A stretch of 64,000 bases of DNA, from NCBI GenBank assembly GCA_016183985.1, contig JACPDN010000006.1, forward strand, positions 1,550,001 to 1,614,000, read 5' to 3'. The notes under the pieces are model-generated. The model had not been told where the DNA came from, did not search any database, and saw only the letters and a list, made by a program, of their open reading frames with translations. The DNA is from Pseudomonadota bacterium (lineage in GTDB: Bacteria > Pseudomonadota > Alphaproteobacteria > Dongiales > Dongiaceae). The position numbers and the translations under genes were made by a program. Position 1 is the first letter of the stretch, and each line of letters opens with the position of its first letter. Positions 1 to 64,000 of this stretch are shown piece by piece.

Positions 1-1
1 T

Positions 2-79
2 GCCGCCGTGCTGGCGGCGGTCCTCAGTCATTTCGTGGCGACACATCCAAGCGCCGAGGAAACGCCACGTGCGGATTAG
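2..79 (+). CDS. C-terminal end of a protein cut by the window edge
   Basis: An open frame enters from the left edge and ends at TAG (77-79), giving the last 25 residues, an Ala/Val/Leu-rich stretch followed by a polar tail ending PRAD. The fragment is too short to assign to a family. That it is coding rests on codon composition typical of this window and on a repeat-rich spacer beginning right after the stop. It could also be a chance frame. Confidence 0.4.
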   Translation, partial: AAVLAAVLSHFVATHPSAEETPRAD

Positions 80-103
80 GCAGCCGTCGTTTAGCGGAAG
101 CAA

Positions 104-216
104 CCCCTCACCCCGCCCCTCTCCCCACTTCGTGGGGCGAGGGAGTTTCTAGCGCGCTCCGCATCTAGGCCCCTCGCCCCTCTGGGGAGAGCGGCGCTTC
201 CGCCGCCTGCCCCTCT
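104..216. repeat. GC-rich palindromic intergenic repeat (C-rich family)
   Basis: The non-coding spacer is built from CCCCTCACCCC-type blocks and short hairpins. The clearest is CCCCACTTCGTGGGG at 123-137. A second degenerate copy, with CCCCTCGCCCCTCTGGGG, follows at 169-186. Related elements occur at 24406-24459 and 58327-58358, so this is a dispersed intergenic family. It may also act as a transcription end between the flanking genes. Confidence 0.65.
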
Positions 217-218
217 CC

Positions 219-512
219 TCACGCACGGCGATAGGTGTATTCGCCGATCTTCAGCGTATCGTTGCTGATCTCGCCCACCATGACGAAATCGAATTCGTCG
301 ACGAAGCGGATTTCGCGGCCGCGGCGGCTGTAGCGGCCACTATGGGTCGCCATGCGCACACCTTGATGCTTGGCATAGCGGCCGTCGCTGGTCAGGAACA
401 GCCGCACGCCGGTATTGCGCAGGCTGACCCATTCACCGCTCGCTTCCACTGCGGGGTTTTCGAGCAAGGGTGTGGGCATCAGTTCAAATCGAGCTTCAGC
501 ATGAACTGCCAT
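219..512 (-). CDS. Small Atu4866-like (lipocalin-like fold) protein
   Basis: A 97-residue protein. Residues 26-96 (GEWVSLRNTGVRLF...YSRRGREIRF...DTLKIGEYTYRR) follow the pattern of the small beta-barrel Atu4866 family: an opening Gly-Glu-Trp-Val, a central GRY pair and a closing aromatic strand. No signal peptide or cofactor site is visible, and the biochemical role is unknown. The start at 512 was chosen because AAGGAG lies 7 bases upstream; the open frame continues further upstream without a ribosome site. It follows the SDR gene on the same strand after 52 bases, so the two may share a transcript. The family call is by sequence pattern only. Confidence 0.6.
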   Translation of the reverse strand: MAVHAEARFELMPTPLLENPAVEASGEWVSLRNTGVRLFLTSDGRYAKHQGVRMATHSGRYSRRGREIRFVDEFDFVMVGEISNDTLKIGEYTYRRA

Positions 513-564
513 GTGATTCTCCTTCAGTTTGCGTAATGACCGGACGGTCGATCCGGCATGTCCC

Positions 565-1326
565 TCAATGCGTTGTTGCAGTCGGCCGCACCATGATCTC
601 GCCGACATCGATTTCATCCGGCTGGGCGATGGCAAAGGATATCGCCCGCGCCACGGCGTCGGCCCCCATGGCCTGCTTGCGGATGCCGGCAACCATGACC
701 TTGGTATTCTCATCCGTGATGGTGTCGGCCAGTTCCGATTCAGTCGCACCGGGCGAGATGACCGTGACGCGGATGTCGTTGTTTTCCATGCGCAAGGCCT
801 CGGAAAGCGCATGCACACCGAATTTGGTGGCGCAATAGACACCGGCCGTCGCCATCACCCGGCGTCCCGCCATGGACGAGATGTTGATGATGTGGCCCTT
901 TCCTTGCGCCTTCATGATGGGCAAGCTCGCCGCGATCCCGTAGAGCACGCCCTTCAGATTGACGTCGATCATGCGGTCCCATTCATCGACCTTGAGGGCG
1001 GTGAAGGGGGACAGCGGCATCAATCCCGCATTGTTGACGATGACATCGACCCGGCCGAATTTGGCTTTGGCGAAATCGACAAAGGCCGCCACATCGGCGC
1101 GATTGGTGACGTCGAGCTTGCGCCATTCCACCGTGCCGCCATTGGCTCGGATTTCGGCCGCGCGTTTTTCCAGCCGGTCGGTACGCCGGGCGCCTAAGAC
1201 CAGTTTGGCCCCTTCAGCACCAAGCTGGCGGGCCGTCACTTCGCCGATACCGCTGCTCGCCCCCGTGATCAGGACCACCTTGCCCAATACATTTTCCTTG
1301 CCGGGCACATTCTCTTTGCCAGCCAT
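565..1326 (-). CDS. Short-chain dehydrogenase/reductase (classical SDR)
   Basis: A 253-residue NAD(P)-dependent oxidoreductase. The Rossmann motif TGASSGIG is at 21-28, NNAG at 98-101, and the catalytic Ser at about 150, Tyr164 and Lys168 lie in ISSMAG...YCATKFG. The basic pair after beta-strand 2 (GARRTDR) favours NADP. It belongs to the broad YdfG-like group acting on small alcohols or hydroxy acids; the substrate cannot be read. The start has GGAGAAC 6 bases upstream. The N-terminus carries a duplicated GKENV block not needed for the fold. It is divergent from the AraC regulator at 1583, its likely controller. Confidence 0.9.
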   Translation of the reverse strand: MAGKENVPGKENVLGKVVLITGASSGIGEVTARQLGAEGAKLVLGARRTDRLEKRAAEIRANGGTVEWRKLDVTNRADVAAFVDFAKAKFGRVDVIVNNAGLMPLSPFTALKVDEWDRMIDVNLKGVLYGIAASLPIMKAQGKGHIINISSMAGRRVMATAGVYCATKFGVHALSEALRMENNDIRVTVISPGATESELADTITDENTKVMVAGIRKQAMGADAVARAISFAIAQPDEIDVGEIMVRPTATTH

Positions 1327-1582
1327 CTTGTTCTCCTTCGGATCCGGACCATCTTTTCGGGGATAGGGCGCCGAACCGGGTTCAGGCTCGCCCTATGGAT
1401 GGGAAGATGGGGGCTGCAAGGCGCCAAGCGGTAGACCAGAACTGCTTCGTTCTTGCCTAATCCTCCATGACTGCAAATTGTCACTTTTCTGGCCGTAGCT
1501 GCGGCCTATATGGTTTTTGGAGCCGCCTGGCTCTTACCCACTGATTTTTTGCGGAATTCTTACATCTAAGAGGACCATTTTC

Positions 1583-2488
1583 ATGGACCGACAGGCCGAG
1601 TTTGCCGCCCTGATTGAACAATACACCAATGGCGACGGGATGCTGGATACCGCCTTGCCGCGGGTTTCCCTGGCCAAATTGAGCAAGCCTTCCGAGCCGA
1701 TGCATGGCGTCCACCAGCCGGCGCTGTGCATCATCGCCCAGGGGCGCAAGCAGGTGATCCTCGGCGACAGCATCTATTTCTACGACGCCAGCCAATATCT
1801 GGTGGCCTCGGTCGATGTCCCCGTGGTGGGCCAGGTGATCGAGGCGACGCCGGAAAGGCCTTATTTGAGCTTCAAGCTCAACCTCGACCCGCATCTCATC
1901 AGCGAATTGATCCTGGAGACCGGCCTCACCGACGATGTGGAGCGCGAGGCGCCCAGCACATCATTGAGCCTTGCCACGGTGACGCCGGAACTGCTCGACG
2001 CAGTTATCCGGATGCTGCGCCTCCTGGAGAGCCCGCGTGACATCGCCGTGCTGGGCCCCTTGGCGGAACGTGAGATCCTCTATCGGCTCCTCAATGGCCC
2101 CGACGCCGCGCGTCTGCGGCAGATCGCCCAGGTCGACAGCAAGCTGCAGCGTGTGACGCGCGCCATCAGCTGGATCAAGCAGCATTTCACCGAGCCGTTC
2201 TCGATCGAGCTCCTGGCATCCGAGGCGCGCATGAGCACGTCGGCGCTGCATCATCATTTCAAACAGGTGACGGCGATGAGTCCGCTGCAATACCAAAAGC
2301 AGCTGCGCCTGCAGGAAGCCCGGCGGCTCATCCTCATCCAGGGATCGGATGCCGCGAGTGCCGGGCACTTGGTCGGCTATGAATCGCCTTCGCAATTCAG
2401 TCGCGAATACAGCCGCCTCTTCGGGGCACCACCCTTGCGCGACGCCAACCGCCTCAAGGCGCTGCCGGGAGCACTTGTGCCGGCTTGA
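1583..2488 (+). CDS. AraC-family transcriptional regulator (AraC_N type)
   Basis: A 301-residue regulator. The N-terminal half (about 25-180) matches the cupin-like AraC_N domain, with HGVHQPALCIIAQGRK followed by YDASQYLVASVDVPV. The C-terminal 100 residues carry two helix-turn-helix units, including the AraC signature region GYESPSQFSREYSRLFGAPP. Proteins of this type often sit beside, and control, a divergently transcribed oxidoreductase, which fits the SDR at 565-1326. The start ATG at 1583 has AGAGGA about 9 bases upstream; a longer frame from 1517 has none. Its last 35 bases overlap, tail to tail, the cysteine peptidase gene at 2454-3119. Confidence 0.92.
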   Translation: MDRQAEFAALIEQYTNGDGMLDTALPRVSLAKLSKPSEPMHGVHQPALCIIAQGRKQVILGDSIYFYDASQYLVASVDVPVVGQVIEATPERPYLSFKLNLDPHLISELILETGLTDDVEREAPSTSLSLATVTPELLDAVIRMLRLLESPRDIAVLGPLAEREILYRLLNGPDAARLRQIAQVDSKLQRVTRAISWIKQHFTEPFSIELLASEARMSTSALHHHFKQVTAMSPLQYQKQLRLQEARRLILIQGSDAASAGHLVGYESPSQFSREYSRLFGAPPLRDANRLKALPGALVPA

Positions 2489-3119
2489 GAGCGGGCATGG
2501 CTCCATTCTGGTGTCGCCACCATGCCTGGTCATTGATGGAATAGACCGGCTGATAGGTTGCAATGGAGTCCGCCGGCACCACATCGGGGATCTGGTTGTC
2601 GAGCAGATAGGCAGTGCCGCCGTCATAGACGACAAGCACGGCATGGCCCTGCCCATCGAGGGCCAGATTGCGCACCGCCACGATCCGCATTTCCGATGAC
2701 GGCACGCCGGCGGCCTTCAGCGCCATGAATTTGGCGATGGCGTAATCCTCGCAGTCGCCGTTGCGGGCGAGGAACTCATAGGGCGTTTCCCAATAGTCGT
2801 CCTTGCCCCAATTCTTGGTATCGCCGACATAGCGTTGCTTGTTGAAGGTGGCGTTGACGGTGCTCAGCTGTGTCGCCCGGTCTTGTGCTTTGAGGGTCGT
2901 GATCACCGCATCCCAAGCGGCCACGGCACAATCGGGCGTTTTGCACGTTTCTTGATGCCAGCGGGACAGCATGGACACCCATTTGGGAAACTTCCCAAGA
3001 TCTGGCCCCTGATATTCCTGCGAGCCGAAGAGCGATGGGTATAAGCGGCCTTCGGCCAGCGGCAGCGATGCCACGCCGGCAAGGAGTACCGCCACTGCCA
3101 ATCGACTGTATACACGCAT
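2454..3119 (-). CDS. Transglutaminase-like cysteine peptidase (BTLCP/DUF920), copy 1
   Basis: A 221-residue exported protein of the bacterial transglutaminase-like cysteine peptidase family, which includes the periplasmic protease LapG. A signal peptide covers about 1-23 (MRVYSRLAVAVLLAGVAS). The catalytic triad is visible as Cys123 in GDCEDYA, His159 in GQGHAVLVV and Asp174 in YLLDNQ. Start 3119 is preceded by AGGGAAGG, and the signal peptide begins there; upstream in-frame Met codons would bury it. A paralogue lies at 4496-5104. No LapD-like partner or giant adhesin is in the window, so the substrate is unknown. The promoter region holds a tandem 14-mer repeat. Confidence 0.88.
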   Translation of the reverse strand: MRVYSRLAVAVLLAGVASLPLAEGRLYPSLFGSQEYQGPDLGKFPKWVSMLSRWHQETCKTPDCAVAAWDAVITTLKAQDRATQLSTVNATFNKQRYVGDTKNWGKDDYWETPYEFLARNGDCEDYAIAKFMALKAAGVPSSEMRIVAVRNLALDGQGHAVLVVYDGGTAYLLDNQIPDVVPADSIATYQPVYSINDQAWWRHQNGAMPALKPAQVLPAAP

Positions 3120-3157
3120 CCTTCCCTCGAAAATGACCGAGACGAGAACGCCGTTGG

Positions 3158-3195
3158 GCCAAATGTCTGAAGCCAAATGTCTGAAGCCAATTGTC
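3158..3195. repeat. Tandem 14-bp repeat upstream of the cysteine peptidase
   Basis: GCCAAATGTCTGAA occurs twice head to tail (3158-3171 and 3172-3185), followed by a partial third copy, GCCAATTGTC. The array lies 39-76 bases upstream of the peptidase start at 3119, in its promoter zone. It may be a paired protein-binding site or a recent slippage duplication. Confidence 0.7.
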
Positions 3196-3310
3196 GGGGG
3201 AGGCCACTTGCCAAGACGTTAACCGCGCGCGCCGGAAAATCCGAATATGCAAGCCGCGGATGCGTCGCTAAGAAGAATGCCAATCAGAAACGACCTTGGA
3301 CGGAAATCCC

Positions 3311-4489
3311 ATGATCGATCTCGACCACATCCGCGCTGAAACGCCGGCCACAGAACGCCGCGCCTATCTCCACAATGCCGGCGCCGCCTTGACCCCCGCC
3401 CCCATCGTCGCCGCCATGAAGGATTATCTCGATCTCGAAGCGGAGATCGGCGGCTATGCGGCGGCGGCACGCGAAGCGGCAAGGCTCGACGGCGTCTATC
3501 ATTCGGTCGCCCGCCTCCTCAACGCCGCGGCCGACGAGATTGCCCTGGTCGAAAACGCGACTGTCGCTTGGCAGATGGCTTTCTATGGGCTGGCAGAGAC
3601 ATTCAAGCCCGGCGACCGCATCCTCACTGCCGAGGCGGAATACGGCGCCAATTACGTGGCCTTCCTGCAGATCGCCAAACGAAAAGGCGTCGTGATCGAC
3701 GTTGTGCCTTCCGATGCGAGCGGCGCACTCGATATCACAGCGCTTGAGCAGATGATCGATGGGCGCGTCAAGCTCATCGCCGTCACCTGGGTGCCCACCA
3801 ATGGCGGCTTGGCCAACCCGGCGGCAGCCATCGGCCGAATCGCCAAGGCCCACAACATTCCCTATCTGCTCGACGCCTGTCAGGCGGTGGGGCAAATGCC
3901 GGTCGATGTTGCGGCCCTGGGCTGCGACATGCTTTCCGCGACGGGCCGCAAATTCCTGCGCGGATCGCGTGGCTCGGGCTTTCTCTATGTGCGGCGCGAG
4001 TTCATGGCCCGGTTCGAGCCGCCGATGCTCGACCACTTCGCCGCCGATTGGGTAGCACACGACCGCTACGAATTGCGCCCCGATGCGCGCCGGTTCGAGA
4101 ATTGGGAAAACAATTATGCCGCGAGGCTCGGCCTTGGCCTCGCCATCGATTACGCGCTGGAGATCGGCTTGGGCAATATCGAAAAGCGTTGCCGGCTCTT
4201 GAGCACGCGCCTGCGCGACGGCTTGCGGGCCATCCCGCATGTCACGGTGCGCGACCTCGGGCCGAATCCCTCGGCCATCGTCAGCTTCACCCATGACAAG
4301 ATCGCAGCGACCGATATCGTCAAGGCGGCGGCTGAGAAAAACGTCATCATCGGCGCCTCTGACCCGGCCAGCACCCGCATCGACGCCGAACGCCGCCAGC
4401 TCCCCATGCTGGTGCGCGCAAGCCCGCATTACTACAACACGGAAGCGGAAGTGGACCGACTAATGGAGTTGGTGGCATCGGCGCGGTGA
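3311..4489 (+). CDS. Class V-fold PLP-dependent aminotransferase
   Basis: A 392-residue fold-type I PLP enzyme of the NifS/isopenicillin-N epimerase/EgtE-like group. The cofactor Asp is in LLDACQAVGQ (D188), and the Schiff-base lysine is in SATGRKFLRGSRG (K214). No mobile cysteine loop of a cysteine desulfurase is evident, so C-S lyase, epimerase or aminotransferase activity is more likely; the substrate is unknown. ATG 3311 was chosen over an in-frame TTG at 3296 because homologues begin close to IDLDHIRAETPA; the ribosome site is weak. It sits between two convergently oriented cysteine-peptidase paralogues. Confidence 0.85.
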   Translation: MIDLDHIRAETPATERRAYLHNAGAALTPAPIVAAMKDYLDLEAEIGGYAAAAREAARLDGVYHSVARLLNAAADEIALVENATVAWQMAFYGLAETFKPGDRILTAEAEYGANYVAFLQIAKRKGVVIDVVPSDASGALDITALEQMIDGRVKLIAVTWVPTNGGLANPAAAIGRIAKAHNIPYLLDACQAVGQMPVDVAALGCDMLSATGRKFLRGSRGSGFLYVRREFMARFEPPMLDHFAADWVAHDRYELRPDARRFENWENNYAARLGLGLAIDYALEIGLGNIEKRCRLLSTRLRDGLRAIPHVTVRDLGPNPSAIVSFTHDKIAATDIVKAAAEKNVIIGASDPASTRIDAERRQLPMLVRASPHYYNTEAEVDRLMELVASAR

Positions 4490-4495
4490 CAGGCA

Positions 4496-5104
4496 TCACT
4501 TCCGATGCAGCCACCATCCAGTCTCGCTCAACGAGAAGATCGGCATGTAGTGTTTCACGCTGTTGGCCGGCACCACGGTCTTGATCTGGTTGTCGAGCAG
4601 CAGCGGCGTGTCGCCGTCATAGACGATGAGCACGGCGTGCCCGACATCGAGATTGAGGTCGCGCAAGGCGACGACCCGCATGTCTTCGAGTGGAATGCCG
4701 AGCGCCTTCAGGGCCATGAATTTGGCGATGGCGTAATCCTCGCAATCGCCGTCCATTTTGAGGAATTGGTAGGGTGTCGCCCAGTAATCCTCGATGCCCC
4801 AGTTCTTCTTGTCGATGATGTAACGCTCGCTGTTGAAGAAGCGATTGACCTCCTTGATCTGGGTCATGCGGTCCTTGCCCTTCAATTCCGCGAGCAGATC
4901 CGCCCAGCCATCAGTCGTGCATTCGTCGTCGTCGCAGGGGCTGGCATCGTTCCAGCGCTTCAGCATATCGCCCCATTTGGGAAACTTCTTGATTCCCTGA
5001 TTGGCGAATTCCTTGGAATTGAAGATCGGCGGATACATGCGCGCCTGCGCTGCTGCGGACAGCACGGCCAGCATCAACGCCGCCAGGAGCGCCGTGCGTT
5101 TCAT
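4496..5104 (-). CDS. Transglutaminase-like cysteine peptidase (BTLCP/DUF920), copy 2
   Basis: A 202-residue paralogue of the product of 2454-3119. The signal peptide is about 1-21 (MKRTALLAALMLAVLSAAA). The triad is Cys121 in GDCEDYA, His156 in VGHAVLIV and Asp171 in LLLDNQ. The shared motif KFPKWGDMLKRW precedes the catalytic domain. The start codon overlaps the stop of the HxlR regulator gene as ATGA (5104-5101), so translation is probably coupled. The frame stays open upstream of 5104 through the regulator region, but the signal peptide fixes the true start. It is likely a periplasmic processing protease or transglutaminase-fold enzyme; the target is unknown. Confidence 0.88.
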   Translation of the reverse strand: MKRTALLAALMLAVLSAAAQARMYPPIFNSKEFANQGIKKFPKWGDMLKRWNDASPCDDDECTTDGWADLLAELKGKDRMTQIKEVNRFFNSERYIIDKKNWGIEDYWATPYQFLKMDGDCEDYAIAKFMALKALGIPLEDMRVVALRDLNLDVGHAVLIVYDGDTPLLLDNQIKTVVPANSVKHYMPIFSLSETGWWLHRK

Positions 5105-5469
5105 TCCGCCGCCCGGCGCAGGGCGTGCCCGCGCGCTTTCAACTTGTGGCCGACAGCGACGATCGCCTCGATCGCCGGCACCAATTCGCGCCCGAGATCC
5201 GTGAGCGTGTAATCGACCGATGGCGGCGAGGTGGGCCGCGCGATCCGCGCCACCACGCCCTTGGCTTCGAGAGCCCTGAGGCGGGCACTCAGCATCTTCG
5301 GCGAGATCGGCGGCATGTCGCGCCTGAGCTCGCCGAAGCGGCGCGGGCCGCCGGAGAGATGCCACACCACATTGGGCGTCCAGGCGCCACCCAAGAGGGC
5401 CATGCATTCGCCGACCGCGCATTTTTCCGGCAAGCCGCCGGCCATGTTACGGCGTTGTTTCAAAGCCAT
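5101..5469 (-). CDS. HxlR-family winged-helix regulator
   Basis: A 122-residue HxlR/MarR-like winged helix protein. The family hallmarks are visible: an N-terminal Cys in EKCAVGECMALLGGAW, GGPRRFGELRRDMPPISPKMLSARLRALEAKGVVAR, and the wing YTLTDLGRELVPAI. Members sense electrophiles or redox state through the N-terminal Cys and usually control a neighbouring oxidoreductase. It faces the NTF2-fold/nitronate monooxygenase operon starting at 5615 across 145 bases that hold repeated CGGTTAC boxes. The stop codon overlaps the start of the cysteine peptidase gene (ATGA), making a bicistron. Confidence 0.9.
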   Translation of the reverse strand: MALKQRRNMAGGLPEKCAVGECMALLGGAWTPNVVWHLSGGPRRFGELRRDMPPISPKMLSARLRALEAKGVVARIARPTSPPSVDYTLTDLGRELVPAIEAIVAVGHKLKARGHALRRAAE

Positions 5470-5479
5470 GCTGCGACCT

Positions 5480-5554
5480 CGGTTACGTCGGCAGTTACCG
5501 GGCGGTTACCTGAAAATGAGTGCCTCGCCGGTGACGTAGTATACATCGGTTACC
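5480..5554. promoter_or_regulatory. Cluster of CGGTTACC-type boxes (putative HxlR operator)
   Basis: In the divergent HxlR/NTF2 spacer, CGGTTACG lies at 5480-5487, AGTTACCG at 5493-5500, CGGTTACC at 5503-5510, CGGTGACG at 5529-5536 and CGGTTACC again at 5547-5554. The first three are 11-13 bases apart, close to one DNA turn. This arrangement suggests binding sites for the adjacent HxlR protein controlling both directions; binding is inferred. Confidence 0.5.
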
Positions 5555-5614
5555 ATATCCCTCTAAGCTCCCTTTCCGCAACCGCCCTCTCCCCCCGCAT
5601 TGGAGTTCCGGCCC

Positions 5615-6001
5615 ATGGATCCGCGCTATCAGGAAGTCGTCGCCGCGCTGCAGACCTATTTCGACGGCCTATATCATTCCGACATCGAACGATTGGGCGA
5701 GGTCTTTCACCCCCAGGCGATCTATGCCTGTGCGACCGACGGCACGCTCACCTATCACACCATGGCAAGTTATTTCCCGATCGTCGCTGCACGGCCAGCA
5801 CCAGCCGCCAGCAACGCGCCGCGCGCCGATCGCATTGTCTCGATCCAATTTGCCGGCCCCGTGACGGCGATCGCGACCGTCAATTGCGCCATCGGATCGA
5901 AACATTTCACAGACCTCCTCACCTTCGTGAAGCTCGACGGGCGTTGGCAGATCATGTCGAAGGTGTTTCACTTCGATTTGAAACCGGAGAAGGCTGCGTG
6001 A
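5615..6001 (+). CDS. NTF2-fold protein (putative lumazine-binding/SnoaL-like)
   Basis: A 128-residue protein with the cone-shaped NTF2 fold pattern: helical start (YQEVVAALQTYFDGLYHSD), FHPQAIYAC, a middle region with the Met-Tyr dyad of the Lumazine_bd_2 group, and the C-terminal strand pair HFTDLLTFVKLDGRWQIMSKVFH. Such proteins are small-molecule binding or isomerase-like accessories. ATG 5615 has GGAG 9 bases upstream; a TTG at 5600 is less likely. One base separates its stop from the nitronate monooxygenase start, so it is first in a two-gene operon opposite HxlR. Confidence 0.85.
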   Translation: MDPRYQEVVAALQTYFDGLYHSDIERLGEVFHPQAIYACATDGTLTYHTMASYFPIVAARPAPAASNAPRADRIVSIQFAGPVTAIATVNCAIGSKHFTDLLTFVKLDGRWQIMSKVFHFDLKPEKAA

Positions 6002-6002
6002 C

Positions 6003-7097
6003 ATGAGCAAGCACTGGCCTGACAGCCGCATCACCGATCTGTTCGGCATTGCCCACCCGATCCTGCAGGGGCCGATGGCCGGGCCGTGCTATGCCGACAT
6101 GGCGATTGCCGTGGCGGAAGCCGGCGGACTCGGTGCGCTTCCCACCGCGACCTTCAATGCCGATCAGGTGCGCGAGCAGTGGCAGATCATCCGCCAACAG
6201 ACATCGAGACCCATCAACCTCAATTTCTTCTGCCACACCCCGGCGAAGGTCGATGAGGCGCGCGAGCGTGCCTGGCGCAAACGGCTGGAGCCCTATTACC
6301 GCGCGTTCGGCATCGATCCCGACGGCCCCATTCCCACCAGCAATCGCACGCCTTTCGATGACGGCCTCTGCCGCATGGTCGAGGCGTTCCGCCCCGCAGT
6401 GGTGAGCTTTCATTTCGGTCTGCCCGAGAAAGCACTGATGGACCGCGTCAGGGCAACCGGCGCCAAGGTCATCTCCTCCGCCACCTCGGTCGATGAAGCG
6501 ATCTGGCTTGAAGCACACGGCGCCGATGCCATCATCGCGCAAGGTGCCGAGGCCGGCGGCCATCGCGGCATGTTCCTGAACGGCGACCCGCTCGACGTGG
6601 CGCTTACGCAATCGGGCACCATGGCGCTGGTGCCGCAGGTGGTCGATGCGGTGAAGGTGCCGGTGATCGCGGCCGGTGGCATCGCCGATGCCCGCGGCAT
6701 CGCTGCCGCCTTCGCACTTGGTGCCGCGGGCGTCCAGATCGGCACGGCCTATCTCTTCACGCCGGAGGCGCGTATCAGCGGCCCGCATCGCGCGACACTC
6801 AAGACAGCCAAGGACGGCCAGACGGCACTGACCAACATCTTCACCGGCAGGCCGGCGCGTGGCCTGATGAACCGCGCGATGCGCGAGCTGGGCCCCTTGA
6901 GCCGCGAGGTTCCGGCCTTTCCGCTCGCCGGCGGGGCGCTCTCGCCCTTGAAGTCGAAGGCGGAGGCGGCAGGTTCCGGCGATTTCGGTTCGCTCTGGGC
7001 GGGCCAGGCAGTGGCGATGGGGGGCAGCCGCATTCTCACCTCGGCCGAGTTGACGCGGAAGCTGGCAGCCGAGGCGCTGGCAAAGATCGGGCGGTAA
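6003..7097 (+). CDS. Nitronate monooxygenase (2-nitropropane dioxygenase family)
   Basis: A 364-residue FMN-dependent TIM-barrel enzyme of the nitronate monooxygenase family, which oxidises nitroalkane nitronates such as propionate 3-nitronate to carbonyl products. Motifs visible: HPILQGPMAG at the N-terminus, LGALPTATF, the phosphate-binding AEAGGHRG (with the family His), VIAAGGIADARGIAAAFALGAAGVQIGTAYL. The length is normal. It begins one base after the NTF2-fold gene (TGA C ATG), so the two are cotranscribed, probably under the divergent HxlR regulator. The role is likely detoxification of nitro compounds. Confidence 0.92.
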   Translation: MSKHWPDSRITDLFGIAHPILQGPMAGPCYADMAIAVAEAGGLGALPTATFNADQVREQWQIIRQQTSRPINLNFFCHTPAKVDEARERAWRKRLEPYYRAFGIDPDGPIPTSNRTPFDDGLCRMVEAFRPAVVSFHFGLPEKALMDRVRATGAKVISSATSVDEAIWLEAHGADAIIAQGAEAGGHRGMFLNGDPLDVALTQSGTMALVPQVVDAVKVPVIAAGGIADARGIAAAFALGAAGVQIGTAYLFTPEARISGPHRATLKTAKDGQTALTNIFTGRPARGLMNRAMRELGPLSREVPAFPLAGGALSPLKSKAEAAGSGDFGSLWAGQAVAMGGSRILTSAELTRKLAAEALAKIGR

Positions 7098-7222
7098 ACG
7101 AAGATCCGCCGGGCGTGACGGCTGTCACCAGCAACGCAAACGACTTCGCACGCGCCCTAGTGTTTCCCGCATTGCTCCCGCTAGAATGGCGCCGATTCGC
7201 CCCCTAGCCGCAAGGATCCGCC

Positions 7223-7705
7223 ATGCCGATCAGCCTGCGTCCGCTTTTCATTGCCGCTGCTTTCCTCATCGCCGGTTGTGCGGCGAGTGTCGCCGAGGAG
7301 GGTTTCTCGAGCCCGCAGGCGCTGCTCGAAGAACTTTACGGCCATTACGCTGGCAAGCCCGCCGGCAGCGGCGTCGATCTCGGCGACCAGAAGGTGATCG
7401 AAAAATATTTCACGCCGGAGATGGCAGCCAAGATCGCGGCCGATGATGCCAAGGCGGCAGCCGCCAATGAGATTCCGGCGCTCGACGGCGACCCCTTTGT
7501 CGATTCCCAGGATTGGGAGATCACCGAACTGGCGACGGCTGTAGCGAAATCCGCGACCCCCGATGCCACCACGGCGATGGTTCATTTCAAGAGCTATGGC
7601 GAAGAGAAGAAACTGACCCTCATGCTGCAGAAGACTGCCAAGGGCTGGCAGATCGCCGATATCGATTGGGGTTACGACAAACTTTCCAAACTCTACGCGG
7701 AGTGA
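7223..7705 (+). CDS. DUF3828-type lipoprotein
   Basis: A 160-residue lipoprotein. The signal sequence ends in a lipobox LIAGC (Cys19), so the mature protein should be membrane-anchored in the periplasm. The remainder resembles DUF3828, with an NTF2-like fold: SPQALLEELYGHYAG, YFTPEMAAKIAADDA, a DPFVDSQDWEIT segment and the terminal WQIADIDWGYDKLSKLYAE. Function unknown. ATG 7223 has AAGGA about 6 bases upstream. The next gene starts immediately at the stop codon, so they form a pair. Confidence 0.8.
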   Translation: MPISLRPLFIAAAFLIAGCAASVAEEGFSSPQALLEELYGHYAGKPAGSGVDLGDQKVIEKYFTPEMAAKIAADDAKAAAANEIPALDGDPFVDSQDWEITELATAVAKSATPDATTAMVHFKSYGEEKKLTLMLQKTAKGWQIADIDWGYDKLSKLYAE

Positions 7706-8008
7706 ATGCGTATGGCAGCCAAGCCCCTTACCATCATCGCCCAGGTCCAGGCCCATCCCGGCAAGGAAGACGAACTCCTTGCCGCCCAGCGGGAATTGGT
7801 GGCGGGCGTCGTCAAGGAGCCGGGCTGCATCCGCTATGAGCTCCATGTCTCCAACGAGAAAAAGGGCCGTGTCGTCTTCGTCGAGAGTTGGGAAAGCTTC
7901 GATTTGTGGCAGGACCATATGAAGGCGCCCGCCCTGGCTGCTTTCCGAGCCAAGGCCGGCCATCTGGTTGCCGAGACGATCCTCGACCAGATGACCCCGG
8001 ACCGCTGA
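7706..8008 (+). CDS. Antibiotic biosynthesis monooxygenase (ABM/YgiN-like) protein
   Basis: A 100-residue ferredoxin-like ABM-domain protein: TIIAQVQAHPGKEDELLAAQRELVAGVVKEPGCIRYELH, then VVFVESWESFDLWQDHMKAP. YgiN-type members oxidise quinols or other aromatic substrates without a cofactor, usually as dimers. ATG 7706 abuts the stop of the lipoprotein gene; ATG 7712, in the same frame and with better spacing from GGAG at about 7699, is an alternative that removes two residues. Cytoplasmic; substrate unknown. Confidence 0.85.
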   Translation: MRMAAKPLTIIAQVQAHPGKEDELLAAQRELVAGVVKEPGCIRYELHVSNEKKGRVVFVESWESFDLWQDHMKAPALAAFRAKAGHLVAETILDQMTPDR

Positions 8009-8041
8009 AGAAGAAACACCGGACCTCGCGCCACCCGCACC

Positions 8042-9019
8042 CTATTTCATCTTCTGCAGCTTGCAGACGAAGATTGACGGCTCGCCGGTGCGATTGGGCG
8101 GCACCACTTTCTGCGGATCGACTTGGCAAGGCCGATACGCTTCCTTGCGGATGAATATCTCCGGCCACAGCGACCGAAGAACCGGGAATATGGCTTCGGT
8201 CGTCGCCGATTGCTTGACGCCGGCGATATGGACCTCGGCGGCACTCGGCGACGAGCGGATGAGGAGCATTGTCGGCGGTTCCGGCAGGAAGAAGTTGCGC
8301 CATTGATCGCCGAGCCAGTTCGCATCGATATTCTTGGCATAAGGCTGCGAAAGATCGCCCTGCCTTTGTGCCCGCAGCACATCGCCCGGCGTGCCGAAAA
8401 TCGTAAAGATCGGCGCCATCGTCGCGCCATTGGCAGGGTCTCGCTGATAGACGTCGACTCCGGCCCAGGTCAGCCAGCGCGTCAGATGCTGCTGCGCACC
8501 GACAGCATCGGCCAGCATCAAATAGGCCTGCGGCGGCAGGCTGATCGTGGCAACACCATCTGCGACAGTGATGGGCACGCCGGTCGGCTCGGTGACGCCC
8601 TCAAGTACCAGCGTCAGCTTGTCAGGCATCGCATGATCATGGGCGACGAGGCGCGACCAGGTTACCTGCGCCTCACCCGCGCTGGCGCCGGCCGGCAGTG
8701 CCACGCTGTAGAGCGGCCGCTCCTGCAGGCTGGAAATGCCGACATCCATTGTCTCTGGCATGGCATCGCGGTCGATCTCGATCGGATCGCCCAACATGCC
8801 GACAGGCCGGCCGCGGACAAAAATCAGCGGCACCGGCAGCGCACCGCTTGCCTGCAGGTCGGCAATCCTCTGACGCATCGCCCCGTCAACGCCGGACCAG
8901 TCGAATTGCACGGCGACGGTATCCGCCTGCGCTAAGGTGGCATTGCCGAACGCGCACAAAAAAACGGCTGCGACCAGCACAGTCCTTGGCAAATGGCGCA
9001 ACTGAGACCAAGCGTTCAT
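8042..9019 (-). CDS. Secreted hypothetical protein, no recognised family
   Basis: A 325-residue protein with a signal peptide (about 1-33, LPRTVLVAAVFLCAFGNATLAQA) and no catalytic motif I recognise. Early in the mature part lies LIFVRGRPVGMLGDPIEIDRDAMPE, which loosely resembles a glutaredoxin-like or TraW-type segment but lacks a CxxC. Later features are SLPPQAYLMLADAVG and a VHIAGVKQSATTEAIFPVLRSLWPE region. Two cysteines near the C-terminus (CQ...VCKL) may form a disulfide. Start 9019 gives the best signal peptide; a longer frame to 9118 would bury it. It is convergent with the ABM gene. Function unknown. Confidence 0.7.
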   Translation of the reverse strand: MNAWSQLRHLPRTVLVAAVFLCAFGNATLAQADTVAVQFDWSGVDGAMRQRIADLQASGALPVPLIFVRGRPVGMLGDPIEIDRDAMPETMDVGISSLQERPLYSVALPAGASAGEAQVTWSRLVAHDHAMPDKLTLVLEGVTEPTGVPITVADGVATISLPPQAYLMLADAVGAQQHLTRWLTWAGVDVYQRDPANGATMAPIFTIFGTPGDVLRAQRQGDLSQPYAKNIDANWLGDQWRNFFLPEPPTMLLIRSSPSAAEVHIAGVKQSATTEAIFPVLRSLWPEIFIRKEAYRPCQVDPQKVVPPNRTGEPSIFVCKLQKMK

Positions 9020-9143
9020 ATGGCGGCTCTCGGCACTCGGCAACCCGCGAGTAGCAGTATACAGGCATTCCGCGAGGCAGGGAATTTGCTGCAGCCGAAA
9101 ATTTGCCTGGACAGGCATGTCAGGCCCAAGACAAGCTCACACC

Positions 9144-9662
9144 ATGGCGAGCTGGCACGGGTCAAAAGGCAGCATCGAAGCCCTGCATCGGTATTGGCAC
9201 AGCCGCGCCGGCGGCCTGGCCCCGCAGCGCAATGACATCGAGCCGGCCGATATCAAGCCGCTGCTGCCCTTCCTCTATATCGTGAGATTCGAACGTGACC
9301 CCTTTCGCGTCCGCTACGTCCTGACCGGCACCGAGGCCGACCGCTGGAACGGTTTCAGCCTGACCGGCCGCTATATCGACGAGTTCCTGAAGGTCGACCT
9401 CCACGGCGCCAATCGCATCCTGCTCGACGCCTATGCCCGCGCCTTCGAAACCGCGGCACCCGTGTTCGGCACCTATACCTGGCCGACGCGCGCTGGCTAC
9501 AAACTGGAAGTGCGCTTCGGCATGTTCCCCTTGCGCATCGGCGAGCGGGTCGAGCAATGCCTGGCCATCGAAGACTATTCCGGCTTCCCGCCGGAGATTG
9601 CCGATGACGGCATACCGTTCGAGGATCCATTGCCGAAAGCACCCAACCTCACCAAATCCTAG
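9144..9662 (+). CDS. PAS_5-domain protein, copy 1
   Basis: A 172-residue single-domain protein of the PAS_5 family found in alphaproteobacteria: ALHRYWHSRAGGLAPQRNDIEPADIKPLLPFLYIVRFERDPFRVRYVLTG is the typical opening, then TGRYIDEFL and a C-terminal PLRIGERVEQCLAIEDYS. No output domain is attached, so it is a stand-alone sensor or binding module of unknown ligand. A second member lies at 12482-12976. The start is uncertain: ATG 9144 has no clear ribosome site, while in-frame ATG 9117 follows GGACAGG and would add nine residues. Confidence 0.82.
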   Translation: MASWHGSKGSIEALHRYWHSRAGGLAPQRNDIEPADIKPLLPFLYIVRFERDPFRVRYVLTGTEADRWNGFSLTGRYIDEFLKVDLHGANRILLDAYARAFETAAPVFGTYTWPTRAGYKLEVRFGMFPLRIGERVEQCLAIEDYSGFPPEIADDGIPFEDPLPKAPNLTKS

Positions 9663-9807
9663 GCCCTGATTCGCGCGCGCCGATTTCACACCGATACGCG
9701 CCGCGTTCCCCCATTTCGACATGCATGCGATGCGCGGGCGGCCTCTACCGGCTGTCACAAGGCGACCTTATGTTGCATCGCACCTATCACCATGGAAGCA
9801 GACCCGG

Positions 9808-11031
9808 ATGCGCCCTGAACCGCGGCGGCACGAAACCAATGACCTTACTTCAGGGAAGGACACGGGCGGCATCTCCCGCGCCACGACCTTCCTGATGGCG
9901 GCAGCCTGCGGCCTCATTGCCGCCAATCTCTATTACGCCCAACCATTGGTGAAACCGATCAGCGAGAGCCTAGGGCTTTCGCCGAACATTGCCGGCTTTC
10001 TCGTCACCATGACGCAGATCGGCTATGGCATCGGCCTGCTTCTCATCGTGCCCCTCGGCGATCTCATCGAGAATCGCCGCCTCATCCTCAGCGTGATGGG
10101 GCTGGCGACCGCGGCATTGGTCACGGCGGCCTTCTCGACCCATGCTGCGATGTTCCTGCCCGCCGCCCTCTTCATCGGCATCGGCTCCTGCGCGGTGCAG
10201 ATTCTGGTGCCTTTCGCGGCACATCTCGCCCCCGAAGCCAAGCGCGGCCAGGTCGTCGGCAATGTCATGAGCGGTCTGATGTTTGGCATCATGATGGCGC
10301 GTCCCATTGCCAGCTTCATCACCGAACTGAGTTCCTGGCATGTGGTCTATTTCTATTCGATCGCTGTCATGTTGGTGCTGGGGATCGTCTTGTCGCGCGC
10401 GCTGCCGCAGCGTTTCCCAACCTCGCACATGAAGTATGGCGACCTGCTCTTCTCCATGGCGCGTCTTGCCTTGAAGACCCCGGTCCTGCAGCGCCGCGCG
10501 CTCTATCAGGCGGCGATGTTCGGCGCCTTCAGCCTGTTTTGGACGGCGACCCCCTTGCTGCTGGCCAGTCCCGCCTTCGGCATCAGCCAGGCCGGCATCG
10601 CGCTCTTTGCGCTGGCCGGTGTCGCCGGGACCATTGCGGCACCCATAGCCGGTCGCCTGGCCGATCGCGGCATGACGCGCCTCGCATCGGCGCTCGCCAT
10701 GGGCATGGCAGCGCTCTCGTTCCTGATGACGCTGGTCGTTGCGCCCGGCTCGACCTTGTCGCTGGCCCTGCTGGTGGTGGCGGCCCTGGTGCTCGATTTC
10801 GGCGTCACCGCCAATGTCGTGCTTGGCCAGCGCGCCATCTATAGCCTGGGTGCCGAATATCGCAGCCGCCTCAACGGCCTCTACATGGCGACCTTCTTCA
10901 TGGGCGGTGCTGCCGGATCGGCCATCGGTGCCTGGGCCTTCGCCCAAGGCGGCTGGACCCTCACCGCCTGGATCGGCTTTGCCCTGCCACTCGCCGCCGC
11001 CCTCTATTTCGCAACGGAAAAGCGGCGCTAG
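9808..11031 (+). CDS. MFS transporter (DHA1-like exporter)
   Basis: About 407 residues with twelve hydrophobic segments in two six-helix halves. The opening FLMAAACGLIAANLYYAQPL is characteristic of the drug/arabinose-efflux-like branch of the major facilitator superfamily. The loop 2-3 motif appears as PLGDLIENRRLI and its second-half relative as IAGRLADRGMTRLAS. Likely an inner-membrane proton-driven exporter of small organic compounds; the substrate is unknown. ATG 9808 was chosen because upstream ATG codons add a polar, unconserved extension. Its TAG stop shares four bases (CTAG, 11028-11031) with the convergent pentapeptide gene. Confidence 0.87.
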   Translation: MRPEPRRHETNDLTSGKDTGGISRATTFLMAAACGLIAANLYYAQPLVKPISESLGLSPNIAGFLVTMTQIGYGIGLLLIVPLGDLIENRRLILSVMGLATAALVTAAFSTHAAMFLPAALFIGIGSCAVQILVPFAAHLAPEAKRGQVVGNVMSGLMFGIMMARPIASFITELSSWHVVYFYSIAVMLVLGIVLSRALPQRFPTSHMKYGDLLFSMARLALKTPVLQRRALYQAAMFGAFSLFWTATPLLLASPAFGISQAGIALFALAGVAGTIAAPIAGRLADRGMTRLASALAMGMAALSFLMTLVVAPGSTLSLALLVVAALVLDFGVTANVVLGQRAIYSLGAEYRSRLNGLYMATFFMGGAAGSAIGAWAFAQGGWTLTAWIGFALPLAAALYFATEKRR

Positions 11032-12362
11032 GCTTTAGGCTTCTTCATCGCCCGCGAGATGGTGGCACCTTCCAGCAGCGTGCCGTCGAGATTGGCACCG
11101 GTGAAGTCGGCCTCTTCCAGCCGCGCCTGGGTCATGCGGGTCGGCCATTCGCGCGTGCTGCCATCCGGCAAGACCGCCGATTGCTTGCCAAGATCGGCAT
11201 CGCGGAAGCTCGCCCGCCGGGCGATGATCTCGCCCAAATCGCCACCCTTGAGATCGGCACCGTCGAAACGGGCACCGGTCATGTCGGCGCGATTGAAGTT
11301 TGCCAGCGACAGCAGCGTCTTTTCAAAGCGCGCCGCCCGAAGCTTGGCGCGGGCAAAGACGGCACCGGTCAGATTGTGGCCCGAGAAATCGCTCCCCGAC
11401 AGGTCCTTCTCGGTGAAGTCGGCGCGTGCGCCCTTGGCGCCCGAGGTCTCGACCCAGACCTCATGCGCCTTGATCATCGCCTGCAATGAAGCCGCGGCCT
11501 CCGCCGAATCGTCGACATTGATCGTATCGGTCACGTCGAGCTGATCGAAGACCGCGCGCGTCAGGTCGACACCGAAGATATTGGCGTCCTTCAGAATGGC
11601 GCCGGCCAGTTGCGCCTTCTCAAGCAATGCCCGATTGAGCAGCGCCCCGGTCAGGTTGCAGCGACGCAGATTCGCCCCGCGCAGATCGGCATCTTTGAGC
11701 GAGCAGCCAGTAAGGTCGGCCTCGGAAAGATCGGCCTGGCGCAAGACCGCCCCGGACAGATCCGTCCGACGGATGAGCGCGTGATGCAGTTTGGCGCCCG
11801 CAAGATCCGCGCGCTTCATGCTGAGCCGCTCATCCATCCCCGGCTCGATTCTGAGCTGCGCCGGCGCCACCACGCCGCCGAAGCTCACCATCAACGAGCC
11901 GTCGCGAAAATCAGCCTGCGCCAACCGCGCCTCGGTGAAATCGGCGCCGGCAAGCTGCGCGCCACGAAAATCGGCCTTGCGGCAATCGGCGCGCACGAAA
12001 TCCGAACCCACCAGATTGGCGCCGAAGAGATCGGCCTCGGCGAGTTTCGCCAGTGTGAAATTGCAGCGCAAGAATTGCGCACCGGTCAGCTTGGCGCCAC
12101 TGAGATCGACGCCGCTAAAATCCAGCTCCCGATAGGTGCGCAACGTGAGATCGGCGCGCTGGCCGTCGCGATGATTCTTCAGCCAGCGCCCATGCGCGAC
12201 GATTGCCTCGCGCAGGAATCCGTCCCGCGACACTTGCTCCAAGCCTGGCTCCTCTCCCCGTTCGCCGCACACCCCACCCAAATGGCAGGCGGCGCCCAGG
12301 AGCCTCGTTGTTTCTGCTGGCATCATCATGCACGCCTTCAGCCCCAATTGCGACAGGAGCAT
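11028..12362 (-). CDS. Long pentapeptide-repeat protein
   Basis: A 444-residue protein. After a roughly 80-residue N-terminal region, most of the chain is A(D/N)LxG/F pentapeptides: for example LDFSGVDLSGAKLTGAQFLR and later ADLSEADLTGCSLKDADL. These form a right-handed quadrilateral beta helix. At least three blocks are separated by non-repeat inserts, one around SFGGVVAPAQLRIEPGMDE and one around AAASLQAMIKAHEVW. There is no signal peptide, so it is probably cytoplasmic. Pentapeptide proteins include gyrase-protecting DNA mimics, but this length and the inserts do not match Qnr/MfpA. Start 12362 has GGCGGA 5 bases upstream. Function unknown. Confidence 0.88.
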   Translation of the reverse strand: MLLSQLGLKACMMMPAETTRLLGAACHLGGVCGERGEEPGLEQVSRDGFLREAIVAHGRWLKNHRDGQRADLTLRTYRELDFSGVDLSGAKLTGAQFLRCNFTLAKLAEADLFGANLVGSDFVRADCRKADFRGAQLAGADFTEARLAQADFRDGSLMVSFGGVVAPAQLRIEPGMDERLSMKRADLAGAKLHHALIRRTDLSGAVLRQADLSEADLTGCSLKDADLRGANLRRCNLTGALLNRALLEKAQLAGAILKDANIFGVDLTRAVFDQLDVTDTINVDDSAEAAASLQAMIKAHEVWVETSGAKGARADFTEKDLSGSDFSGHNLTGAVFARAKLRAARFEKTLLSLANFNRADMTGARFDGADLKGGDLGEIIARRASFRDADLGKQSAVLPDGSTREWPTRMTQARLEEADFTGANLDGTLLEGATISRAMKKPKA

Positions 12363-12481
12363 GTTCCGCCATGTTTTATTGTGCAGTGCCGTTCTCACGC
12401 CTCGCAACTGCTCAGCGACCGTTGCTCGCAATGGGCAACGCGCCTTGCGCGCAGCGGACAATGTCCTTGCGCGCGCCGCGA

Positions 12482-12976
12482 TCAGCTCAACGCCTTGCGT
12501 TCGATGGGTAGCATGGCAATAGCCAGCATGCCGATCTTAAGCGGGTCGGTCGGATCGGCGAGCGGTAGCGTCAGCACGTCATAGATAAGACGCTGGCGGT
12601 TCATCACCAGATCGCGCTCGGCATAACGCGGCACGCGCCCATCCACTGCCGTGGTATAGGCCTGGACGACGAAGGGCGCATATTCGTCCGGCAACAACTG
12701 GTCGGCATATTTGCCGGTGTAATCGCCATCGCCGAAATAATTCACCAGGCCGCTGCCATAGAGCCGGAAGCGAAAACGCGGCGAGCGCGCCGGATCGGTG
12801 TACTCGACGTCGACCAGAATCACATAGCCCAGCACATAGCGGAAATCGAGCGGATCGAGATCGGCGCGCATCGGCATCTCGCGCCTGCCAGCCTTCGCAC
12901 GCCAATAGGCGAAGAACCGCTGCAGATACGGATGACGAATCGTTCTGGCAAACGTGTCAGCATCGAATGCGGCCAT
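12482..12976 (-). CDS. PAS_5-domain protein, copy 2
   Basis: A 164-residue PAS_5 protein: HPYLQRFFAYWRAKAGRREMPMRADLDPLDFRYVLGYVILVDV is the family opening, followed by RFRFRLYGSGLVNYFGDGDYTGKYADQL and a closing strand IYDVLTLPLADPTDPLKIGMLA. It is more typical of the family than the copy at 9144-9662, with which it shares the layout but limited identity. It is a single domain without an effector, so its partner and ligand are unknown. Start 12976 gives the usual family length; upstream open frame belongs to the antisense of the esterase gene. Confidence 0.85.
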   Translation of the reverse strand: MAAFDADTFARTIRHPYLQRFFAYWRAKAGRREMPMRADLDPLDFRYVLGYVILVDVEYTDPARSPRFRFRLYGSGLVNYFGDGDYTGKYADQLLPDEYAPFVVQAYTTAVDGRVPRYAERDLVMNRQRLIYDVLTLPLADPTDPLKIGMLAIAMLPIERKALS

Positions 12977-13044
12977 ACCTGCGCCCGGCGGCCTCCCCAA
13001 ATATCGCCAGCAAGCATAAGGAGGGAGGCCGGCTGCAGCAAGTC

Positions 13045-13887
13045 TTAGACCCGCCAACCAAGCTCGCGCATGAAAGCTTCGACGCGCTCGGTATAGGCCG
13101 ATGGCAGGCCAAGCTCGCTGTTGATCTCCCCATGGCTCATGGCCTCCGGCTGCACCTCCATCTTGGCGCCGAATTCGGCGACCTTGCGGGCGAGCGCGCG
13201 GTTCTGCGGGCACGATTCCAGCGATCGCTGCCGGCAGATGCCGAGCAGCGGCGGCGTTGGCCCCTTCAAGCGGTGATAGGGGGAGGCCGCTTCCCACGCG
13301 GCCGGATCCTTGCCGAAGGCATCGTCATAGAGCCTCAGATGCCGCGCCTTCATGATCTGCGGCACGCTCATGGCGCCGCTGTCGAGCGAGATCGTGCCCT
13401 TCCATGGATGCGCACCCTTGGCGGTCGCAATCTCCGGCGCGCTGTTGATGAGCGTCACCAGATGGGCACCGGCGGAGTGTCCCATCAGAATGACATTGTC
13501 GGGATCGCCGCCCCAGGAAGGCGCCAGTTGCTGCACCTTCACCAAAGCGGTGGCGACATCATCGGCTTCCATCACCGGCGTCACGGCGTCGTCCATGCGG
13601 TAATTGACGCTGACGAAGATGATCCCCTTGGGGATCCAGCGCGCGACCTTGTTGTCGACGACGCGGCCCATATCCTTGTCACCATGGCGCCAGCCACCGC
13701 CATGCACCATGAACAGGATCGGCGCATGGGCGGGACTGGCCGGCAGATAGACATCGAACTTCTGCGCCGAGTCCGTGCCATAAGCGACGTTCTTCTGAAG
13801 CGTCGCGCCGGCCGGCAGATTATCCGCCACAGCCTGAACAGCGAATCCCAGCAACGCCGCGCAGAACGCAAAACAGAGCCGCTTCAT
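13045..13887 (-). CDS. Exported alpha/beta-hydrolase (esterase/lipase family)
   Basis: A 280-residue hydrolase with signal peptide (about 1-22, MKRLCFAFCAALLGFAVQA). The oxyanion motif HGGGW and nucleophile elbow GHSAGAH mark the hormone-sensitive-lipase/carboxylesterase branch; the likely catalytic His is in EAMSHGEINSELG near the C-terminus. These enzymes cleave short-chain esters, and the export signal suggests a periplasmic location. Start 13887 has GGAG about 8 bases upstream and creates the signal peptide. It lies between PAS_5 copy 2 and the DUF559 gene, all on the same strand but with spacers of about 70 and 100 bases. Confidence 0.88.
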   Translation of the reverse strand: MKRLCFAFCAALLGFAVQAVADNLPAGATLQKNVAYGTDSAQKFDVYLPASPAHAPILFMVHGGGWRHGDKDMGRVVDNKVARWIPKGIIFVSVNYRMDDAVTPVMEADDVATALVKVQQLAPSWGGDPDNVILMGHSAGAHLVTLINSAPEIATAKGAHPWKGTISLDSGAMSVPQIMKARHLRLYDDAFGKDPAAWEAASPYHRLKGPTPPLLGICRQRSLESCPQNRALARKVAEFGAKMEVQPEAMSHGEINSELGLPSAYTERVEAFMRELGWRV

Positions 13888-13978
13888 GAACCCCGTCTCC
13901 GGTTTGATAAGTGATACGACTTGAACGATCTCACGGACCGGAATCCAAAATCCTGCGCCCAGAGCCACGAATAAAAAG

Positions 13979-14014
13979 CCCTCTCCCTTCAGGGGGAGGG
14001 TTGGGAGGGGGGCC
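13979..14014. repeat. REP-like palindrome, copy A1, overlapping the DUF559 3' end
   Basis: A hairpin of CCCTCTCCC / GGGGGAGGG with a TTCA loop, followed by TTGGGAGGGGGGC. Two more copies lie at 14423-14458 and 14488-14521. The coding frame of the DUF559 gene runs into this element, which supplies its last residues (PPSQPSP) and its stop codon. Confidence 0.8.
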
Positions 14015-14369
14015 TTGCCGCCGCATGTTCCATCAGTATCGACGCTACGACGCCATCGATGTTTCCTAAGACTTCGTTATTCCAAAACCGCAAGACGCTA
14101 TACCCGTGCTCTTTCAGCCACGCTGTGCGTGCCAGATCGCGGGCGTTTTCGGCATGCTGACCGCCGTCAACCTCAACAATCAACATCATCTTCGCACAGC
14201 AGAAATCGGCGATGAAGTGACCGATTGGCATCTGACGGCGAAAGTAATGCCCATCAAGCTGATTGCGCCGGAGCTTGCTCCACAGGAGTTTCTCTGCCTC
14301 TGTCATATCACCACGAAGTCGACGCGCTTGGCCGCGGGCCTTCGTTGTGGCGTGAAGATGAGACGGCAT
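13989..14369 (-). CDS. DUF559 (Vsr/restriction-endonuclease-like fold) protein
   Basis: A 126-residue DUF559 protein. The family pattern is complete: ARRLRGDMTEAEKLLWSKLRRNQLDGHYFRRQMPIGHFIADFCC, then the acidic core IVEVDGGQH and the end segment YSVLRFWNNEVLGNIDGVV. The Glu/Asp arrangement resembles the PD-(D/E)xK or Vsr endonuclease fold, so a DNA nicking role is plausible but unproven. ATG 14369 was chosen; a TTG at 14384 would add five residues. The C-terminal PPSQPSP is encoded by a REP-like palindrome, and an inverted pair of the same repeat lies just upstream. Confidence 0.88.
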   Translation of the reverse strand: MPSHLHATTKARGQARRLRGDMTEAEKLLWSKLRRNQLDGHYFRRQMPIGHFIADFCCAKMMLIVEVDGGQHAENARDLARTAWLKEHGYSVLRFWNNEVLGNIDGVVASILMEHAAARPPSQPSP

Positions 14370-14422
14370 GATTTGCTCTGACAAGAATTGCTGACGCTAT
14401 CAAGGACACGGAAGCTGAAACA

Positions 14423-14521
14423 CCCCCCTCCCTACCCTCCCCCTAAAGGGGGAGGGTTACTTAAGGAGACGCACCTCTCTCGTTTCTCCCTCCCCCTTCA
14501 GGGGGAGGGCAGGGAGGGGGG
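14423..14521. repeat. Inverted pair of REP-like palindromes (REPIN-like unit)
   Basis: Copy B, CCCCCCTCCCTACCC then a hairpin CTCCCCCTAAAGGGGGAG, is at 14423-14458. Copy A2, a CCTCCCCCTTCAGGGGGAGG hairpin then a CAGGGAGGGGGG tail, is at 14488-14521. The asymmetric tails point outward from a 29-base spacer, so the two form an inverted pair as in REPINs. The unit sits 54 bases upstream of the DUF559 start, and copy A1 overlaps that gene's end. Confidence 0.75.
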
Positions 14522-14569
14522 CGTCGCAGACAAATCCGATCTAAACTGACGCCGACTTACTGCCCTGGC

Positions 14570-15340
14570 CTATTGCGCCGTGTTCCCGCCATCCACCAGC
14601 ATGGCGTGGCCGGTCATGAAGCTGGCCTCATCGGAGGCGACGAAGGCCACCGCCTGGGCGATCTCATCGGGTTGGCCGACACGGCCCATGGGCATGGCCT
14701 CGCCGTTTTTCTTCAGACCCGCCGCTTTATCGTCGCCGCGATAGAGAATTCCGCCGACCAGCATCGGCGTCTCGACATCGCCGGGACAGACGGCATTGAC
14801 GCGGATGCCCTGGCGCGCGTGATCGATCGCCAGGGCCTTGGTCAGCATCACCACCGCCCCTTTCGAGGTGCAATAGGCAAGTTCACGCTTTCCCGCCACA
14901 AAGGCCCAGTCAGAGGCGATGTTGACGATCGCGCCGCCTTTGCCACTCTTCTCGAACTGCTGCACCATCTGCTTCACCGCGGCGCGGGAGAAACGGAAAA
15001 CGGCATCGATATTGACACCCATGACGCGGGCGAAATCATCGTCACTGGTTTCCAGGATATTGCCGCGATGGATGATGCCCGCATTGTTGACCAGGATATC
15101 CAGCCGCCCATGCCGTTCGACCGCACGCGCCACCAAACGTTCCGCCAGCCCCTTTTCCATGACGTCGCCCATCACAAAATCGCCGCCGGTCTTTTGCGCG
15201 AGCGTGCTACCTGCTTCGGCATTGCGTCCGGTGAGGATGAGCCGCGCACCTTCCGCTGCAAATCTCTCGGCAATGGCAAAGCCGATGCCCGAGGTGGCGC
15301 CCGTGATCAGCGCGACCTTGTTCTCCAATCTTCTCGTCAT
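14570..15340 (-). CDS. Short-chain dehydrogenase/reductase in the PhyH-LacI operon
   Basis: A 256-residue classical SDR of the FabG/glucose-dehydrogenase-like type: TGATSGIG at 14-21, NNAG near 86-89, Ser in NIASDWAF and YCTSK as the catalytic Tyr/Lys, then the C-terminal FMTGHAMLVDGGNT typical of complete enzymes. It should oxidise or reduce a hydroxyl or carbonyl on a small metabolite using NAD(P). AAGGGGAC lies just upstream of start 15340. It is the third gene of a minus-strand series PhyH, LacI, SDR with a 53-base gap after the regulator, suggesting one inducible catabolic operon. Confidence 0.9.
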   Translation of the reverse strand: MTRRLENKVALITGATSGIGFAIAERFAAEGARLILTGRNAEAGSTLAQKTGGDFVMGDVMEKGLAERLVARAVERHGRLDILVNNAGIIHRGNILETSDDDFARVMGVNIDAVFRFSRAAVKQMVQQFEKSGKGGAIVNIASDWAFVAGKRELAYCTSKGAVVMLTKALAIDHARQGIRVNAVCPGDVETPMLVGGILYRGDDKAAGLKKNGEAMPMGRVGQPDEIAQAVAFVASDEASFMTGHAMLVDGGNTAQ

Positions 15341-15393
15341 GATGTCCCCTTGGTCGATGATGCCCAGAACCGGGGACGGATCCTAGCGCAAGG

Positions 15394-16395
15394 CTAGCGT
15401 TTGCGCACGGATTCGCGGATCACCAGTTCGGCGTCGAGCATGATCTGTTCGCGCGGGGTTTCTTCTTCCTCGAAGAAGCGCTTGCGGATGAGGCGCAGGG
15501 CGTGTTGCGCGAATACGCCGACCGGCTGGCGTGCCACGGTGAGACCGGGACGGAAGGCCCCGGCCCAGGGAAAATCGTCGATGCTGGCTACGGAAATATC
15601 ATCCGGCACCTTGAGGTGCCGGTCGTGGAGGGCGCGCATCACGCCGATCAGCATGTTGTTGTTGGCAACGAAGATGGCACTGGGGCGCCGCGGCAGATCG
15701 AGCAGGGCATTGGCTTGCTGATAGCCGCCGCTTTCGCGGAAATCGCCATGGCGGATGAAATCGTCGGGTGGAACGATATCCTCGTTGCGCAACGCGCGCA
15801 TGAAACCGTCGAGGCGCTGGTCGCTGGTGTGATTGCCTTCCGGCCCGGCGATGATCGCAATCTTGGTATGGCCCAGGCCCATGATGTGGTGCGTGATGGC
15901 AAGGCCGGCGCCGACATTGTCGAGCTCGATCGTGTCGAAGGGCGTGTCCTCCCAGGCATTGTCGACGACGACCAGGGGAATGTTCTCCGGCCATTCGTCG
16001 AAGCGATAGTCGCGCCGCGTGCCGGCGGGGCACAGCACGACGCCGTCGACGCGTTGCTGGCGCATCAAATCCAGCATCTTGCGCTCAGTTGCCACGTCAT
16101 AGCCGCTGTCGCCCAGGATCGTCGCATAGCCATAGCTCTTGGCCATCAGCTCCACTTCGCGCACAAATTCGGTGAAGAAGGGGTTGCTGATATCGGGAAT
16201 GACCAGGCCGAGGAGATCCGTGCTGCCGGTCTTCAATGACCGCGCCACGCCGTCGGGCTGGTAGCCCAAAGTGGCAATGGCATCGGCGATACGCGCCTTG
16301 AGTTCGGCACTGACGAAACGTCGCCCTGAAAGACAGGCCGAGACCGTCGCCACGGAAACGCCGGCCTCTTCGGCCACATCGCGCATCGTCGTCAT
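15394..16395 (-). CDS. LacI-family transcriptional repressor
   Basis: A 333-residue repressor. The N-terminal helix-turn-helix MRDVAEEAGVSVATVSACLSGR and hinge helix LGYQPDGVARSLKTG are complete, followed by a periplasmic-binding-protein-like effector domain with IPDISNPFFTEFVREVE and VDGVVLCPAGT. The effector is probably a sugar or related polyol, but cannot be read. Start 16395 is seven bases after the PhyH stop; a frame extension to 16458 would overlap PhyH without a family match. The 40-bp palindrome at 17315-17354, upstream of the operon, is its probable operator, implying autoregulation. Confidence 0.93.
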   Translation of the reverse strand: MTTMRDVAEEAGVSVATVSACLSGRRFVSAELKARIADAIATLGYQPDGVARSLKTGSTDLLGLVIPDISNPFFTEFVREVELMAKSYGYATILGDSGYDVATERKMLDLMRQQRVDGVVLCPAGTRRDYRFDEWPENIPLVVVDNAWEDTPFDTIELDNVGAGLAITHHIMGLGHTKIAIIAGPEGNHTSDQRLDGFMRALRNEDIVPPDDFIRHGDFRESGGYQQANALLDLPRRPSAIFVANNNMLIGVMRALHDRHLKVPDDISVASIDDFPWAGAFRPGLTVARQPVGVFAQHALRLIRKRFFEEEETPREQIMLDAELVIRESVRKR

Positions 16396-16402
16396 GTCGG
16401 GA

Positions 16403-17281
16403 TCAGGCCCACCAATCCTTCGAAGCGCCCGGCGCCCGCGCTGATTGAGTGATGGCACCGGGCGCCATCGGTTCGATGTCCAGGAGATAGCGATGCACGT
16501 CGCTCATCCGTTCATAGGTCGCAGGCAACAGATGCTCGCGCTGCACCAGCTGCTGCGGCAGGTCGCGGCGCGTATAGGTGAGATGCAGCACGCGCCGGCG
16601 CGCGCCATCGTTGTTGCGCGTGCCCGAATGCCAGATCGACGAATTGCAGATGATCACCGATCCCGCCGGCGCCGTCACCAGCACCTCGCCGGGATAGGGT
16701 GCGCCGGCATCCTGCGGCACGCGCGCTTGGTCAGCGGCGCTCAAGGGTTGCGGCTGCCAGTCGAAGCGGTTGACGATCGAGCAATTGTAGGGCGCCCAGT
16801 GATGCGAGCCTGGGACCACGCGGGTGGGGCCGTTCTCCAGCGTCATGTCGTCGAAGCAGATGATGGCGTTCAAGACCCACCAATCGCCGTCGAAATGCTT
16901 GGGCACGTCGACATGGAGATCCTGCTGGCCCTTGCCCTTCAGGGGTTCGCGCAAGTTCGCCCCATGCACCTTGATCTCGCCGAGGAGATAGGCGGCCGAT
17001 GCCAGCACCGGCTTGATCTCGAGGCAGCGGTCGAAGGCCTTTGATTTGTTGAAGATATTCGAGACGCGGGGGGCGCCGGGTTCGATATGAACCTCGTGCC
17101 CGCCCTGCTCGCCCTCGATGTTCGAGAGCTTGTCGAAGGCCTCCGCCATCTCGCGGCATGTAGCGGGAGTGAACATGTTGGTGCGCAGGTAAAATCCCTG
17201 CTCGTCGAGCTGCCGGCGTTCCGAATCCGTGAAATCCGCCCCGGTCACGCCGAGGGTGTGGAGGGCCCTTTTGGTGTACAT
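16403..17281 (-). CDS. Phytanoyl-CoA dioxygenase (PhyH) family protein
   Basis: A 292-residue Fe(II)/2-oxoglutarate-dependent oxygenase. The metal ligands are visible as His123-x-Asp125 in DLHVDVPKHF and His218 in SSIWHSGTRNN, with Arg residues shortly after for the 2-oxoglutarate carboxylate. RVVPGSHHW is the typical core strand. The family hydroxylates diverse small molecules. Together with an SDR and a LacI repressor it probably opens a degradation route, hydroxylation followed by oxidation; the substrate is unknown. Start 17281 has GGAGAG 9 bases upstream. First gene of the operon; the triple operator begins 34 bases upstream. Confidence 0.9.
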   Translation of the reverse strand: MYTKRALHTLGVTGADFTDSERRQLDEQGFYLRTNMFTPATCREMAEAFDKLSNIEGEQGGHEVHIEPGAPRVSNIFNKSKAFDRCLEIKPVLASAAYLLGEIKVHGANLREPLKGKGQQDLHVDVPKHFDGDWWVLNAIICFDDMTLENGPTRVVPGSHHWAPYNCSIVNRFDWQPQPLSAADQARVPQDAGAPYPGEVLVTAPAGSVIICNSSIWHSGTRNNDGARRRVLHLTYTRRDLPQQLVQREHLLPATYERMSDVHRYLLDIEPMAPGAITQSARAPGASKDWWA

Positions 17282-17314
17282 CCCATGTCTCTCCAGAAAT
17301 GGCTGATTTCCGCC

Positions 17315-17354
17315 AGCTAAACGTTTAGCTAATCGATTAGCTAAACGTTTAGCT
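17315..17354. promoter_or_regulatory. Triple overlapping LacI-type operator (perfect 40-bp palindrome)
   Basis: Three perfect 16-bp palindromes overlap by four bases: AGCTAAACGTTTAGCT (17315-17330), AGCTAATCGATTAGCT (17327-17342) and AGCTAAACGTTTAGCT (17339-17354). Each has a central CG, as LacI-family operators do, and centres are 12 bp apart. The full 40 bases are also a perfect palindrome. It lies 34-73 bases upstream of the PhyH start. A related GTTAGCTAAC sits at 17385-17394. Confidence 0.85.
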
Positions 17355-17510
17355 GGCCCTTTCCGACCTGGCAAATCACATCTGGTTAGCTAACAGCTTG
17401 CAGGCTCTGCAGAGTGCCCCGCGGCTTTGGTATGACGAATTAACTTTTCCGATTTTGCTGCATGTGCGAAATCTATGTTCTGATCCAGCCGCCGAGATGC
17501 CCGACCCGCC

Positions 17511-18740
17511 ATGGCCCTGCCGCGCTCCATCCTTGCCCTTTCCGCCGGCTGCTTCGGCATCGGCACGACCGAATTCGTGGTAATGGGGCTGCTGCCCGAC
17601 GTCGCCCGCGATCTTCAGGTCGACATTCCGCAAGCGGGGCTGCTGGTCACCGGCTATGCGGTGGGCGTCATCATCGGCGCCCCGATCCTTGCCATCCTCA
17701 CCGCGAATTTGCCCCGGAAGGGTGCCCTCCTGGGCCTCATGGGCATCTTCATGCTGGGGAATCTTTTTTGCGCTGTCGCCCCCACTTACGAGTTGATGAT
17801 GGCGGCCCGAATCTTCACTGCCTTTGCACATGCGGCCTTCATGGGGATCGGCGCGGTGGTGGCGGCGGATCTGGCCCCCAAACACCAGCGCGCGCAGGCG
17901 ATGGCACTCACCATGGCGGGCCTCACCGTCGCCAATGTGCTGGGCGTTCCCGGTGGCACGGCTTTCGGCCAGGCCTTCGGCTGGCGCTTCACTTTCGTCG
18001 CCGTCGCCGTCATCGGCGGCATCGCGGCGATCGCGGTGGCGTTGATGGTCCCCCGCCTTCCCGTCGCCCGCAAGGCGCATTCGATGATCGGCGAGTTCCG
18101 CATCTTGAAGCGCCCGCAAGTCGTGATCGGCATGGGCATGAGCGCGCTTTCCGCTGCCGCCATGTTCTCGGTCTACACCTATATCCGTCCGCTCCTCACC
18201 GATGTCACCGGCATCGCCGCCACCTCGGTTACATATGTGCTGGTGGTGTTCGGCCTTGGCCTCACTTTCGGCAACCTCGTCGGCGGGCGCCTTGCAGATT
18301 GGAAGCTGATGCCCTCGCTGATAGCGCTCTTCTTCGGCATCGCCGGATTGCTGGCGCTCTTCACGATCACCGTCTCGACCCCCGCCACAGCGATCGCGAC
18401 GCTGATCGTCTGGGGCATCGCCGGTTTCGCGGTGGTGGCGCCCTTGCAGATGCATGTGGTGGTCGAGGCGAAGGGTGCCCCTAATCTCGTCTCGGTCTTG
18501 AACCATGCCGGCTTCAACATCGGCTGCGCCTCGGGCGCCTTTCTCGGCGGTATCCCGATTGCGCAAGGCTGGGGCTACCACAACGTGCCCTGGGTCGGCG
18601 CGGCACTTGCCTTCGCGGCCGCCTTGGTCGGCATTTTCTCGATCTGGCTCGCCAAGCGCCAGAGCATTGCCGAGCCTGAAGAATACGAGCCGGAAGCCGC
18701 TACAGAAACTGAAGCGCCTGCCGATAAGCTCGCGGCCTGA
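17511..18740 (+). CDS. MFS transporter (arabinose-efflux/DHA1 type)
   Basis: A 409-residue transporter with twelve predicted helices. The opening LSAGCFGIGTTEFVVMGLLPDVARDL is characteristic of the AraJ/sugar-efflux branch, and GVPGGTAFGQAFGWR matches the antiporter motif C region on helix 5. The C-terminal tail is acidic (EPEEYEPEAATETEAPA). It is probably a proton antiporter exporting a sugar derivative or drug. It is divergent from the PhyH-LacI-SDR operon, and its start lies 157 bases from the triple operator, so the LacI protein may control it too. The ribosome site is weak at 17511. Confidence 0.88.
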   Translation: MALPRSILALSAGCFGIGTTEFVVMGLLPDVARDLQVDIPQAGLLVTGYAVGVIIGAPILAILTANLPRKGALLGLMGIFMLGNLFCAVAPTYELMMAARIFTAFAHAAFMGIGAVVAADLAPKHQRAQAMALTMAGLTVANVLGVPGGTAFGQAFGWRFTFVAVAVIGGIAAIAVALMVPRLPVARKAHSMIGEFRILKRPQVVIGMGMSALSAAAMFSVYTYIRPLLTDVTGIAATSVTYVLVVFGLGLTFGNLVGGRLADWKLMPSLIALFFGIAGLLALFTITVSTPATAIATLIVWGIAGFAVVAPLQMHVVVEAKGAPNLVSVLNHAGFNIGCASGAFLGGIPIAQGWGYHNVPWVGAALAFAAALVGIFSIWLAKRQSIAEPEEYEPEAATETEAPADKLAA

Positions 18741-18914
18741 ATACCGCACGCGGATTCACCAATCCGCCGCCATCGACATACCCCCATCTGATTCTGCACC
18801 AGCGCTGGCGATGCCGGATGACTGTCGCCTTCGCTTGCGCCTAAGCTCTCAAGCCTCGGGGGACGGTAACGGCTGACCACGCATCTTTCACCAACGATGC
18901 CAAGGAGACATCCG

Positions 18915-19880
18915 ATGCCCAAGCGCAGAGCTGTGAAGCCCAAGATCGATGCCCGCGTGAAGAAAGCAGTCACACGCAATGCTGTCCGCGAGGTTCGCGA
19001 AGCCAGCGCGAACGCCGCACTCACCGTCACCACCGATCAGAGCGTCCATCGCAAAGCCGTCGCCGCCGCCATCACCACGCATTTAAGCGGCATCGCGCCC
19101 TTGCGGCGGGAGATCGCGGCCCTGCAGGTGCGGCAAGCCACCAAAAGCGCCGCTGCCGAAGCAAAACGTGCAAAGCTCGCTATCAAGACGAGTCGCGGCC
19201 GCAAGGCAGCCCTTGCCGCCATCACCCGCCAGCGCGTCGCCGCCTTCGAGGCCTTGGCGGCGGTCGATGTGCCGAACGCACCGCGCTATCTGGTCAACAC
19301 GCCCTTCGAGATCGCCGGCAGCGGGCTTAATCTGTCATCCTTTGCCGCCGTGCCGTCGAACAGCTGGGCGAAATTCCGCATGGAGAAGAAGAACACGTCG
19401 CAGCGGCGCTATGGCTCGGTGGTGTTCAAATTCATCTGGCAGAATGCCGGCGACAAATATGCCGTCATCAATGTCCACGGCTATCTGATCCTGCATGGGC
19501 ATTGTTATGTCTGGAGCGATGGCGGCATCTTCGGCGGCGATCGCACGGCCGGCATCACGATCAAGCCGACGCTGACGGTGAACGATTGGACCAACGAGCC
19601 CTATCTGCAGCTTGCCCGCACCGATACCACGGCGCTTGAGATCCGAACGGATACGGGAACGGTATGGGACGATGCCGCCGAGGACATGGCCGACATCTTC
19701 CGCGGCTACGACCTGTCGCAGGAACTGATCCTGGTACCGCCACGCACATCGGTCGGTCTCGTCATGTCGGCGGAGCTGCAATATTACGCCGGGCAGAACA
19801 GCGGCATCGTGCAGGCCAATTTCGCCGATGGTGCCTTCATGGTCGGCAGCCCGGCCGTGCTGGTGACGCTGGTGAGCTAG
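18915..19880 (+). CDS. Orphan protein with a basic helical N-terminus and beta-rich C-terminus
   Basis: A 321-residue protein of no family I recognise. Residues 1-115 are rich in Ala, Lys and Arg (MPKRRAVKPKIDARVKKAV..., then repeated AKRAK/RGRKAA) and should form charged helices. Residues 125-321 are rich in aromatic and beta-forming residues (KFRMEKKNTSQRRYGSVVFK, VINVHGYLILHGHCYVWSDG, ELQYYAGQNSGIVQANF). No signal peptide or catalytic motif. It has an excellent AAGGAG 7 bases before ATG 18915. Neighbours (MFS upstream, hydrolase downstream) give no clue. It may be an effector-like, DNA-associated or structural protein; unknown. Confidence 0.78.
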   Translation: MPKRRAVKPKIDARVKKAVTRNAVREVREASANAALTVTTDQSVHRKAVAAAITTHLSGIAPLRREIAALQVRQATKSAAAEAKRAKLAIKTSRGRKAALAAITRQRVAAFEALAAVDVPNAPRYLVNTPFEIAGSGLNLSSFAAVPSNSWAKFRMEKKNTSQRRYGSVVFKFIWQNAGDKYAVINVHGYLILHGHCYVWSDGGIFGGDRTAGITIKPTLTVNDWTNEPYLQLARTDTTALEIRTDTGTVWDDAAEDMADIFRGYDLSQELILVPPRTSVGLVMSAELQYYAGQNSGIVQANFADGAFMVGSPAVLVTLVS

Positions 19881-19973
19881 CGGCACGGCAAAAACGACAT
19901 TTCCCCGTCGCACTGCCACATCTAGAATAGTGCTCAGTCGGTCCAATCATCCATGGCTTGAGGAAATACCCAG

Positions 19974-20696
19974 ATGCTGAGTGAGATCGTGACGTATCAG
20001 GGCAGCGGGCTCACCTTGAAAAGCGAGCTCTTCCTGCCGGCGGGTGGTGCGCCCAAGAAAGCGGCCGTGCTGGTATTCCCGGAGGCTTTCGGCCTCAATG
20101 ACAATGCGCGGGAGAAGGCTGAGCGTCTTGCCGCGCTGAGCTATGTGGCGATGGCCTGCGACATTCACGGGCAGGGCGAGCTCATCGACGATCTCAGCCA
20201 AGCGCTCGCGCGGCTGCAGCCGCTCTATGACAGTGCCGAGCATATGCGCGGTGTGGGTCTCGGCGCCTTGCAGGCCTTGGCGGCGCGTCCGGAAGTCGAT
20301 CCGGCGCGCATTGCCGCCATCGGCTTCTGCTTCGGCGGCACCATGTCACTGGAACTGGCGCGCGGCGGGGCGGCGATCAAGGCAGCAATCGGCTTCCACA
20401 GCGGGTTGAAGACCAAGGCACCGGCCAAGCCCGGCGCCGTCAAGGCCCGCGTGCTGGCCCTCATCGGCGCTGACGATCCCTTCATCCCGCAGGGCGACCG
20501 TAGCAATTTCGAAGCCGAGATGCGGGCATCCGGTGCCGATTGGCAGATCCATTATTATGGCAAGACTGTCCACAGTTTCACCAGCCGCGATGCCGCCAGG
20601 CGCCAGATGCCGGAAGCGATCCGCTATGATGCGGCTGCCGATGCCCGCTCTTGGGGCTCGATGCTGGCGCTGTTCGATGAGGCGTTGAAGGGATAA
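19974..20696 (+). CDS. Dienelactone hydrolase family protein
   Basis: A 240-residue alpha/beta-hydrolase of the dienelactone hydrolase family. The triad is Cys119 in GFCFGGTMS, Asp168 in IGADDPF and His200 in GKTVHSFT; the Cys nucleophile distinguishes it from ordinary esterases. FPEAFGLNDNAREKAERLA is the typical N-terminal motif. The family opens dienelactones in aromatic degradation but also acts on other lactones or esters. GAGGAA lies 9 bases before ATG 19974. It stands alone, convergent with the SDR at 20783-21637. Confidence 0.92.
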   Translation: MLSEIVTYQGSGLTLKSELFLPAGGAPKKAAVLVFPEAFGLNDNAREKAERLAALSYVAMACDIHGQGELIDDLSQALARLQPLYDSAEHMRGVGLGALQALAARPEVDPARIAAIGFCFGGTMSLELARGGAAIKAAIGFHSGLKTKAPAKPGAVKARVLALIGADDPFIPQGDRSNFEAEMRASGADWQIHYYGKTVHSFTSRDAARRQMPEAIRYDAAADARSWGSMLALFDEALKG

Positions 20697-20782
20697 GACG
20701 GGTCGTGGGTGGTTCGTTTGCCGTCGCCGGCAGCGATAGACCTCTCGCCCTTCAACTCCGTCCTGCCCAGCCCTCCTGGCTG

Positions 20783-21637
20783 TCACCCCTTTGCCTTTGC
20801 AAACGCTGCAAACGCCGCACCGTAATCGGCGTGCCAGCGAGAGAGTGGCGGGCGATTTTCGACGATGTCGCCGGCGGCCCAGAGGATGCGGCGTTCATCC
20901 AGCGCGCGGGGCACATCGTTATCGGGGCAGAGGATGTAGAAATCGCCGGCGGCGAGGCGCGTCAGCATGAACTCGGCCGTCTGGTCGGCGGTCCAGGCGC
21001 CGGCCGGTTTTTCGGTGCGGCCTTGCGCGGCGAGCTCGGTGAAGACGAAGCCAGGAATGAGCAGGTGTGCCGAGAGACGGCAGCCCGGCGTGTTGCGCAA
21101 TTGATGTTGCAGGCTTTCCGTCACTACTTTCACCCCGGCTTTCGAGGTGTTGTAGGCGGGATCGCCCGGCGGCGTGGTGATGCCCTGCTTCGAGCCGGTA
21201 TTGATGATGAGGCCGGGGCGGCCCCTTGCGATCATGTTCGGCACGAAGGCCTGCACGCCGTGAATGACACCCCAGAGATTGACGCCGAGCACGCGCGCCC
21301 AATTGTCGGCGCCTTCGAGGATCGTGCTGCCGGGCTGGATGCCGGCATTGTTGACGAGTACATCCGTGCCGCCGAAGGCGTCTTTCACGCGGGCCTCGAG
21401 GCGCTGCACTTCAACAAGTTGCGAGACGTCGGTTTCGACGCCGAGGACAGCCGCAATACCTTGCGGCGATTCGGCGGCGATGGCCGCGACGGCCCGCGCC
21501 AATCTATCGGCGCCGAGATCGGCGATGACGACACGCGGGCCAAGGCGGGCAAAGCTCTTGGCGATGGCAAGGCCGATGCCGGCAGCACCCCCGGTGATGA
21601 CGGCCACGGAATCCTTGGTGAGGGCCGGGTGAGTCAT
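20783..21637 (-). CDS. Short-chain dehydrogenase downstream of the acetolactate-synthase-like gene
   Basis: A 284-residue SDR: TGGAAGIG near residue 15, NNAG, TGSKQGITTPPGDPAYNTSKAGV with Tyr/Lys, and an unusually long C-terminal part (FYILCPDNDVPRALDERRILWAAGDI...) that is shared by a subgroup of about 280-residue SDRs. The Asp after strand 2 (VVIADLG) suggests NAD preference. ATG 21637 has AAGGAA about 11 bases upstream. A GTG at 21667 overlapping the previous stop (GTGA) is an alternative that adds ten residues. It is cotranscribed with the ThDP enzyme at 21664-23307 and may reduce or oxidise an acyloin-type product. Confidence 0.88.
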   Translation of the reverse strand: MTHPALTKDSVAVITGGAAGIGLAIAKSFARLGPRVVIADLGADRLARAVAAIAAESPQGIAAVLGVETDVSQLVEVQRLEARVKDAFGGTDVLVNNAGIQPGSTILEGADNWARVLGVNLWGVIHGVQAFVPNMIARGRPGLIINTGSKQGITTPPGDPAYNTSKAGVKVVTESLQHQLRNTPGCRLSAHLLIPGFVFTELAAQGRTEKPAGAWTADQTAEFMLTRLAAGDFYILCPDNDVPRALDERRILWAAGDIVENRPPLSRWHADYGAAFAAFAKAKG

Positions 21638-21663
21638 GGTTTCAGATTCCTTTGTCCAGGCCG

Positions 21664-23307
21664 TCACGCCAGCGCGGCCGGTACATGATTGGCGAGCTCC
21701 TCGACCAGCACGCGGGTGTTTTCGCTATAATCGATGGGCACCGTGATTAGATGCACGCCGCCGGAATTGAAGGCGGCTTCGAGCGTCGGGGCGAAGTCGG
21801 CGATGGCTTTTACGCGGTGGCCGGTGGCACCGTAGCTTTCGGCGTATTTGACGAATTCCGGATTGCCGAAGGTCATGCCGAAATCGGGGAAGTCGTCGAC
21901 CGCCTGTTTCCAGCGGATCATGCCATAGGCGCCGTCTTCGAGGATGAGGACGACGAGGTTGAGCTTGAGCCTGACCGCCGTTTCCATCTCCTGGCTGTTC
22001 ATCATGAAGCCGCCATCACCGCACACGGCGAGCACGCGGCGTTTGGGATAGAGAATCGCCGCCATCATCGCCGATGGGAGCCCCGCCCCCATGGTGGCAA
22101 GTGCATTGTCGAGCAGCAGCGTGTTGGCCATCTGCGTGCGGTAATTGCGCGCGAACCAGATTTTATACATGCCATTGTCGAGCGCCACGATGCCGTCCGC
22201 GGGGATCACCTGGCGGATGTCGTGGACGATGCGCTGCGGCGTGAAGCGGTCTTCGGTGGCACGGTCGGCAAGGCGGGCGAGGATGGTCTGGCGCAAGGGC
22301 AGAAGCGCGCCGGCCTGCGGCAGCTTGCCCTCCAGCCGGTCAGCGAGGAGCCGCAGGCTGGGGCCGATATCGCCCACCACTTCGGCCTGCGGGAAATAGA
22401 CCTGCTCGACCGTTGCCGGCTGATAGCCGATATGAATCACCTGCGGCCCCTGCGGCCCCATGATGAAGGGCGGCTTTTCAATCGTGTCATGGCCGATGGT
22501 GATGATGAGGTCGGCGCGGTCGATGGCGTCATGCACATAGTCGCGTTCGGAGAGGGCCGCCGTGCCCATGTAAAGCTCTGTCCCGCCGGGTACCGTGCCC
22601 TTCCCCATCTGCGTCGTGAAGAAGGGGATGCGCGTGCGGATGACGAATTGCGCAAGATCCGATGTGGCACGCGGGCGCGAGGCGGCAGCACCCAGCATGA
22701 CCAGCGGGCGCTTCGACGCCAGCACCATGGCGGCGGCACGGTCGAGGGCATCATTGCCGGCCACGGGAAATTCCAGGGCATGGGGCGGGATGAGGGCTGC
22801 ACTTTCCGCCATCTCCGCCGCGACGTCTTCGGGGAGTTCGAGATGGACCGGGCCAGGGCGTTCTTCCTGCGCCACGCGGAAGGCTTCGCGCACCGTGGTG
22901 GGGATCATGCGGGCCGAGACGATCTGACGGGTGAGCTTGGTCAAAGGCCGCATCGCCGCCACCACATCGACGATCTGGAAACGGGCCTGGCGCGAGGATT
23001 TGACGCCCTTCTGGCCGGTGATGAGGACGAGCGGCATGCCGCCCAGAAGCGCATAGGCGGCAGCGGTGGTGAAATTGAGGGCGCCTGGGCCGAGCGTTGC
23101 GATACAGACGCCGGGCTTCCCGGTCAGGCGCCCATAGGTCGCCGCCATGAAGGCCGCCGCCTGTTCGTGGCGCGTGAGGATCAGCTGGATCTTGGACTTA
23201 CGGAGCGATTCCACGACGTCGAGATTTTCTTCGCCCGGCACGCCGAAGATGCGATCGACGCCCTCATTCTCCAGCGCCGCCACCAGCAGATCAGAACCCT
23301 TGCTCAT
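21664..23307 (-). CDS. Acetolactate synthase large-subunit-like ThDP enzyme
   Basis: A 547-residue ThDP-dependent enzyme of the acetohydroxyacid synthase superfamily. The catalytic Glu is in LTRHEQAAAFMA, and TLGPGALNFTTA and LITGQK are typical. The metal/ThDP motif begins CGDGGFMMN, but the Asn that usually stands 25 residues after GDG is Glu (LILEDGAYG). No small regulatory subunit gene is adjacent, so it is probably a catabolic or specialised acyloin or decarboxylase enzyme rather than the biosynthetic IlvB. Start 23307 has GGGAG 9 bases upstream. It heads a two-gene unit with the SDR. Confidence 0.87.
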   Translation of the reverse strand: MSKGSDLLVAALENEGVDRIFGVPGEENLDVVESLRKSKIQLILTRHEQAAAFMAATYGRLTGKPGVCIATLGPGALNFTTAAAYALLGGMPLVLITGQKGVKSSRQARFQIVDVVAAMRPLTKLTRQIVSARMIPTTVREAFRVAQEERPGPVHLELPEDVAAEMAESAALIPPHALEFPVAGNDALDRAAAMVLASKRPLVMLGAAASRPRATSDLAQFVIRTRIPFFTTQMGKGTVPGGTELYMGTAALSERDYVHDAIDRADLIITIGHDTIEKPPFIMGPQGPQVIHIGYQPATVEQVYFPQAEVVGDIGPSLRLLADRLEGKLPQAGALLPLRQTILARLADRATEDRFTPQRIVHDIRQVIPADGIVALDNGMYKIWFARNYRTQMANTLLLDNALATMGAGLPSAMMAAILYPKRRVLAVCGDGGFMMNSQEMETAVRLKLNLVVLILEDGAYGMIRWKQAVDDFPDFGMTFGNPEFVKYAESYGATGHRVKAIADFAPTLEAAFNSGGVHLITVPIDYSENTRVLVEELANHVPAALA

Positions 23308-23420
23308 GCCGTCATGCTCCCTATCTTTCGCAGGGCAGCATCCTAGGGCAAGTCGGTGGGCGGCGGCCATACCGATGACGCGTGCAAGCCATGCCGTGAC
23401 GGGGTGGCAGCGCCGATCTG

Positions 23421-24320
23421 TCAGCGGCGCGGTCGGCCGCGCTGGACGAGGACAATGGCAACACCACCCAATGTCGCAACGGCCGCGAGGATGAGGCGCA
23501 ATGTCAGCGCCTCACCGATGAAAAGGACGCCGCCCAAGGCAGCGATGGCCGGCACCGAAAGCTGCATCGTCGCGGCACGCATGGCGGAGAGATGGGGGAG
23601 GAGTGCATACCAGACAACATAGCCGCAGCCCGAGGCGAGCGCGCCCGAGGCCAAAGCGAGCAGGATGCCCGCCGGTGCCGCATGCGTGGCGCCGGGGGCC
23701 AGCAAAACGGTGGCGAGGCTGACGGCAAGAACGAGCGGTACGGCGAGGAGGAAATTGCGCGCGGTGGCAAAGAGCGGATCGGCGGATCGCCGCCCCAGCA
23801 GCGAATAGAAGCCCCAGGCCAGGCCTGCAATGGTCATCAACAGCGCACCCAACGGATCCGGCGCATGGAGGCCGGGCAGCACCAGATAGACAAGCCCCGC
23901 GAACGCCAGTGAAAGCCCCGCCCAGGAGAGAAGTGAGAACCGCTCGCCACCCAGCAGCGCCACGGCGAACATGGTGAGCTGCACGGCGCCGAAGAGGATC
24001 AGCGCGCCGGTGCCGGCCCCCAGCGACAGATAGGCAAAGGAAAAGCACGCCATGTAGAAAAAGAGCATCAGCGCCGGCTTCGCCGCACCCGATAGCGCCG
24101 CCACACCGCCCGCAACCACCCAGACCCCACGCGCGCGCAGGATGAGTGCCAGCATCATTGCGCCTGAGATCATGCGCAGGCTGGCAAAGCTCGCTGCATC
24201 GATGGTGCCCGCCCCCAGCGCCAGCCGGCACAGCAGCGAATTGGCGGCGAAGGCCAGCATGGCGACGATCGTCAGCAGCACGATGCGCCAGGCCGGCGCA
24301 GGGATGGCTTCGGTGGACAC
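23421..24320 (-). CDS. EamA/DMT-family transporter
   Basis: A 299-residue inner-membrane protein with ten predicted helices arranged as two EamA repeats: first AANSLLCRLALGAGTIDAASFASLR, second GALLMTIAGLAWGFYSLLGRR, ending ALGGVLFIGEALTLRLILAA. The drug/metabolite transporter family exports amino acids, nucleosides or other metabolites; the substrate is unknown. The start is GTG at 24320, the most upstream start compatible with the family. It is on the same strand as the ThDP enzyme, 113 bases upstream, so an operon is possible but not shown. Confidence 0.9.
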   Translation of the reverse strand: MSTEAIPAPAWRIVLLTIVAMLAFAANSLLCRLALGAGTIDAASFASLRMISGAMMLALILRARGVWVVAGGVAALSGAAKPALMLFFYMACFSFAYLSLGAGTGALILFGAVQLTMFAVALLGGERFSLLSWAGLSLAFAGLVYLVLPGLHAPDPLGALLMTIAGLAWGFYSLLGRRSADPLFATARNFLLAVPLVLAVSLATVLLAPGATHAAPAGILLALASGALASGCGYVVWYALLPHLSAMRAATMQLSVPAIAALGGVLFIGEALTLRLILAAVATLGGVAIVLVQRGRPRR

Positions 24321-24405
24321 GTCAGGCGGCCTCAGGCTGAGGGACGGTGGATGCCGCTCAGCCTAGAGCGTTTCATGCTTTGATGGAAACACCTGAACTT
24401 GAAGC

Positions 24406-24459
24406 CCCCTCACCCCGACCCACCTCCCCGCAAGCGGGGCGAGGGGCTGGGGTGAGGGG
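24406..24459. repeat. Large perfect-stem palindromic repeat (possible terminator)
   Basis: CCCCTCACCCC (24406-24416) pairs perfectly with GGGGTGAGGGG (24449-24459), and inside it CCCCGCAAGCGGGG (24426-24439) forms a second hairpin. It lies between the EamA start and the chemoreceptor stop. Relatives are at 104-146 and 58327-58358. Without a T-tract, it is called a dispersed intergenic element rather than a terminator. Confidence 0.8.
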
Positions 24460-24484
24460 TGGTTCCGCCAACCGACGATACGCC

Positions 24485-26563
24485 CTAAAGGCTGCGCACC
24501 GTGCTGAGGAAGGAATCGACCTCGAGCTTGAGGCGGGCACCACTGCGCGCAAGCTCGTTGGCCGCCCCCAGAACCTCAGTGGAGCCGGTCGTGGTTGCGT
24601 GCGAGGCTTCCGTGACACCGACGATATTGCCGGAAACTTCGCTGGTGCCGGACGCCGCCTGCTGCACATTGCGCGAGATTTCCTGGGTCGCCGCCCCCTG
24701 CTCCTCGACGGCCGATGCGATCGAGGTCGCGATCTCGCTCACCCGGTTGATGGTCTCGCCGATCGCCCGGATGGCGGCGGCGGAACCTTCGGTCGATTCC
24801 TGGATCGAGCGCACCTGGCCACCGATCTCCTCCGTGGCGCGGGCTGTCTGCATGGCGAGGTTCTTGACCTCGGAGGCCACCACGGCAAAGCCCTTCCCTG
24901 CCTCGCCGGCGCGCGCGGCTTCGATCGTGGCATTGAGCGCCAGCAGATTGGTCTGGCTGGCAATGTCGTTGATGAGCGTCACCACGTCGCCGATCTTCTG
25001 CGCGGCACCGGCCAGGGCCACCACCTGGGCATTGGTCGATTCCGCTTCTGTCACCGCGTTGCCGATGATGCGGTTGGATTCGGCGACCTGGCTGCTGATC
25101 TCGGTGATCGAGGCCGATAGCTCCTCGGTCGCCGACGCGACGGTCTGGACATTCTGGCTCATCTCCTCGGAGGCCGCCGCAACGGCACCGGCCTGTTGCG
25201 AGGTCTGGGCGGCGTTGGCCGCGAGCGACTGCGCCGTGGTCTGCAGCTGGCTTGCGGCGGAGCTCACCGAGGTCACCACATCGGTGATGACGGTGTCGAA
25301 GACGCCGATCGCTTCGTCCATCTTGCGGCTGCGCTCCAGCTGGCGCGCCTGTTCGGCGGCTTGTGCGGCGTTGAGCCGGTCGGTCTCGATCATGCTGTCC
25401 TTGAAGACCTGAACGGTCTTGGCCATATCACCGATCTCGTCGCCACGCCCCTGGCCTTCTACGGCGATGGTGAGATCGCGCGCGGCCAGGCGCTGCATGA
25501 TGCGGTTGAGGAGGCCGAGCGGCTTCACGATCGAACGCGCCGTGAAGAGTGCGATCGCGATACCGGCGATGACACCGCCTACCAGCATGAACCACGCAAG
25601 GTCTTTCATGAAGGTCGAGAGCTGCATGAGGGCAGCCGTGTCGGAACGCATCAGGGATTGCTGCCTGGTGGCGATGCCCGGTTCCGCGCCGTCGGCCGAG
25701 CCGTCGATCAACAGAAAGAGACGGGCGACGCGGGGCAGGGCCTCGGCCTTCAAGGTTGCCAGGGGCACATTCCAATCGGCACCGCTGCGCAAGGTGACGA
25801 TGCGGCCGGCAATCTCGTGAAATGTGTCGGCCGTCTTGGTGAAGCTCTCAAAAGACTGTGCCTGGGCGGAGGTCAGCAATGCTGCCGATTGCTTGACCCT
25901 ATCCGCCGCCTCGGTGGCGCTTTGCCATTTCGCGGTGAAGCCGTCCTTGAACTGCGCCTCGCCGGTCGCGAGAAAACCGCGCAGATCGGCGACAGCTGCG
26001 GTCAGACGACCGCGCGCATTGGCCATGGCGACGAGGAGCGTCTTGCGTTCCGGCGTCGCCAGTTCGGCCTGCTCGGCCTCGATCATGGCCGTGAGGGCGG
26101 CAAGCATCGCATCGACGCGGGGCGAACCTTCGGTGACCAGCAGAGTGGTGGCGGGCATGGCATCCGGCGTGGCGACAATCGCTTCCACCCGGTCCTGCAC
26201 GGCCTTGAGCTCGTCGAGCACGGTTTTCACTTCCGCCCATTTCGCCTGGTCGGCGGCGTCGGCGGTCACCGGCAATTCGCCGTCGATCGCAGTGATGGCG
26301 GTGGCGATCTTCTCCCAGGCGCGGGCGCGCAGGTCGCGCTGCTCCGGCTGGCCGGTCAGCATATAACCGCGCAAAGCGGCAAGGGCGCCGTTGATCGCCG
26401 TCTTGATCTCGTTGGCACTGTTCACCACGGGCACGCGCTGGCCGATGACCAGGCCCGCATTATCGGCCACGGATGTCAGGCTCCACACCATGCTGCCGCC
26501 CAAAATGGCGACAACGGCACAGATGGCCCCGAACCCAGCCAACATCTTGTTGGTAATCCGCAC
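24485..26563 (-). CDS. Methyl-accepting chemotaxis protein
   Basis: A 692-residue chemoreceptor. TM1 is about 7-30, then a helical periplasmic region (about 35-315) of the four-helix-bundle or tandem helical type, TM2 about 317-340 ([18 protein letters not shown]), HAMP about 340-395, and a cytoplasmic signalling domain from about 430. The tip region reads [40 protein letters not shown], the CheA/CheW-contact hairpin. It directs chemotaxis toward or away from an unknown ligand; no che genes are nearby. A 15-bp palindrome lies just upstream of its start. Confidence 0.95.
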
Positions 26564-26585
26564 GACAACCTCCCCTGCTGTCTCA

Positions 26586-26600
26586 CTGGAATAATTCCAG
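26586..26600. promoter_or_regulatory. 15-bp palindrome upstream of the chemoreceptor
   Basis: CTGGAATAATTCCAG is a perfect inverted repeat around one base, located 23 bases upstream of the chemoreceptor start at 26563. In that position it could be an operator overlapping the transcript start or a 5'-leader hairpin. No matching regulator gene is adjacent. Confidence 0.4.
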
Positions 26601-26701
26601 CGTACAACAAGGAATGTGCGGGATACTTTATTAAATTGTTATTTCGAATTCAGCTTTTCTGACGAACTCAAGTTCCCTGCAGCTGCGCAGAAAGAGGTAT
26701 T

Positions 26702-27871
26702 TCAAGACTTCTGGCCGGCGATGAAACGGGCGCTGAGCGGAATCACGAGAACCAGCGCGCCGATGAGTCCAAAAGCGAAGCTGAGGCTGGTCCAGTCGGA
26801 TACGGGGCCGATCACCGCCGGCCCCAGCAGGATACCGGCATAGCCGATGGTGGTGATGGCGGCGACCGCATGGCTGGGCGACATGACCTTCTGTGCCCCG
26901 GTTGCCGTGTAAAGCACGGGAACGATATTGGAGGCGCCGAGCCCGATGAGGATGAAGCCGAGCAGCGACGCCGCATCGACCGGCGCCAGCACCGCGGCCA
27001 GGAAGCCAAGCGTTACGCCGAGCCCGCCCAGAGCCATGACGCGGGCGCGCCCGAGATGCGCCACGATCCAATCGCCGGCAAAGCGTCCCACCGTCATGGC
27101 GATGGCGAAGGCGCTGTAGCCGGTGCCGGCGGTGGTGGGATCGAAACCGCGCTGGCTGACCAGGAACTGGCCGCTCCAATCCAGCATCGCCCCTTCGGCG
27201 AGGAAGATGACGAAGCAGAGGAAACCGATGAAGACAACGATGCCGTGCGGCATGACGAAGAGCGGCGACCGCGCACCGCCTTCATTGCCATAGGCGAGAT
27301 TGCGGCGACTGGCGGCGAGCAGGATGAGAATAAGGGCGATGACGATGACGAGTGTCGCGGCGACGGGGCTCACCCCCAGCGAGAGCAGCACGCTCATGCC
27401 GCCGGCACCGGCAAAGCCGCCGAGGCTAAAGCAGCCATGGAAGCCGGACATCAGCGGACGCCCCCCGCCTTTCTCGACGATCACGGCCTGGATATTCATG
27501 GCGACCTCGCAGGCGCCGATGGTGGCACCGAATACAAAGAGCGAGACGGCCATCAGAATGCCGCTGTTCAGGAAGCTGAGCGGCAGGAGCAGCAGCGCCA
27601 CGACGAGGCCGCAAGCGAGGATCACCGTCCGGCAGCCGAACCTGGTCGAGAGCGCGCCGGAGAGAGGCATGGCGATGATCGAGCCGGCACCCAGGCACAG
27701 CAGCAGGAAGCCCAGCCAGGTATCATCAAGCCCCGTGCGTACCTTGGCGAAAGGCACCAGCGCCGCCCAATTGGCGAGCGTCACGCCGATGAAGAAGAAG
27801 GACAGGCGCGTCGCCAGCTGTTCGGGCCGGCCGGGTTTGGCATGGCCGTTCTCTAAAATCGTGTCGGTCAC
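26702..27871 (-). CDS. MFS transporter (YbjJ-like)
   Basis: A 389-residue, twelve-helix transporter. LSFFFIGVTLANWAALVPFAKVRTGLDD and GACEVAMNIQAVIVEKGGGRPLMSGFHGCFSLGG match the YbjJ-like branch, where the MNIQ...GRPLMSGFH segment is conserved. The substrate of this branch is not established. The start is GTG at 27871, with no clear ribosome site. It is divergent from DUF1223 at 28041; the 169-base spacer shows no obvious operator. Confidence 0.88.
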   Translation of the reverse strand: MTDTILENGHAKPGRPEQLATRLSFFFIGVTLANWAALVPFAKVRTGLDDTWLGFLLLCLGAGSIIAMPLSGALSTRFGCRTVILACGLVVALLLLPLSFLNSGILMAVSLFVFGATIGACEVAMNIQAVIVEKGGGRPLMSGFHGCFSLGGFAGAGGMSVLLSLGVSPVAATLVIVIALILILLAASRRNLAYGNEGGARSPLFVMPHGIVVFIGFLCFVIFLAEGAMLDWSGQFLVSQRGFDPTTAGTGYSAFAIAMTVGRFAGDWIVAHLGRARVMALGGLGVTLGFLAAVLAPVDAASLLGFILIGLGASNIVPVLYTATGAQKVMSPSHAVAAITTIGYAGILLGPAVIGPVSDWTSLSFAFGLIGALVLVIPLSARFIAGQKS

Positions 27872-28040
27872 GGAAGATCACATGAAAAATAGGGGAGAGA
27901 GAGGCGCGGTCGCCAAGGACGGGCGGCCGCATTCTAGGAGTGAATGCGTATGAGGATCAACCCGCGGGCAGCGCACCCCTGTAACAACGGGCGCGCAAGG
28001 CGCGTAGATATGACGAGAGAGCGGTTGCGGAGATTCATTC

Positions 28041-28733
28041 ATGTTACGCTCAAGCGGGTTTTTAGCCCTGGTCCTGATGGGGTTGTTCGCGATGCCGGCC
28101 AGCGCCCAGACGCGACCGGTCGTCGTGGAATTGTTCACCAGCCAGGGCTGCTCATCCTGTCCCCCGGCCGACGCCAATCTGATCGAATTGATGGACCGGG
28201 CCGACGTGCTGGCGCTGAGCTTCGGCGTCACCTATTGGAATTATCTGGGCTGGGACGACACATTCTCAAAGCAGGAATTCACCGACCGGCAATTCGCTTA
28301 TGAAGGACCGCTGGGGCATGCCGGCGCCTTTACCCCGCAGATGGTGATCGACGGTGCCCATGACGCGGTGGGACATGACCTTGCCGAGGTCGAAGCACTG
28401 ATCGCCGAGGCCGCGGCAGCCGCGGCAGGTGGGCCGGCGATCGAGGCGACCACGGACAGGATCGAGATCGGCGCTGGGGCCGTGCCGGCCCGGGCAGCCG
28501 ATGTGTGGCTGGTGGCCTACGCGCCGGATATCGCCGAGATACCGGTGGCGCGCGGCGAGAACCGGCGCCGTGTCCTGAAGATCGGACATGCGGTGCGGAG
28601 CCTGACGCGTCTCGGCCAATGGTCGGGTCCGGCGCAGAGCTTCGATTTGCCGCCGGCCGAAGAGGGCCTCGCGCGGGCGGTCCTGGTGCAAGCGGGTGCC
28701 GGCGGGCCGATCCTCGGTGCAAGCAAACTCTGA
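28041..28733 (+). CDS. DUF1223 exported thioredoxin-fold protein
   Basis: A 230-residue exported protein. The signal peptide (about 1-23, ALVLMGLFAMPASAQ) is followed directly by VVVELFTSQGCSSCPPADANL, a thioredoxin-like active site with CxxC (CSSC), then SFGVTYWNYLGWDDTFSKQEFTDRQ and YTPQ-type FTPQMVIDG, all family signatures. DUF1223 proteins are found through alphaproteobacteria, presumably as periplasmic redox proteins; the partner is unknown. GGAG lies 10 bases before ATG 28041. It precedes the ATP-grasp cluster by 134 bases on the same strand. Confidence 0.92.
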   Translation: MLRSSGFLALVLMGLFAMPASAQTRPVVVELFTSQGCSSCPPADANLIELMDRADVLALSFGVTYWNYLGWDDTFSKQEFTDRQFAYEGPLGHAGAFTPQMVIDGAHDAVGHDLAEVEALIAEAAAAAAGGPAIEATTDRIEIGAGAVPARAADVWLVAYAPDIAEIPVARGENRRRVLKIGHAVRSLTRLGQWSGPAQSFDLPPAEEGLARAVLVQAGAGGPILGASKL

Positions 28734-28823
28734 AACCGGCGGCACCGGCAAGCCACCTAAAATGTGACATTCCCAGCTTCATGATGACCTGGCGGCTCGA
28801 TTCTGCTAGAGCCGGAAGGGTGT

Positions 28824-28845
28824 GATCGGACGTCGCCTTCCGATC
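28824..28845. promoter_or_regulatory. Inverted repeat in the leader of the first ATP-grasp gene
   Basis: GATCGGA (28824-28830) and TCCGATC (28839-28845) are perfect complements separated by eight bases, ending 22 bases before the start at 28868. It may be an operator or a leader hairpin near the ribosome site of the ATP-grasp pair. Confidence 0.4.
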
Positions 28846-28867
28846 GGGCTTCACCGCTGGGAGTGCC

Positions 28868-30127
28868 ATGTCGACCAAATTGCTGAATGGCGTGAAGATT
28901 ACCGCGCAGATGGTGCCGCCGCCCTTGCCACTTGCCTGGGCGCACCTCAACGACGCAGAGAATGCCGTCGCGCGGATTCACAAGGTGCATTATCGCGCGA
29001 TCTGGCGCAGCCAGGGCGTTCTCGGCGGGTTGGAGATGATGGCGCTCTTCCTGCTGTGGCCCCTTCTCATCCTGCTGCGCATCATCCAAGCGACGCAGCG
29101 CAACGCGGCGATGGCGAAGGCCGCCACCGGCAAAGGTGTCTTGCGGCAAGCCTGGGAACAATTGGTGTTGGCAGCGCGCTTCGGCTTCCGCCCCGATTAC
29201 TATTACAAGATGGAGCTCTATCTGCCGGCGCATTACGGGGTGGCCGGCGGCTATGTGCATCGCTACGCCACCAAGGATTCGCTCTATCGGCTGCTGAAGC
29301 CCGCAGGCGTGGGACTGGCGCCGCTGACCGACAAGGTGGGCTTTGCGCGTTATGCCGCCCAACGCGGCCTCAGCGTAGTGCCGGTCGTGGCGGCATTCGA
29401 TAAGGGAAAGGTCGTCGGCGACTTCGTTGGGCTGCCGCCGCGCGATCTTTTCGTCAAGCGCACGCGCGGGCGCGGCGGCAGCGGGGCCGAATTGTGGTCC
29501 TATGCCGATGGCCGTTATCAGCAGCGTGACGGTGTCACCCTCGACGAAACGGCCCTGATGACGCGTCTTGCCGAGCTGTCGAAAAATGAACCTTATCTGG
29601 TGCAGCCACGGCTGGTGAACGACCCGGCCCTCGCCGACCTCGCGCAAGGGGCGCTTGCCACCGTGCGCGTGGTGACGGCCGTCAACGAGCAGGGAAAGGC
29701 GGAACCGATCCGCGCCGTCTTCCGCATGCCGAGCCGCAAGGACAGCATCGTCGACAATTACCATGCCGGCGGCATCGCCGCGGCGGTTGATCTTGCAACT
29801 GGCACGCTGGGGCCGGCCACGGATATGGGCCTTGTCCCCAGCGTCGGCTGGGTCGAGCGGCATCCGGTTTCCGGCGGGCAGATCAAGGGGCGGGTGTTGC
29901 CGCAATGGCCGGAGATGCTGGTCTATGTCCTGCGGGCCCACGATCTTTTCGCCGATCGCGCCATCATCGGCTGGGACATAGCGCTTACCGATGAGGGCCT
30001 CGCCATCGTCGAGGGCAATGCCGCCTCCGACACCGACATCATCCAGCGCTGCCATCGCGCCCCGTTGAGCGAAACGCGCTATCCGGACCTGATGCATTGG
30101 CATCTCGAACGCCTCGGAAGGCTCTAG
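28868..30127 (+). CDS. Sugar-transfer-type ATP-grasp protein, copy 1
   Basis: A 419-residue protein of the ATPgrasp_ST (sugar-transfer-associated ATP-grasp) type. A hydrophobic helix at about 57-74 (MMALFLLWPLLILL) suggests membrane attachment. The ATP-grasp core follows: DLFVKRTRGRGGSGAELW (192-210, lysine plus glycine-rich loop), YLVQPRL, ALATVRVVT, IVDNYHAGGIAAAVD, and IIGWDIALTDEGLAIVEGNA with the metal-binding E-x-N at 382-384. Such enzymes activate a carboxylate with ATP and join it to an amine, thiol or hydroxyl. It is followed by copy 2 after 15 bases; copy 3 faces them. Confidence 0.85.
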   Translation: MSTKLLNGVKITAQMVPPPLPLAWAHLNDAENAVARIHKVHYRAIWRSQGVLGGLEMMALFLLWPLLILLRIIQATQRNAAMAKAATGKGVLRQAWEQLVLAARFGFRPDYYYKMELYLPAHYGVAGGYVHRYATKDSLYRLLKPAGVGLAPLTDKVGFARYAAQRGLSVVPVVAAFDKGKVVGDFVGLPPRDLFVKRTRGRGGSGAELWSYADGRYQQRDGVTLDETALMTRLAELSKNEPYLVQPRLVNDPALADLAQGALATVRVVTAVNEQGKAEPIRAVFRMPSRKDSIVDNYHAGGIAAAVDLATGTLGPATDMGLVPSVGWVERHPVSGGQIKGRVLPQWPEMLVYVLRAHDLFADRAIIGWDIALTDEGLAIVEGNAASDTDIIQRCHRAPLSETRYPDLMHWHLERLGRL

Positions 30128-30142
30128 GAAGGGTTGCCGGAG

Positions 30143-31396
30143 ATGAGCCGCCGCAAGGCACCGAAGATCTCGGTGCAGAAGTTCCCGCCACCCTTGCCCC
30201 TCGCCTGGGCCCTCCTGCCGCCCGGCCCTGGCCATGCGGCGCGCCTCCATAAGCTGCATTACCGGGCGATCTGGCGGAGCCTTAGTGCGCCCCGATGCTT
30301 GGAGATGGCCTTTCTGCTGCTGTGCTGGCCTTTCCTGCTGATGCCCCGCATCATCGAGATGACACGCCGCAACGGCGCAATGGTCAAGGCGCGGACCGGC
30401 AAGAGCCTGGCGCGCCAGATGTCCGAACAGATGTGGCTGGCGGCGCGCTTCGGCTTTCGCCCGCAGGCCTATTACACGATGGAATTCTTCCGTCCCGAAC
30501 GCGCAGCCCAAGCTGGCGACTACATCCATCGCTATGTCGTGAAGGATGGGCTCTATCGCCGCATTAAACGCAAGATCGTCTCGCCCCTCACCGACAAGGT
30601 AGGCTTCGCCCGCTTCTGCAAAGCACATGAGCTGCCGGCGGCTGCACTGGAGATGTCCTTGGTCGATGGCAAGATCGAAAGCGGATCGGCACCCCTGCCC
30701 GCGGCCGATCTCTTCGTCAAGCGTACGCGCGGCCGGGGCGGAGCGCGGTCGGAACTATGGCTTTACGAGAACGGCCGATACCACATGCGCGGCGGCGGCG
30801 AACTGGATGGGCCGGCACTGATCGACCGCCTCATCGACCTGTCGCAGCGCGAGCCCTATATCGTACAGCGGCGCCACATCAATCACCCGCTGATCGCCGA
30901 TCTGTCGCCGGGCGCGCTGGCCACCGTGCGCGTCGTGACGCTCATCGACGAGAAGGGCGGATTCGAAGTGGTACGCGCCGTCTTCCGCATGGGGACGAGC
31001 GAGAAGAGCATCGTCGACAATTTCCATGCCGGCGGCGTCGCAGCACCAGTGGACCTGGCAACGGGCGCGTTGGGTCGCGCCACGGATTTCGGCCTGGCGC
31101 CATCGCTGGGCTGGGTCGACATCCATCCGGCGACGGGCGCCCGCATCACCGGCCGCGTGCTGCCGCAATGGGACGAGATAGCGGCGCTGGCGCGGCGCGC
31201 CCATGCCGCTTTCGCCGACCGGGTCGTGATCGGCTGGGATATCGCCATCACGGCATCGGGCATGCTGCTGGTCGAAGGCAATGGCGCGCCGGACGTCGAC
31301 AACATCCAGCGCCCGCACGGAACGCCGCTGGGCCTTTCGCGCTACGGGGCGCTGATGGATTGGCACCTGCTGGGCGGTGGCCTTCAGAGCACTTAA
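30143..31396 (+). CDS. Sugar-transfer-type ATP-grasp protein, copy 2
   Basis: A 417-residue close paralogue of copy 1. Shared blocks are FPPPLPLAWALL near the N-terminus, LHKLHYRAIWRS, a hydrophobic helix (MAFLLLCWPFLLMPRII), ADLFVKRTRGRGGARSELW, GALATVRVVTLID, SIVDNFHAGGVAAPVDL, and VVIGWDIAITASGMLLVEGN. All ATP-grasp residues visible in copy 1 are kept, so both should be active. ATG 30143 was preferred to TTG 30134; AGGAAGGG lies about 9 bases upstream. It overlaps copy 3 tail to tail by four bases (TTAA, 31393-31396). Confidence 0.85.
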   Translation: MSRRKAPKISVQKFPPPLPLAWALLPPGPGHAARLHKLHYRAIWRSLSAPRCLEMAFLLLCWPFLLMPRIIEMTRRNGAMVKARTGKSLARQMSEQMWLAARFGFRPQAYYTMEFFRPERAAQAGDYIHRYVVKDGLYRRIKRKIVSPLTDKVGFARFCKAHELPAAALEMSLVDGKIESGSAPLPAADLFVKRTRGRGGARSELWLYENGRYHMRGGGELDGPALIDRLIDLSQREPYIVQRRHINHPLIADLSPGALATVRVVTLIDEKGGFEVVRAVFRMGTSEKSIVDNFHAGGVAAPVDLATGALGRATDFGLAPSLGWVDIHPATGARITGRVLPQWDEIAALARRAHAAFADRVVIGWDIAITASGMLLVEGNGAPDVDNIQRPHGTPLGLSRYGALMDWHLLGGGLQST

Positions 31397-32688
31397 GCGA
31401 GTCCCTTGCGCTTCTTCCAGGCCTGCGACATACCGCGCTCGAAGGCGCGGGTGACATGATAGGCGTAGCATTCGGCCAATCGCCCGATACCTGCCGGAAT
31501 GTCATGGGTGCGCTGGATCATGTCGCAGCCCGATTGCACATTGCCTTCGATGACGACGGGGCCTTGGTCGCTGATGGCGACATCCCAGCCGATGGTGATG
31601 CGGTCGGGGAAGGCGGCATGGGCCTTGGTGACCAGCGCCACCGTTTCTGCCCAAAGCGGCAGAATGCGTCCTTTGATCTCGGCCCCCGTCAACGGATGGG
31701 TTTCATACCAGACGCAGGGCTGGCCGATTCCGGCATCCGATGCCGGCCCCAATTCGCCAGTCCTGATGTCAACGCGCGACACGATACCGCCCTTGTGAAA
31801 ATTATCGACAATCGCCTCCGGCTTGGTTGAGGACTTGAAGACGGCGTGAGTCGCTTCGAAGCCACCCAGCTCGTTCTTCACCGTCATCATACGGGCGGAG
31901 GTGAGCACATTGACCGAGAGCTTCTTCAGTTCCGGATGCGCCTGCATCGCCTGCTGCACCAGCATGGGCCGCTTGGCCGCCAAATCGCGCAGATGGGCGA
32001 GAAGTTCGCCGGCATTGCGCGTAATGCCGTTCTGGTCGCAGTAGAGGCCATCGACGCGATATTGCCAACGTTCGCAACCACGCCCACCGCGGCCGTTTAA
32101 GGGCTTCACGAAGAGATCGCAAGCGGGCAGCTCACCCTCGAACGGCATCAGTTTTTCCAGGCGCCCATCCTGGGTGACCAGCAGATAGGTCGGCATGGTG
32201 GCAATGCCATGGGCCTGGCAATGACGGAAGAAAGCCGCCTTGTCGTTGAGGATGCGGCGCGTCGGCGCCTCGATGCGGGATTCAAGAAAGGTGTGAAGCC
32301 CGCCCTTGAATTCGTACCGGGCGACATAGGCACCGGCGTGGCACAGGCGTTCGGGCCGGAAGAGCTCGAAGACGTAGTATTTCTTCGGCGAGATCGAATG
32401 GCGCAAGGCGATCGAGAATTGATCGGCCACTTGCCGCCAGCGACTTTTCCCCGTGGCGGCCTGGACTTTGTCACCCAGACGCGTGGTGTGCTTCCAGGAA
32501 AGATAGGCGAAGGGTAGCGGCCAGATGATGCCGTAAAACAGCACCCGCCCCAGGACGTCGCGCGCATTCATCTTCCAGACATAACGCGCATAGGAGCGGT
32601 GAATCACCTCGGCGGGGGTCTTCGGCGTCGAAAGCAGCGGCCAGACCAGTTTATAGGGTGAACAGAAAGGCAGGCGTAGATAGGCCAT
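31393..32688 (-). CDS. Sugar-transfer-type ATP-grasp protein, copy 3
   Basis: A 431-residue, more divergent member of the same group. A hydrophobic segment (VLGRVLFYGIIWPLPFAYLSW) precedes CDLFVKPLNGRGGRGCERW, SVNVLTSARMMTV, IVDNFHKGGIVSRVDIRTG and ITIGWDVAISDQGPVVIEGN. Its start codon shares a base with the stop of the HpcH/HpaI aldolase gene (TGATG at 32690-32686), so the two are translationally coupled. That pairing suggests the aldolase's product or substrate, a 2-oxo or hydroxy acid, could be related to what the ligase handles; this is inference. Confidence 0.84.
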   Translation of the reverse strand: MAYLRLPFCSPYKLVWPLLSTPKTPAEVIHRSYARYVWKMNARDVLGRVLFYGIIWPLPFAYLSWKHTTRLGDKVQAATGKSRWRQVADQFSIALRHSISPKKYYVFELFRPERLCHAGAYVARYEFKGGLHTFLESRIEAPTRRILNDKAAFFRHCQAHGIATMPTYLLVTQDGRLEKLMPFEGELPACDLFVKPLNGRGGRGCERWQYRVDGLYCDQNGITRNAGELLAHLRDLAAKRPMLVQQAMQAHPELKKLSVNVLTSARMMTVKNELGGFEATHAVFKSSTKPEAIVDNFHKGGIVSRVDIRTGELGPASDAGIGQPCVWYETHPLTGAEIKGRILPLWAETVALVTKAHAAFPDRITIGWDVAISDQGPVVIEGNVQSGCDMIQRTHDIPAGIGRLAECYAYHVTRAFERGMSQAWKKRKGLA

Positions 32689-33446
32689 CAGCGGGCCTCC
32701 GCCAGAACGCTGCGAACGCCGAGACCCAACAGGGTCACATCGCTGCCAGGAATGATGAAGCGATAGCCGCGTCCGGCCATATCCTTGGCGACCTTGCCGT
32801 TGATGGCGGTACTGCCGAGGAGCTTGCCGCTTTTCAGGATGGCTTCTTCAGCGCGTGCGATCTCGCGTTTCACGTCCGGGTCGTCAAACTGATTGAGCTT
32901 GCCCATCGTCGCTGAGAGGTCGCGCGGCCCAATGAAGATGAGATCGATGCCCTCGACCGCCGCGATCTCATCGATATGGTCGATGGCGGCAGCGCTTTCG
33001 ACCTGGACGGCGATCAAGAGATTGTCGGCGGCAGCGGCGTAATAGCCGGGATTGAAGCCGTAATCCATGGCACGCATGCCGCCGAAAGCACCGCGGAAGC
33101 CCGGTGCGGGATAGCGGCAGGCGGCTACGATCTGGCGCGCTTCCTCCCCCGAGCCGACATTGGGGACCAGAAGGCCATCGACGCCGGCGTCGAGTACGCG
33201 CTTGATATAGACGGGGTCATGGCTGGGCACGCGGAGGATGCCGGCGCAGTCATGCCCCTTGATCGCGCGCATCTGGGCAATGGCACCGCCGATATCGCCC
33301 TGGCCGTGCTCGTGATCCATCAGCACGAAATCGAGGCCACCGAAGGCGAGAATCTCCGCCACATCGGCCGAGTTGGTTAACAGCCAAGCCCCGAGACAGG
33401 CATTGCCCGCCAGCATTTTGCGCTTGAGCGGGGTGGAATTCGGCAT
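32688..33446 (-). CDS. HpcH/HpaI-family aldolase
   Basis: A 252-residue class II (metal-dependent) pyruvate aldolase of the HpcH/HpaI family. GAWLLTNSADVAEILAFGGLDFVLMDHEHGQGD opens the barrel with the catalytic His. VQVESAAAIDHIDEIAAVEGIDLIFIGPRDLSATMG carries the metal-binding Glu and Asp. The length is normal. These enzymes reversibly split 4-hydroxy-2-oxo acids into pyruvate and an aldehyde. Start 33446 has GGGGAGAG about 8 bases upstream, better than ATG 33464. It is the first gene of a coupled two-gene unit with ATP-grasp copy 3. Confidence 0.92.
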   Translation of the reverse strand: MPNSTPLKRKMLAGNACLGAWLLTNSADVAEILAFGGLDFVLMDHEHGQGDIGGAIAQMRAIKGHDCAGILRVPSHDPVYIKRVLDAGVDGLLVPNVGSGEEARQIVAACRYPAPGFRGAFGGMRAMDYGFNPGYYAAAADNLLIAVQVESAAAIDHIDEIAAVEGIDLIFIGPRDLSATMGKLNQFDDPDVKREIARAEEAILKSGKLLGSTAINGKVAKDMAGRGYRFIIPGSDVTLLGLGVRSVLAEAR

Positions 33447-33661
33447 TCTCAGTCTCTCCCCCATGGAACGATGCGACGCGCTCCGTCCCAGCGAGTCCGA
33501 AAATCGCTAAATTTTACAGTTGGATAGATGATGGAAGCTCACGCCATCGTCTGCCCATGGGGCATTCCAATAGCTTTCCTTACAGGAAGCTGACAAGATG
33601 GAATCTGACGAGAAGCTGACAAATATGTTAATTTTTTGTGCGGCGCCACTGGCGGCGGACA
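33447..33661. other. Non-coding stretch with direct repeats upstream of the aldolase
   Basis: About 318 bases separate the aldolase start from the VOC gene stop. No convincing coding frame is present. GAAGCTGACAA occurs at 33586-33596 and 33612-33622, with a degenerate GAATCTGACGA between them (33601-33611), which may be a regulator site. The region is locally AT-rich (AATATGTTAATTTTTTGTG) and probably contains the aldolase promoter. The remainder is the terminator described separately. Confidence 0.5.
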
Positions 33662-33700
33662 CAAAAAACGCCCAGGCCGGGGGGCGCTGGGCGTTCGTTT
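33662..33700 (-). terminator. Rho-independent terminator after the DUF1428-VOC operon
   Basis: The stem CGCCCAG (33669-33675) pairs with CTGGGCG (33687-33693) around a GC-rich loop. Read on the minus strand it is followed by TTTTTTG, an ideal U-tract. It ends transcription coming from the VOC gene about 70 bases upstream. The plus-strand side has only TTCGTTTT, so termination in that direction is weaker. Confidence 0.85.
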
Positions 33701-33764
33701 TCTGAATGGGCGTCTTATTTTGACCGGGCCAGTCCTTATCCAGCCAGTCTTTATCCGGCCAATC

Positions 33765-34175
33765 TCACATCGGCTTTTCGCAATTCACCATCCAAGGGAT
33801 GCCGAATTTGTCGGTGAACATGCCGAAGCGCTGCGCCCAGAAGGTCTCGGCCATCGGCATGGTGACCTTGCCGCCATCGCCGAGCTCCTTATAGATGCGC
33901 TCGGCTTCGGTGGGCGTGTCGACGACCAGCGAGACCATCATGCCTTGCGTGTCGCAATTCATGCCTTCGGGTGAGTCGGACGCCATCAACACCTGATCGC
34001 CGATGACAAGCCGCGTATGGGCGATGCGGTCGAGGCCACCGGGCGAGCATTGATCCCGCATCGGCGTTTCACCATTGGTCAGCATCATGGCGATCTTGCC
34101 GCGCAGCACCTTGGCATAGAATTCGAATGCCGTGCGGGCATTGCCGTTGAAGGTGAGATAGGGGTTAAGCTTCAT
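33765..34175 (-). CDS. VOC/PhnB-like glyoxalase-fold protein
   Basis: A 136-residue vicinal-oxygen-chelate superfamily protein of the PhnB/3-demethylubiquinone-methyltransferase-like group: MKLNPYLTFNGNARTAFEFYAKVLRGKI, then TRLVIGDQVLMASDSPEGM and the C-terminal FWAQRFGMFTDKFGIPWMVNCEKP. These are metal-binding or isomerase-like proteins of mostly unknown substrate. Three consecutive ATG codons occur at the start; the last (34175) has GGGAG at the best distance. It follows the DUF1428 gene on the same strand after 91 bases and is closed by a strong terminator. Confidence 0.9.
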   Translation of the reverse strand: MKLNPYLTFNGNARTAFEFYAKVLRGKIAMMLTNGETPMRDQCSPGGLDRIAHTRLVIGDQVLMASDSPEGMNCDTQGMMVSLVVDTPTEAERIYKELGDGGKVTMPMAETFWAQRFGMFTDKFGIPWMVNCEKPM

Positions 34176-34266
34176 CATCATCTCCCATGTCTTCATATCG
34201 TTGACGGATTGCCGCGCAGCGGCGGCGCTCAGAAGCAGCAGCATTGTGAAGTGGCTGGCCGCCGGA

Positions 34267-34623
34267 TCAACCGGCGACGAGCAGCTTGAAGCCGCCCATG
34301 GACATGCGTTTGACGTCGAAGGGTAGCTCTGACATGTCCGTATTGGCCATGAACGGATCCTTCATGACCTTGGCATTGACCTTGTCGCGGTGCGCCTTCG
34401 ATTTGAAGACAATCCAGGAAAAGATCACCGTCTCGCCCTTCTTCACTTTGGCGAGCTTCGGAAAGGGAATGCCGAATTTGCTGTCGAGGGCGTCGCCGGC
34501 AAATTCCCGGAATTCAAGCGCGCCATGGGCGCGAAAGACCTTGCCGGCCTTGCGCGCCAGGCGCTGATAAGCGGCGAGGTTTTTCTTCGGTACGGGCAGC
34601 ACGAAAGCATCGATGTAACGCAT
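34267..34623 (-). CDS. DUF1428 (YbaA-like) protein
   Basis: A 118-residue DUF1428 protein: RYIDAFVLPVPKKNLAAYQRLARKAGKVFRAHGALEFRE, FSWIVFKSKAHRDKVNAKVMKDPFM and the closing KRMSMGGFKLLV are family hallmarks. The fold is a ferredoxin-like dimer; the function is unknown, though these genes travel with VOC and other small stress-associated proteins as here. GGAGGAG stands right before ATG 34623. The divergent DUF1772 gene lies across 159 bases with palindromes that could be a shared operator. Confidence 0.93.
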   Translation of the reverse strand: MRYIDAFVLPVPKKNLAAYQRLARKAGKVFRAHGALEFREFAGDALDSKFGIPFPKLAKVKKGETVIFSWIVFKSKAHRDKVNAKVMKDPFMANTDMSELPFDVKRMSMGGFKLLVAG

Positions 34624-34694
34624 CGTCTCCTCCGACTTTTCGTATAGTGCGGCTATCTGCGCGTCCGAGGTCGGAGGCCCGCCGCTGGCTCAAA

Positions 34695-34724
34695 GGTTGA
34701 TATCAACATATTGACCGATTGTCA
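34695..34724. promoter_or_regulatory. Adjacent palindromes in the DUF1428/DUF1772 divergent spacer
   Basis: GTTGATATCAAC (34695-34706) is a perfect 12-bp palindrome. It is followed closely by TTGAC-CGATT-GTCAA (34710-34724), an inverted repeat with a five-base centre. Sites of this look are typical of ArsR-type or similar dimeric repressors, but no such regulator gene is next to them. Confidence 0.5.
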
Positions 34725-34782
34725 AATCATCCCGATTCTGAATTCATGAACCGCCCATCCGGTGACGTCTTGAGCAAGGATC

Positions 34783-35268
34783 ATGCTGGAAGCTCTCACT
34801 GCACCCGTCATCTGCATTCTGGCCCTGGGTTCCGGACTCATCGCCGGTGCTTTCTTCGCCTTTTCAAGTTTCGTCATGGGCGCACTCGGCCGGTTGCCTG
34901 CGGCCCAAGGCATTGCCGCGATGCAGTCGATCAACCTGGTCGTCATCAACCCCGTCTTTCTCGGCGTGTTCGTCGGCACCGCGCTCTTGGGGTTTGCGGT
35001 CGCCGTCTATGCATTGTTCCAGCTCTCGCTCCCCGGCATGGGCCAGGCGCTGGCCGGCAGCCTGCTTTATGTCATTGGCTGCTTCGGCGTCACCATTTTC
35101 GGCAATGTGCCGCTCAATGACGCCTTGGCACGGCTTGACCCTTTGAGTGCCGACGCCGGCAGCCTCTGGACGCGCTACCAGAAAGCCTGGGTCAAATGGA
35201 ACCATCTGCGCACCGCCGCGTCCCTCGCAGCGAGTGCGATGTTCATCTGGGCGCTGCGGAGTCTTTAG
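34783..35268 (+). CDS. DUF1772 membrane protein
   Basis: A 161-residue integral membrane protein with four hydrophobic segments: ICILALGSGLIAGAFFAFSSFVM, NPVFLGVFVGTALLGFAVAVYALF, LLYVIGCFGVTIFGNVPLN and the C-terminal AASLAASAMFIWAL. The GAFFAFSSFVM start and the GVTIFGNVPLNDAL / WVKWNHLRT blocks identify DUF1772. The function is unknown; members are often linked to anthrone-oxygenase-like annotations, which cannot be tested here. Its TAG stop shares four bases (TTAG, 35265-35268) with the convergent sigma-factor gene. Confidence 0.9.
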   Translation: MLEALTAPVICILALGSGLIAGAFFAFSSFVMGALGRLPAAQGIAAMQSINLVVINPVFLGVFVGTALLGFAVAVYALFQLSLPGMGQALAGSLLYVIGCFGVTIFGNVPLNDALARLDPLSADAGSLWTRYQKAWVKWNHLRTAASLAASAMFIWALRSL

Positions 35269-36131
35269 AAGGTGAGATGCCGCAGCTTGTCGGGGTTGCG
35301 CATCACATAGATCGCCTTGATGCGGCCGTTCTCGATCTCGAAGGCGGTGCTCTGCACGGTATCGTCGGCTTCGCGGGTGATATAGCCCGGCAGGCCGTCG
35401 ATCATGCCCCGATAGAGAATGTCGGGCGCAGCGAAACCGGGCTTCAGCGCCAGGCTGCCAAAGAGATGCAGAATACGCTCGACACCTTCGACCGGCTTGC
35501 TCGCCGCCTGCTTCTTGCCGCCACCATCGGCGTAAAGCACCACATCGGAGGCGAGGACGCCGCGCAGGGCCGTCAGGTCACCCTGGCGTGCCGCCGTGAA
35601 GAACGCCGCGGCAATATCGCGCCCCTGTTCAGCCGACACGGGAAAGCGCGGCTTTGCCGCCTGGACATGGGCGCGTGCCCGGCTCGCCAATTGCCGGCAG
35701 GCCGCCGCATCGCGGTCGATGGCCTCGGCGATGTCGTCGAAACCCATGCCGAAGACGTCATGCAGCAGGAAGGCGGCACGCTCGAGCGGCGAGAGCCGCT
35801 CGAGCGTCATCATCAGCGCAAGGGTCAGCGTTTCCGCCTCCTCCGCCTCGCCTGCTTCCGGCTCCACCACCGGCTCCGGCAGCCAGGGACCGAAATAGGT
35901 CTCTCGCTGCACACGGGCCGATTTCAGGTGATCGAGGCACAGCCTCGTCACCATGCGGGCAAGAAAGGCACCTGCATTCTCCACCGTGCTGCGGTCGACG
36001 TTATGCCAGCGCAGGTAAGCGTCCTGCACGATATCCTCGGCCTCAGCCACCGAGCCCAGCATGCGATAGGCGATGCGGGCAAGGCGCGGCCGATGGCTTG
36101 CAAAACCGGCGGCGGTCTCAGCCTCCATCAT
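35265..36131 (-). CDS. ECF41-family RNA polymerase sigma factor
   Basis: A 288-residue sigma factor. Region 2 (about 10-75, LARIAYRMLGSVAEAEDIVQDAYLRW) and region 4 (about 100-165, LSPLERAAFLLHDVFGMGFDDIAEAI) are joined by the GPWLPEPVV linker. They are followed by a SnoaL/NTF2-like C-terminal extension with the ECF41 hallmarks DGGGK (202-206) and NPDKL (279-283). ECF41 factors have no anti-sigma; the fused domain controls activity. Its start overlaps the AhpD-like gene as ATGA (36131-36128). The promoter at 36612-36638 fits its own known recognition sequence, so the unit is probably self-activated. Confidence 0.94.
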   Translation of the reverse strand: MMEAETAAGFASHRPRLARIAYRMLGSVAEAEDIVQDAYLRWHNVDRSTVENAGAFLARMVTRLCLDHLKSARVQRETYFGPWLPEPVVEPEAGEAEEAETLTLALMMTLERLSPLERAAFLLHDVFGMGFDDIAEAIDRDAAACRQLASRARAHVQAAKPRFPVSAEQGRDIAAAFFTAARQGDLTALRGVLASDVVLYADGGGKKQAASKPVEGVERILHLFGSLALKPGFAAPDILYRGMIDGLPGYITREADDTVQSTAFEIENGRIKAIYVMRNPDKLRHLTF

Positions 36132-36580
36132 TTTACCGGATGCGGCGTGCGGAAACCGACATTGATGCGGTTCCATGAATTGATGACGGTGATGGCGAGC
36201 GTCAACTGAACCTGCTCCTGCGGCGAGAATAGCGCTGCCATGGTTTGATACTCTCCGTCCGGTACCGGCTTGCCGTCGAGAACGGTCAAGGCTTCGGTCC
36301 AGCCGAGGGCAGCGCGTTCGCGCTCACTATAGAAAGAAGATTCGCGCCAGGCACTCAGCAAATTCAGCCGATCCTCCGTTTCGCCAGTCTTGCGGGCATC
36401 GCGGGTATGCATGTGAAGACAGAAGGCGCAGCCATTGATCTGCGAGGCGCGGATCTTCACCAATTCGAGAAGCGTGTGGTCGAGGCCGCATTTCTGCACA
36501 TAGTCGCTGATCGCCAACATGGCCTGCATGGATTGCGGATCGGCCTGGAAGGCGTTGAGATGGGCTTTCATGATGCTCAT
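36128..36580 (-). CDS. AhpD-like carboxymuconolactone decarboxylase family protein
   Basis: A 150-residue AhpD/CMD protein. The active site LLELVKIRASQINGCAFCLHMH carries the CxxC (Cys51, Cys54) and His58 of the alkylhydroperoxidase-like group. The C-terminal EYQTMAALFSPQEQVQLTLAITVINSWNRINVGFR is typical. A carboxymuconolactone decarboxylase, oxidoreductase or epimerase gene normally accompanies ECF41 sigma factors and is their main target. It is likely a cytoplasmic peroxidase or redox enzyme. Start 36580 has AGGA close by; Met 36571 is an alternative. First gene of the two-gene unit, coupled to the sigma factor. Confidence 0.93.
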   Translation of the reverse strand: MSIMKAHLNAFQADPQSMQAMLAISDYVQKCGLDHTLLELVKIRASQINGCAFCLHMHTRDARKTGETEDRLNLLSAWRESSFYSERERAALGWTEALTVLDGKPVPDGEYQTMAALFSPQEQVQLTLAITVINSWNRINVGFRTPHPVK

Positions 36581-36611
36581 ATCCTGTCGTTCGAGGGGGT
36601 TGCGACAACAA

Positions 36612-36638
36612 GACGAGCGGGCGATGCCGAATGTGACA
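36612..36638 (-). promoter_or_regulatory. ECF41-type promoter of the AhpD-sigma unit
   Basis: On the minus strand TGTCACA (36638-36632) is followed after exactly 16 bases by CGTC (36615-36612), 31 bases before the AhpD start. TGTCACA-N16-CGTC is the recognition pattern I know for ECF41 sigma factors, one of which is encoded by the second gene here. Confidence 0.85.
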
Positions 36639-36668
36639 TCGGCCCGGCATTTTTCTGCCGATAATTTT

Positions 36669-37304
36669 CTATTGGGCCCGGCGAAAGGTCAGATTGAGGC
36701 GGATATTGCCGGTCAAGGGATGATGGCCGTCCTTCAAGGGCGCAATACCATGATAGCGCAGCCGCGAAGGCCCGCCCCAGACCACGACATCGCCATGATG
36801 GAGAGGATAGCGCCGCACCCTGTCGCCCCGCGCCAGGCCGCCCCACAGGAAAGTCGCCGGCAACCCCAGGGAGATCGAGACGATGGGATGGGCAAAGTCG
36901 CCCTCATCCCGGTCCTGATGCAAGGTGAGGCGCGTTCCCGGCTCATAGCGATTGATGAGGCAGACATCGGCGTCGAACCTGCCATAACCCGCGGCGGCAG
37001 CGGCTTCCGTTGCAAGGTTCAGGAAAAGCTTCGGCATGGCGGGCCAGGGCTGCCCGCTTTCCGGGTCGATGGGGTCGTAGCGATAGCCGCGCCGGTCGGA
37101 GACCCAGCCGAAGGATCCGCAATTGGTCATGGCGACCGACATGCGAAAGCCCCCCGGCGTGATGAGATGGCGAAAAGGCGAAATCCGCGTCACTCCGCCA
37201 ATGGCATCCACCAGCGCCGCGGCCTGTGAAGTGGCCAGGCCGCGCAGCAGCCAGGCGCCCTCGTCGAGCTGTTCAGTGGCTTCTGCGAAGAGATCCTGCG
37301 TCAT
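36669..37304 (-). CDS. alkB: AlkB-type DNA repair dioxygenase
   Basis: A 211-residue Fe(II)/2-oxoglutarate dioxygenase that oxidatively removes methyl groups from 1-methyladenine and 3-methylcytosine in DNA. Ligands: His129-x-Asp131 in LTLHQDRDEG and His185 in LRYHGIAP, then RLNLTFR (202-208), the 2-oxoglutarate-binding arginines. NRYEPG and SISLGLPATFLWGG are conserved. The length is that of E. coli AlkB. Its start overlaps the stop of the preceding oxygenase gene as ATGA (37304-37301). It is third in the coupled repair operon ada-oxygenase-alkB. Confidence 0.95.
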   Translation of the reverse strand: MTQDLFAEATEQLDEGAWLLRGLATSQAAALVDAIGGVTRISPFRHLITPGGFRMSVAMTNCGSFGWVSDRRGYRYDPIDPESGQPWPAMPKLFLNLATEAAAAAGYGRFDADVCLINRYEPGTRLTLHQDRDEGDFAHPIVSISLGLPATFLWGGLARGDRVRRYPLHHGDVVVWGGPSRLRYHGIAPLKDGHHPLTGNIRLNLTFRRAQ

Positions 37305-38008
37305 GTCGCATCGTGAAAAATGATACCCATCGTATACCGCTCACCGCGCGTCACCCGGCTGACACCGTGGCGCAGATTGACGCGGTAAGTGCCGCGCGTA
37401 CCGGCAACCGGCCGATGATGCACGGCAAAGAGCACGGCGTCACCCCTTTGCAGCGGCACCACCATGGGCCGCGATTGCTGGCGCGGTCGCTGTTCGGTGA
37501 GCACGAATGCACCGCCGTCAAAATCGGCGCCCGGCGATGACAGCAGAATCGCGATCTGCAACGGAAAAGCGAGGGCTCCATAGAGATCCTGATGCAGGCA
37601 ATTATAGTCGCCCGCTTTGTAACGCAGGATAAGCGGCGTCGGCCGCTCCTGCCCCGCTTTGTGGCAAGCGGCGATGAAATCGGCATGGTTCGCCGGGTAA
37701 CGCTCCGCCAGCCCCATCGCCGCATGCCAGCGATTGGCGATGGGGACGAGATGGGGATAGAGCGATGTTCTCAGATCCGCGATCAGCGGCGGCAACGGAT
37801 AGCTGAAATATTTGTACTCGCCCTTGCCGAAGCCGTGCCGCTCCATCACCACGCGGCTGCGATAACGCGTTTCGTCCCCATAGCCGGCGATCAGCGCCGC
37901 GCAATCACCGGCGTCTAAGAAACCCGGCAGCAGCGCATGGCCATCGGTGTCCAAAGCGTCGCCAATGGCCGCCCAGTTAAGTGCTCTCATGGGGTCATGC
38001 GCCGTCAC
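37301..38008 (-). CDS. 2OG-Fe(II) oxygenase of the alkylation-repair operon
   Basis: About 235 residues; a second Fe(II)/2-oxoglutarate oxygenase, distinct from AlkB and closer to the prolyl-hydroxylase fold. YNCLHQDLYGALAFPLQIAILLSS supplies the His-x-Asp pair, VHHRPVAGTRGTYRVNLRHGVSRV the distal His and Arg. Genes of this type commonly sit between ada and alkB in proteobacteria; the substrate is not established. GTG 38008 overlaps the ada stop (GTGA) with AAGAGG about 8 bases upstream; ATG 37990 is an alternative start with no ribosome site. Confidence 0.88.
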   Translation of the reverse strand: MTAHDPMRALNWAAIGDALDTDGHALLPGFLDAGDCAALIAGYGDETRYRSRVVMERHGFGKGEYKYFSYPLPPLIADLRTSLYPHLVPIANRWHAAMGLAERYPANHADFIAACHKAGQERPTPLILRYKAGDYNCLHQDLYGALAFPLQIAILLSSPGADFDGGAFVLTEQRPRQQSRPMVVPLQRGDAVLFAVHHRPVAGTRGTYRVNLRHGVSRVTRGERYTMGIIFHDAT

Positions 38009-38763
38009 AGGCGTGCCTCTTGGGCAAGGAGTGCCTGTTTGCGTGCGACGCCCCAACGATAGCCGGTGATCGCACCCTTACTGCCGATGATCCGGTGGCA
38101 GGGTATGGCAACGGCGATGGGGTTGGCGCCGCAAGCCTGGGCCACGGCCCGCACGGAACGCGGCCGGCCGATCATCGCTGCCAGTTCCGCATAGCTTGCC
38201 GTGCGCCCCGCGGAGATGCGGCGCAAGGCTCGCCAGACATCGCGCTGGAAATCCGTCCCATGGGGATCCAGCTTCCACGCGGGTTGCCGCGAGGGGTCGG
38301 CCAGCAGCGCCTGCGCCTCCGCAATGGCAGAAAGGCCCGGTTCCGCCACCAGCATGGCCTTTGGGAAGCGCTGCTGCAGTTCGGTGATGAGCGCTGCCGT
38401 ATCATCGCCAAGTAGCAGACAGCACACGCCCTTTGCACCCTCTGCCACCAAGGCCCAGCTGAGCGCCCCGCTGCCGAGCGCCACGCTGCCGACGCCGTAG
38501 CGGATGACAGCGCGCGCCGTCGCCGGCTTGCAGCGTTTGCAGGGCCGAAAACCCGCGGCTTCGGCCGCGGCCCGGCTATCGTGAAAGGCCACGTTTTCGG
38601 GCCGCGCCGGCCGCGCCTTGCAGCCGGGCCGGCAATAGACCCCGCTGGTCCGCACCGAATAGAAAAAGCGGCCGTCAAATGCCGCATCCCGGGCACAAAC
38701 GGCAGCCCAACGCGGATCGCGGATGGTCGCCGCGGCAAGGGCGGCTTTCTCGGAACGAGTCAT
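38005..38763 (-). CDS. ada: Ada-type methyltransferase without the AraC domain
   Basis: A 252-residue DNA repair methyltransferase. The N-terminal Ada zinc domain (about 15-80) has all four cysteines: Cys44 and Cys48 in GVYCRPGCKAR, Cys75 and Cys78 in FRPCKRCKP. The chain then goes straight into the O6-methylguanine methyltransferase (IRYGVGSVALG at 87-97, active-site PCHR with Cys222). The AraC helix-turn-helix of about 100 residues that normally lies between them in 354-residue Ada is missing. It should repair O6-methylguanine and methylphosphotriesters but not activate transcription in the classical way. AAGGA is 7 bases before the start. First gene of the operon. Confidence 0.92.
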   Translation of the reverse strand: MTRSEKAALAAATIRDPRWAAVCARDAAFDGRFFYSVRTSGVYCRPGCKARPARPENVAFHDSRAAAEAAGFRPCKRCKPATARAVIRYGVGSVALGSGALSWALVAEGAKGVCCLLLGDDTAALITELQQRFPKAMLVAEPGLSAIAEAQALLADPSRQPAWKLDPHGTDFQRDVWRALRRISAGRTASYAELAAMIGRPRSVRAVAQACGANPIAVAIPCHRIIGSKGAITGYRWGVARKQALLAQEARL

Positions 38764-38927
38764 CGCTTATCCTTTCCTGGAAAGTGTTCTGCTGCCACTC
38801 AATCTGGTGGGCAAGTCATGTTCGCGCACTCCGCTTCTTGCGCCGACAGCGCGGTCTTGCAGCCACTGCAAGAATGCCGGACAGTCATCGAGCGTTCCAC
38901 ACAGGGCATGCAAGCTGAGGAAGACAG

Positions 38928-39842
38928 ATGGACAGGATCGACGCGATGCGGGTCTTCGTGACCACGCTCGATGAAGGCAGCCTTGCCGGCGCCGCGCGCA
39001 AGCTCGGCCATTCGGCGGCGGCCGTGACGCGCGCCATCAGCTTTCTGGAAAGCCATGTGGGAACACAGTTGCTGCACCGCACGACCCGCTCGATCCGCTT
39101 GAGCGAGGCCGGAGAGCGTTACGCGGCCGCCTGTCGCCGGGTACTGGCCGAGCTGGAGGAAGCGGATCTGCTGGCCGCCGGCGAGAGTGCGGCACCACGG
39201 GGAATGTTGACCCTGACCGGCCCGCTCTCCAGCGGCTGCACCGTGCTGCGGCCGATACTCGATGCCTTCCTGGATGGGCATCCCGAGGTCCGGGCACGCC
39301 TGCATCTGATGGACCGCAAGGTATCCCTGGTCGAAGAGGGCATCGACATTGCATTGCGCATAGCGCATCTGCCGGATTCGAGCCTGATCGCGATCCGGCT
39401 TGGCGAAGTGCGCCGGGTTGTGGCGGCGTCACCCGCTTATCTCAAAGGCCGGCCGAAAATCCGCTCGCCAAAGGATCTTGTCGACCATCAATGCATCGCC
39501 ATGAACGTCTTCGGTCCGGACAATTGGACCTTCCCCAATGGCAAGGCCGGGCCTGCTGCCGAAACCGTCGACATTGCGCCACGCCTGATGGTCAACACGG
39601 TTGAGGCGGCAGTCGCTTCCGCCGCCGAAGGGCATGGGCTGACGCGGGTCTTCTCCTACCAGGTCGCCGAAGAGGTGCGCGCGGGCAGGCTGGTCAATGT
39701 CCTGATCGATCCGCCGGAAGCGGCCCTGCCGGTGCATCTCTTGACACCGGAGGGTCGCTTGGGCGTACCCAAAGTCCGCGCCTTCTTCGATTTCGCCGTG
39801 CCGAGGCTGAAGGCGGAACTGGCGCGGATTTCAAAGCTCTGA
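38928..39842 (+). CDS. LysR-family transcriptional regulator
   Basis: A 304-residue LysR-type regulator. The helix-turn-helix is at about 5-62 (MRVFVTTLDEGSLAGAARKLGHSAAAVTRAISFLESHVGTQLLHRTTRSIRLSEAG), and the effector domain from about 90. The composition (CrgA/AaeR-like branch, RGMLTLTGPLSSG, EEGIDIALRIAHLPDSSLIA) is common for aromatic- or quinone-responsive regulators. GAGGAAG lies 5 bases before ATG 38928. It is divergent from the ada operon and convergent with the tautomerase/SDR pair; regulation of the SDR pair is possible but not shown. Confidence 0.93.
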   Translation: MDRIDAMRVFVTTLDEGSLAGAARKLGHSAAAVTRAISFLESHVGTQLLHRTTRSIRLSEAGERYAAACRRVLAELEEADLLAAGESAAPRGMLTLTGPLSSGCTVLRPILDAFLDGHPEVRARLHLMDRKVSLVEEGIDIALRIAHLPDSSLIAIRLGEVRRVVAASPAYLKGRPKIRSPKDLVDHQCIAMNVFGPDNWTFPNGKAGPAAETVDIAPRLMVNTVEAAVASAAEGHGLTRVFSYQVAEEVRAGRLVNVLIDPPEAALPVHLLTPEGRLGVPKVRAFFDFAVPRLKAELARISKL

Positions 39843-39850
39843 CAATTGCG

Positions 39851-40066
39851 TCAGGTCTTGTCGGCAACCTGCTTGCGGTATTCCTGGACCGGCAGGCCAC
39901 CCACGCCCCAATCTTCGAGTTCCACCTCGTTGATCACGACGAAGGTGTCGCCCAGCGGTTTTCCCAGCACATCGCGCAGCAATTCGCTGACGCCCTTGAT
40001 CACCTGGGCTTTCTGTTCGCGCGTGGTGCCACCCTCGCGCGTGATCTTGACGTTGACGTATGGCAT
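39851..40066 (-). CDS. 4-oxalocrotonate tautomerase family protein
   Basis: A 71-residue tautomerase. The start MPYVNVKITREGGTTREQKAQVIKGVSELLRDVLGK gives the catalytic Pro1 after removal of Met, with family arginine positions downstream and the strand TFVVINEVELEDWG. Members are small homohexamers that interconvert enol and keto acids in aromatic degradation or act promiscuously. GGAGAG precedes ATG 40066. It follows the atypical SDR gene by 18 bases on the same strand, so they form an operon. Confidence 0.93.
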   Translation of the reverse strand: MPYVNVKITREGGTTREQKAQVIKGVSELLRDVLGKPLGDTFVVINEVELEDWGVGGLPVQEYRKQVADKT

Positions 40067-40084
40067 TTGATCTCTCCTTCGCTT

Positions 40085-40804
40085 TTAGCTGGCAATCTGC
40101 CACTGGCCGGCGTGAGCGCCGCCATCGACGTGGATGATCTCGCCGGTCACGAAAGCGGCGCGGTCGAGATAGAGCACGGCATCGACGATCTCCTCTGTCT
40201 CACCAAGGCGGCCCATCGGCTGCAGTTTCGCGAGGAAATTGCGATCCTCGCCCTCGTTCATCGGCGTCTTGATGATGCCCGGCGAAACCGCATTCACCCG
40301 GATTCCCTTGGCGGCGTATTCGGTGGCAAGCGACTTCGTGATGGAAGCGAGACCGCCCTTGCTCAAGGCGGCAAGACCCGTGGGCACAGCACCGATCGGC
40401 TGATCGACCAGCGAGGTCGTGACATTGACGATATGGCCGTTGCCCTGGCGCAGCATCTGACGCGCCACGCGCTGCGTCACATAGAAGAAGCCCGCGACAT
40501 TGGTCGACATCACATTGGCGAAATCCTCGGCGGTGTAGTCGACGAAGGGCTTGCCGATGAAGATGCCGGCATTGTTAACCAGCGTGTCGATACGGCCCCA
40601 GCGTTCCAGGGTCGCGGCAACCAGGCGGTCCGCAACGGCCGGATCGGCAATGTCGCCGACAACGCTGAGGATATTGGGATCGTTCACCGGCTGCAGCTTG
40701 CGTGAATTGGCCACCACACGGTGGCCCTGGGCACGAAAGCCCTTCACAAGAGCGGCCCCGATGCCCTGCGAAGCGCCTGTAACGACAATGACTTTCTCAC
40801 TCAT
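40085..40804 (-). CDS. Atypical SDR lacking the catalytic tyrosine
   Basis: A 239-residue SDR: TGASQGIG at 9-16, NNAG, NVTTSLVDQPIG, then the position of the YxxxK motif reads GLAALSKGGLASITKSL, so Lys is kept but Tyr is Ala. The C-terminal FVTGEIIHVDGGAHAG is normal. It may use another residue, or bind NAD(P) in a non-classical reaction. A subgroup of SDRs with the same S-L-V-D-Q context is recalled to share this change. AAGGAG lies 8 bases before 40804; the frame is open much further upstream but unsupported. Operon with the tautomerase. Confidence 0.88.
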   Translation of the reverse strand: MSEKVIVVTGASQGIGAALVKGFRAQGHRVVANSRKLQPVNDPNILSVVGDIADPAVADRLVAATLERWGRIDTLVNNAGIFIGKPFVDYTAEDFANVMSTNVAGFFYVTQRVARQMLRQGNGHIVNVTTSLVDQPIGAVPTGLAALSKGGLASITKSLATEYAAKGIRVNAVSPGIIKTPMNEGEDRNFLAKLQPMGRLGETEEIVDAVLYLDRAAFVTGEIIHVDGGAHAGQWQIAS

Positions 40805-41000
40805 GATACATCTCCTTTGGATGGGTGGTGGTGTGCCGGAGAGATAGGGGTGAGTGGCCCCGCTGGTGTAGCGGCACCGGTCGGAAGGCACCCTTGCTGG
40901 AAACGACATAATCATTTGGAGGACGCGGGAACCGGGCGGGACTGCCCGTGTTAATTGGCGCGGCCCCCGAATCCGGGCCTCACCTCCAGGGAGGTCGGTC

Positions 41001-41372
41001 ATGCGCTGGATTGCCGAAAGCATTATCGCCTTGTTGTGGTTCTCACCCATCGCTGTAGGGATCGCCGCCCTACCGGCCGATGCCGGTGACAGACGAATCG
41101 ACCTAGCCCCTGCCATCTGGGCCGACTATCAGCTCTATTTGCATAATCTGGGCGGCGAAGAGGCCTATTACGCCGTGACCCAGGACGGCCTGGGCGGCGC
41201 CCCATCAGGCTGCGAGTTGACCAAATGCCTACCCAACGCCATGGGCAAGGCGGGCGCCACGCGTGAGGCCGCGCTGAAGCGGTGTGAGGATGTTTCGCCG
41301 CCCAGCCGCGATTGCGTGATCTTCGCCGCGCGCGATGAGATCGTGGTGGATTACGAGATGCGCGATTATTAA
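41001..41372 (+). CDS. Small exported hypothetical protein
   Basis: A 123-residue protein with a signal-like N-terminus (IAESIIALLWFSPIAVGIAALPADA). Later CELTKC and CEDVSPPSRDC provide four cysteines that could form two disulfides, and the end IFAARDEIVVDYEMRDY resembles the C-terminal strand of small periplasmic repeat proteins. No family was recognised. GGGAGG lies about 6 bases before ATG 41001. It shares four bases (TTAA, 41369-41372) with the convergent DOPA dioxygenase gene. Confidence 0.7.
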   Translation: MRWIAESIIALLWFSPIAVGIAALPADAGDRRIDLAPAIWADYQLYLHNLGGEEAYYAVTQDGLGGAPSGCELTKCLPNAMGKAGATREAALKRCEDVSPPSRDCVIFAARDEIVVDYEMRDY

Positions 41373-41776
41373 GGAAGCAGTGTGGGCGCGGTATTGGGCT
41401 CCCGCACCTCTTCCGCTTCCGTCTCATCCCGCAGCATGTCCTGATTGACGATCGGCAGGATTTCGCCCAGCCACAGCCCCTGGTCGATGTGATCGCTGAG
41501 CTCACGGCCCGTATTGGGGTGAACGAGTATCGCGAGCCCGCGCCGATTGAGCATCAGCCAGGGCACGAAGGTGGCGAAGCTCGGCACGTCGAAACTCACC
41601 TGATACATCGACCGCGCATGGGGGCCGACCAAGCGGTCATGCACGCGCCCCAGCGCCACCGTGAACCGCTCGGCGATACGCTCGCGCAGATCCATGGCGA
41701 TCGCGCGCTGCTCCGCCCCGTCGAAATAGATATGGGCGTGATAGCTGGCGATTTCGGCGATCTTGCGCGGATTCAT
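41369..41776 (-). CDS. DOPA 4,5-dioxygenase family protein
   Basis: A 135-residue protein of the DOPA 4,5-dioxygenase family: SYHAHIYFDGAEQRAIAMDLRERIAERF, PHARSMYQVSFDVPSFATFVPWLMLNRRGLAILVHPNTGRELSDH. The three His positions (HAH, GPH, VHPNTG, DH) are those of the family. In fungi the enzyme cleaves DOPA in betalain synthesis; the bacterial role is unknown but an aromatic ring-cleavage or tautomerase activity is plausible. It starts two bases after the LysE-type gene ends, so they form an operon. Confidence 0.9.
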   Translation of the reverse strand: MNPRKIAEIASYHAHIYFDGAEQRAIAMDLRERIAERFTVALGRVHDRLVGPHARSMYQVSFDVPSFATFVPWLMLNRRGLAILVHPNTGRELSDHIDQGLWLGEILPIVNQDMLRDETEAEEVREPNTAPTLLP

Positions 41777-41778
41777 GA

Positions 41779-42390
41779 TCAGCGCGTCGCCACCGCCACG
41801 GCAACGCCGGCCATGACGCCACCCGTCGCGCGGTTCACCATCTTCATCTGCTTAGGCGACGCAATAAAGCTCCGCGCCTTTGCCGCCAGCACGGCATAGA
41901 GCATCATCACGGCAAAGAGGATGACGGCCATCAGCACGCAGAGCTCGATGATGGCCGGCCAGCGCATGGCCTCCAGCACCACGACCTGGGGCAGGATGGC
42001 GAGGAAGAAGACCATGGTCTTCGGATTGCCGACCGTCATCGAGAAGCCGGAGAGTGCCAGGCGCAGACCGTCGCCCTTGGCGTAATCCTGTTCCTCCGGC
42101 GCGGTCGCGGGTGCCCGCCACAGTTTCCAGGCAAGATAAAGAAGATAGGCGGCACCGGCATATTTGATAGCGGCGAAAACATAATAGAAATTGTGCGCCA
42201 ATACCGTCAGGCCGCTGACCACCAGGCCAAACCAGAACAGATCGCCACAGACGATGCCGGCGATGAAGGGCATGGTGCGGCGATGGCCCGTCGCCAGCGC
42301 CCGTGCCACCACCGCGGCAACGCCTGGTCCTGGCGACAGAACGGCCAGGGCATAAACGCCGGCAAAAATCAGCAGCGCCATGGGGGTCAT
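41779..42390 (-). CDS. LysE/RhtB-family exporter
   Basis: A 203-residue membrane protein with six predicted helices: YALAVLSPGPGVAAVVARALATG is the family signature (SPGP), followed by YAGAAYLLYLAWKLWR and the GNPKTMVFFLAILPQ segment. LysE/RhtB members export amino acids or homoserine lactone-like compounds; the substrate is unknown. A GGAG box lies upstream of ATG 42390. It is the first gene of the two-gene unit with the DOPA dioxygenase family gene. Confidence 0.93.
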   Translation of the reverse strand: MTPMALLIFAGVYALAVLSPGPGVAAVVARALATGHRRTMPFIAGIVCGDLFWFGLVVSGLTVLAHNFYYVFAAIKYAGAAYLLYLAWKLWRAPATAPEEQDYAKGDGLRLALSGFSMTVGNPKTMVFFLAILPQVVVLEAMRWPAIIELCVLMAVILFAVMMLYAVLAAKARSFIASPKQMKMVNRATGGVMAGVAVAVATR

Positions 42391-42541
42391 GGAGGGCTCC
42401 AGGATCTAGAACAGCCCATCTTCTAGAACAGAATCCGGCCCAAGGCGACCCTCGAGCCTGACGGAACGGGGTCGCGCCCAACGCATTCCTTCTGGCGCAT
42501 TCCTTGATAAAATCACCCCAAGAAGGGAAACCATCCAAAGA

Positions 42542-43144
42542 ATGTCCACGCCCATCAAGGTCATCAGCTGGAACCTGTGGCACCGCGGCGGTGCGCTGGT
42601 CGGCGATCTCGCCAGCCTCATCGAGGCCGAACGACCGGACCTGTTGCTGATGCAGGAGGCCAAGCGGCCGCTGGAGACCCTGCCGCAACTGGTCGGTGGC
42701 CATTTCCATTGGCAGGAAATGCAGAAGCGCGTCTATGGCCTGGCTTTCTGGTCACCACATGAACTGGCCGAGGGCTATTCCATCCCCTTGCCCATTTCGC
42801 CCTTCCCCATCCGGGTACCGCCGCGCCTCGCTCAGATCCTGAAGCTTGACGGCATTTCCATCGCCAATGTGCACCTCTCCCATGGACAGATGCTCAACCG
42901 CCGGCAGCTCCGCGCGGTGGCTGATGGGACGCAGGGCCCCACCATCATCATTGGCGATTGCAATGCCGTGGGACCGATCGGCCTTGGCGGCTTTTCCGAG
43001 GTCGGACCGCGCGATCCCACGCATAAGCTGAAGACCCGACTCGACCGCTGCCTCATCCGCGACCTCCATTGCAGCCAGGCCCGCGTCCTGGGGCGCGGCC
43101 CCTCCGACCATCACCCAATCGAGGTGCTGGTGAGCCGGGCGTAG
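42542..43144 (+). CDS. Endonuclease/exonuclease/phosphatase (EEP) family protein
   Basis: A 200-residue EEP-fold protein: ISWNLWHRGGALVGDLASLIEAERPDLLLMQE contains the Asn and Glu metal ligands, NVHLSHGQ the middle His region, IIIGDCNAVG the D-x-N pair and GPSDHHPIEVLV the terminal D-H pair. Ligands are complete, so a Mg-dependent phosphodiesterase or phosphatase is likely. It is shorter than exonuclease III. Cytoplasmic, no signal peptide. It is convergent with the cardiolipin synthase gene and stands alone on its strand; the substrate is unknown. Confidence 0.88.
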   Translation: MSTPIKVISWNLWHRGGALVGDLASLIEAERPDLLLMQEAKRPLETLPQLVGGHFHWQEMQKRVYGLAFWSPHELAEGYSIPLPISPFPIRVPPRLAQILKLDGISIANVHLSHGQMLNRRQLRAVADGTQGPTIIIGDCNAVGPIGLGGFSEVGPRDPTHKLKTRLDRCLIRDLHCSQARVLGRGPSDHHPIEVLVSRA

Positions 43145-43164
43145 CTCGAGCCCGCGTGACGGGC

Positions 43165-44583
43165 CTAGAGATAAGGCAGCAGCAACCTTGCCGCCCTGTC
43201 TCTCAGGCGGATGAGGAACGGCCGGCGGCGCAATTGCTTCAAGGTGAAGCCTTTGCCGCGCTTGCGTTCGAATTCCGCCTCGATCTGGCGGGCAAAGATG
43301 CGGTCATAGACTTCGAGATTGATCTCGAAATTGAGGCGCATCGAACGGGCATCCCAATTGGCGCTGCCGATCAGCGACCAGCGGCCATCGATGGTGAGCA
43401 GCTTAGAATGTTCAAAGGGTTTGGGAGCGCGCCATAAGCGCCCGCCGGAGGCCAGCAAGGGTTCCACATGGGCCCGCGTCGCCCAGTCGATGAAGGCGTG
43501 GTCGGATTCGGCCGGGATGACGACATCGACCGCAACACCGCGCATGGCGGCGAGCGACAGCGCCGTGATGAGGCGGTCTTCAGGCAGGAAATAGGGCGTC
43601 ACGATCTTGATCGAGGCGCGCGCCGTACCGATCGCCTGCTGGAACATGAATTCGATCTTGTCGATATCCTGATCCGGGCCCGAGGTCACGATGCGCGCCT
43701 CTGCCCGCCCGGCAGGATCGATGACGGGAAACCAAAGCGGCCCTCTCAATTCCTCGCCGGTGGTGAAGATCCAATCCGTTGCAAAGGCCTCCATGATCTG
43801 CGTGACCACCGGGCCTTCGATAGAGAAATGCTCGTCGCGCACCGGATTGGCCGTGCGGTGAGCCTGCACATTGTCGCTGCTGATATTGATACCGCCGATG
43901 AAGGCGCGGCGGCCGTCGATGACGAGGATCTTCTTGTGGCTCCTCAAATTGAGGAAGGTCATACGCCAAGGCACGAAGGAATGAAGGAAGCGCGCGACCT
44001 TCACACCTTCGGCATGCATGCGGCGGTAAGCGGGTGAAAAAAGATAGCCGCCACCGATACCGTCGACGATGACGCGCACCTCGACCTTGCGCTTGTGGGC
44101 ATCGACGAGAGCAGCGATGAAGTCGCGGCCGGTCGCGTCGTCATCGAAGATATAGCTGGAAAGCGCAATGCTGCTGGCGGCCCCCTTGATGGCTGCCAGC
44201 ATTGCTGGATAGGCTTCGTCGCCATTCCTTAAGAGCTTGATATCATTGCCAGATTGGACCGGACGCTCGGTAATGCGCTCAACCGCCATCTGCAGCGGGG
44301 CGAGGTAATCGCGGCGCGGCGGCATTTCAAGATAAGGGTGCCTGTGCAACGAACGGCGGCGCCGGCGCTTGATGCGGAAGGCTTTGCGCTGCACGCGGTT
44401 GATGCCGAAGAGCGCATAGAGCACGCAACCGACGATGGGCGAGAGCCAGGCAAGCCCCATCCATCCAACGGCCGATCGCACATCGCGTTTATAGAGCAAC
44501 ACGTGAAAGCTGACGACGATCGCCAGCGGCACATGAACGACCGAGAGCCATTCGCCCATGCTGCGGAAAATCTGCTCGTTCAT
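43165..44583 (-). CDS. cls: Cardiolipin synthase (phospholipase D superfamily)
   Basis: A 472-residue membrane enzyme that joins two phosphatidylglycerol molecules into cardiolipin. Two N-terminal hydrophobic segments (about 12-30 and 38-60) are followed by a basic stretch, then two HKD motifs: SHKKILVIDGRRAFIGG (His216) and EHSKLLTIDGRWSLIGSAN (His392). This is the normal Cls architecture; the exact acceptor specificity cannot be read. The start at 44583 overlaps the stop of the upstream small membrane protein gene (ATGA), so translation is coupled. Confidence 0.93.
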   Translation of the reverse strand: MNEQIFRSMGEWLSVVHVPLAIVVSFHVLLYKRDVRSAVGWMGLAWLSPIVGCVLYALFGINRVQRKAFRIKRRRRRSLHRHPYLEMPPRRDYLAPLQMAVERITERPVQSGNDIKLLRNGDEAYPAMLAAIKGAASSIALSSYIFDDDATGRDFIAALVDAHKRKVEVRVIVDGIGGGYLFSPAYRRMHAEGVKVARFLHSFVPWRMTFLNLRSHKKILVIDGRRAFIGGINISSDNVQAHRTANPVRDEHFSIEGPVVTQIMEAFATDWIFTTGEELRGPLWFPVIDPAGRAEARIVTSGPDQDIDKIEFMFQQAIGTARASIKIVTPYFLPEDRLITALSLAAMRGVAVDVVIPAESDHAFIDWATRAHVEPLLASGGRLWRAPKPFEHSKLLTIDGRWSLIGSANWDARSMRLNFEINLEVYDRIFARQIEAEFERKRGKGFTLKQLRRRPFLIRLRDRAARLLLPYL

Positions 44584-44918
44584 TGGAACCATTGCGGACG
44601 TTTCGCGAAGAGCCAGTTGATGAAACGATTGACGAGATGCTTCAGCGGCGGAATGTCGACGGCGAGCAGCAGCAATCCCAAAGGCAGCATCCAGAACCCA
44701 AGGACGGGAAGAAAGCTAAAAAAGCCACCGGGAATGAGCAACGCTGCGACCGGCAAGCGTACCCAGCGTGCGCGCGGTCGGCGCAGCGTGCGGATCAAGC
44801 GCGCCATCCATGACGGCAGCCTCGCCAACAGCTGCTCTATGTTTCGCTCCGCGCGCGCCGCTTCTTCAATTTGTGACAGGCGCCGTGGTCCTGCCGAATC
44901 TGCCATGAGACGGGTCAT
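44580..44918 (-). CDS. Small membrane protein coupled to cardiolipin synthase
   Basis: About 112 residues. A hydrophilic helical N-terminal half (LSQIEEAARAERNIEQLLARLPSWMARLIR) precedes a hydrophobic segment VAALLIPGGFFSFLPVLGFWMLPLGLLLLAVDIPPLKHLV. The LPVLGFWMLPLGLLLLA-DIPPL pattern is common in small alphaproteobacterial membrane proteins of unknown function, resembling the PGPGW group. The start is uncertain: 44918 or 44906, neither with an ideal ribosome site. It shares ATGA with the cls start, suggesting a partner role at the membrane. Confidence 0.75.
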   Translation of the reverse strand: MTRLMADSAGPRRLSQIEEAARAERNIEQLLARLPSWMARLIRTLRRPRARWVRLPVAALLIPGGFFSFLPVLGFWMLPLGLLLLAVDIPPLKHLVNRFINWLFAKRPQWFQ

Positions 44919-45044
44919 CCTTGCTGCACCGTCGACATAACGGCGCGGCCCATGCGCCGTTCCGATAAGCCATGCATCAAGCTGGTGCAGGCCATGCAAA
45001 ACGCGCTAGATGTTATCCACAGGTCAAGGTCCGCAGATTGCATC

Positions 45045-45329
45045 ATGGTTGCTACCAAAGAGCCATCGCCTTGTTTCGTCTACATTCTAGGCTGCGAGAC
45101 GCCGCAAGGCTATCGCACCTATGTGGGATGGACGCTGAATTTGGAGCGCCGCCTAGCGCAACATAATAACGGCAGCGGCGCCAAGTCGACACGTGGTCGC
45201 GTTTGGACATTGCTCTATCACGAACAATATGCGACACGACGCGAGGCCATGAGTCGAGAATGGCATCTGAAGCGGGACCGTGCGTTCCGCCGGAACGTCC
45301 GGCCAAATGCCGGCAACGATAACAACTGA
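45045..45329 (+). CDS. GIY-YIG domain nuclease-like protein
   Basis: A 94-residue single-domain GIY-YIG protein of the UPF0213/YhbQ-like type. FVYILGCETPQGYRTYVGWTLNLERRLAQHN is the VYI...YVG core with the catalytic Arg, and GAKSTRGR...LLYHEQYATRREAMSREWHLK carries the metal-binding Glu and Lys. Stand-alone members are suspected DNA-damage-related nucleases with no settled role. ATG 45045 gives the family length; a longer frame from 44952 is not supported. Confidence 0.88.
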   Translation: MVATKEPSPCFVYILGCETPQGYRTYVGWTLNLERRLAQHNNGSGAKSTRGRVWTLLYHEQYATRREAMSREWHLKRDRAFRRNVRPNAGNDNN

Positions 45330-45402
45330 ACGATAAGAGCTCACGGCGAAGAACCGGTAGGGGATGACCGGCCGCCTGAAGCGACCGACAAGGGGTAGGG
45401 AT

Positions 45403-45594
45403 ATGATGACGATCGATACCGTCGAGACCTATGACAAGGCGGCTGCCGAACTGATCGCCCGCTACCGCGACAGCGCGCTGATGATCGCGAAGAATCGCGT
45501 CGCTCAGTTCGAAGGCGAAGGCGATTGGAAGATGCATCGCCGTTCGCTGATGGTGCTCACCTCGGTCGAGAAGCTGATCGCCGAAGCACGCTGA
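45403..45594 (+). CDS. Small conserved-looking helical protein
   Basis: A 63-residue protein (MMTIDTVETYDKAAAELIARYRD...EGEGDWKMHRRSLMVLTSVEKLIAEAR), predicted mostly helical, charged and without a signal peptide. No family was recognised. AGGGGTAGGGA lies upstream of ATG 45403. Five bases after its stop the GNAT acetyltransferase gene begins, so the two probably share a transcript. The repeated order small protein then acetyltransferase would need comparison with other genomes to mean anything. Confidence 0.65.
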   Translation: MMTIDTVETYDKAAAELIARYRDSALMIAKNRVAQFEGEGDWKMHRRSLMVLTSVEKLIAEAR

Positions 45595-45599
45595 AGACA

Positions 45600-46163
45600 A
45601 TGAGTGTCGAGCCGATCGAAACCGCGCGGCTCGTGCTGCGAAACTGGCAGGACAGTGACCGCGTGCCCTACGCTGCCTTCCTCGCCGATCCCATCTTGCG
45701 CAAATTCTTCCGCGGTGTAGTCGACCCGGTCACCGCCTCCAACTGGATCGATGGCTATATCGATACCTTGAACACAACCGGCCTCGGCTGGCGCGCGGTC
45801 GTCCGCAAATCGGACGGCGCACTTATCGGCGATGCCGGTGTGGGCTTCGTCGACGACGACAGCCGCGCCATCATGCGCGGCGCCCCCTTGCTCGAAGCTG
45901 GTTGGACCATCGGCCGCGCCTATTGGGGGCAAGGCTATGCCACCGAGGCGGCCGGCGCCTGCCTGGCGGCAAGCTGGTCGCAAGCGGACATCCCCGAGGT
46001 CGTCGCTGCGGCGCATATCGCAAATACCGCGTCGCACCGCGTCATGGAAAAGCTCGGCATGCAGCGCGATTTGGCGGGCGATTTTGAGGATCCGCGCTTC
46101 GCCGCGGGCCATTGGCTGCGCCCGCATGTGCTCTATCGCCTGGACCGGCCAGCAAATCTCTAA
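45600..46163 (+). CDS. GNAT acetyltransferase (RimJ/RimL-like)
   Basis: A 187-residue GNAT enzyme: IETARLVLRNWQDSDRVPYAAFLADP is the RimJ/RimL opening, GWTIGRAYWGQGYATEAAGACLAAS holds the acetyl-CoA pyrophosphate loop (WGQGYATEA), and VVAAAHIANTASHRVMEKLGMQ the conserved C-terminal motif. It transfers an acetyl group to an amine on a protein N-terminus, amino acid or small molecule; the target is unknown. ATG 45600 is close behind the 63-residue protein gene. Its stop shares four bases (46160-46163) with the DUF938 gene. Confidence 0.92.
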   Translation: MSVEPIETARLVLRNWQDSDRVPYAAFLADPILRKFFRGVVDPVTASNWIDGYIDTLNTTGLGWRAVVRKSDGALIGDAGVGFVDDDSRAIMRGAPLLEAGWTIGRAYWGQGYATEAAGACLAASWSQADIPEVVAAAHIANTASHRVMEKLGMQRDLAGDFEDPRFAAGHWLRPHVLYRLDRPANL

Positions 46164-46762
46164 CGGCGTCGGAACACGACGCTGAGATTATTGGCCGGCA
46201 TCTCGAATGCTTCCGGCGCTGAAAAGCCGGCCGCCGCGGCACAAGCTGCAACATCGCCCAGATCCCGCACGCCCCAATCCGGATTTCTTGCGCGCAATTG
46301 CGCGTCGAACGCCGCGTTGCTGGGCGCCGTGTGCTGCTGGTGGCGCTTATAGGGACCATAGAGATAAAGCGGCGCGCCGGACACCAGGCAGTCTGCCGCG
46401 CCGCACATCAGCGCCTTTGTGGCATCCCAGGGTGAAATATGGATCATGTTGATGCAGATGACCGCATCCGCCGCGGCGATCGGCCATTTATCCGCCATGA
46501 CGTCGAGATGCAGCGGCGGCAGGATATTGGGCGTTCCGCTTGAGGCGATCCAGGCCGCAACACTCTTCAAACTGTCGACATGCGCATCGCTGGGCTGGAA
46601 CGTGAGATCCGGCAAGGCGCGCGCAAAATGAATGACATGCTCACCGCTGCCGCTGGCGATCTCCAACACCGTGCCGCTCTCGGGCAGCGTGCGCCGCAGG
46701 ATGTCGAGGATGGGATCGCGGTTGCGCTGTGCCGCCGGCGCGGATTGACGCGGATCGCTCAT
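46160..46762 (-). CDS. DUF938 SAM-dependent methyltransferase-like protein
   Basis: A 200-residue DUF938 protein: RNRDPILDILRRTLPESGTVLEIASGSGEHVIHFARALP carries the SAM-binding GSG loop, then LTFQPSDAH, INMIHISPWDATKALMCGAADCL, LYLYGPYKRH and the C-terminal NNLSVVFRR. These blocks are the complete family pattern. The substrate is unknown. Its start overlaps the stop of the hydrolase-OsmC gene as ATGA (46762-46759), so the two are coupled. Confidence 0.93.
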   Translation of the reverse strand: MSDPRQSAPAAQRNRDPILDILRRTLPESGTVLEIASGSGEHVIHFARALPDLTFQPSDAHVDSLKSVAAWIASSGTPNILPPLHLDVMADKWPIAAADAVICINMIHISPWDATKALMCGAADCLVSGAPLYLYGPYKRHQQHTAPSNAAFDAQLRARNPDWGVRDLGDVAACAAAAGFSAPEAFEMPANNLSVVFRRR

Positions 46763-47967
46763 CGGCCCTGCCTCGCTTCTTGCGTGGTGATGCGGGCGCC
46801 AGCGGTGAGCGTCTTGTGAACCGGGCATTTTTCGGCGATCTCGATGAGACGCTGTCGCATCTCCGCATCAAGGTCGCCGCTGATGGTGATGCTGCGGGTG
46901 AAGTGATCGGGCGGCGTCGCCCCCTTCTCATTCACATGCTCGACCTCGGTGCGGATATGGGCGACCGGCCAGCCTTTCCGTTCGACATACATGCGCAAGG
47001 TCATCGTGGTACAGGCGCCGAGCCCCGCCGCCACAAGCTGATGCGGTGTCGGGCCGGAACCAAGGCCACCGACATCTTTCGGTTCATCGGCGACGAAGCG
47101 GGCATGGCCGGATTTCACGGCAACCTGATACTTGCCGCCGCCGGTCTCCTCCACCACCACATGTTTTTCCGGCATTTCCTCGGCCCACTCGGAGCCGGTG
47201 GCGAGATCGGCACCAAGATAGCGCGAGGACCAGGCGGATATCACATCGGCGGTATAAGCGGCATCGCTGGGCTTGGTCAGCAGATGATCGGCATTGTCGA
47301 GCGACACGAAGCTCTTGGGATGCTTGGCGGCCTGGAAGATGGCGCCGGCATTTTCCGCACCCACGGTCTGATCGATCGGCGAATGCAGAACCAGCAGGGC
47401 ACGACGCAGATCGCTGATGCGGGACTTCTGGTCATGCCGTTCCAGGTCGTCGATGAAGGAACGCCGCATATTGAACGGCCTGCCGCCGAGATCGACTTCC
47501 GCCTCGCCCTTCTCCATCAGTTCCGGCAGCCGGTCGCCGAATTGCAGGGTCACATGCTTGACGTCGAAAGGGGCGCCGATCACCGCGACGGCTGCGACAC
47601 TCTCAATATCTCCCGCCGCTGCCAGCACGGCGGCACCCCCCAGGCTGTGGCCGATGAGGAGGCGCGGCGCCATGCCCTTCCCCGCCATGCCAGTGGCCGC
47701 CGCCACGACATCGCGCACATTGCCGCTGAAGGTGCTGTCGGCGAAATCGCCTTCGCTTTCGCCAAGGCCGGTGAAATCGAAACGCAGGACGCCGATGCCG
47801 CGCTGCGTCAGGGCGCGGGCGATGCGGACCGCCGCAATCGATTGCTTGGTGCAGGTAAAGCAATGGGCAAAGAGCGCGTAGGCGCGCGGGCGCCCATCCG
47901 GCAAGTCGAGCCGGCCCGACAGATGATGCCCATCGGCACTGCGGAAATCGAACAGTTCAGTCGCCAT
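46759..47967 (-). CDS. Alpha/beta-hydrolase fused to an OsmC domain
   Basis: A 402-residue fusion. The N-terminal hydrolase (about 1-255) has HCFTCTKQS, GLGESEGDF and the nucleophile elbow IGHSLGGAAV (Ser108), with a late His in NADHLLTKP. The C-terminal OsmC/Ohr-like domain (about 265-402) keeps the two peroxidatic cysteines, Cys319 in GLGACTTMT and Cys381 in AEKCPVHK. This bifunctional architecture is known in proteobacteria; it is thought to combine ester cleavage with thiol peroxidase activity toward organic hydroperoxides. Coupled to the DUF938 gene downstream. Confidence 0.93.
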   Translation of the reverse strand: MATELFDFRSADGHHLSGRLDLPDGRPRAYALFAHCFTCTKQSIAAVRIARALTQRGIGVLRFDFTGLGESEGDFADSTFSGNVRDVVAAATGMAGKGMAPRLLIGHSLGGAAVLAAAGDIESVAAVAVIGAPFDVKHVTLQFGDRLPELMEKGEAEVDLGGRPFNMRRSFIDDLERHDQKSRISDLRRALLVLHSPIDQTVGAENAGAIFQAAKHPKSFVSLDNADHLLTKPSDAAYTADVISAWSSRYLGADLATGSEWAEEMPEKHVVVEETGGGKYQVAVKSGHARFVADEPKDVGGLGSGPTPHQLVAAGLGACTTMTLRMYVERKGWPVAHIRTEVEHVNEKGATPPDHFTRSITISGDLDAEMRQRLIEIAEKCPVHKTLTAGARITTQEARQGR

Positions 47968-48006
47968 CGCGGCACCCCCATTTAACTCGGTCGCTTGGGA
48001 ATTATC

Positions 48007-49230
48007 CTATGCCTTCCTGAGCCGCCCTGGCGAGCGGCGCATCAACAGCCAGAGGGCGATCGCCATATTGACCACATTCCAGGCAATCCCATTGAGGAAG
48101 GCCATGTGATAGGAGCCGGTCAGGTCGAAAATGACCCCCGACATCCAGCCGCCCAGCGCCATGCCGACGACTGTCGCCATCAGCACCAGGCTGACGCGGA
48201 CACCCGCCTGATGGGCCGGGAAATTGTCGCGGACGATCAGGGCGTAACTCGGCACGATGCCGCCCTGTGACAGGCCGAAAAGGGCCGAAACGACGTAGAG
48301 CGACATCAGCCCGTCAAAGGGCAGGTAGAAGATGAGCGCCAGACATTGCAGGGTGGAACCCAGAATGAGCGTCCCGATCCCGCCGATGCGGTCGGCAATG
48401 ACGCCCGAAATCAGCCGGCTGACGACACCGGTAAAGAGCATGATGCGCAGCATCTCGGCACCTGCCGCCGCGCCATAGCCGAGATCGCCGCAATAGGCGA
48501 TCATATGGACCTGCGGCATCGACATGGCGACACAACAGGCGATGCCCGCAAACATCAGCAGGCCTTGCAGATAGAACGGCGCCTCGCTTTTGGGGCCGGC
48601 CGGCTTGGCCTTCACTGTTTCGCGTGGCACATCGGCAAAGGGCGGCCGCCGGCGCAGCAGATAGCAAAGCGGCAGCATGGTGACGAGGCAGATGATGCCG
48701 ATGGCGGCATAGGATGCACGCCAGCCGAAGGCATCGATCGCCTTCAAGAGCAAAGGCGGCCAGATCGCCCCGGCGAGATAATTGCCGCTGGCGACGATGG
48801 CGACCGCAACGCCGCGCCGGCGCACGAACCAGAGCGAGATATCGGCGACCATCGGCCCGAAGGTGCCCGATGACCCCAGCATGCCGATGAGGACAGACTG
48901 GGCGAGGATGAACTGCCAGTAGTTTTGCGACAAGGCCGCGGCGACGAAACCGAGTGCCAGCATGAAACTGCCGAACACCAGCGGCACCATGATGCCACGC
49001 CGATCGGCAAGACGCCCCATCAACACGCCGCCGGCCGCAAAGCCGATCATCGTCATGGTATAGGGCAGCGAAGCCCCACCGCGCCCGAGACCGAATTCCG
49101 CTTCGATGGTCGGAAGGACCGCAACCGGCGACCACAGGCCGATACCGCCGATGGTGGCGATCACCAGGGCCGCAAGCAGGCGGCCCCAGGCATGACGGCT
49201 GTCATAGCGGCTGTCATAGCCGGTACTCAT
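48007..49230 (-). CDS. MFS transporter (oxalate/formate or monocarboxylate-like)
   Basis: A 407-residue, twelve-helix transporter. ALVIATIGGIGLWSPVAVLPTIEAEFGLGRGGASLPYTMTMIGFAAGG and GVLMGRLADRRGIMVPLVFG are characteristic of the monocarboxylate/OFA branch; ISGVIADRIGGIGTLILGS is the second-half equivalent. The likely role is uptake or exchange of a small organic anion. The N-terminus has a YDSRYDSR duplication encoded by a tandem 12-base repeat. Start 49230 is upstream of that. It is divergent from dadA, with an inverted repeat between them. Confidence 0.87.
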   Translation of the reverse strand: MSTGYDSRYDSRHAWGRLLAALVIATIGGIGLWSPVAVLPTIEAEFGLGRGGASLPYTMTMIGFAAGGVLMGRLADRRGIMVPLVFGSFMLALGFVAAALSQNYWQFILAQSVLIGMLGSSGTFGPMVADISLWFVRRRGVAVAIVASGNYLAGAIWPPLLLKAIDAFGWRASYAAIGIICLVTMLPLCYLLRRRPPFADVPRETVKAKPAGPKSEAPFYLQGLLMFAGIACCVAMSMPQVHMIAYCGDLGYGAAAGAEMLRIMLFTGVVSRLISGVIADRIGGIGTLILGSTLQCLALIFYLPFDGLMSLYVVSALFGLSQGGIVPSYALIVRDNFPAHQAGVRVSLVLMATVVGMALGGWMSGVIFDLTGSYHMAFLNGIAWNVVNMAIALWLLMRRSPGRLRKA

Positions 49231-49332
49231 GTTCTTTGATTCCCCACCAGATCGAACTTCCCAACCGCTTTGGGGTTTGGGCATTTTTGTCGATCTTGGT
49301 AGCGGATGCGACGCCTTGCCACAATTGGCGCT

Positions 49333-49353
49333 GCGGCATGCCTGTCATGCCGC
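49333..49353. promoter_or_regulatory. Inverted repeat in the MFS/dadA divergent spacer
   Basis: GCGGCATG (49333-49340) and CATGCCGC (49346-49353) are perfect complements around CCTGT. The site is about 98 bases upstream of dadA and 103 upstream of the MFS start, placing it centrally between two divergent promoters. It is a candidate operator; the binding protein is unknown. Confidence 0.5.
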
Positions 49354-49450
49354 GACGTGAGGCACCGCACCGATACTAGTTCTGGGCCTCGTGCCATCGA
49401 TCGGCTAAAAGAGCGGCCAGGACGCAGGGGTATTCGTTGGAGTTCCATCC

Positions 49451-50710
49451 GTGAAGATCGTCATTTTGGGCAGCGGCGTCATCGGCGTGGCCAATGCTTA
49501 CTTTCTGGCGCGCGCCGGTCACGACGTCATCGTCCTGGATCGCCAGGAGGGCCCGGCCCTCGAAACGAGCTTTGCCAATGCCGGCGAAGTCTCGCCCGGC
49601 TATTCCGCTCCCTGGGCAGCGCCCGGCATTCCCTTGAAGGCGCTGAAATGGCTGTTTATGCGCCACCGGCCGCTGGTGATCTGGCCCAAGCTCGATCCCG
49701 CCATGTGGCTCTGGGGCCTGCGCATGCTCAGGAACTGCACTGCCGAGCGCTACGCCCATAACAAGGGCCTGATGCTGCCCATCGCGCATTACAGCCGCGA
49801 CGTGCTCGCCGAACTGCGCCGCGATACCGGCATCGCCTATGACCAGCGCATGCAGGGTACCTTGCAGCTCTTCCGTCTAGAGAAACAGATGGACGGCATT
49901 GCCGCCGACACGGCCGTTCTGGCGCAGACCGGCATCCCTTACGAAGTACTCGACGTCGAAGGTTGTCTGAAGGTCGAGCCAGGTCTCAAGCATGTGCAGG
50001 AGAAATTCGTGGGCGGGCTGCGCCTGCCGATGGACGAGACCGGCGATTGCTTCAAGTTCACACAGAGCCTGCGCCAGCTCGCCGAAGCGGCCGGCGCCGT
50101 CTTCTGCTATCAGGTGACCATCAACGGCCTGGTTCATGACGGAAGCCGCGTCACGGCCGTCGACACCACAGGCGGGTTGGTGACGGGCGATGCCTATGTT
50201 GTCGCCATGGGCAGCTATTCGCCCCGCCTGCTGCGCCCCTTGGGCCTCAAACTTCCGGTCTATCCGGTGAAGGGTTATTCGCTGACCCTGCCCGTCACAT
50301 CGGATGACGGCGCGCCGCAATCCACTGTGATGGACGAAACGCATAAGGTCGCGATCACTCGCCTTGGCGACCGTATCCGCGTCGGCGGCACGGCGGAACT
50401 GGCCGGCTTCAATCTGAATTTACGCGATGGCCGGCGCGAGACCCTCGCCCATGTGGTGAGCGATCTCTTCCCGCAAGGTGGCAATGCCGCCGAGGCCGCC
50501 TTCTGGTGCGGTCTCCGCCCCATGACGCCGGACGGCCCACCCGTCATCGGCGGCACGCGCTATCAGAACCTCTATCTCAACACCGGCCACGGCACGCTGG
50601 GCTGGACCATGGCCTGCGGCTCGGGCCGCATCATGGCCGATCTCCTCTCCGGCCGCCGGCCCGAGGTCGACATCGGCGGCCTGGGGTTGGAGCGCTATCG
50701 CGGCTTCTAA
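49451..50710 (+). CDS. dadA: D-amino acid dehydrogenase
   Basis: A 419-residue FAD enzyme of the DadA family, which oxidises D-amino acids such as D-alanine to keto acids at the inner membrane face. The FAD-binding motif [25 protein letters not shown] starts at residue 7, and [30 protein letters not shown] is a strong DadA signature. [19 protein letters not shown] is the C-terminal FAD contact. The start is GTG 49451 with GGAG 9 bases upstream. The usual partner racemase gene dadX is not adjacent; an MFS transporter is divergent. Confidence 0.93.
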
Positions 50711-50766
50711 CAGCGCCGGTCAAGACGTGCTACACTGGAGCCACTCGCGACATGGGAGGCTCCATC

Positions 50767-51456
50767 ATGCGCCTGCATCAGCCGATCGCCCTCGCCGCCC
50801 TCATCACCCTGCTGCTGGGATGCAGCCAGGTGCCGATGCCGCAAGCGACCAGCACGACCTATCGCATCGGCGAGACGGACTTTGTCTTTGCCGATGACGT
50901 GGTGCTGCAGACCTGGCCCGTGATCGCCAAGCAGACGCCGCTGCATTTCGCCCGTGTGGCACTACAGATGACACCGCAGGCGCTCAGCCCCGATTTGCCG
51001 TCCAAGGGCCGGATCCAAATCGACGTGCTGGCGCCCCAGCAGAGCCCCCGTCCCGCCGGCATCCTCGCGGCCAATTTCACCGATTGGGCTGGCCGGGAGA
51101 CGGCGCCGGCCGGCAGCAACTATCTATACGACCCGCATTCCAAGCTGCTGCCCGATGGCGGCAGGAGTCATTATCGATCGGCCCTGGCACCGGCCGGCCT
51201 GGTGGCCCTGGAACCCGCAAGCGGCACCGACGCGTCGCCGCGTTTCTTCCTGCATCTTGACGGCGGCGTGGTCGACCGCGTCATCGAATGTCGCAGCGAT
51301 GTGCCGCCATCGAAGAATGTCGGCGAATATTGCGCGTTGCGGCCGGAAGCCGGTGCCGATTTCGGCTATCGGATCTTCTTCCCGCGCGCCCTGCTCCCGG
51401 AATGGCAGGCACTCGATGCCGCGACGCGCGCCTATATCAGCGCCGCCCGCCGCTAA
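50767..51456 (+). CDS. Lipoprotein of unknown function
   Basis: A 229-residue predicted lipoprotein: signal about 1-18 with lipobox LLLGC (Cys19), then a beta-rich mature part (TTYRIGETDFVFADDVVLQ..., GILAANFTDWAGRETAPAGSNYLYDP..., RVIECRSD). No family was recognised. GGGAGG lies 7 bases before ATG 50767; the earlier in-frame ATG 50752 sits on top of that ribosome site. It follows dadA by 56 bases on the same strand; cotranscription is possible, but a functional link is not obvious. Confidence 0.72.
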   Translation: MRLHQPIALAALITLLLGCSQVPMPQATSTTYRIGETDFVFADDVVLQTWPVIAKQTPLHFARVALQMTPQALSPDLPSKGRIQIDVLAPQQSPRPAGILAANFTDWAGRETAPAGSNYLYDPHSKLLPDGGRSHYRSALAPAGLVALEPASGTDASPRFFLHLDGGVVDRVIECRSDVPPSKNVGEYCALRPEAGADFGYRIFFPRALLPEWQALDAATRAYISAARR

Positions 51457-51527
51457 CGCATTCGCTCCCGGCGGCCATACGGGAACGGCTCCGCTTCCCC
51501 CTGTGATTCCGGCAGTATCGGCGCCGT

Positions 51528-52415
51528 TTAGCTCGTGAGCATCGCCGCCCAGGCGGCGGGCGTGCGGCCATAGGCGCGTTTGAACTGCCGGGTGAAATGG
51601 CTCTGATCTGCAAAGCCGGTCGCCGCGGCGATCTCGGCAAGATCGGTGCCAAGGACAAGCAGGCCGCGGGCCCGGTCGAGGCGGCGCATGACCAGGTAAT
51701 TATAGGGCGATGTGCCATAGAGCTGGCGGAAATGCCGGTTGAGCGTGAAGCGGTCGAGCCCGCTCACCGCCTCGAGATCGTCGGCGCTGACTTGGCCGGT
51801 CGCCGCTTCCAGATAGAGCCGCGCCAACTCCGCCTCGCGGCGGGCGAGTTTCGGCGGGCGGCCGGTGCGCCCCATCGTGGCACCGGGATCGTTGGCCGCC
51901 ATCGCATCCGCGAGGGCCGATACAATCTCCACCTGTTCCAGATCGTCGAGCGGCCGGTCCATATCGCGCAAGGCCAGGCCGATCGCCATCATCAGGCGCG
52001 GATCGCGTGAGACGACATTGCGCAGGAACGGCAGATGCCGGGCCCGCCCCTCAAGTGCTGCCGAAATCCGGTGCGGCGCCACATAGATCATGCGATAGCG
52101 GAATCCCTCCGGCACGCCGGCACGGCCGTTATGGGATTCGTCCGGATAGAGCACGATGACCTGTCCCTCGACGCTGTCGCGCCTTGCGCCGCGATAGTCG
52201 AAGCATTGCACGCCGCTCAAGGTGAGGCCCAGCGCATAGGTATCGTGCCGGTGGTCGTCATAGGCATGGCCGGTGAAGAAGGCATCGAGGCGGTCGAGCC
52301 CCGGCGCCGGCGGGGCGAAACGCAGCCAGCCGCCGGCATCGCCCTTTCCGCCGGATCGTACAAGACGCCGGGCGGGCTCTTTCCCTATCTTTCGGTCCAG
52401 TGCCGAGGAACCCAT
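51528..52415 (-). CDS. AraC-family regulator paired with DUF2000
   Basis: A 295-residue regulator. The N-terminal arabinose-binding-like cupin (about 45-180) has FFTGHAYDDHRHDTYALGLTLSGVQCFDYRG and VIVLYPDESHNG. The C-terminal HTH pair (about 195-295) includes GFADQSHFTRQFKRAYGRTPAAW. The predicted start codon (52415-52413) overlaps the start codon of the oppositely oriented DUF2000 gene. No later start codon fits the cupin, so each promoter must lie inside the other gene. AraC/DUF2000 divergent pairs are familiar, and control of DUF2000 is the likely role. Confidence 0.9.
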   Translation of the reverse strand: MGSSALDRKIGKEPARRLVRSGGKGDAGGWLRFAPPAPGLDRLDAFFTGHAYDDHRHDTYALGLTLSGVQCFDYRGARRDSVEGQVIVLYPDESHNGRAGVPEGFRYRMIYVAPHRISAALEGRARHLPFLRNVVSRDPRLMMAIGLALRDMDRPLDDLEQVEIVSALADAMAANDPGATMGRTGRPPKLARREAELARLYLEAATGQVSADDLEAVSGLDRFTLNRHFRQLYGTSPYNYLVMRRLDRARGLLVLGTDLAEIAAATGFADQSHFTRQFKRAYGRTPAAWAAMLTS

Positions 52416-52842
52416 GACCGAAACACCTTTCCGCTTCGAGACCAAGATCGCCATCGTGGTGCGCGAGGATCTCGCTGCCTGGCAGAAGCTCAATGTCACC
52501 GCCTTCCTGGCGGGTGGCCTCCCTGGATCATACCCGGAACTCCCGGGTGAGTTCTACCGGGACGCATCGGGCAGGCATTACGGCAAGCTCATCCGCCAGC
52601 CGATCCTGATCTTTGCGGCCGACACGGCGGAACTCGTCCGCACACGCCAGCGTGCTGCCGATCGAAACCTGCAGGTTTCGATCTATACCGAGGAACTGTT
52701 CGCGACCGGCAACGATGCCGACAACCGCGCCGCTGTTGCCGCCGTACCGACTGAAGCCTTGAACCTGGTAGGCCTTGCCATCCATGCCGACAGGAAAGAG
52801 GTCGACAAGGTGATCAAAGGGCTGAAGCTGCATGGTGCCTAG
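52414..52842 (+). CDS. DUF2000 family protein
   Basis: A 142-residue DUF2000 protein: RFETKIAIVVREDLAAWQKLNVTAFLAGGLPG, YGKLIRQPILIFAADTAELVRTRQRAADR, VSIYTEELFATGNDADNRAAVAAVP and LNLVGLAIHADRKEVDKVIKGLKLHG are the full family pattern. The fold is peptidyl-tRNA hydrolase II-like; the function is unknown. GAGGAA lies just before ATG 52414, whose first bases are also the complement of the AraC start codon. It shares CTAG with the convergent XRE gene (52839-52842). Confidence 0.93.
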   Translation: MTETPFRFETKIAIVVREDLAAWQKLNVTAFLAGGLPGSYPELPGEFYRDASGRHYGKLIRQPILIFAADTAELVRTRQRAADRNLQVSIYTEELFATGNDADNRAAVAAVPTEALNLVGLAIHADRKEVDKVIKGLKLHGA

Positions 52843-53642
52843 GCCGGGATGAGCCTGCGTAAAGCGCCCGCCGTCGCCGCATCTGCCGGCAGAAACGTCT
52901 CGACCGCCAGCTCCGACAAGGTCACGTCGCGCGGCGTGCCGAAGACCATGGTCGTACTGAGAAAGGAAAGAACACCGGTATCGGATTGCAAGCGCAGCGG
53001 CACCGCGATAGCGCCATCAGCCGATACGGGGCCCGCATCAAGGACCGGCGCTGGATAGGCGGTGAGTTCAACAAGCAGGTCGCTTAAAGTCGGATCGCCC
53101 GTTTCGGCGATCTGGTGTTTGAGGCGTTCCAGCAAATGATGCCGCCATTCCCCCAGATTGAGGATGCGCGGGGCAAGGCCTTCCGGATGCAGGCTGACGC
53201 GCAGCGCATTGACGGGCCCGTTGAGGAGATGCGGCGCGACACTGGCAAGGAGCGGTGTCACCGCATCGTTCGCCATCACCATGCGCCAGTGACGATCGAT
53301 AGCAAGGGCCGGAAACGGCGCATGGGCCTTCAGTAGTGCCTCGATCGCCATGCGTACCGATGCCATCGCCGGATCGTCGAGGCCGCGTTCCGGATAGAGC
53401 GGCGCGAACCCCGCCGCCAGCAGCAGATGATTGCGCTCCCGCAAGGGGATCTCCAGCCGCTCGGCTAGGCGCAGCAGCATGTCGCGGCTGGCGCTGGCGC
53501 GGCCGGTTTCGATGAAAGAGAGATGCCGGGTCGAGATTTCCGCATCGAGCGCCAGGTCGAGCTGGCTCAAACGCCGCTGCTGGCGCCAATGCCTGAGATG
53601 GTCGCCGGGCTTGCGCGGCCGGCTCTGTTGCTGTGTCTCCAT
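52839..53642 (-). CDS. XRE-family regulator with MmyB-like ligand domain
   Basis: A 267-residue regulator. The helix-turn-helix is at about 12-70 (GDHLRHWRQQRRLSQLDLALDAEISTRHLSFIETGRASASRDMLLRLAE), and the C-terminal MmyB-type PAS-like ligand-binding domain about 100-260 (ALAIDRHWRMVMANDAVTPLL...). Such regulators often sit next to and control a divergent oxidoreductase or NTF2-fold gene, here the gene at 53757. Start METQQQ at 53642 is preferred; ATG 53663 adds seven residues. Confidence 0.92.
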   Translation of the reverse strand: METQQQSRPRKPGDHLRHWRQQRRLSQLDLALDAEISTRHLSFIETGRASASRDMLLRLAERLEIPLRERNHLLLAAGFAPLYPERGLDDPAMASVRMAIEALLKAHAPFPALAIDRHWRMVMANDAVTPLLASVAPHLLNGPVNALRVSLHPEGLAPRILNLGEWRHHLLERLKHQIAETGDPTLSDLLVELTAYPAPVLDAGPVSADGAIAVPLRLQSDTGVLSFLSTTMVFGTPRDVTLSELAVETFLPADAATAGALRRLIPA

Positions 53643-53756
53643 GGGCCGGATCATAGCGGGCAAAAATAATCGTCGCCATTACCTCTCACGTAATCGACCC
53701 GCGGCGCCAGGCGGCACATCTTCTCCCTCGTCAACGCACAACCGATGGAGAGAAGC

Positions 53757-54146
53757 ATGACCATGAACGCCCCAGAAAAGAACGCCCTGGAAATCGCCCG
53801 AAACTACATCGCCTGCTGGAACGAGATCGATATCGACCGCCGTCGCGCGCTCCTCGAAACGCATTGGCAGGCGCAGGCGGATTATGTCGACCCGTTGATG
53901 GCTGGCGCCAATTTGCTGGAAATCGAAGCCCTCATCGCCGCCGTGCAGGCGCGCTTTCCCGGCCACAGCTTCACGCTGAAGGAGGGTACCGAAGGGCATA
54001 ACGGGCGCATCCGCTTTTCCTGGAGCCTGGATGACAACAATGCGCCGCAGATGCCAGCCATCGCGCATGGCACGGATTTCGTGACGCTCGGCGCTGACGG
54101 CAGGATCGCGCACGTCACCGGCTTCCTCGATCAGGTCGCTGCCTGA
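53757..54146 (+). CDS. NTF2-fold (SnoaL-like) protein
   Basis: A 129-residue SnoaL-like protein: EIARNYIACWNEIDIDRRRALLETHWQAQADYVDPLMAGANLLEIEALIAAVQARFPGHSF and the terminal VTLGADGRIAHVTGFLDQV are typical. Members isomerise or bind small hydrophobic molecules. GGAGAG lies 5 bases before ATG 53757. Divergent from the XRE regulator and closed by a clear terminator at 54152-54192, so it is a single-gene unit. Confidence 0.9.
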   Translation: MTMNAPEKNALEIARNYIACWNEIDIDRRRALLETHWQAQADYVDPLMAGANLLEIEALIAAVQARFPGHSFTLKEGTEGHNGRIRFSWSLDDNNAPQMPAIAHGTDFVTLGADGRIAHVTGFLDQVAA

Positions 54147-54151
54147 GGAAC

Positions 54152-54192
54152 AAAAATGCCCGGGTCGGCAAAGGCCGCCCGGGCTGCTTTTG
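54152..54192. terminator. Bidirectional rho-independent terminator
   Basis: GCCCGGG-T-CGGC (54158-54169) pairs with GCCG-CCCGGGC (54174-54184) around an AAAG loop, with one bulged T. The hairpin is flanked by AAAAAT on the left and TGCTTTTG on the right, so it can end both the NTF2-fold gene (plus) and the GGDEF-EAL gene (minus). Confidence 0.85.
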
Positions 54193-54201
54193 TCGTACCG
54201 A

Positions 54202-56079
54202 CTATTCCGCCGCCTTGGCGGGAATAAGCGGAAGCTCGGATTGGGCCCGGCCCTGTGCATTGGCCCAAAGATGGGCGATGGCGGTGCGCGACATCGGCTT
54301 GCCGAGCAGATAGCCCTGCGCCTGGTCGCAATCCTCGTTCTGCAGCCAGGCAAGCTGGGCCGCCGTCTCGACGCCTTCGGCCGTCACGGTGATGCGCAGC
54401 GACCGGCCGAGCGCGATGACCGCGCGCACGATCGACATCGAATCCGGATTTTCCTCCATCGCCCAGATGAAGGACCGGTCGATCTTGATCTTGTCGAAGG
54501 GGAAGCGGTGCAGATAGCTCAAGGACGAGAAGCCGGTGCCGAAATCGTCGAGCGAAATGCGGATGCCATGGGCCTTCAACGCTTTCAGCGTCGCCAATGT
54601 CCGCTCGGTATCTTCGATCAGCACACCTTCGGTGATTTCCAATTCCAGCTGGCGCGGGCACAGGCCCGTTTCATCCAGAATGGCGAGAATCCGTTCGGCA
54701 AGATCGGGTTGGCGGAATTGGAGCGGCGACAGATTGACGGCAACGGTCTTGTCGGCCGGCCAGCTCGCCGCTTCACGACAGGCCGTGTGCAGCACCCAAT
54801 CGCCAAGCTGCATGATCAGGCCGCATTCTTCGGCGAGCGGGATGAACTCGGTGGGTGAGACATTGCCGCGTTCGGGATGATGCCAGCGCAACAGCGCCTC
54901 GCAGCCGGTCACGGTCAGGTGTTCACAATCGACCAGCGGCTGGTAATGAAGTTCGAGCTGATTGGAGCTCAGCGCCTGGCGCAGATCGCGCTCAAGGCGG
55001 CGGCGCTCCTGCAAGCGCATATCCATTTCCGATTCGAAGAAGCGATAGGCATTGCCGCCCGCTTCTTTCGCCCGGCCCAGCGCCGTATCGGCGGCACGCA
55101 GCAATTCGTCGCCATTGATGCCGTCGCTGGGGAAGAGCGCGATACCGATGCTGGTGCCGATATTGATATGATGACCGCAGATCGTGAAGGGTTCGGACAA
55201 AGCCTTTACCAGACGATCGGCCATGAAGGCGGGACCGTCGGGATGAGCAAGCCCCACTTGGATGAACGCGAATTCGTCGGCGCCGAGGCGCGCCACGGTA
55301 TCATCGGCACGGGTCGTTTGCGTGAGGCGGAGCGAGACCTGACGCAGCAATTCATCGCCGATCTCGGGCCCCAGCAGATCATTCACCGGCTTGAAGCGGT
55401 CGAGATCGAGACAGAGGACGGCGACCGTCGAGCCGCTGCGCCGCGCCCGCGCCATGGCTTGGGCGAGGCGGTCGCGGAAGAGATTGCGGTTGGGGAGGCC
55501 CGTGAGGGCATCGTGATGCGCGAGATGCAGGATGCGCTCTTCGGCCGCCTTGCGCTCGCGGATGTCACGCACGGCGACGACGCGGGCGTCGCCATTTTCG
55601 AACGGCATGGTGCGGGCATGCACTTCGACCGGGATCGTGCTGCCATCGGCATGGCGCAATTGGAACTCGACCGGCGTGTCGCCCACTTCGTTGGCGGCAC
55701 CCTTGTTGATCTCTTCCAGCTGAGCGCGCAGCAGATTGTGGCCCGAGGGCGCGCAGAGATCATAGAGGCTGCGGCCGATGAGCAGTTCCTGCGGCCAGCC
55801 GAGAATGGCGGCCAGCGCCGTATTGGCGTCGAGCACGATGCCGTTGCGATGGATGATGAGGCCTTCGAAGGTCGCATCGGCCAATTGGCGGAACCGCGCT
55901 TCACTGGTGCGAAGGCGCGCCTCGCTCTCGCGCAAGGCGGCCGTTTCAGCCCTCACCCGCGCCGAACGCGGCATGAAATGAACGAGCAGGCAGCCCGCCA
56001 CGCCCAAGGCGATGGCGATCGTTAGGCAGAGGGCCGGAACCAGAGGTTCGGCAGCTATCGTCTCAAAAAGCGGCGACAT
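54202..56079 (-). CDS. PAS-GGDEF-EAL cyclic-di-GMP protein
   Basis: A 625-residue membrane-anchored protein. TM helix about 12-34, PAS domain about 60-175, GGDEF domain about 185-350, EAL domain about 365-610. The GGDEF site reads GADEF (266-270), so cyclase activity is doubtful. The EAL domain is complete: CEALLRWHHPERG with EAL at 394-396, and DDFGTGFSSLSYL, so phosphodiesterase activity is likely, perhaps with the GGDEF half as a GTP sensor. The signal for the PAS domain is unknown. A terminator follows. Confidence 0.94.
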   Translation of the reverse strand: MSPLFETIAAEPLVPALCLTIAIALGVAGCLLVHFMPRSARVRAETAALRESEARLRTSEARFRQLADATFEGLIIHRNGIVLDANTALAAILGWPQELLIGRSLYDLCAPSGHNLLRAQLEEINKGAANEVGDTPVEFQLRHADGSTIPVEVHARTMPFENGDARVVAVRDIRERKAAEERILHLAHHDALTGLPNRNLFRDRLAQAMARARRSGSTVAVLCLDLDRFKPVNDLLGPEIGDELLRQVSLRLTQTTRADDTVARLGADEFAFIQVGLAHPDGPAFMADRLVKALSEPFTICGHHINIGTSIGIALFPSDGINGDELLRAADTALGRAKEAGGNAYRFFESEMDMRLQERRRLERDLRQALSSNQLELHYQPLVDCEHLTVTGCEALLRWHHPERGNVSPTEFIPLAEECGLIMQLGDWVLHTACREAASWPADKTVAVNLSPLQFRQPDLAERILAILDETGLCPRQLELEITEGVLIEDTERTLATLKALKAHGIRISLDDFGTGFSSLSYLHRFPFDKIKIDRSFIWAMEENPDSMSIVRAVIALGRSLRITVTAEGVETAAQLAWLQNEDCDQAQGYLLGKPMSRTAIAHLWANAQGRAQSELPLIPAKAAE

Positions 56080-56223
56080 GCTTGGCCTGTTCAGGGCTTC
56101 CCAAAAAGCGAATCTGTCCGATCGGAAAAAATCGGCTCTCGCTTTATAGGCAGCAGAATCTGAATCAGAGATTAACGCCGCTATATCATGGTGTGTGGAG
56201 ACGGCATTCCTTTTTAACGCACA

Positions 56224-57087
56224 CTATAAGATACGGAGAAAGGGCTGACCCGACACCGCCTGCAGGAAAGTTGCCATGACCAGTGCGACCAGCAGGACAG
56301 CGCCCGCCAGCACCAGGACACGCGCCTGCTTTGGCCGGAACCGGTCGGCAAGCCAGCCCAGAAGCGGCAAAGCCTGCATGATATGGGTGGAGAAGAAATG
56401 GGAAACCCGCAGATCGCCGCCGGTCGTCGACCAGCCGAGGAGCGGCAGGCCGCCGGCATCGCTGAAGGCGCCCCCCACCCAATGCCCCGCCGGATAGCCC
56501 AGCGCTGCGGGAATGGCGCCCGCGCTCATGATGCCGGCCGTCACCAAGGTCGCCACGGATCCCAGGGTGAGGCCGAGGCCGGCCCCCAGACGCACACCGG
56601 CAGCGACGTCCCGGCGCGGGAATTTGAGAATATGGCGGCCGAGATCGAAGCTTTGCACCACCAGCAGCACGGCCCCCACCCCCATGATTGCATAGAGCAC
56701 CGTTTCCATCATGGTCGCCCCGTTGAAATGCGAGGCGCGGCCGCGGGCGGCCTGCAGGCTGATATAGGCGATCTCAAAAAAGCCCGCTCCCAGCGCCAGC
56801 AGGAAACTGCGCCGCATATAGATACCCTGCCGCCATTCCGGCGCCAGGAGGCCCATGGCCCAGGCGAGCGTCGCATAATGAAGGGCGAGGGAGAGCGCGA
56901 ACTTCGTCGGCTTCACCCAGACACTGACGTCGTTGAGCGTGCGCGGATCGAGGGATTGCAGGATCAAGGCCGGCGGCAGAAAGACCAGCATCAGGGCGAC
57001 GCCCTGGAAGGCAAGGCGCTGGGCATCGGATGAAGGTACCGGTCGGGCGGGCAGAGCCGGCGCGGGTGCAGCGAGCATCGCGATCAT
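56224..57087 (-). CDS. Multi-pass membrane protein in a TetR-controlled operon
   Basis: A 287-residue integral membrane protein with about seven hydrophobic segments, e.g. GVALMLVFLPPALIL, VLYAIMGVGAVLLVVQSF, LTLGSVATLVTAGIMSAG and VLVLAGAVLLVALVMATFLQAV. Notable blocks are LNDVSVWVKPTKFALSLALHYATLAWAMGLL and HFFSTHIMQALPLLGWLADRF with two conserved-looking His. No family name can be given with confidence. The start at 57087 has no clear ribosome site; ATG 57078 is an alternative. It follows the DUF4281 gene after 14 bases. Confidence 0.8.
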   Translation of the reverse strand: MIAMLAAPAPALPARPVPSSDAQRLAFQGVALMLVFLPPALILQSLDPRTLNDVSVWVKPTKFALSLALHYATLAWAMGLLAPEWRQGIYMRRSFLLALGAGFFEIAYISLQAARGRASHFNGATMMETVLYAIMGVGAVLLVVQSFDLGRHILKFPRRDVAAGVRLGAGLGLTLGSVATLVTAGIMSAGAIPAALGYPAGHWVGGAFSDAGGLPLLGWSTTGGDLRVSHFFSTHIMQALPLLGWLADRFRPKQARVLVLAGAVLLVALVMATFLQAVSGQPFLRIL

Positions 57088-57101
57088 CACAAGGCTACTC
57101 C

Positions 57102-57542
57102 CTAAAGCGCTGTGGACGCGGCGCGCCGGCTGAGACGGCCGGCGGCAAGGATGGCGTAGAACAGCAGCAGGCCCAGCGGCCCGAACATGAAGGTGGCAGC
57201 CAGGATCGGCGCTTGCACCAGGCGGCTGAGGCACATGGCGTCGGTGCGCTCCGCGATCCAGAGGCCGACGAAGAGATCGAAGGCAAGGTAATGCACCCAG
57301 CCCGCAATGAGCACGGCGTCGCTGGCAAACAGCGCCCGCACTTCGGTGATCGAATTGAAGCCGCCCCCTTCGACCGTGAAGAAATAGCCGAAAATCAGCG
57401 TCACATAGAGCAGTGCCAGGGCGCCCAACAGGCCATAACGGAGGGTGCCGATCAGCATCGCCCAGCGCGGCAACAGGATCAGCGCGGCCCAGGCGATGAG
57501 GGCTGCGGTGCTGGCTGCCTGAAACAACGCGTCCCAATCCAT
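57102..57542 (-). CDS. DUF4281 (ABA4-like) membrane protein
   Basis: A 146-residue protein with four helices and the ABA4/DUF4281 signature: FNSITEVRALFASDAVLIAGWVHYLAFDLFVGLWIAERTDA, then FMFGPLGLLLFYAI. Plant ABA4 is needed for neoxanthin formation; bacterial members are of unknown function but may be isomerase-like. GGAGG lies 5 bases before ATG 57542. A perfect 16-bp inverted repeat with its promoter is upstream, shared with the TetR gene facing it. First gene of the membrane-protein pair. Confidence 0.9.
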   Translation of the reverse strand: MDWDALFQAASTAALIAWAALILLPRWAMLIGTLRYGLLGALALLYVTLIFGYFFTVEGGGFNSITEVRALFASDAVLIAGWVHYLAFDLFVGLWIAERTDAMCLSRLVQAPILAATFMFGPLGLLLFYAILAAGRLSRRAASTAL

Positions 57543-57561
57543 CCTCGCCTCCACTGTAATG

Positions 57562-57606
57562 TTGACAGTGACTAGATTATCTATCGCGATATCTAGTCAC
57601 TGTCAA
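57562..57606. promoter_or_regulatory. TetR operator with embedded promoter
   Basis: TTGACAGTGACTAGAT (57562-57577) and ATCTAGTCACTGTCAA (57591-57606) are a perfect 16-bp inverted repeat with a 13-base spacer. Each arm starts with a TTGACA -35 hexamer on its own strand. On the minus strand TTGACA is followed after 17 bases by TAGATA, a plausible -10 for the DUF4281 operon. Binding by the adjacent TetR protein would block it. Confidence 0.8.
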
Positions 57607-57663
57607 GATACCGTTTGACCGGAATCCGCAGCGCGCGCTATGTCGGATGGGACGGGGAGGATC

Positions 57664-58260
57664 ATGGCCAGGAAAACCAGCTATCATCACGGCAATCTGC
57701 GGGCGGCCTTGCTCAAGGCCGCTTTGGAGATTCTGGAGCGGGAGGGGCTTGCCGGTCTCACCTTGCGCAAGGTGGCGGCCAGGGCCCGCGTTTCCCATGC
57801 GGCACCGGCACATCATTTCCCGACGCTCAAGGCACTGGAAACGGCCCTGGCCACCATCGCCTTCGAGCGCTTCCGCGATGCCATGGCGACAGCGCGCGCG
57901 GCAGCCGCCAATGATGCGGCAGCACAGATCAGCGCCGCGGGCGAGGGCTATCTCACCTTCGCGCGCGAGAACCCTGCCCTCTTCCGCCTGATGTTCGTGG
58001 AAAGCCAGCTCGATTGGTCAGATGCCGCCCTGAAAGAAGCGGCCACGGCAAGCTTCCAGCAACTGGTCGAGATCACGGCCCCCTTTGCCGATCAGCTGGG
58101 GCTCGCAAGCGAGGCCGACCGTGCGGAACTGCAGCGCCTGGTCTGGGCCAATGCCCATGGCTTTGCCCATCTCTATATCGACGGCAAAATGCCGGCCGAT
58201 GCCAAAGCACCGGATCTGGCGCGTTTCCTGATGCCGGCAAAAAGCCCACCCCGATCCTGA
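57664..58260 (+). CDS. TetR/AcrR-family repressor
   Basis: A 198-residue TetR-family regulator: SYHHGNLRAALLKAALEILEREGLAGLTLRKVAARARVSHAAPAHHFPTLKAL is the DNA-binding domain, with a helical ligand domain after about residue 80 of the WHG-containing group (WANAHGFAHLYIDGKM). ATG 57664 has GGGGAGG about 4-5 bases upstream. It faces the DUF4281-membrane operon across the inverted repeat at 57562-57606, so autorepression plus control of that operon is expected. Its stop lies inside an 18-bp tandem repeat. Confidence 0.94.
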   Translation: MARKTSYHHGNLRAALLKAALEILEREGLAGLTLRKVAARARVSHAAPAHHFPTLKALETALATIAFERFRDAMATARAAAANDAAAQISAAGEGYLTFARENPALFRLMFVESQLDWSDAALKEAATASFQQLVEITAPFADQLGLASEADRAELQRLVWANAHGFAHLYIDGKMPADAKAPDLARFLMPAKSPPRS

Positions 58261-58302
58261 AAGAAGCCCCGATCCTGAAAGAAGTCCCGACCCCAAAAGA
58301 GG
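58249..58302. repeat. Tandem 18-bp repeat at the TetR gene 3' end
   Basis: CCCCGATCCTGAAAGAAG occurs perfectly at 58249-58266 and 58267-58284, followed by a degenerate third copy ending AAAAGAGG at 58302. The TetR stop TGA (58258-58260) is inside the first unit. Recent slippage duplication is the simplest explanation. Confidence 0.8.
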
Positions 58303-58326
58303 CTTGGGGTGTTTCGCGCCAAGGTG

Positions 58327-58358
58327 CCCCTCACCCCAACCCCTCTCGCTGCAAGCGG
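58327..58358. repeat. GC-rich palindromic intergenic repeat (C-rich family)
   Basis: CCCCTCACCCC is followed by GCTGCAAGC and GGGGTGAGGGG, the latter at 58347-58357. This matches the outer arms at 24406-24459 and the block at 104-146, with a shortened centre. It lies between the TetR gene and the DUF2336 gene stop. Confidence 0.75.
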
Positions 58359-58405
58359 GGTGAGGGGCGTGGCACGATTTGGAATATTGGTAATGCCCTG
58401 GCCCG

Positions 58406-59605
58406 TCAGCCGGTAAAGAGCTCCAGCTGCCACTCCATCTCGCGCTCGGTCAGCGGATAGTCCGATCCGCCGCGCGGGTTGAGCACCTGATGAGGTGGTA
58501 TGCCGGCGATCTTCAGCTGCAATTGCAGGGCCTGGCGCATGCTGAGCTTCGCCTTCCAGGCGAGCGCCGTCACGGCCTTGGCGCTCATCGACGTCATGAT
58601 CTTCTTGACGATCACACCGTCGAGCTTGGCATCGCGGCCCAGCGCTTCCGTCACCTGCTCGCGCTTGCCGCCGGCGATGGCGGCGTTCATCGCGTCCTCG
58701 TCGCCGGGCGGCGGCGGCGCGGGACTGTCACCCGCTTCCTTCTGCTTGGCCTCAGCGGCAAGGCGTTTCTTCACGGCCTTCGCCACCGCCTTCGCTGTCG
58801 ATTTATCAAGATCGGGGCGCGAGGTCAGCAGATCGAACAGCGAGGATGAGACGAACTCCGCCAGGCGCTTCACCGCATTCATCGGCAGCAGCGGACGATT
58901 GACCAGCGGCTCCTGCCATTCTTCGATGGCCGGCGCCTTTTCAAGAATGAGATCCAACGTTTCCTCGCGGATCTGCGCCGAGCGGTTGTTGAGGAGGTCG
59001 GTGATCGTGTCGGTTTCCTCCGGCGCCTCGACGGCAGCGGATACGATGGCATCGGCGAGGCGATCGCCCACCCGTCGGCGCTTGGCGATGGCGGTGAGCG
59101 CGCCGCGGATCGGCCCGCTGCTGATGATCTCCAATAGATCGTCATCGGTGAGGATCGGCGAATATTGCAGCACCGGGCCGGCGACTTTGATCTCGAGATC
59201 GCGCGCCAGCTCCTGGATGATGTGCGCTGGCGCGTCGGTGAGATCCTTCAGGGCCTCGGCAACGATGCGCCGGACTTTCATCGCCTGGTCGCGCGCCAGC
59301 GTCTCCAGCACCTCGATGGTGAGATCGCGAATCTGGGTGCGCGCTTCCTGCGACAGCTGCGGGGCAAGGCGCGCGATCTTCTGCGCCAGCAATTCGCGCA
59401 CGCTGAGATCCATATCGCGGGCCAGCAGCAGATCGGCCTGGCGCGGGGTTGCGTCGTTGCCGGCAATGGCCCGGCGCACGTCGGCCGATTTGTCCTCGGC
59501 GAGGAAATAGAGAATCTCGGGCCGAATGTCGTTGCGCGCGGCAAGCGCCCGGCGTTGTGAGTCGCTGCCGGCGGCGGCCAGGCGCTTTGCCTCTTCGTAA
59601 TCCAT
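58406..59605 (-). CDS. DUF2336 helical-repeat protein
   Basis: A 399-residue DUF2336 protein of alphaproteobacteria. About 1-350 is a chain of HEAT-like helical repeats with recurring ...R(R/E)xIA.... patterns (ADVRRAIAGNDATPRQADLLL, LSVRELLAQKIARLAPQLS, MKVRRIVAEALKDL). The C-terminal part (YPLTEREMEWQLELF) follows. The protein is probably cytoplasmic and a scaffold or regulator; the role is unknown. It begins three bases after the diguanylate cyclase stop, so it is cotranscribed with it. That linkage suggests a role in cyclic-di-GMP-dependent motility or adhesion. Confidence 0.92.
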   Translation of the reverse strand: MDYEEAKRLAAAGSDSQRRALAARNDIRPEILYFLAEDKSADVRRAIAGNDATPRQADLLLARDMDLSVRELLAQKIARLAPQLSQEARTQIRDLTIEVLETLARDQAMKVRRIVAEALKDLTDAPAHIIQELARDLEIKVAGPVLQYSPILTDDDLLEIISSGPIRGALTAIAKRRRVGDRLADAIVSAAVEAPEETDTITDLLNNRSAQIREETLDLILEKAPAIEEWQEPLVNRPLLPMNAVKRLAEFVSSSLFDLLTSRPDLDKSTAKAVAKAVKKRLAAEAKQKEAGDSPAPPPPGDEDAMNAAIAGGKREQVTEALGRDAKLDGVIVKKIMTSMSAKAVTALAWKAKLSMRQALQLQLKIAGIPPHQVLNPRGGSDYPLTEREMEWQLELFTG

Positions 59606-59608
59606 CGC

Positions 59609-61279
59609 CTAATCCACTACCACGTAACTGCCCTTGCCGGCATGCTTGATGCGATACATCGCCTCGTCGGCACGCGCCATCAACGCGTCGATTGAATCCG
59701 CCGCATCCCGGCGCAGCATGGCGATGCCGATGGAAAAGCCGAGCGGCTCGTGGGTTCCCGGCGCAAAACGCGCGAGGCTCTTGCCGGCTTCCTGCAGGGC
59801 CTTGGCGCGGGCAATGGCTTCATCACGGTCGATGCCGTCGAGCCAAGCCACGAATTCATCGCCGCCCAGGCGCCCCACCGGATCGCGCACGCGCAGCTGT
59901 CCGCGCAGGATGTCGGCGGTGGCCATCAAGGCGGCGTCGCCCTGGGCATGGCCGAAATGGTCGTTGATCTGTTTGAAATTATCGAGGTCGACATAGACCA
60001 AGGCACCGCCATGATGCTCGTGCCGCGCGCGCTCGACGACGCGGGCAAGGGTCGCCTCGAAGCCGCGCCGATTGAGAAGGCCCGTCAGCGCATCGGTGGT
60101 GGAGAGGTGCTTCAGCGCCTCATGGCCCTTCAATTGCTCGATCAACACGGCCAATTGTTCGGCGAGTTCCCCCAGCAGGAAGAGATCATCCGCCAGCCAA
60201 TCGCCACGCGCCACATCGCGCCACAGGATCAGGAGCCCGACGCGCCGGCCGTCATGCTGGCAGAGAAAGGCGAGGCCAAGTCGCTGACCGTCCTGGGCGA
60301 TAGCGACACCTTCGGGTGCTGCGCCAGCGGCCTGGATCAGGATGGGATCGGCCAGTGTCGCCTCACCGCCCAGCCCCTCCACTTTGCCGTCGGCGGCAAA
60401 GCGGGAGACGCGGCCGATATCGGCCCCAACGGCCTGTATCGCCGTGTCGAGGGCCATGGCGATGGCCTCTGCCGGATCGATCGCGCGCCTGAGCGAGCGC
60501 AAGAGATGCACCACCAGGCGCTCGCGGTGCCGCGCTTCGGCCAGTTCCGTTTCCCGCGCCTTCTGCGCGGTGATATCGCGTGCGAGGCCCCTTGCGCCAC
60601 GGAACGGTCCGCTTGGGTTCAGCGGCTGTCCCTGCACCAGCAGGCAAAGCGGTCGCCCTGCGGCATCGCGCATCCAAAGCTCGGCCCCGCCATGGGGACC
60701 GCTGCCGCTGAAGACGAGATCCGCCCCTTCCGCCAGGGCGAAATCCTGGGGCGGGCGGCCGATGAGATCGCTGGGCGCATAGCCCAGGGCCAGTGGGCCG
60801 GAGATGAAGGCGAATTTCCCTTCCGCATCGACCTCCCAGGTGAAATCGGCCGCCGCGTCGATCAGTTCCTTGAAGCGCTGGCGGGAATCGATGAGGGCGC
60901 CACGCAAGGCTCGCTCCAGGCTGATGTCGCGCCCCAGCACCAGCGCGCCCATGCCGTCCATCGCCGCGCAGGGCAGCAGGGTCAAATCAAGGGATTGCGG
61001 CTTGCCGTCGAGTGCGACGAGTTCCAGTGCAGCGACCCGGCCCGGATTGCCGGCGACAGCCGCCGCGATCGCCGCCTTGAGATCGGCACCTGGGGTGCCG
61101 GCCAGCATCGTTCGCAGGGGCGCCGCCGCCACATTGGACGCGGCAACGGCACCATCCTTCCCGATCAACAGGGCCGGGTTGCGATCAAGGGCCAGGGGAC
61201 CACCCGGCGCGAAGAGAATCAATGCCGCGGCGAAAGGCGCGGGGGCGTGGTCGGAATGTGGAACTGGAACGGTGGGCAT
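59609..61279 (-). CDS. PAS-GGDEF diguanylate cyclase
   Basis: A 556-residue soluble protein. A degenerate PAS-like region is about 20-120, a PAS domain about 125-250 (FKELIDAAADFTWEVDAEGKFAFISG), a GAF-like segment about 265-385, and a GGDEF domain from about 390. The active site GGDEF is at 472-476 and the product-inhibition site RVRD at 463-466, exactly five residues earlier, so it should make cyclic-di-GMP from GTP and be feedback-inhibited. The signal for the sensors is unknown. It precedes DUF2336 in a two-gene operon. Confidence 0.94.
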   Translation of the reverse strand: MPTVPVPHSDHAPAPFAAALILFAPGGPLALDRNPALLIGKDGAVAASNVAAAPLRTMLAGTPGADLKAAIAAAVAGNPGRVAALELVALDGKPQSLDLTLLPCAAMDGMGALVLGRDISLERALRGALIDSRQRFKELIDAAADFTWEVDAEGKFAFISGPLALGYAPSDLIGRPPQDFALAEGADLVFSGSGPHGGAELWMRDAAGRPLCLLVQGQPLNPSGPFRGARGLARDITAQKARETELAEARHRERLVVHLLRSLRRAIDPAEAIAMALDTAIQAVGADIGRVSRFAADGKVEGLGGEATLADPILIQAAGAAPEGVAIAQDGQRLGLAFLCQHDGRRVGLLILWRDVARGDWLADDLFLLGELAEQLAVLIEQLKGHEALKHLSTTDALTGLLNRRGFEATLARVVERARHEHHGGALVYVDLDNFKQINDHFGHAQGDAALMATADILRGQLRVRDPVGRLGGDEFVAWLDGIDRDEAIARAKALQEAGKSLARFAPGTHEPLGFSIGIAMLRRDAADSIDALMARADEAMYRIKHAGKGSYVVVD

Positions 61280-61427
61280 GATGGCCGGCAGATTGCCGTG
61301 TTTCGGATTAATACGGTGTTAAGCCCCAGCGCTTGCAGCCGGACCGCCCAGGACATAAGGTCCGACCCGGGCGCAAGATGCCCCCAAATCCTCACGCGCC
61401 AATTCCTCTCGGAAAGTCCTCGGTGTC

Positions 61428-62132
61428 ATGTCGTTACAGGGGTCAAAAGCGGTCGGTACCTGGATTTTCGACCTCGATAACACGCTCTATCCTGCCTCCT
61501 GTCGGCTGTTCGACCAGGTGCAGATCCGCATCCGGCGGTATATCCGCGAGAATCTGGGGCTTTCGGAAGCAGAAGCCCTGGCCCTGCAGAAGCGCTATTT
61601 TCAAGAGCACATGACGACCTTGCGCGGCCTCATCGTCAATGACGGGATCGACCCGCATCATTTCCTGGATTTCGTCCATGAGATCGATCTCTCTGGCCTC
61701 GCGGCCAACCCGGCGCTGGATGCCGCCATCGCGGCCTTGCCGGGCCGCAAGGTGATCTTCACCAACGGCTCCGTGCCGCATGCCGAGCGGGTCATGGCCA
61801 AGGTCGGCATCGGGCATCATTTCGAGGGGGTCTTCGACATCGTCGCCTCGGACTTCGTACCGAAGCCCGATATCGGCGTCTATCGGCGCCTGTGCGAGAC
61901 CTACAAAATCGACGCCGGCGATGCGGTCATGATCGACGACATGCCGCGCAATCTGGTGCCGGCCCATGAACTCGGCATGACCACGGTGCTGGTCAAGACC
62001 GATGAGGCCAAAGACAGCTTCGACTGGGCAGGGCCAGCCGGCGATCCAACCTATATCCATCACGTGACCGAGGATCTGGCGGGCTTCCTCGCCCCCTTCG
62101 GCACCACCGTATCCAAGGGGAAAATGCAATGA
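61428..62132 (+). CDS. HAD-family pyrimidine 5'-nucleotidase
   Basis: A 234-residue HAD phosphatase of the SDT1/pyrimidine-5'-nucleotidase subfamily. Motif I is [12 protein letters not shown], motif II IFTNGS, motif III region [12 protein letters not shown], motif [12 protein letters not shown]. The insert is helical (cap type C1). It likely dephosphorylates pyrimidine or related nucleotides. Its stop overlaps the dapD start as ATGA (62129-62132), an arrangement seen in other alphaproteobacteria, although the metabolic link to lysine synthesis is unclear. Confidence 0.92.
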
Positions 62133-62977
62133 GTGATCTCGTCCAAATCATCGACGCCGCCTGGGAAAAGCGCAGCGAGGTCGGCGCCGCCACCAAGGGC
62201 GACGTGCGCGATGCGGTGAACCAGGCTTTGGCCGATCTCGATGCCGGCAAGCGCCGTGTCGCCGAAAAGATCGACGGCAAATGGCAGACCAATCAATGGC
62301 TCAAGAAGGCCGTGCTGCTCTCCTTCCGCTTGAACGATTCGTATGTCGTCCCCGGCGGCGGTGACTTCCCGGGCGGGGACGCCGCCTGGTTCGACAAGGT
62401 GCCCTCGAAATTCGCCGGCTGGGACGAGGCGCGCTTCAAGGCCGCTGGCTTCCGCGCAGTACCCGGCGCCGTCGTGCGCCAGAGCGCCTATGTGGCCCCC
62501 AGCGTCGTCGTGATGCCGAGCTTCATCAATGTCGGTGCCTATGTCGATAGCGGCACCATGGTCGATACCTGGGTGACGGTGGGTTCCTGCGCGCAGGTGG
62601 GGAAGAACTGCCACATCTCCGGCGGCGTCGGATTGGGCGGCGTGCTGGAGCCGTTGCAGGCCGGTCCCGTCATCATCGAGGATGATTGCTTCGTCGGCGC
62701 CCGCTCGGAAGTGGTCGAGGGCGTCGTCGTCGAAACCGGCTCGGTCATTTCGATGGGCGTCTTCATCGGCGCCTCGACCAAGATCATCGACCGTGCCACC
62801 GGCGAAGTGCATTACGGCCGCGTGCCGGCCTATTCGGTCGTCGTCCCCGGCTCGCTGCCGGGCAAGCCGCTGCCCGACGGTACGCCTGGCCCCAGCCTCT
62901 ATTGCGCGGTCATCATCAAGCGCGTCGACGAAAAGACCCGCTCCAAGACCTCGATCAACGATCTGCTGAGGGACTGA
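62129..62977 (+). CDS. dapD: 2,3,4,5-tetrahydropyridine-2,6-dicarboxylate N-succinyltransferase
   Basis: A 282-residue DapD. It succinylates tetrahydrodipicolinate, a step of the succinylase branch of lysine and diaminopimelate synthesis. The N-terminal helical domain precedes a left-handed beta helix of hexapeptide repeats ([47 protein letters not shown]), and the C-terminus has [28 protein letters not shown]. The length is normal. It is coupled to the preceding nucleotidase gene and followed directly by dapE (TGA then ATG). Confidence 0.97.
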
Positions 62978-64000
62978 ATGATCGTGGACCCCGTCAGGCT
63001 TTCTCAGGATCTCATCCGCCGTCCTTCCGTCACCCCGAAGGATGAAGGCGCCATCGGCGTGCTGGAAGCGGCCTTGAAGTCGGCGGGGTTCACCAATCAT
63101 CGTCTCCCCTTCGCGGCCCCCGGCACGGCGGAGATCCAGAACCTCTATGCCGTCACCAAAGGCGACCGGCCGGGCAGGAACATCTGCTTTGCCGGGCACA
63201 CGGATGTCGTGCCCGTGGGCCACTTGGAGAGCTGGAGCATCGATCCCTTCGCGGCCGAGATCCAGAACGGCAAGCTCTATGGCCGTGGCGCTTCCGACAT
63301 GAAGAGCGCCATCGCGGCCTTTGCCGCGGCTGCCGCCCGTTTCACGGCCAAGCGCCAGGGCAAGTTCGCCGGCGCCATCTCGCTCCTCATCACCGGTGAC
63401 GAGGAAGGGCCGGCGGTCAACGGCACGAAGCCGGTGCTGGATTGGCTGGCCGGAAAGGGCTGGAAGCTCGACGCCTGCATCGTCGGCGAGCCGACCAATC
63501 CCACCAAGCTTGGCGAGATGGCGAAGATCGGCCGGCGGGGATCCTTCACCGGGCGCTTGACCGTCCACGGCATCCAGGGCCATTCGGCCTATCCGCATCT
63601 GGCCGACAACCCGATCCATCGCTTGAGTGCCATGATCGCGGCCCTCACTGTGCCGCTCGACGACGGCTCGGCGCATTTTCCGGCGACCAGCCTGCAATTC
63701 GTCACCGTCGATGTCGGCAATCCGGCGACCAATGTCATCCCGGCGGAAGCAAAGGCGGTCTTCAACTCCCGCTTCAACGATCTCTATACCGCCAAGAGCC
63801 TGGAGGCGGAGATTCGCCGCCGTCTCGACACCGTGGGTGGGCGCTACGACCTTACCTGCGAATGCTCGGGCGAATCCTTCCTGACGCCGCCGGGTGCACT
63901 CTCCGACTTGCTGGTCGCGGCCGTGAAAGCCGAGACCGGCCTGACACCGGAGCTCTCGACCACTGGCGGCACCTCCGACGCACGCTTCATCAAGAACTAC
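62978..64000 (+). CDS. dapE: Succinyl-diaminopimelate desuccinylase (partial, cut at window end)
   Basis: 341 codons are present and the gene continues past the window. DapE removes the succinyl group from N-succinyl-L,L-diaminopimelate. Zinc ligands are visible: His in [11 protein letters not shown], Asp in [10 protein letters not shown], Glu pair in TGDEEGPA, and the GEPTN segment. [25 protein letters not shown] and GGTSDARF follow. ATG 62978 directly follows the dapD stop. The final His ligand lies near the truncated end. The whole gene would be about 380 codons. Confidence 0.96.

Follow-up and report, generated by a model that had tools for sequence, protein, structure and literature searches.

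The locus lies within a 64,000-nucleotide stretch of DNA, hereafter the window, and comprises four adjacent genes, three of which encode proteins of the ATPgrasp_ST family (PF14397; 125.4, 122.9 and 128.6 bits for P1, P2 and P3 against a cut-off of 31.4). P1 (28868..30127, + strand, 419 aa, E 3.2e-36) is followed by P2 (30134..31396, + strand, 420 aa, E 1.9e-35), which has a TTG start with an in-frame ATG at 30143, 9 bases past the TTG at 30134, and P3 (31393..32688, − strand, 431 aa, E 3.4e-37) converges on them. P1 and P2 are 56% identical, and P3 is 36-39% identical to either. The fourth gene (32688..33464, − strand), the first of a pair with P3, encodes a 258-aa class II aldolase of the HpcH/HpaI family (PF03328, E 1.7e-40, 139.1 bits against a cut-off of 25). 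The original prediction had placed and classified these genes correctly, and both of the sequence features that it had described are present: TTAA is common to the stop codons of the convergent P2 and P3 (31393..31396), and the aldolase stop overlaps the P3 start as TGATG (32686..32690, − strand), an overlap that likely couples their translation. A DUF1223 protein (28041..28733, + strand, PF06764) marks the left side of the site and a glyoxalase/3-dmu-9_3-mt protein (33765..34244, − strand) the right. A search for promoters (0 against 1.4 expected) and terminators (4 against 3.4 expected) was uninformative.

In an alignment of P1, P2 and P3, the residues K150, K195, G199-G202, D369, E381 and N383 do not vary (P3 numbering), in keeping with the earlier claim that all three ligases retain their catalytic residues. 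The lysines and the D...E-x-N residues, which we take to be the ATP-grasp lysines and metal ligands, are also kept among 56 relatives (K150, K195, E381 and N383 in 54/56, D369 in 55/56), while the loop positions G199, R200 and G202 vary. A further claim, that all three have a hydrophobic segment, stands for P1, where the segment is clear (mean hydropathy 2.2 at about residues 55-73), and for P2, where it is fair (1.76 at about residues 56-74), and holds weakly for P3, because its best segment (about residues 45-63, 1.47) is no stronger than those within the P1 and P2 cores, which reach 1.35-1.58; these residue numbers are hand conversions of frame numbers.

The predicted structure of P3 (pLDDT 84, pTM 0.83) consists of N-terminal helices at about residues 1-120 and an ATP-grasp ligase core at about 125-418. 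This modelled core appears to share the fold of RimK, LysX/ArgX and the D-Ala-D-Ala/D-lactate ligases, with RimK 5zct as its best structural match (Z 15.4; RimK and Ddl rows 15.4-15.2), although identity to RimK, LysX and Ddl is 10-18% in the rows shown and P3 differs from these in its N-terminus, which is mostly helical over about 120 residues. ATP-grasp enzymes that are not ligases score nearly as high against P3 as RimK and Ddl, and the fold cannot pick a function because carbamoyl phosphate synthetase, with a Z of 14.8, scores like the ligases, as does pyruvate carboxylase with 13.5. A phmmer search found no solved sequence relative of P3 at E<0.9. None of the NCBIfam ligase models was matched over its cut-off, and the only one to appear at E<=0.1 was the alpha-L-glutamate ligase-like TIGR02291 (rimK_rel_E_lig), with 35-46.2 bits over the core against a cut-off of 314.2.

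Of four annotated plasmid relatives examined, three (in Nitratidesulfovibrio, Shinella and Rhizobium) are surrounded by genes for polysaccharides, such as glycosyltransferases, flippases and deacetylases; the fourth, in Lichenicola, is not. The neighbours in the window that were scanned with Pfam are of another kind, and for them the remark that no glycosyltransferase is nearby stands, with no sugar-transfer gene among them. Full-text searches, judged by titles and listings, surfaced no literature on what ATPgrasp_ST ligases make, and searches by family name and by accession gave no matches. Iyer et al., in 2009, are said to have studied amidoligases. For ATP-grasp together with HpcH, a search gave one Clostridium transcriptome paper, and passages of PMC12419801 concern another ATP-grasp operon.

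At E<=1e-10 the aldolase matches 21 distinct sequences of solved structure, the best being 1dxe (GarL), and the active-site residues of GarL/HpaI (DxEH, R, E, D) align in it when it is compared with 1dxe, 4b5s and 2v5j. It belongs to the same family as the GarL/HpaI/YfaU class II pyruvate aldolases, with 186-191 bits to GarL/PRK10558, but falls below every NCBIfam equivalog cut-off (GarL, HpaI, 2-keto-3-deoxy-L-rhamnonate aldolase), scoring 191.4 against 393 (PRK10558), 185.9 against 406.75, 182.1 against 368.8 and 155 against 441. Unlike those enzymes, it falls in a separate clade within the set of rows in the tree and is coupled to a ligase.

We compared the site with the same position in two genomes of the window's genus (G002 and G006), where the flanks are kept on both sides and enclose a single P1 orthologue, 72-74% identical to P1 (G006, G002), and where P2, P3 and the aldolase are absent. 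The stop of the glyoxalase marker lies 12-13 bases from that of the P1 orthologue in both; a 65% match to the DUF1223 marker lies upstream of the orthologue in G002, and none was found at that place in G006. P2 branches outside (G002,(P1,G006)), a node with support of 100/99. Judged by these sequences, P1 is the resident gene of the site and P2 is an older duplicate of it. Of the order's 17 genomes, 3 (G000, G002 and G006) have a member of the strict P1 clade, and among these 3 the window's alone carries P3 and the aldolase as well. P1, P2 and P3 are part of a wider expansion of paralogues, with 6 ATPgrasp_ST-type genes in the window's genome. In the order, 13 genomes are positive for ATP-grasp genes, and 12 of them have 3 to 8 matches each (fragments counted); across the class, ATPgrasp_ST ligases occur in 20/241 sampled genomes (E<=1e-15). 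Foreign base composition of P3 and the aldolase was considered and was uninformative, with GC contents of 0.606 and 0.628 against the window's 0.633. Mobile-element ends were likewise dropped, as no repeats bracketing the extra segment were found; I1-I3, the longest of the inverted repeats, correspond to the coding regions of P2 and P3, which are homologous.

The linkage of P3 to the aldolase, also part of the original prediction, was borne out. The P3 clade (12 rows, 11 genes, support 100/100) and the aldolase clade (10 rows, support 96/94) share one set of 7 genomes among the order's 17, and neither was found in the other 10; as the 17 genomes are related, this 7-of-7 match represents fewer independent events than are apparent. 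The ATP-grasp tree held 56 rows, two of which, from G001, are unjoined parts at two contig ends and were counted as one gene. It excluded a 111-aa remnant in G013 (44 aa aligned), the weak matches G001:C179, G003:C165, G007:C13, G007:C25 and G009:C49:275274, and the matches beyond the order (G020, G038, G049, G055). The aldolase tree had as outgroup only G004:C23, G044, G045 and one paralogue of its own, and weaker matches (44% identity or less) were put outside the clade by identity alone.

Of the 11 P3-clade genes, 6 have the aldolase as a neighbour; they are spread over 6 genomes and three chromosomal sites, occur in two orientations and come from both P3 subclades. The ligase is the only neighbour common to all three aldolase sites in the gene clusters compared. 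In G013, the aldolase adjoins the 111-aa ligase remnant. The second site also exists without the pair, in G002:C44 and in G000:C1, there minus the dehydrogenase gene. No aldolase adjoins the closest homologues of P3 (65-72%; G005:C6, G016:C141, G016:C143), and of the 10 clade aldolases 3 have no adjoining ligase, one of them lying near a contig end. None of the 24 places (34 loci) compared outside the order showed the pair; the aldolase pairing of ATPgrasp_ST was seen in this order only. P1 and P2 scatter independently of P3 and the aldolase among relatives, and P3 and the aldolase do not scatter independently of each other. P3 and the aldolase look like a separate two-gene module, and the relatives suggest that only one of the three ligases forms a lasting pair with the aldolase.

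The reading we favour, with middling confidence, is that P3 and the aldolase form a functional module at a site that holds one ATP-grasp gene, P1, in two relatives, with P3 acting as a carboxylate ligase at the membrane surface on an acid from or for the aldolase. There, P3 would use ATP to activate a carboxylate as an acyl phosphate and would attach it, through an amine or hydroxyl group, to an acceptor bound in the envelope, either a lipid or a lipid-linked glycan. The aldolase would make a 2-oxo or hydroxy acid, or cleave it to pyruvate and an aldehyde, and this acid would be the unit joined or the source of that unit. Both the substrates and the membrane site are inferred, and the product is perhaps a cell-surface modification. 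P1 and P2 would each carry out a related reaction of their own rather than steps of the same chain.

The links to the membrane come from an analysis of paralogues, not of P3, which has no fused membrane domain. A separate multi-pass membrane protein without a Pfam match adjoins the aldolase in G005 and a P3-type ligase in G013. Among the 750 proteins of the loci compared, its profile matches nothing but the 2 members of its own family and 14 ATP-grasp proteins, 7 at E<=1.1e-5 and 7 marginally at 0.0004-0.006; the match was shown to fall in the N-terminal extension for 13/19 such pieces, and of the weak six-frame matches of the separate protein in the 17 genomes, 6/7 are within ATP-grasp frames. 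Up to 14 ATP-grasp paralogues may carry this domain at their N-terminus, the fused versions being only 18-21% identical to the separate protein. The separate protein lies outside the window in the window's own genome, on C1 (108918-109550), at a site where it also stands without the pair. The six-frame search found no match to it in G001, G009 or G016, and in G015 a weak one inside an ATP-grasp frame.

Other neighbours of the paralogues include Lip_A_acyltrans-cluster genes, which adjoin ATP-grasp genes in 5 loci from two clades (family tested for two), and a sulfatase-family gene pair adjoining one orthologous ATP-grasp set in 4 genomes. A nucleotide-sugar dehydrogenase and a nucleotidyltransferase adjoin the pair in G005; the dehydrogenase was rejected as a partner because G002 has both genes, judged from protein starts, at that site without the pair. 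We also discarded Acyl_transf_3 at the N-terminus of the L073 paralogue (17.8 bits against a cut-off of 31), a polyamine link through a binding protein that resembles PotD (48.6 bits against 582) and, as a common partner, an aldehyde dehydrogenase cluster that splits into groups mutually only 31-36% identical. A broader reading, which we advance tentatively, is that the order carries a new envelope-modification system in which the multi-pass membrane domain works with, and is often fused to, ATP-grasp ligases, and of which P3 and the aldolase would be a mobile variant ligating an aldolase-made hydroxy or oxo acid to a membrane acceptor. The recurrent aldolase partner and the fused or separate membrane domain would offer two handles on ATPgrasp_ST chemistry, namely the class of acid and the place of action.

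We think it rather unlikely that the aldolase has an ordinary catabolic role, in breaking down sugar acids or aromatics, and that P3 is a neighbour with which it shares only regulation; the two might, for instance, serve to recycle an acid that the envelope releases. The closest relatives of the aldolase are catabolic enzymes of the GarL/HpaI/YfaU type, and in G009 and G015 the clade's second aldolase has ABC transporter genes and a succinate-semialdehyde dehydrogenase close by (this family was tested in G015 only, the G009 copy being 95% identical); against this, the ligase is the sole neighbour shared by the three sites in the clusters compared, and its scores stay below all equivalog cut-offs (for PRK10558, 191 bits against 393). 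It is improbable, too, that the adjacency is historical hitch-hiking, without joint function, in an expanding and moving gene family. ATP-grasp genes are numerous in the order, and the same methylmalonate-semialdehyde-dehydrogenase-type locus has one subfamily beside it in G005 and G015 and a different one, the P3 type, in G016, but such chance would have to account for three sites, two orientations, both P3 subclades and a matched presence and absence.

The proposal that P1, P2, P3 and the aldolase form one pathway, with three ligases adding similar units in turn, is very improbable and was rejected: the four genes are adjacent and look active, and 5 of the 7 genomes with the P1 clade or its sister clade also have P3 (one-sided Fisher about 0.05, by hand), but the site in G002 and G006 holds P1 alone, all four genes are adjacent in only 1/17 genomes of the order, and P3-type genes stand side by side with the aldolase elsewhere without an adjoining P1-type gene. 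The comparison shows that adjacent paralogues in a single genome can be misread as a pathway.

The genome bearing the window is 4.65 Mb, and the window covers bases 1550001–1614000 of contig 13. The placement of the four genes agreed with the original prediction: two ATPgrasp_ST (PF14397) ligase genes lie in tandem on the forward strand (P1, 28868–30127, and P2, 30134–31396), a third converges on P2 from the reverse strand with TTAA common to both (P3, 31393–32688), and an HpcH/HpaI-family aldolase gene (32688–33464, reverse) overlaps P3 at TGATG. An open frame of 623 aa runs antisense to P1 (28757–30628, reverse), and codon scores trained on the fetched loci preferred P1 and P2 over this frame.

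The proposed tie between the third ligase and the aldolase held across the order. P3-clade genes occur in seven of its 17 genomes (the window's own, G000, and G001, G005, G009, G013, G015 and G016), and the window's aldolase clade (10 genes, support 96/94, other members 53–70% identical to the window aldolase) was found in the same seven, with no aldolase match above 44% identity (E ≤ 1e-30) in the remaining 10. We calculated by hand that the chance of this exact 7-of-17 coincidence is 1 in 19448, which is too optimistic because the genomes are related. Some of the genomes are fragmented: G016 is 68% complete, and the G001 P3-clade gene runs off two contigs. The aldolase adjoins the ligase for 6 of 11 P3-clade genes, on the same strand and overlapping in the window and divergently in G001, G005, G009, G015 and G016. 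P3 and the aldolase are paired, although the nearest P3 homologues (65–72%) do not adjoin an aldolase, which counts against the pairing. Outside the order, P3 matched at E ≤ 1e-30 in two genomes of a class sample of 385, and a rebuilt aldolase profile found no member in 34 loci representing 24 places (19 ATP-grasp places from a scan of 241 genomes of the class, 10 taken with ~6 kb on each side and nine with at most 1.5 kb, plus five plasmid records).

The pair occupies three chromosomal sites in all: the window site in G000; in G001 and G005, a site with a nucleotide-sugar dehydrogenase gene on one side and a regulator-methyltransferase gene, followed by a patatin-like gene, on the other; and in G009, G015 and G016 (and, with a ligase remnant, G013), a site flanked by a disulphide-oxidoreductase/NUDIX group and a BON-domain gene. 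Judged by genes recognized from protein starts, the second site is present without the pair in G002 (contig C44), and in G000 (contig C1) it lacks both the pair and the dehydrogenase gene. Window P3 belongs to one subclade, whereas the window aldolase's relatives in G001 and G005 adjoin ligases of the other, a mismatch that also counts against the pairing and indicates that partners have been exchanged. The G013 aldolase is intact and adjoins a 111-aa ATP-grasp remnant (L065:13071–13403); an intact P3-type ligase lies ~17 kb off, in what is, judged by neighbours, the place of the second aldolase in G009 and G015. Separately, a methylmalonate-semialdehyde-dehydrogenase-type locus (L070, L099, L106) is adjoined by two ATP-grasp subfamilies, as if the site attracts them, with the P3 type in G016 and another clade in G015 and G005.

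The idea that all three ligases form one unit did not survive comparison with G002 and G006, which are of the same genus as the window's genome. This comparison is limited to G000, G002 and G006 because the glyoxalase marker (33765–34244, reverse) is close only there (identity 100, 60 and 85%, respectively, vs 33–38% elsewhere, with some match in 15 of 17 genomes). Flanking genes are conserved on both sides, with the MFS transporter kept on the left, as well as DUF1223 (28041–28733, forward) in G002, and the glyoxalase, DUF1428, AlkB-like, Oxygenase-NA and Ada genes kept on the right. Between these flanks G002 and G006 carry a single ATP-grasp gene with 72–74% identity to P1, whose stop codon lies 12–13 bases from that of the glyoxalase gene; in the window the same gap contains P2, P3 and the aldolase gene together with a spacer of 300 bases. 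On the left the sites do not correspond without a break: upstream of the P1-like gene, G002 and G006 carry ~2.4–2.6 kb more, with other frames and no further ATP-grasp match. In a tree of 56 family members, P3 falls in a separate 12-row clade (support 100/100). Because P2 branches outside (G002,(P1,G006)), it is either an older duplicate missing from G002 and G006 or an arrival. Further right, window positions 36669–38763 hold a DNA alkylation repair gene cluster, kept in G002 and G006, that encodes an AlkB-like 2OG-Fe(II) oxygenase, an Oxygenase-NA relative (37301–38056, clustering with PF09859 proteins) and Ada.

All three ligases had been predicted to be active, and the alignment supports this: K150, K195, the glycine-rich loop, D369 and E381-x-N383 (P3 numbering), whose functional roles we take to be those of other ATP-grasp enzymes, are invariant in P1, P2, P3 and three close P3 homologues, suggesting that all three are probably active ligases. 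Both lysines, D369, E381 and N383 are retained in 54–55 of the 56 family members, among which loop residues G199, R200 and G202 vary. A P3 structure model built on a six-sequence alignment (pLDDT 84, pTM 0.83) resembles the carboxylate ligases RimK, D-Ala-D-Ala ligases, LysX and ArgX, with Z of 12.8–15.4 over 191–253 residues among the 50 best rows. Those rows also include carbamoyl phosphate synthetase and pyruvate carboxylase, so the predicted fold is ATP-grasp with the reaction not specified. Residues 1–120 are modelled as largely helical.

The most economical reading is probably a membrane-surface carboxylate ligase working with an aldolase. P3, presumably located at the membrane, would use ATP to form an acyl phosphate, which an amine or hydroxyl would then attack in the manner of RimK or Ddl. 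The acceptor may be a lipid or a lipid-linked molecule of the envelope, and the aldolase would either provide or remove a 2-oxo or hydroxy acid. The window aldolase is like the class II pyruvate aldolases GarL/HpaI in family and aligned residues, but it falls under every equivalog cut-off.

A protein of ~215 aa with four to five membrane segments predicted from hydropathy, a candidate membrane partner, directly follows the aldolase in G005 and the P3-type ligase in G013. Its family (L066:13784–14440, L062:15291–15932, L169:8021–8683 and G000:C1:108918–109550) had no Pfam match at E ≤ 0.001 for one member or at E ≤ 1 for another, a below-threshold DUF5134 match (E 0.29) for a further one, and no NCBIfam match for the one member searched. 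When a profile built from three members was searched against the 750 proteins of the fetched loci, it found its own members (two rows) and 14 further rows, every one an ATP-grasp protein (seven at E 1.6e-13 to 1.1e-5 and seven at E 0.0004 to 0.006). Tested alone, 13 of 19 N-terminal extensions matched a two-member profile, placing the match in the extension, and 17 of the 19 have predicted membrane segments. By these profile matches, the family resembles a domain that up to 14 ATP-grasp paralogues carry fused at the N-terminus. A six-frame search of the 17 genomes found a close ~215-aa member in four (G000, G002, G005 and G013), and six of seven weak matches lay in ATP-grasp frames. Of the seven profile rows at E 0.0004 to 0.006, two are fused candidates from the window's own genome (C2:215k, E 0.0023; C2:401k, E 0.0004).

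Other neighbours were also recorded, with the Pfam scan covering selected ones. At five further loci (L102, L106, L112, L113 and L114) a gene belonging to one protein-similarity cluster directly adjoins an ATP-grasp gene, the latter coming from two separate clades; both of the two cluster members tested have a Lip_A_acyltrans match (30.7 and 44.2 bits, cut-off 22.3). One orthologous set of a fused paralogue, in four genomes, is adjoined by two sulfatase-family genes, of which the one tested is nearest LtaS but far under its cut-off (60 vs 970 bits). Outside the order, polysaccharide genes surround three of four annotated plasmid relatives, the fourth being placed otherwise, and the fifth, an unannotated Ensifer record, has two ATP-grasp frames in tandem. 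On a Shinella plasmid (L117) and a Rhizobium plasmid (L120) the ATPgrasp_ST gene adjoins a type III PLP-dependent enzyme and lies near an oligosaccharide flippase, likely a different use of the ligase; the Shinella plasmid additionally carries an ACP and an AMP-binding enzyme nearby.
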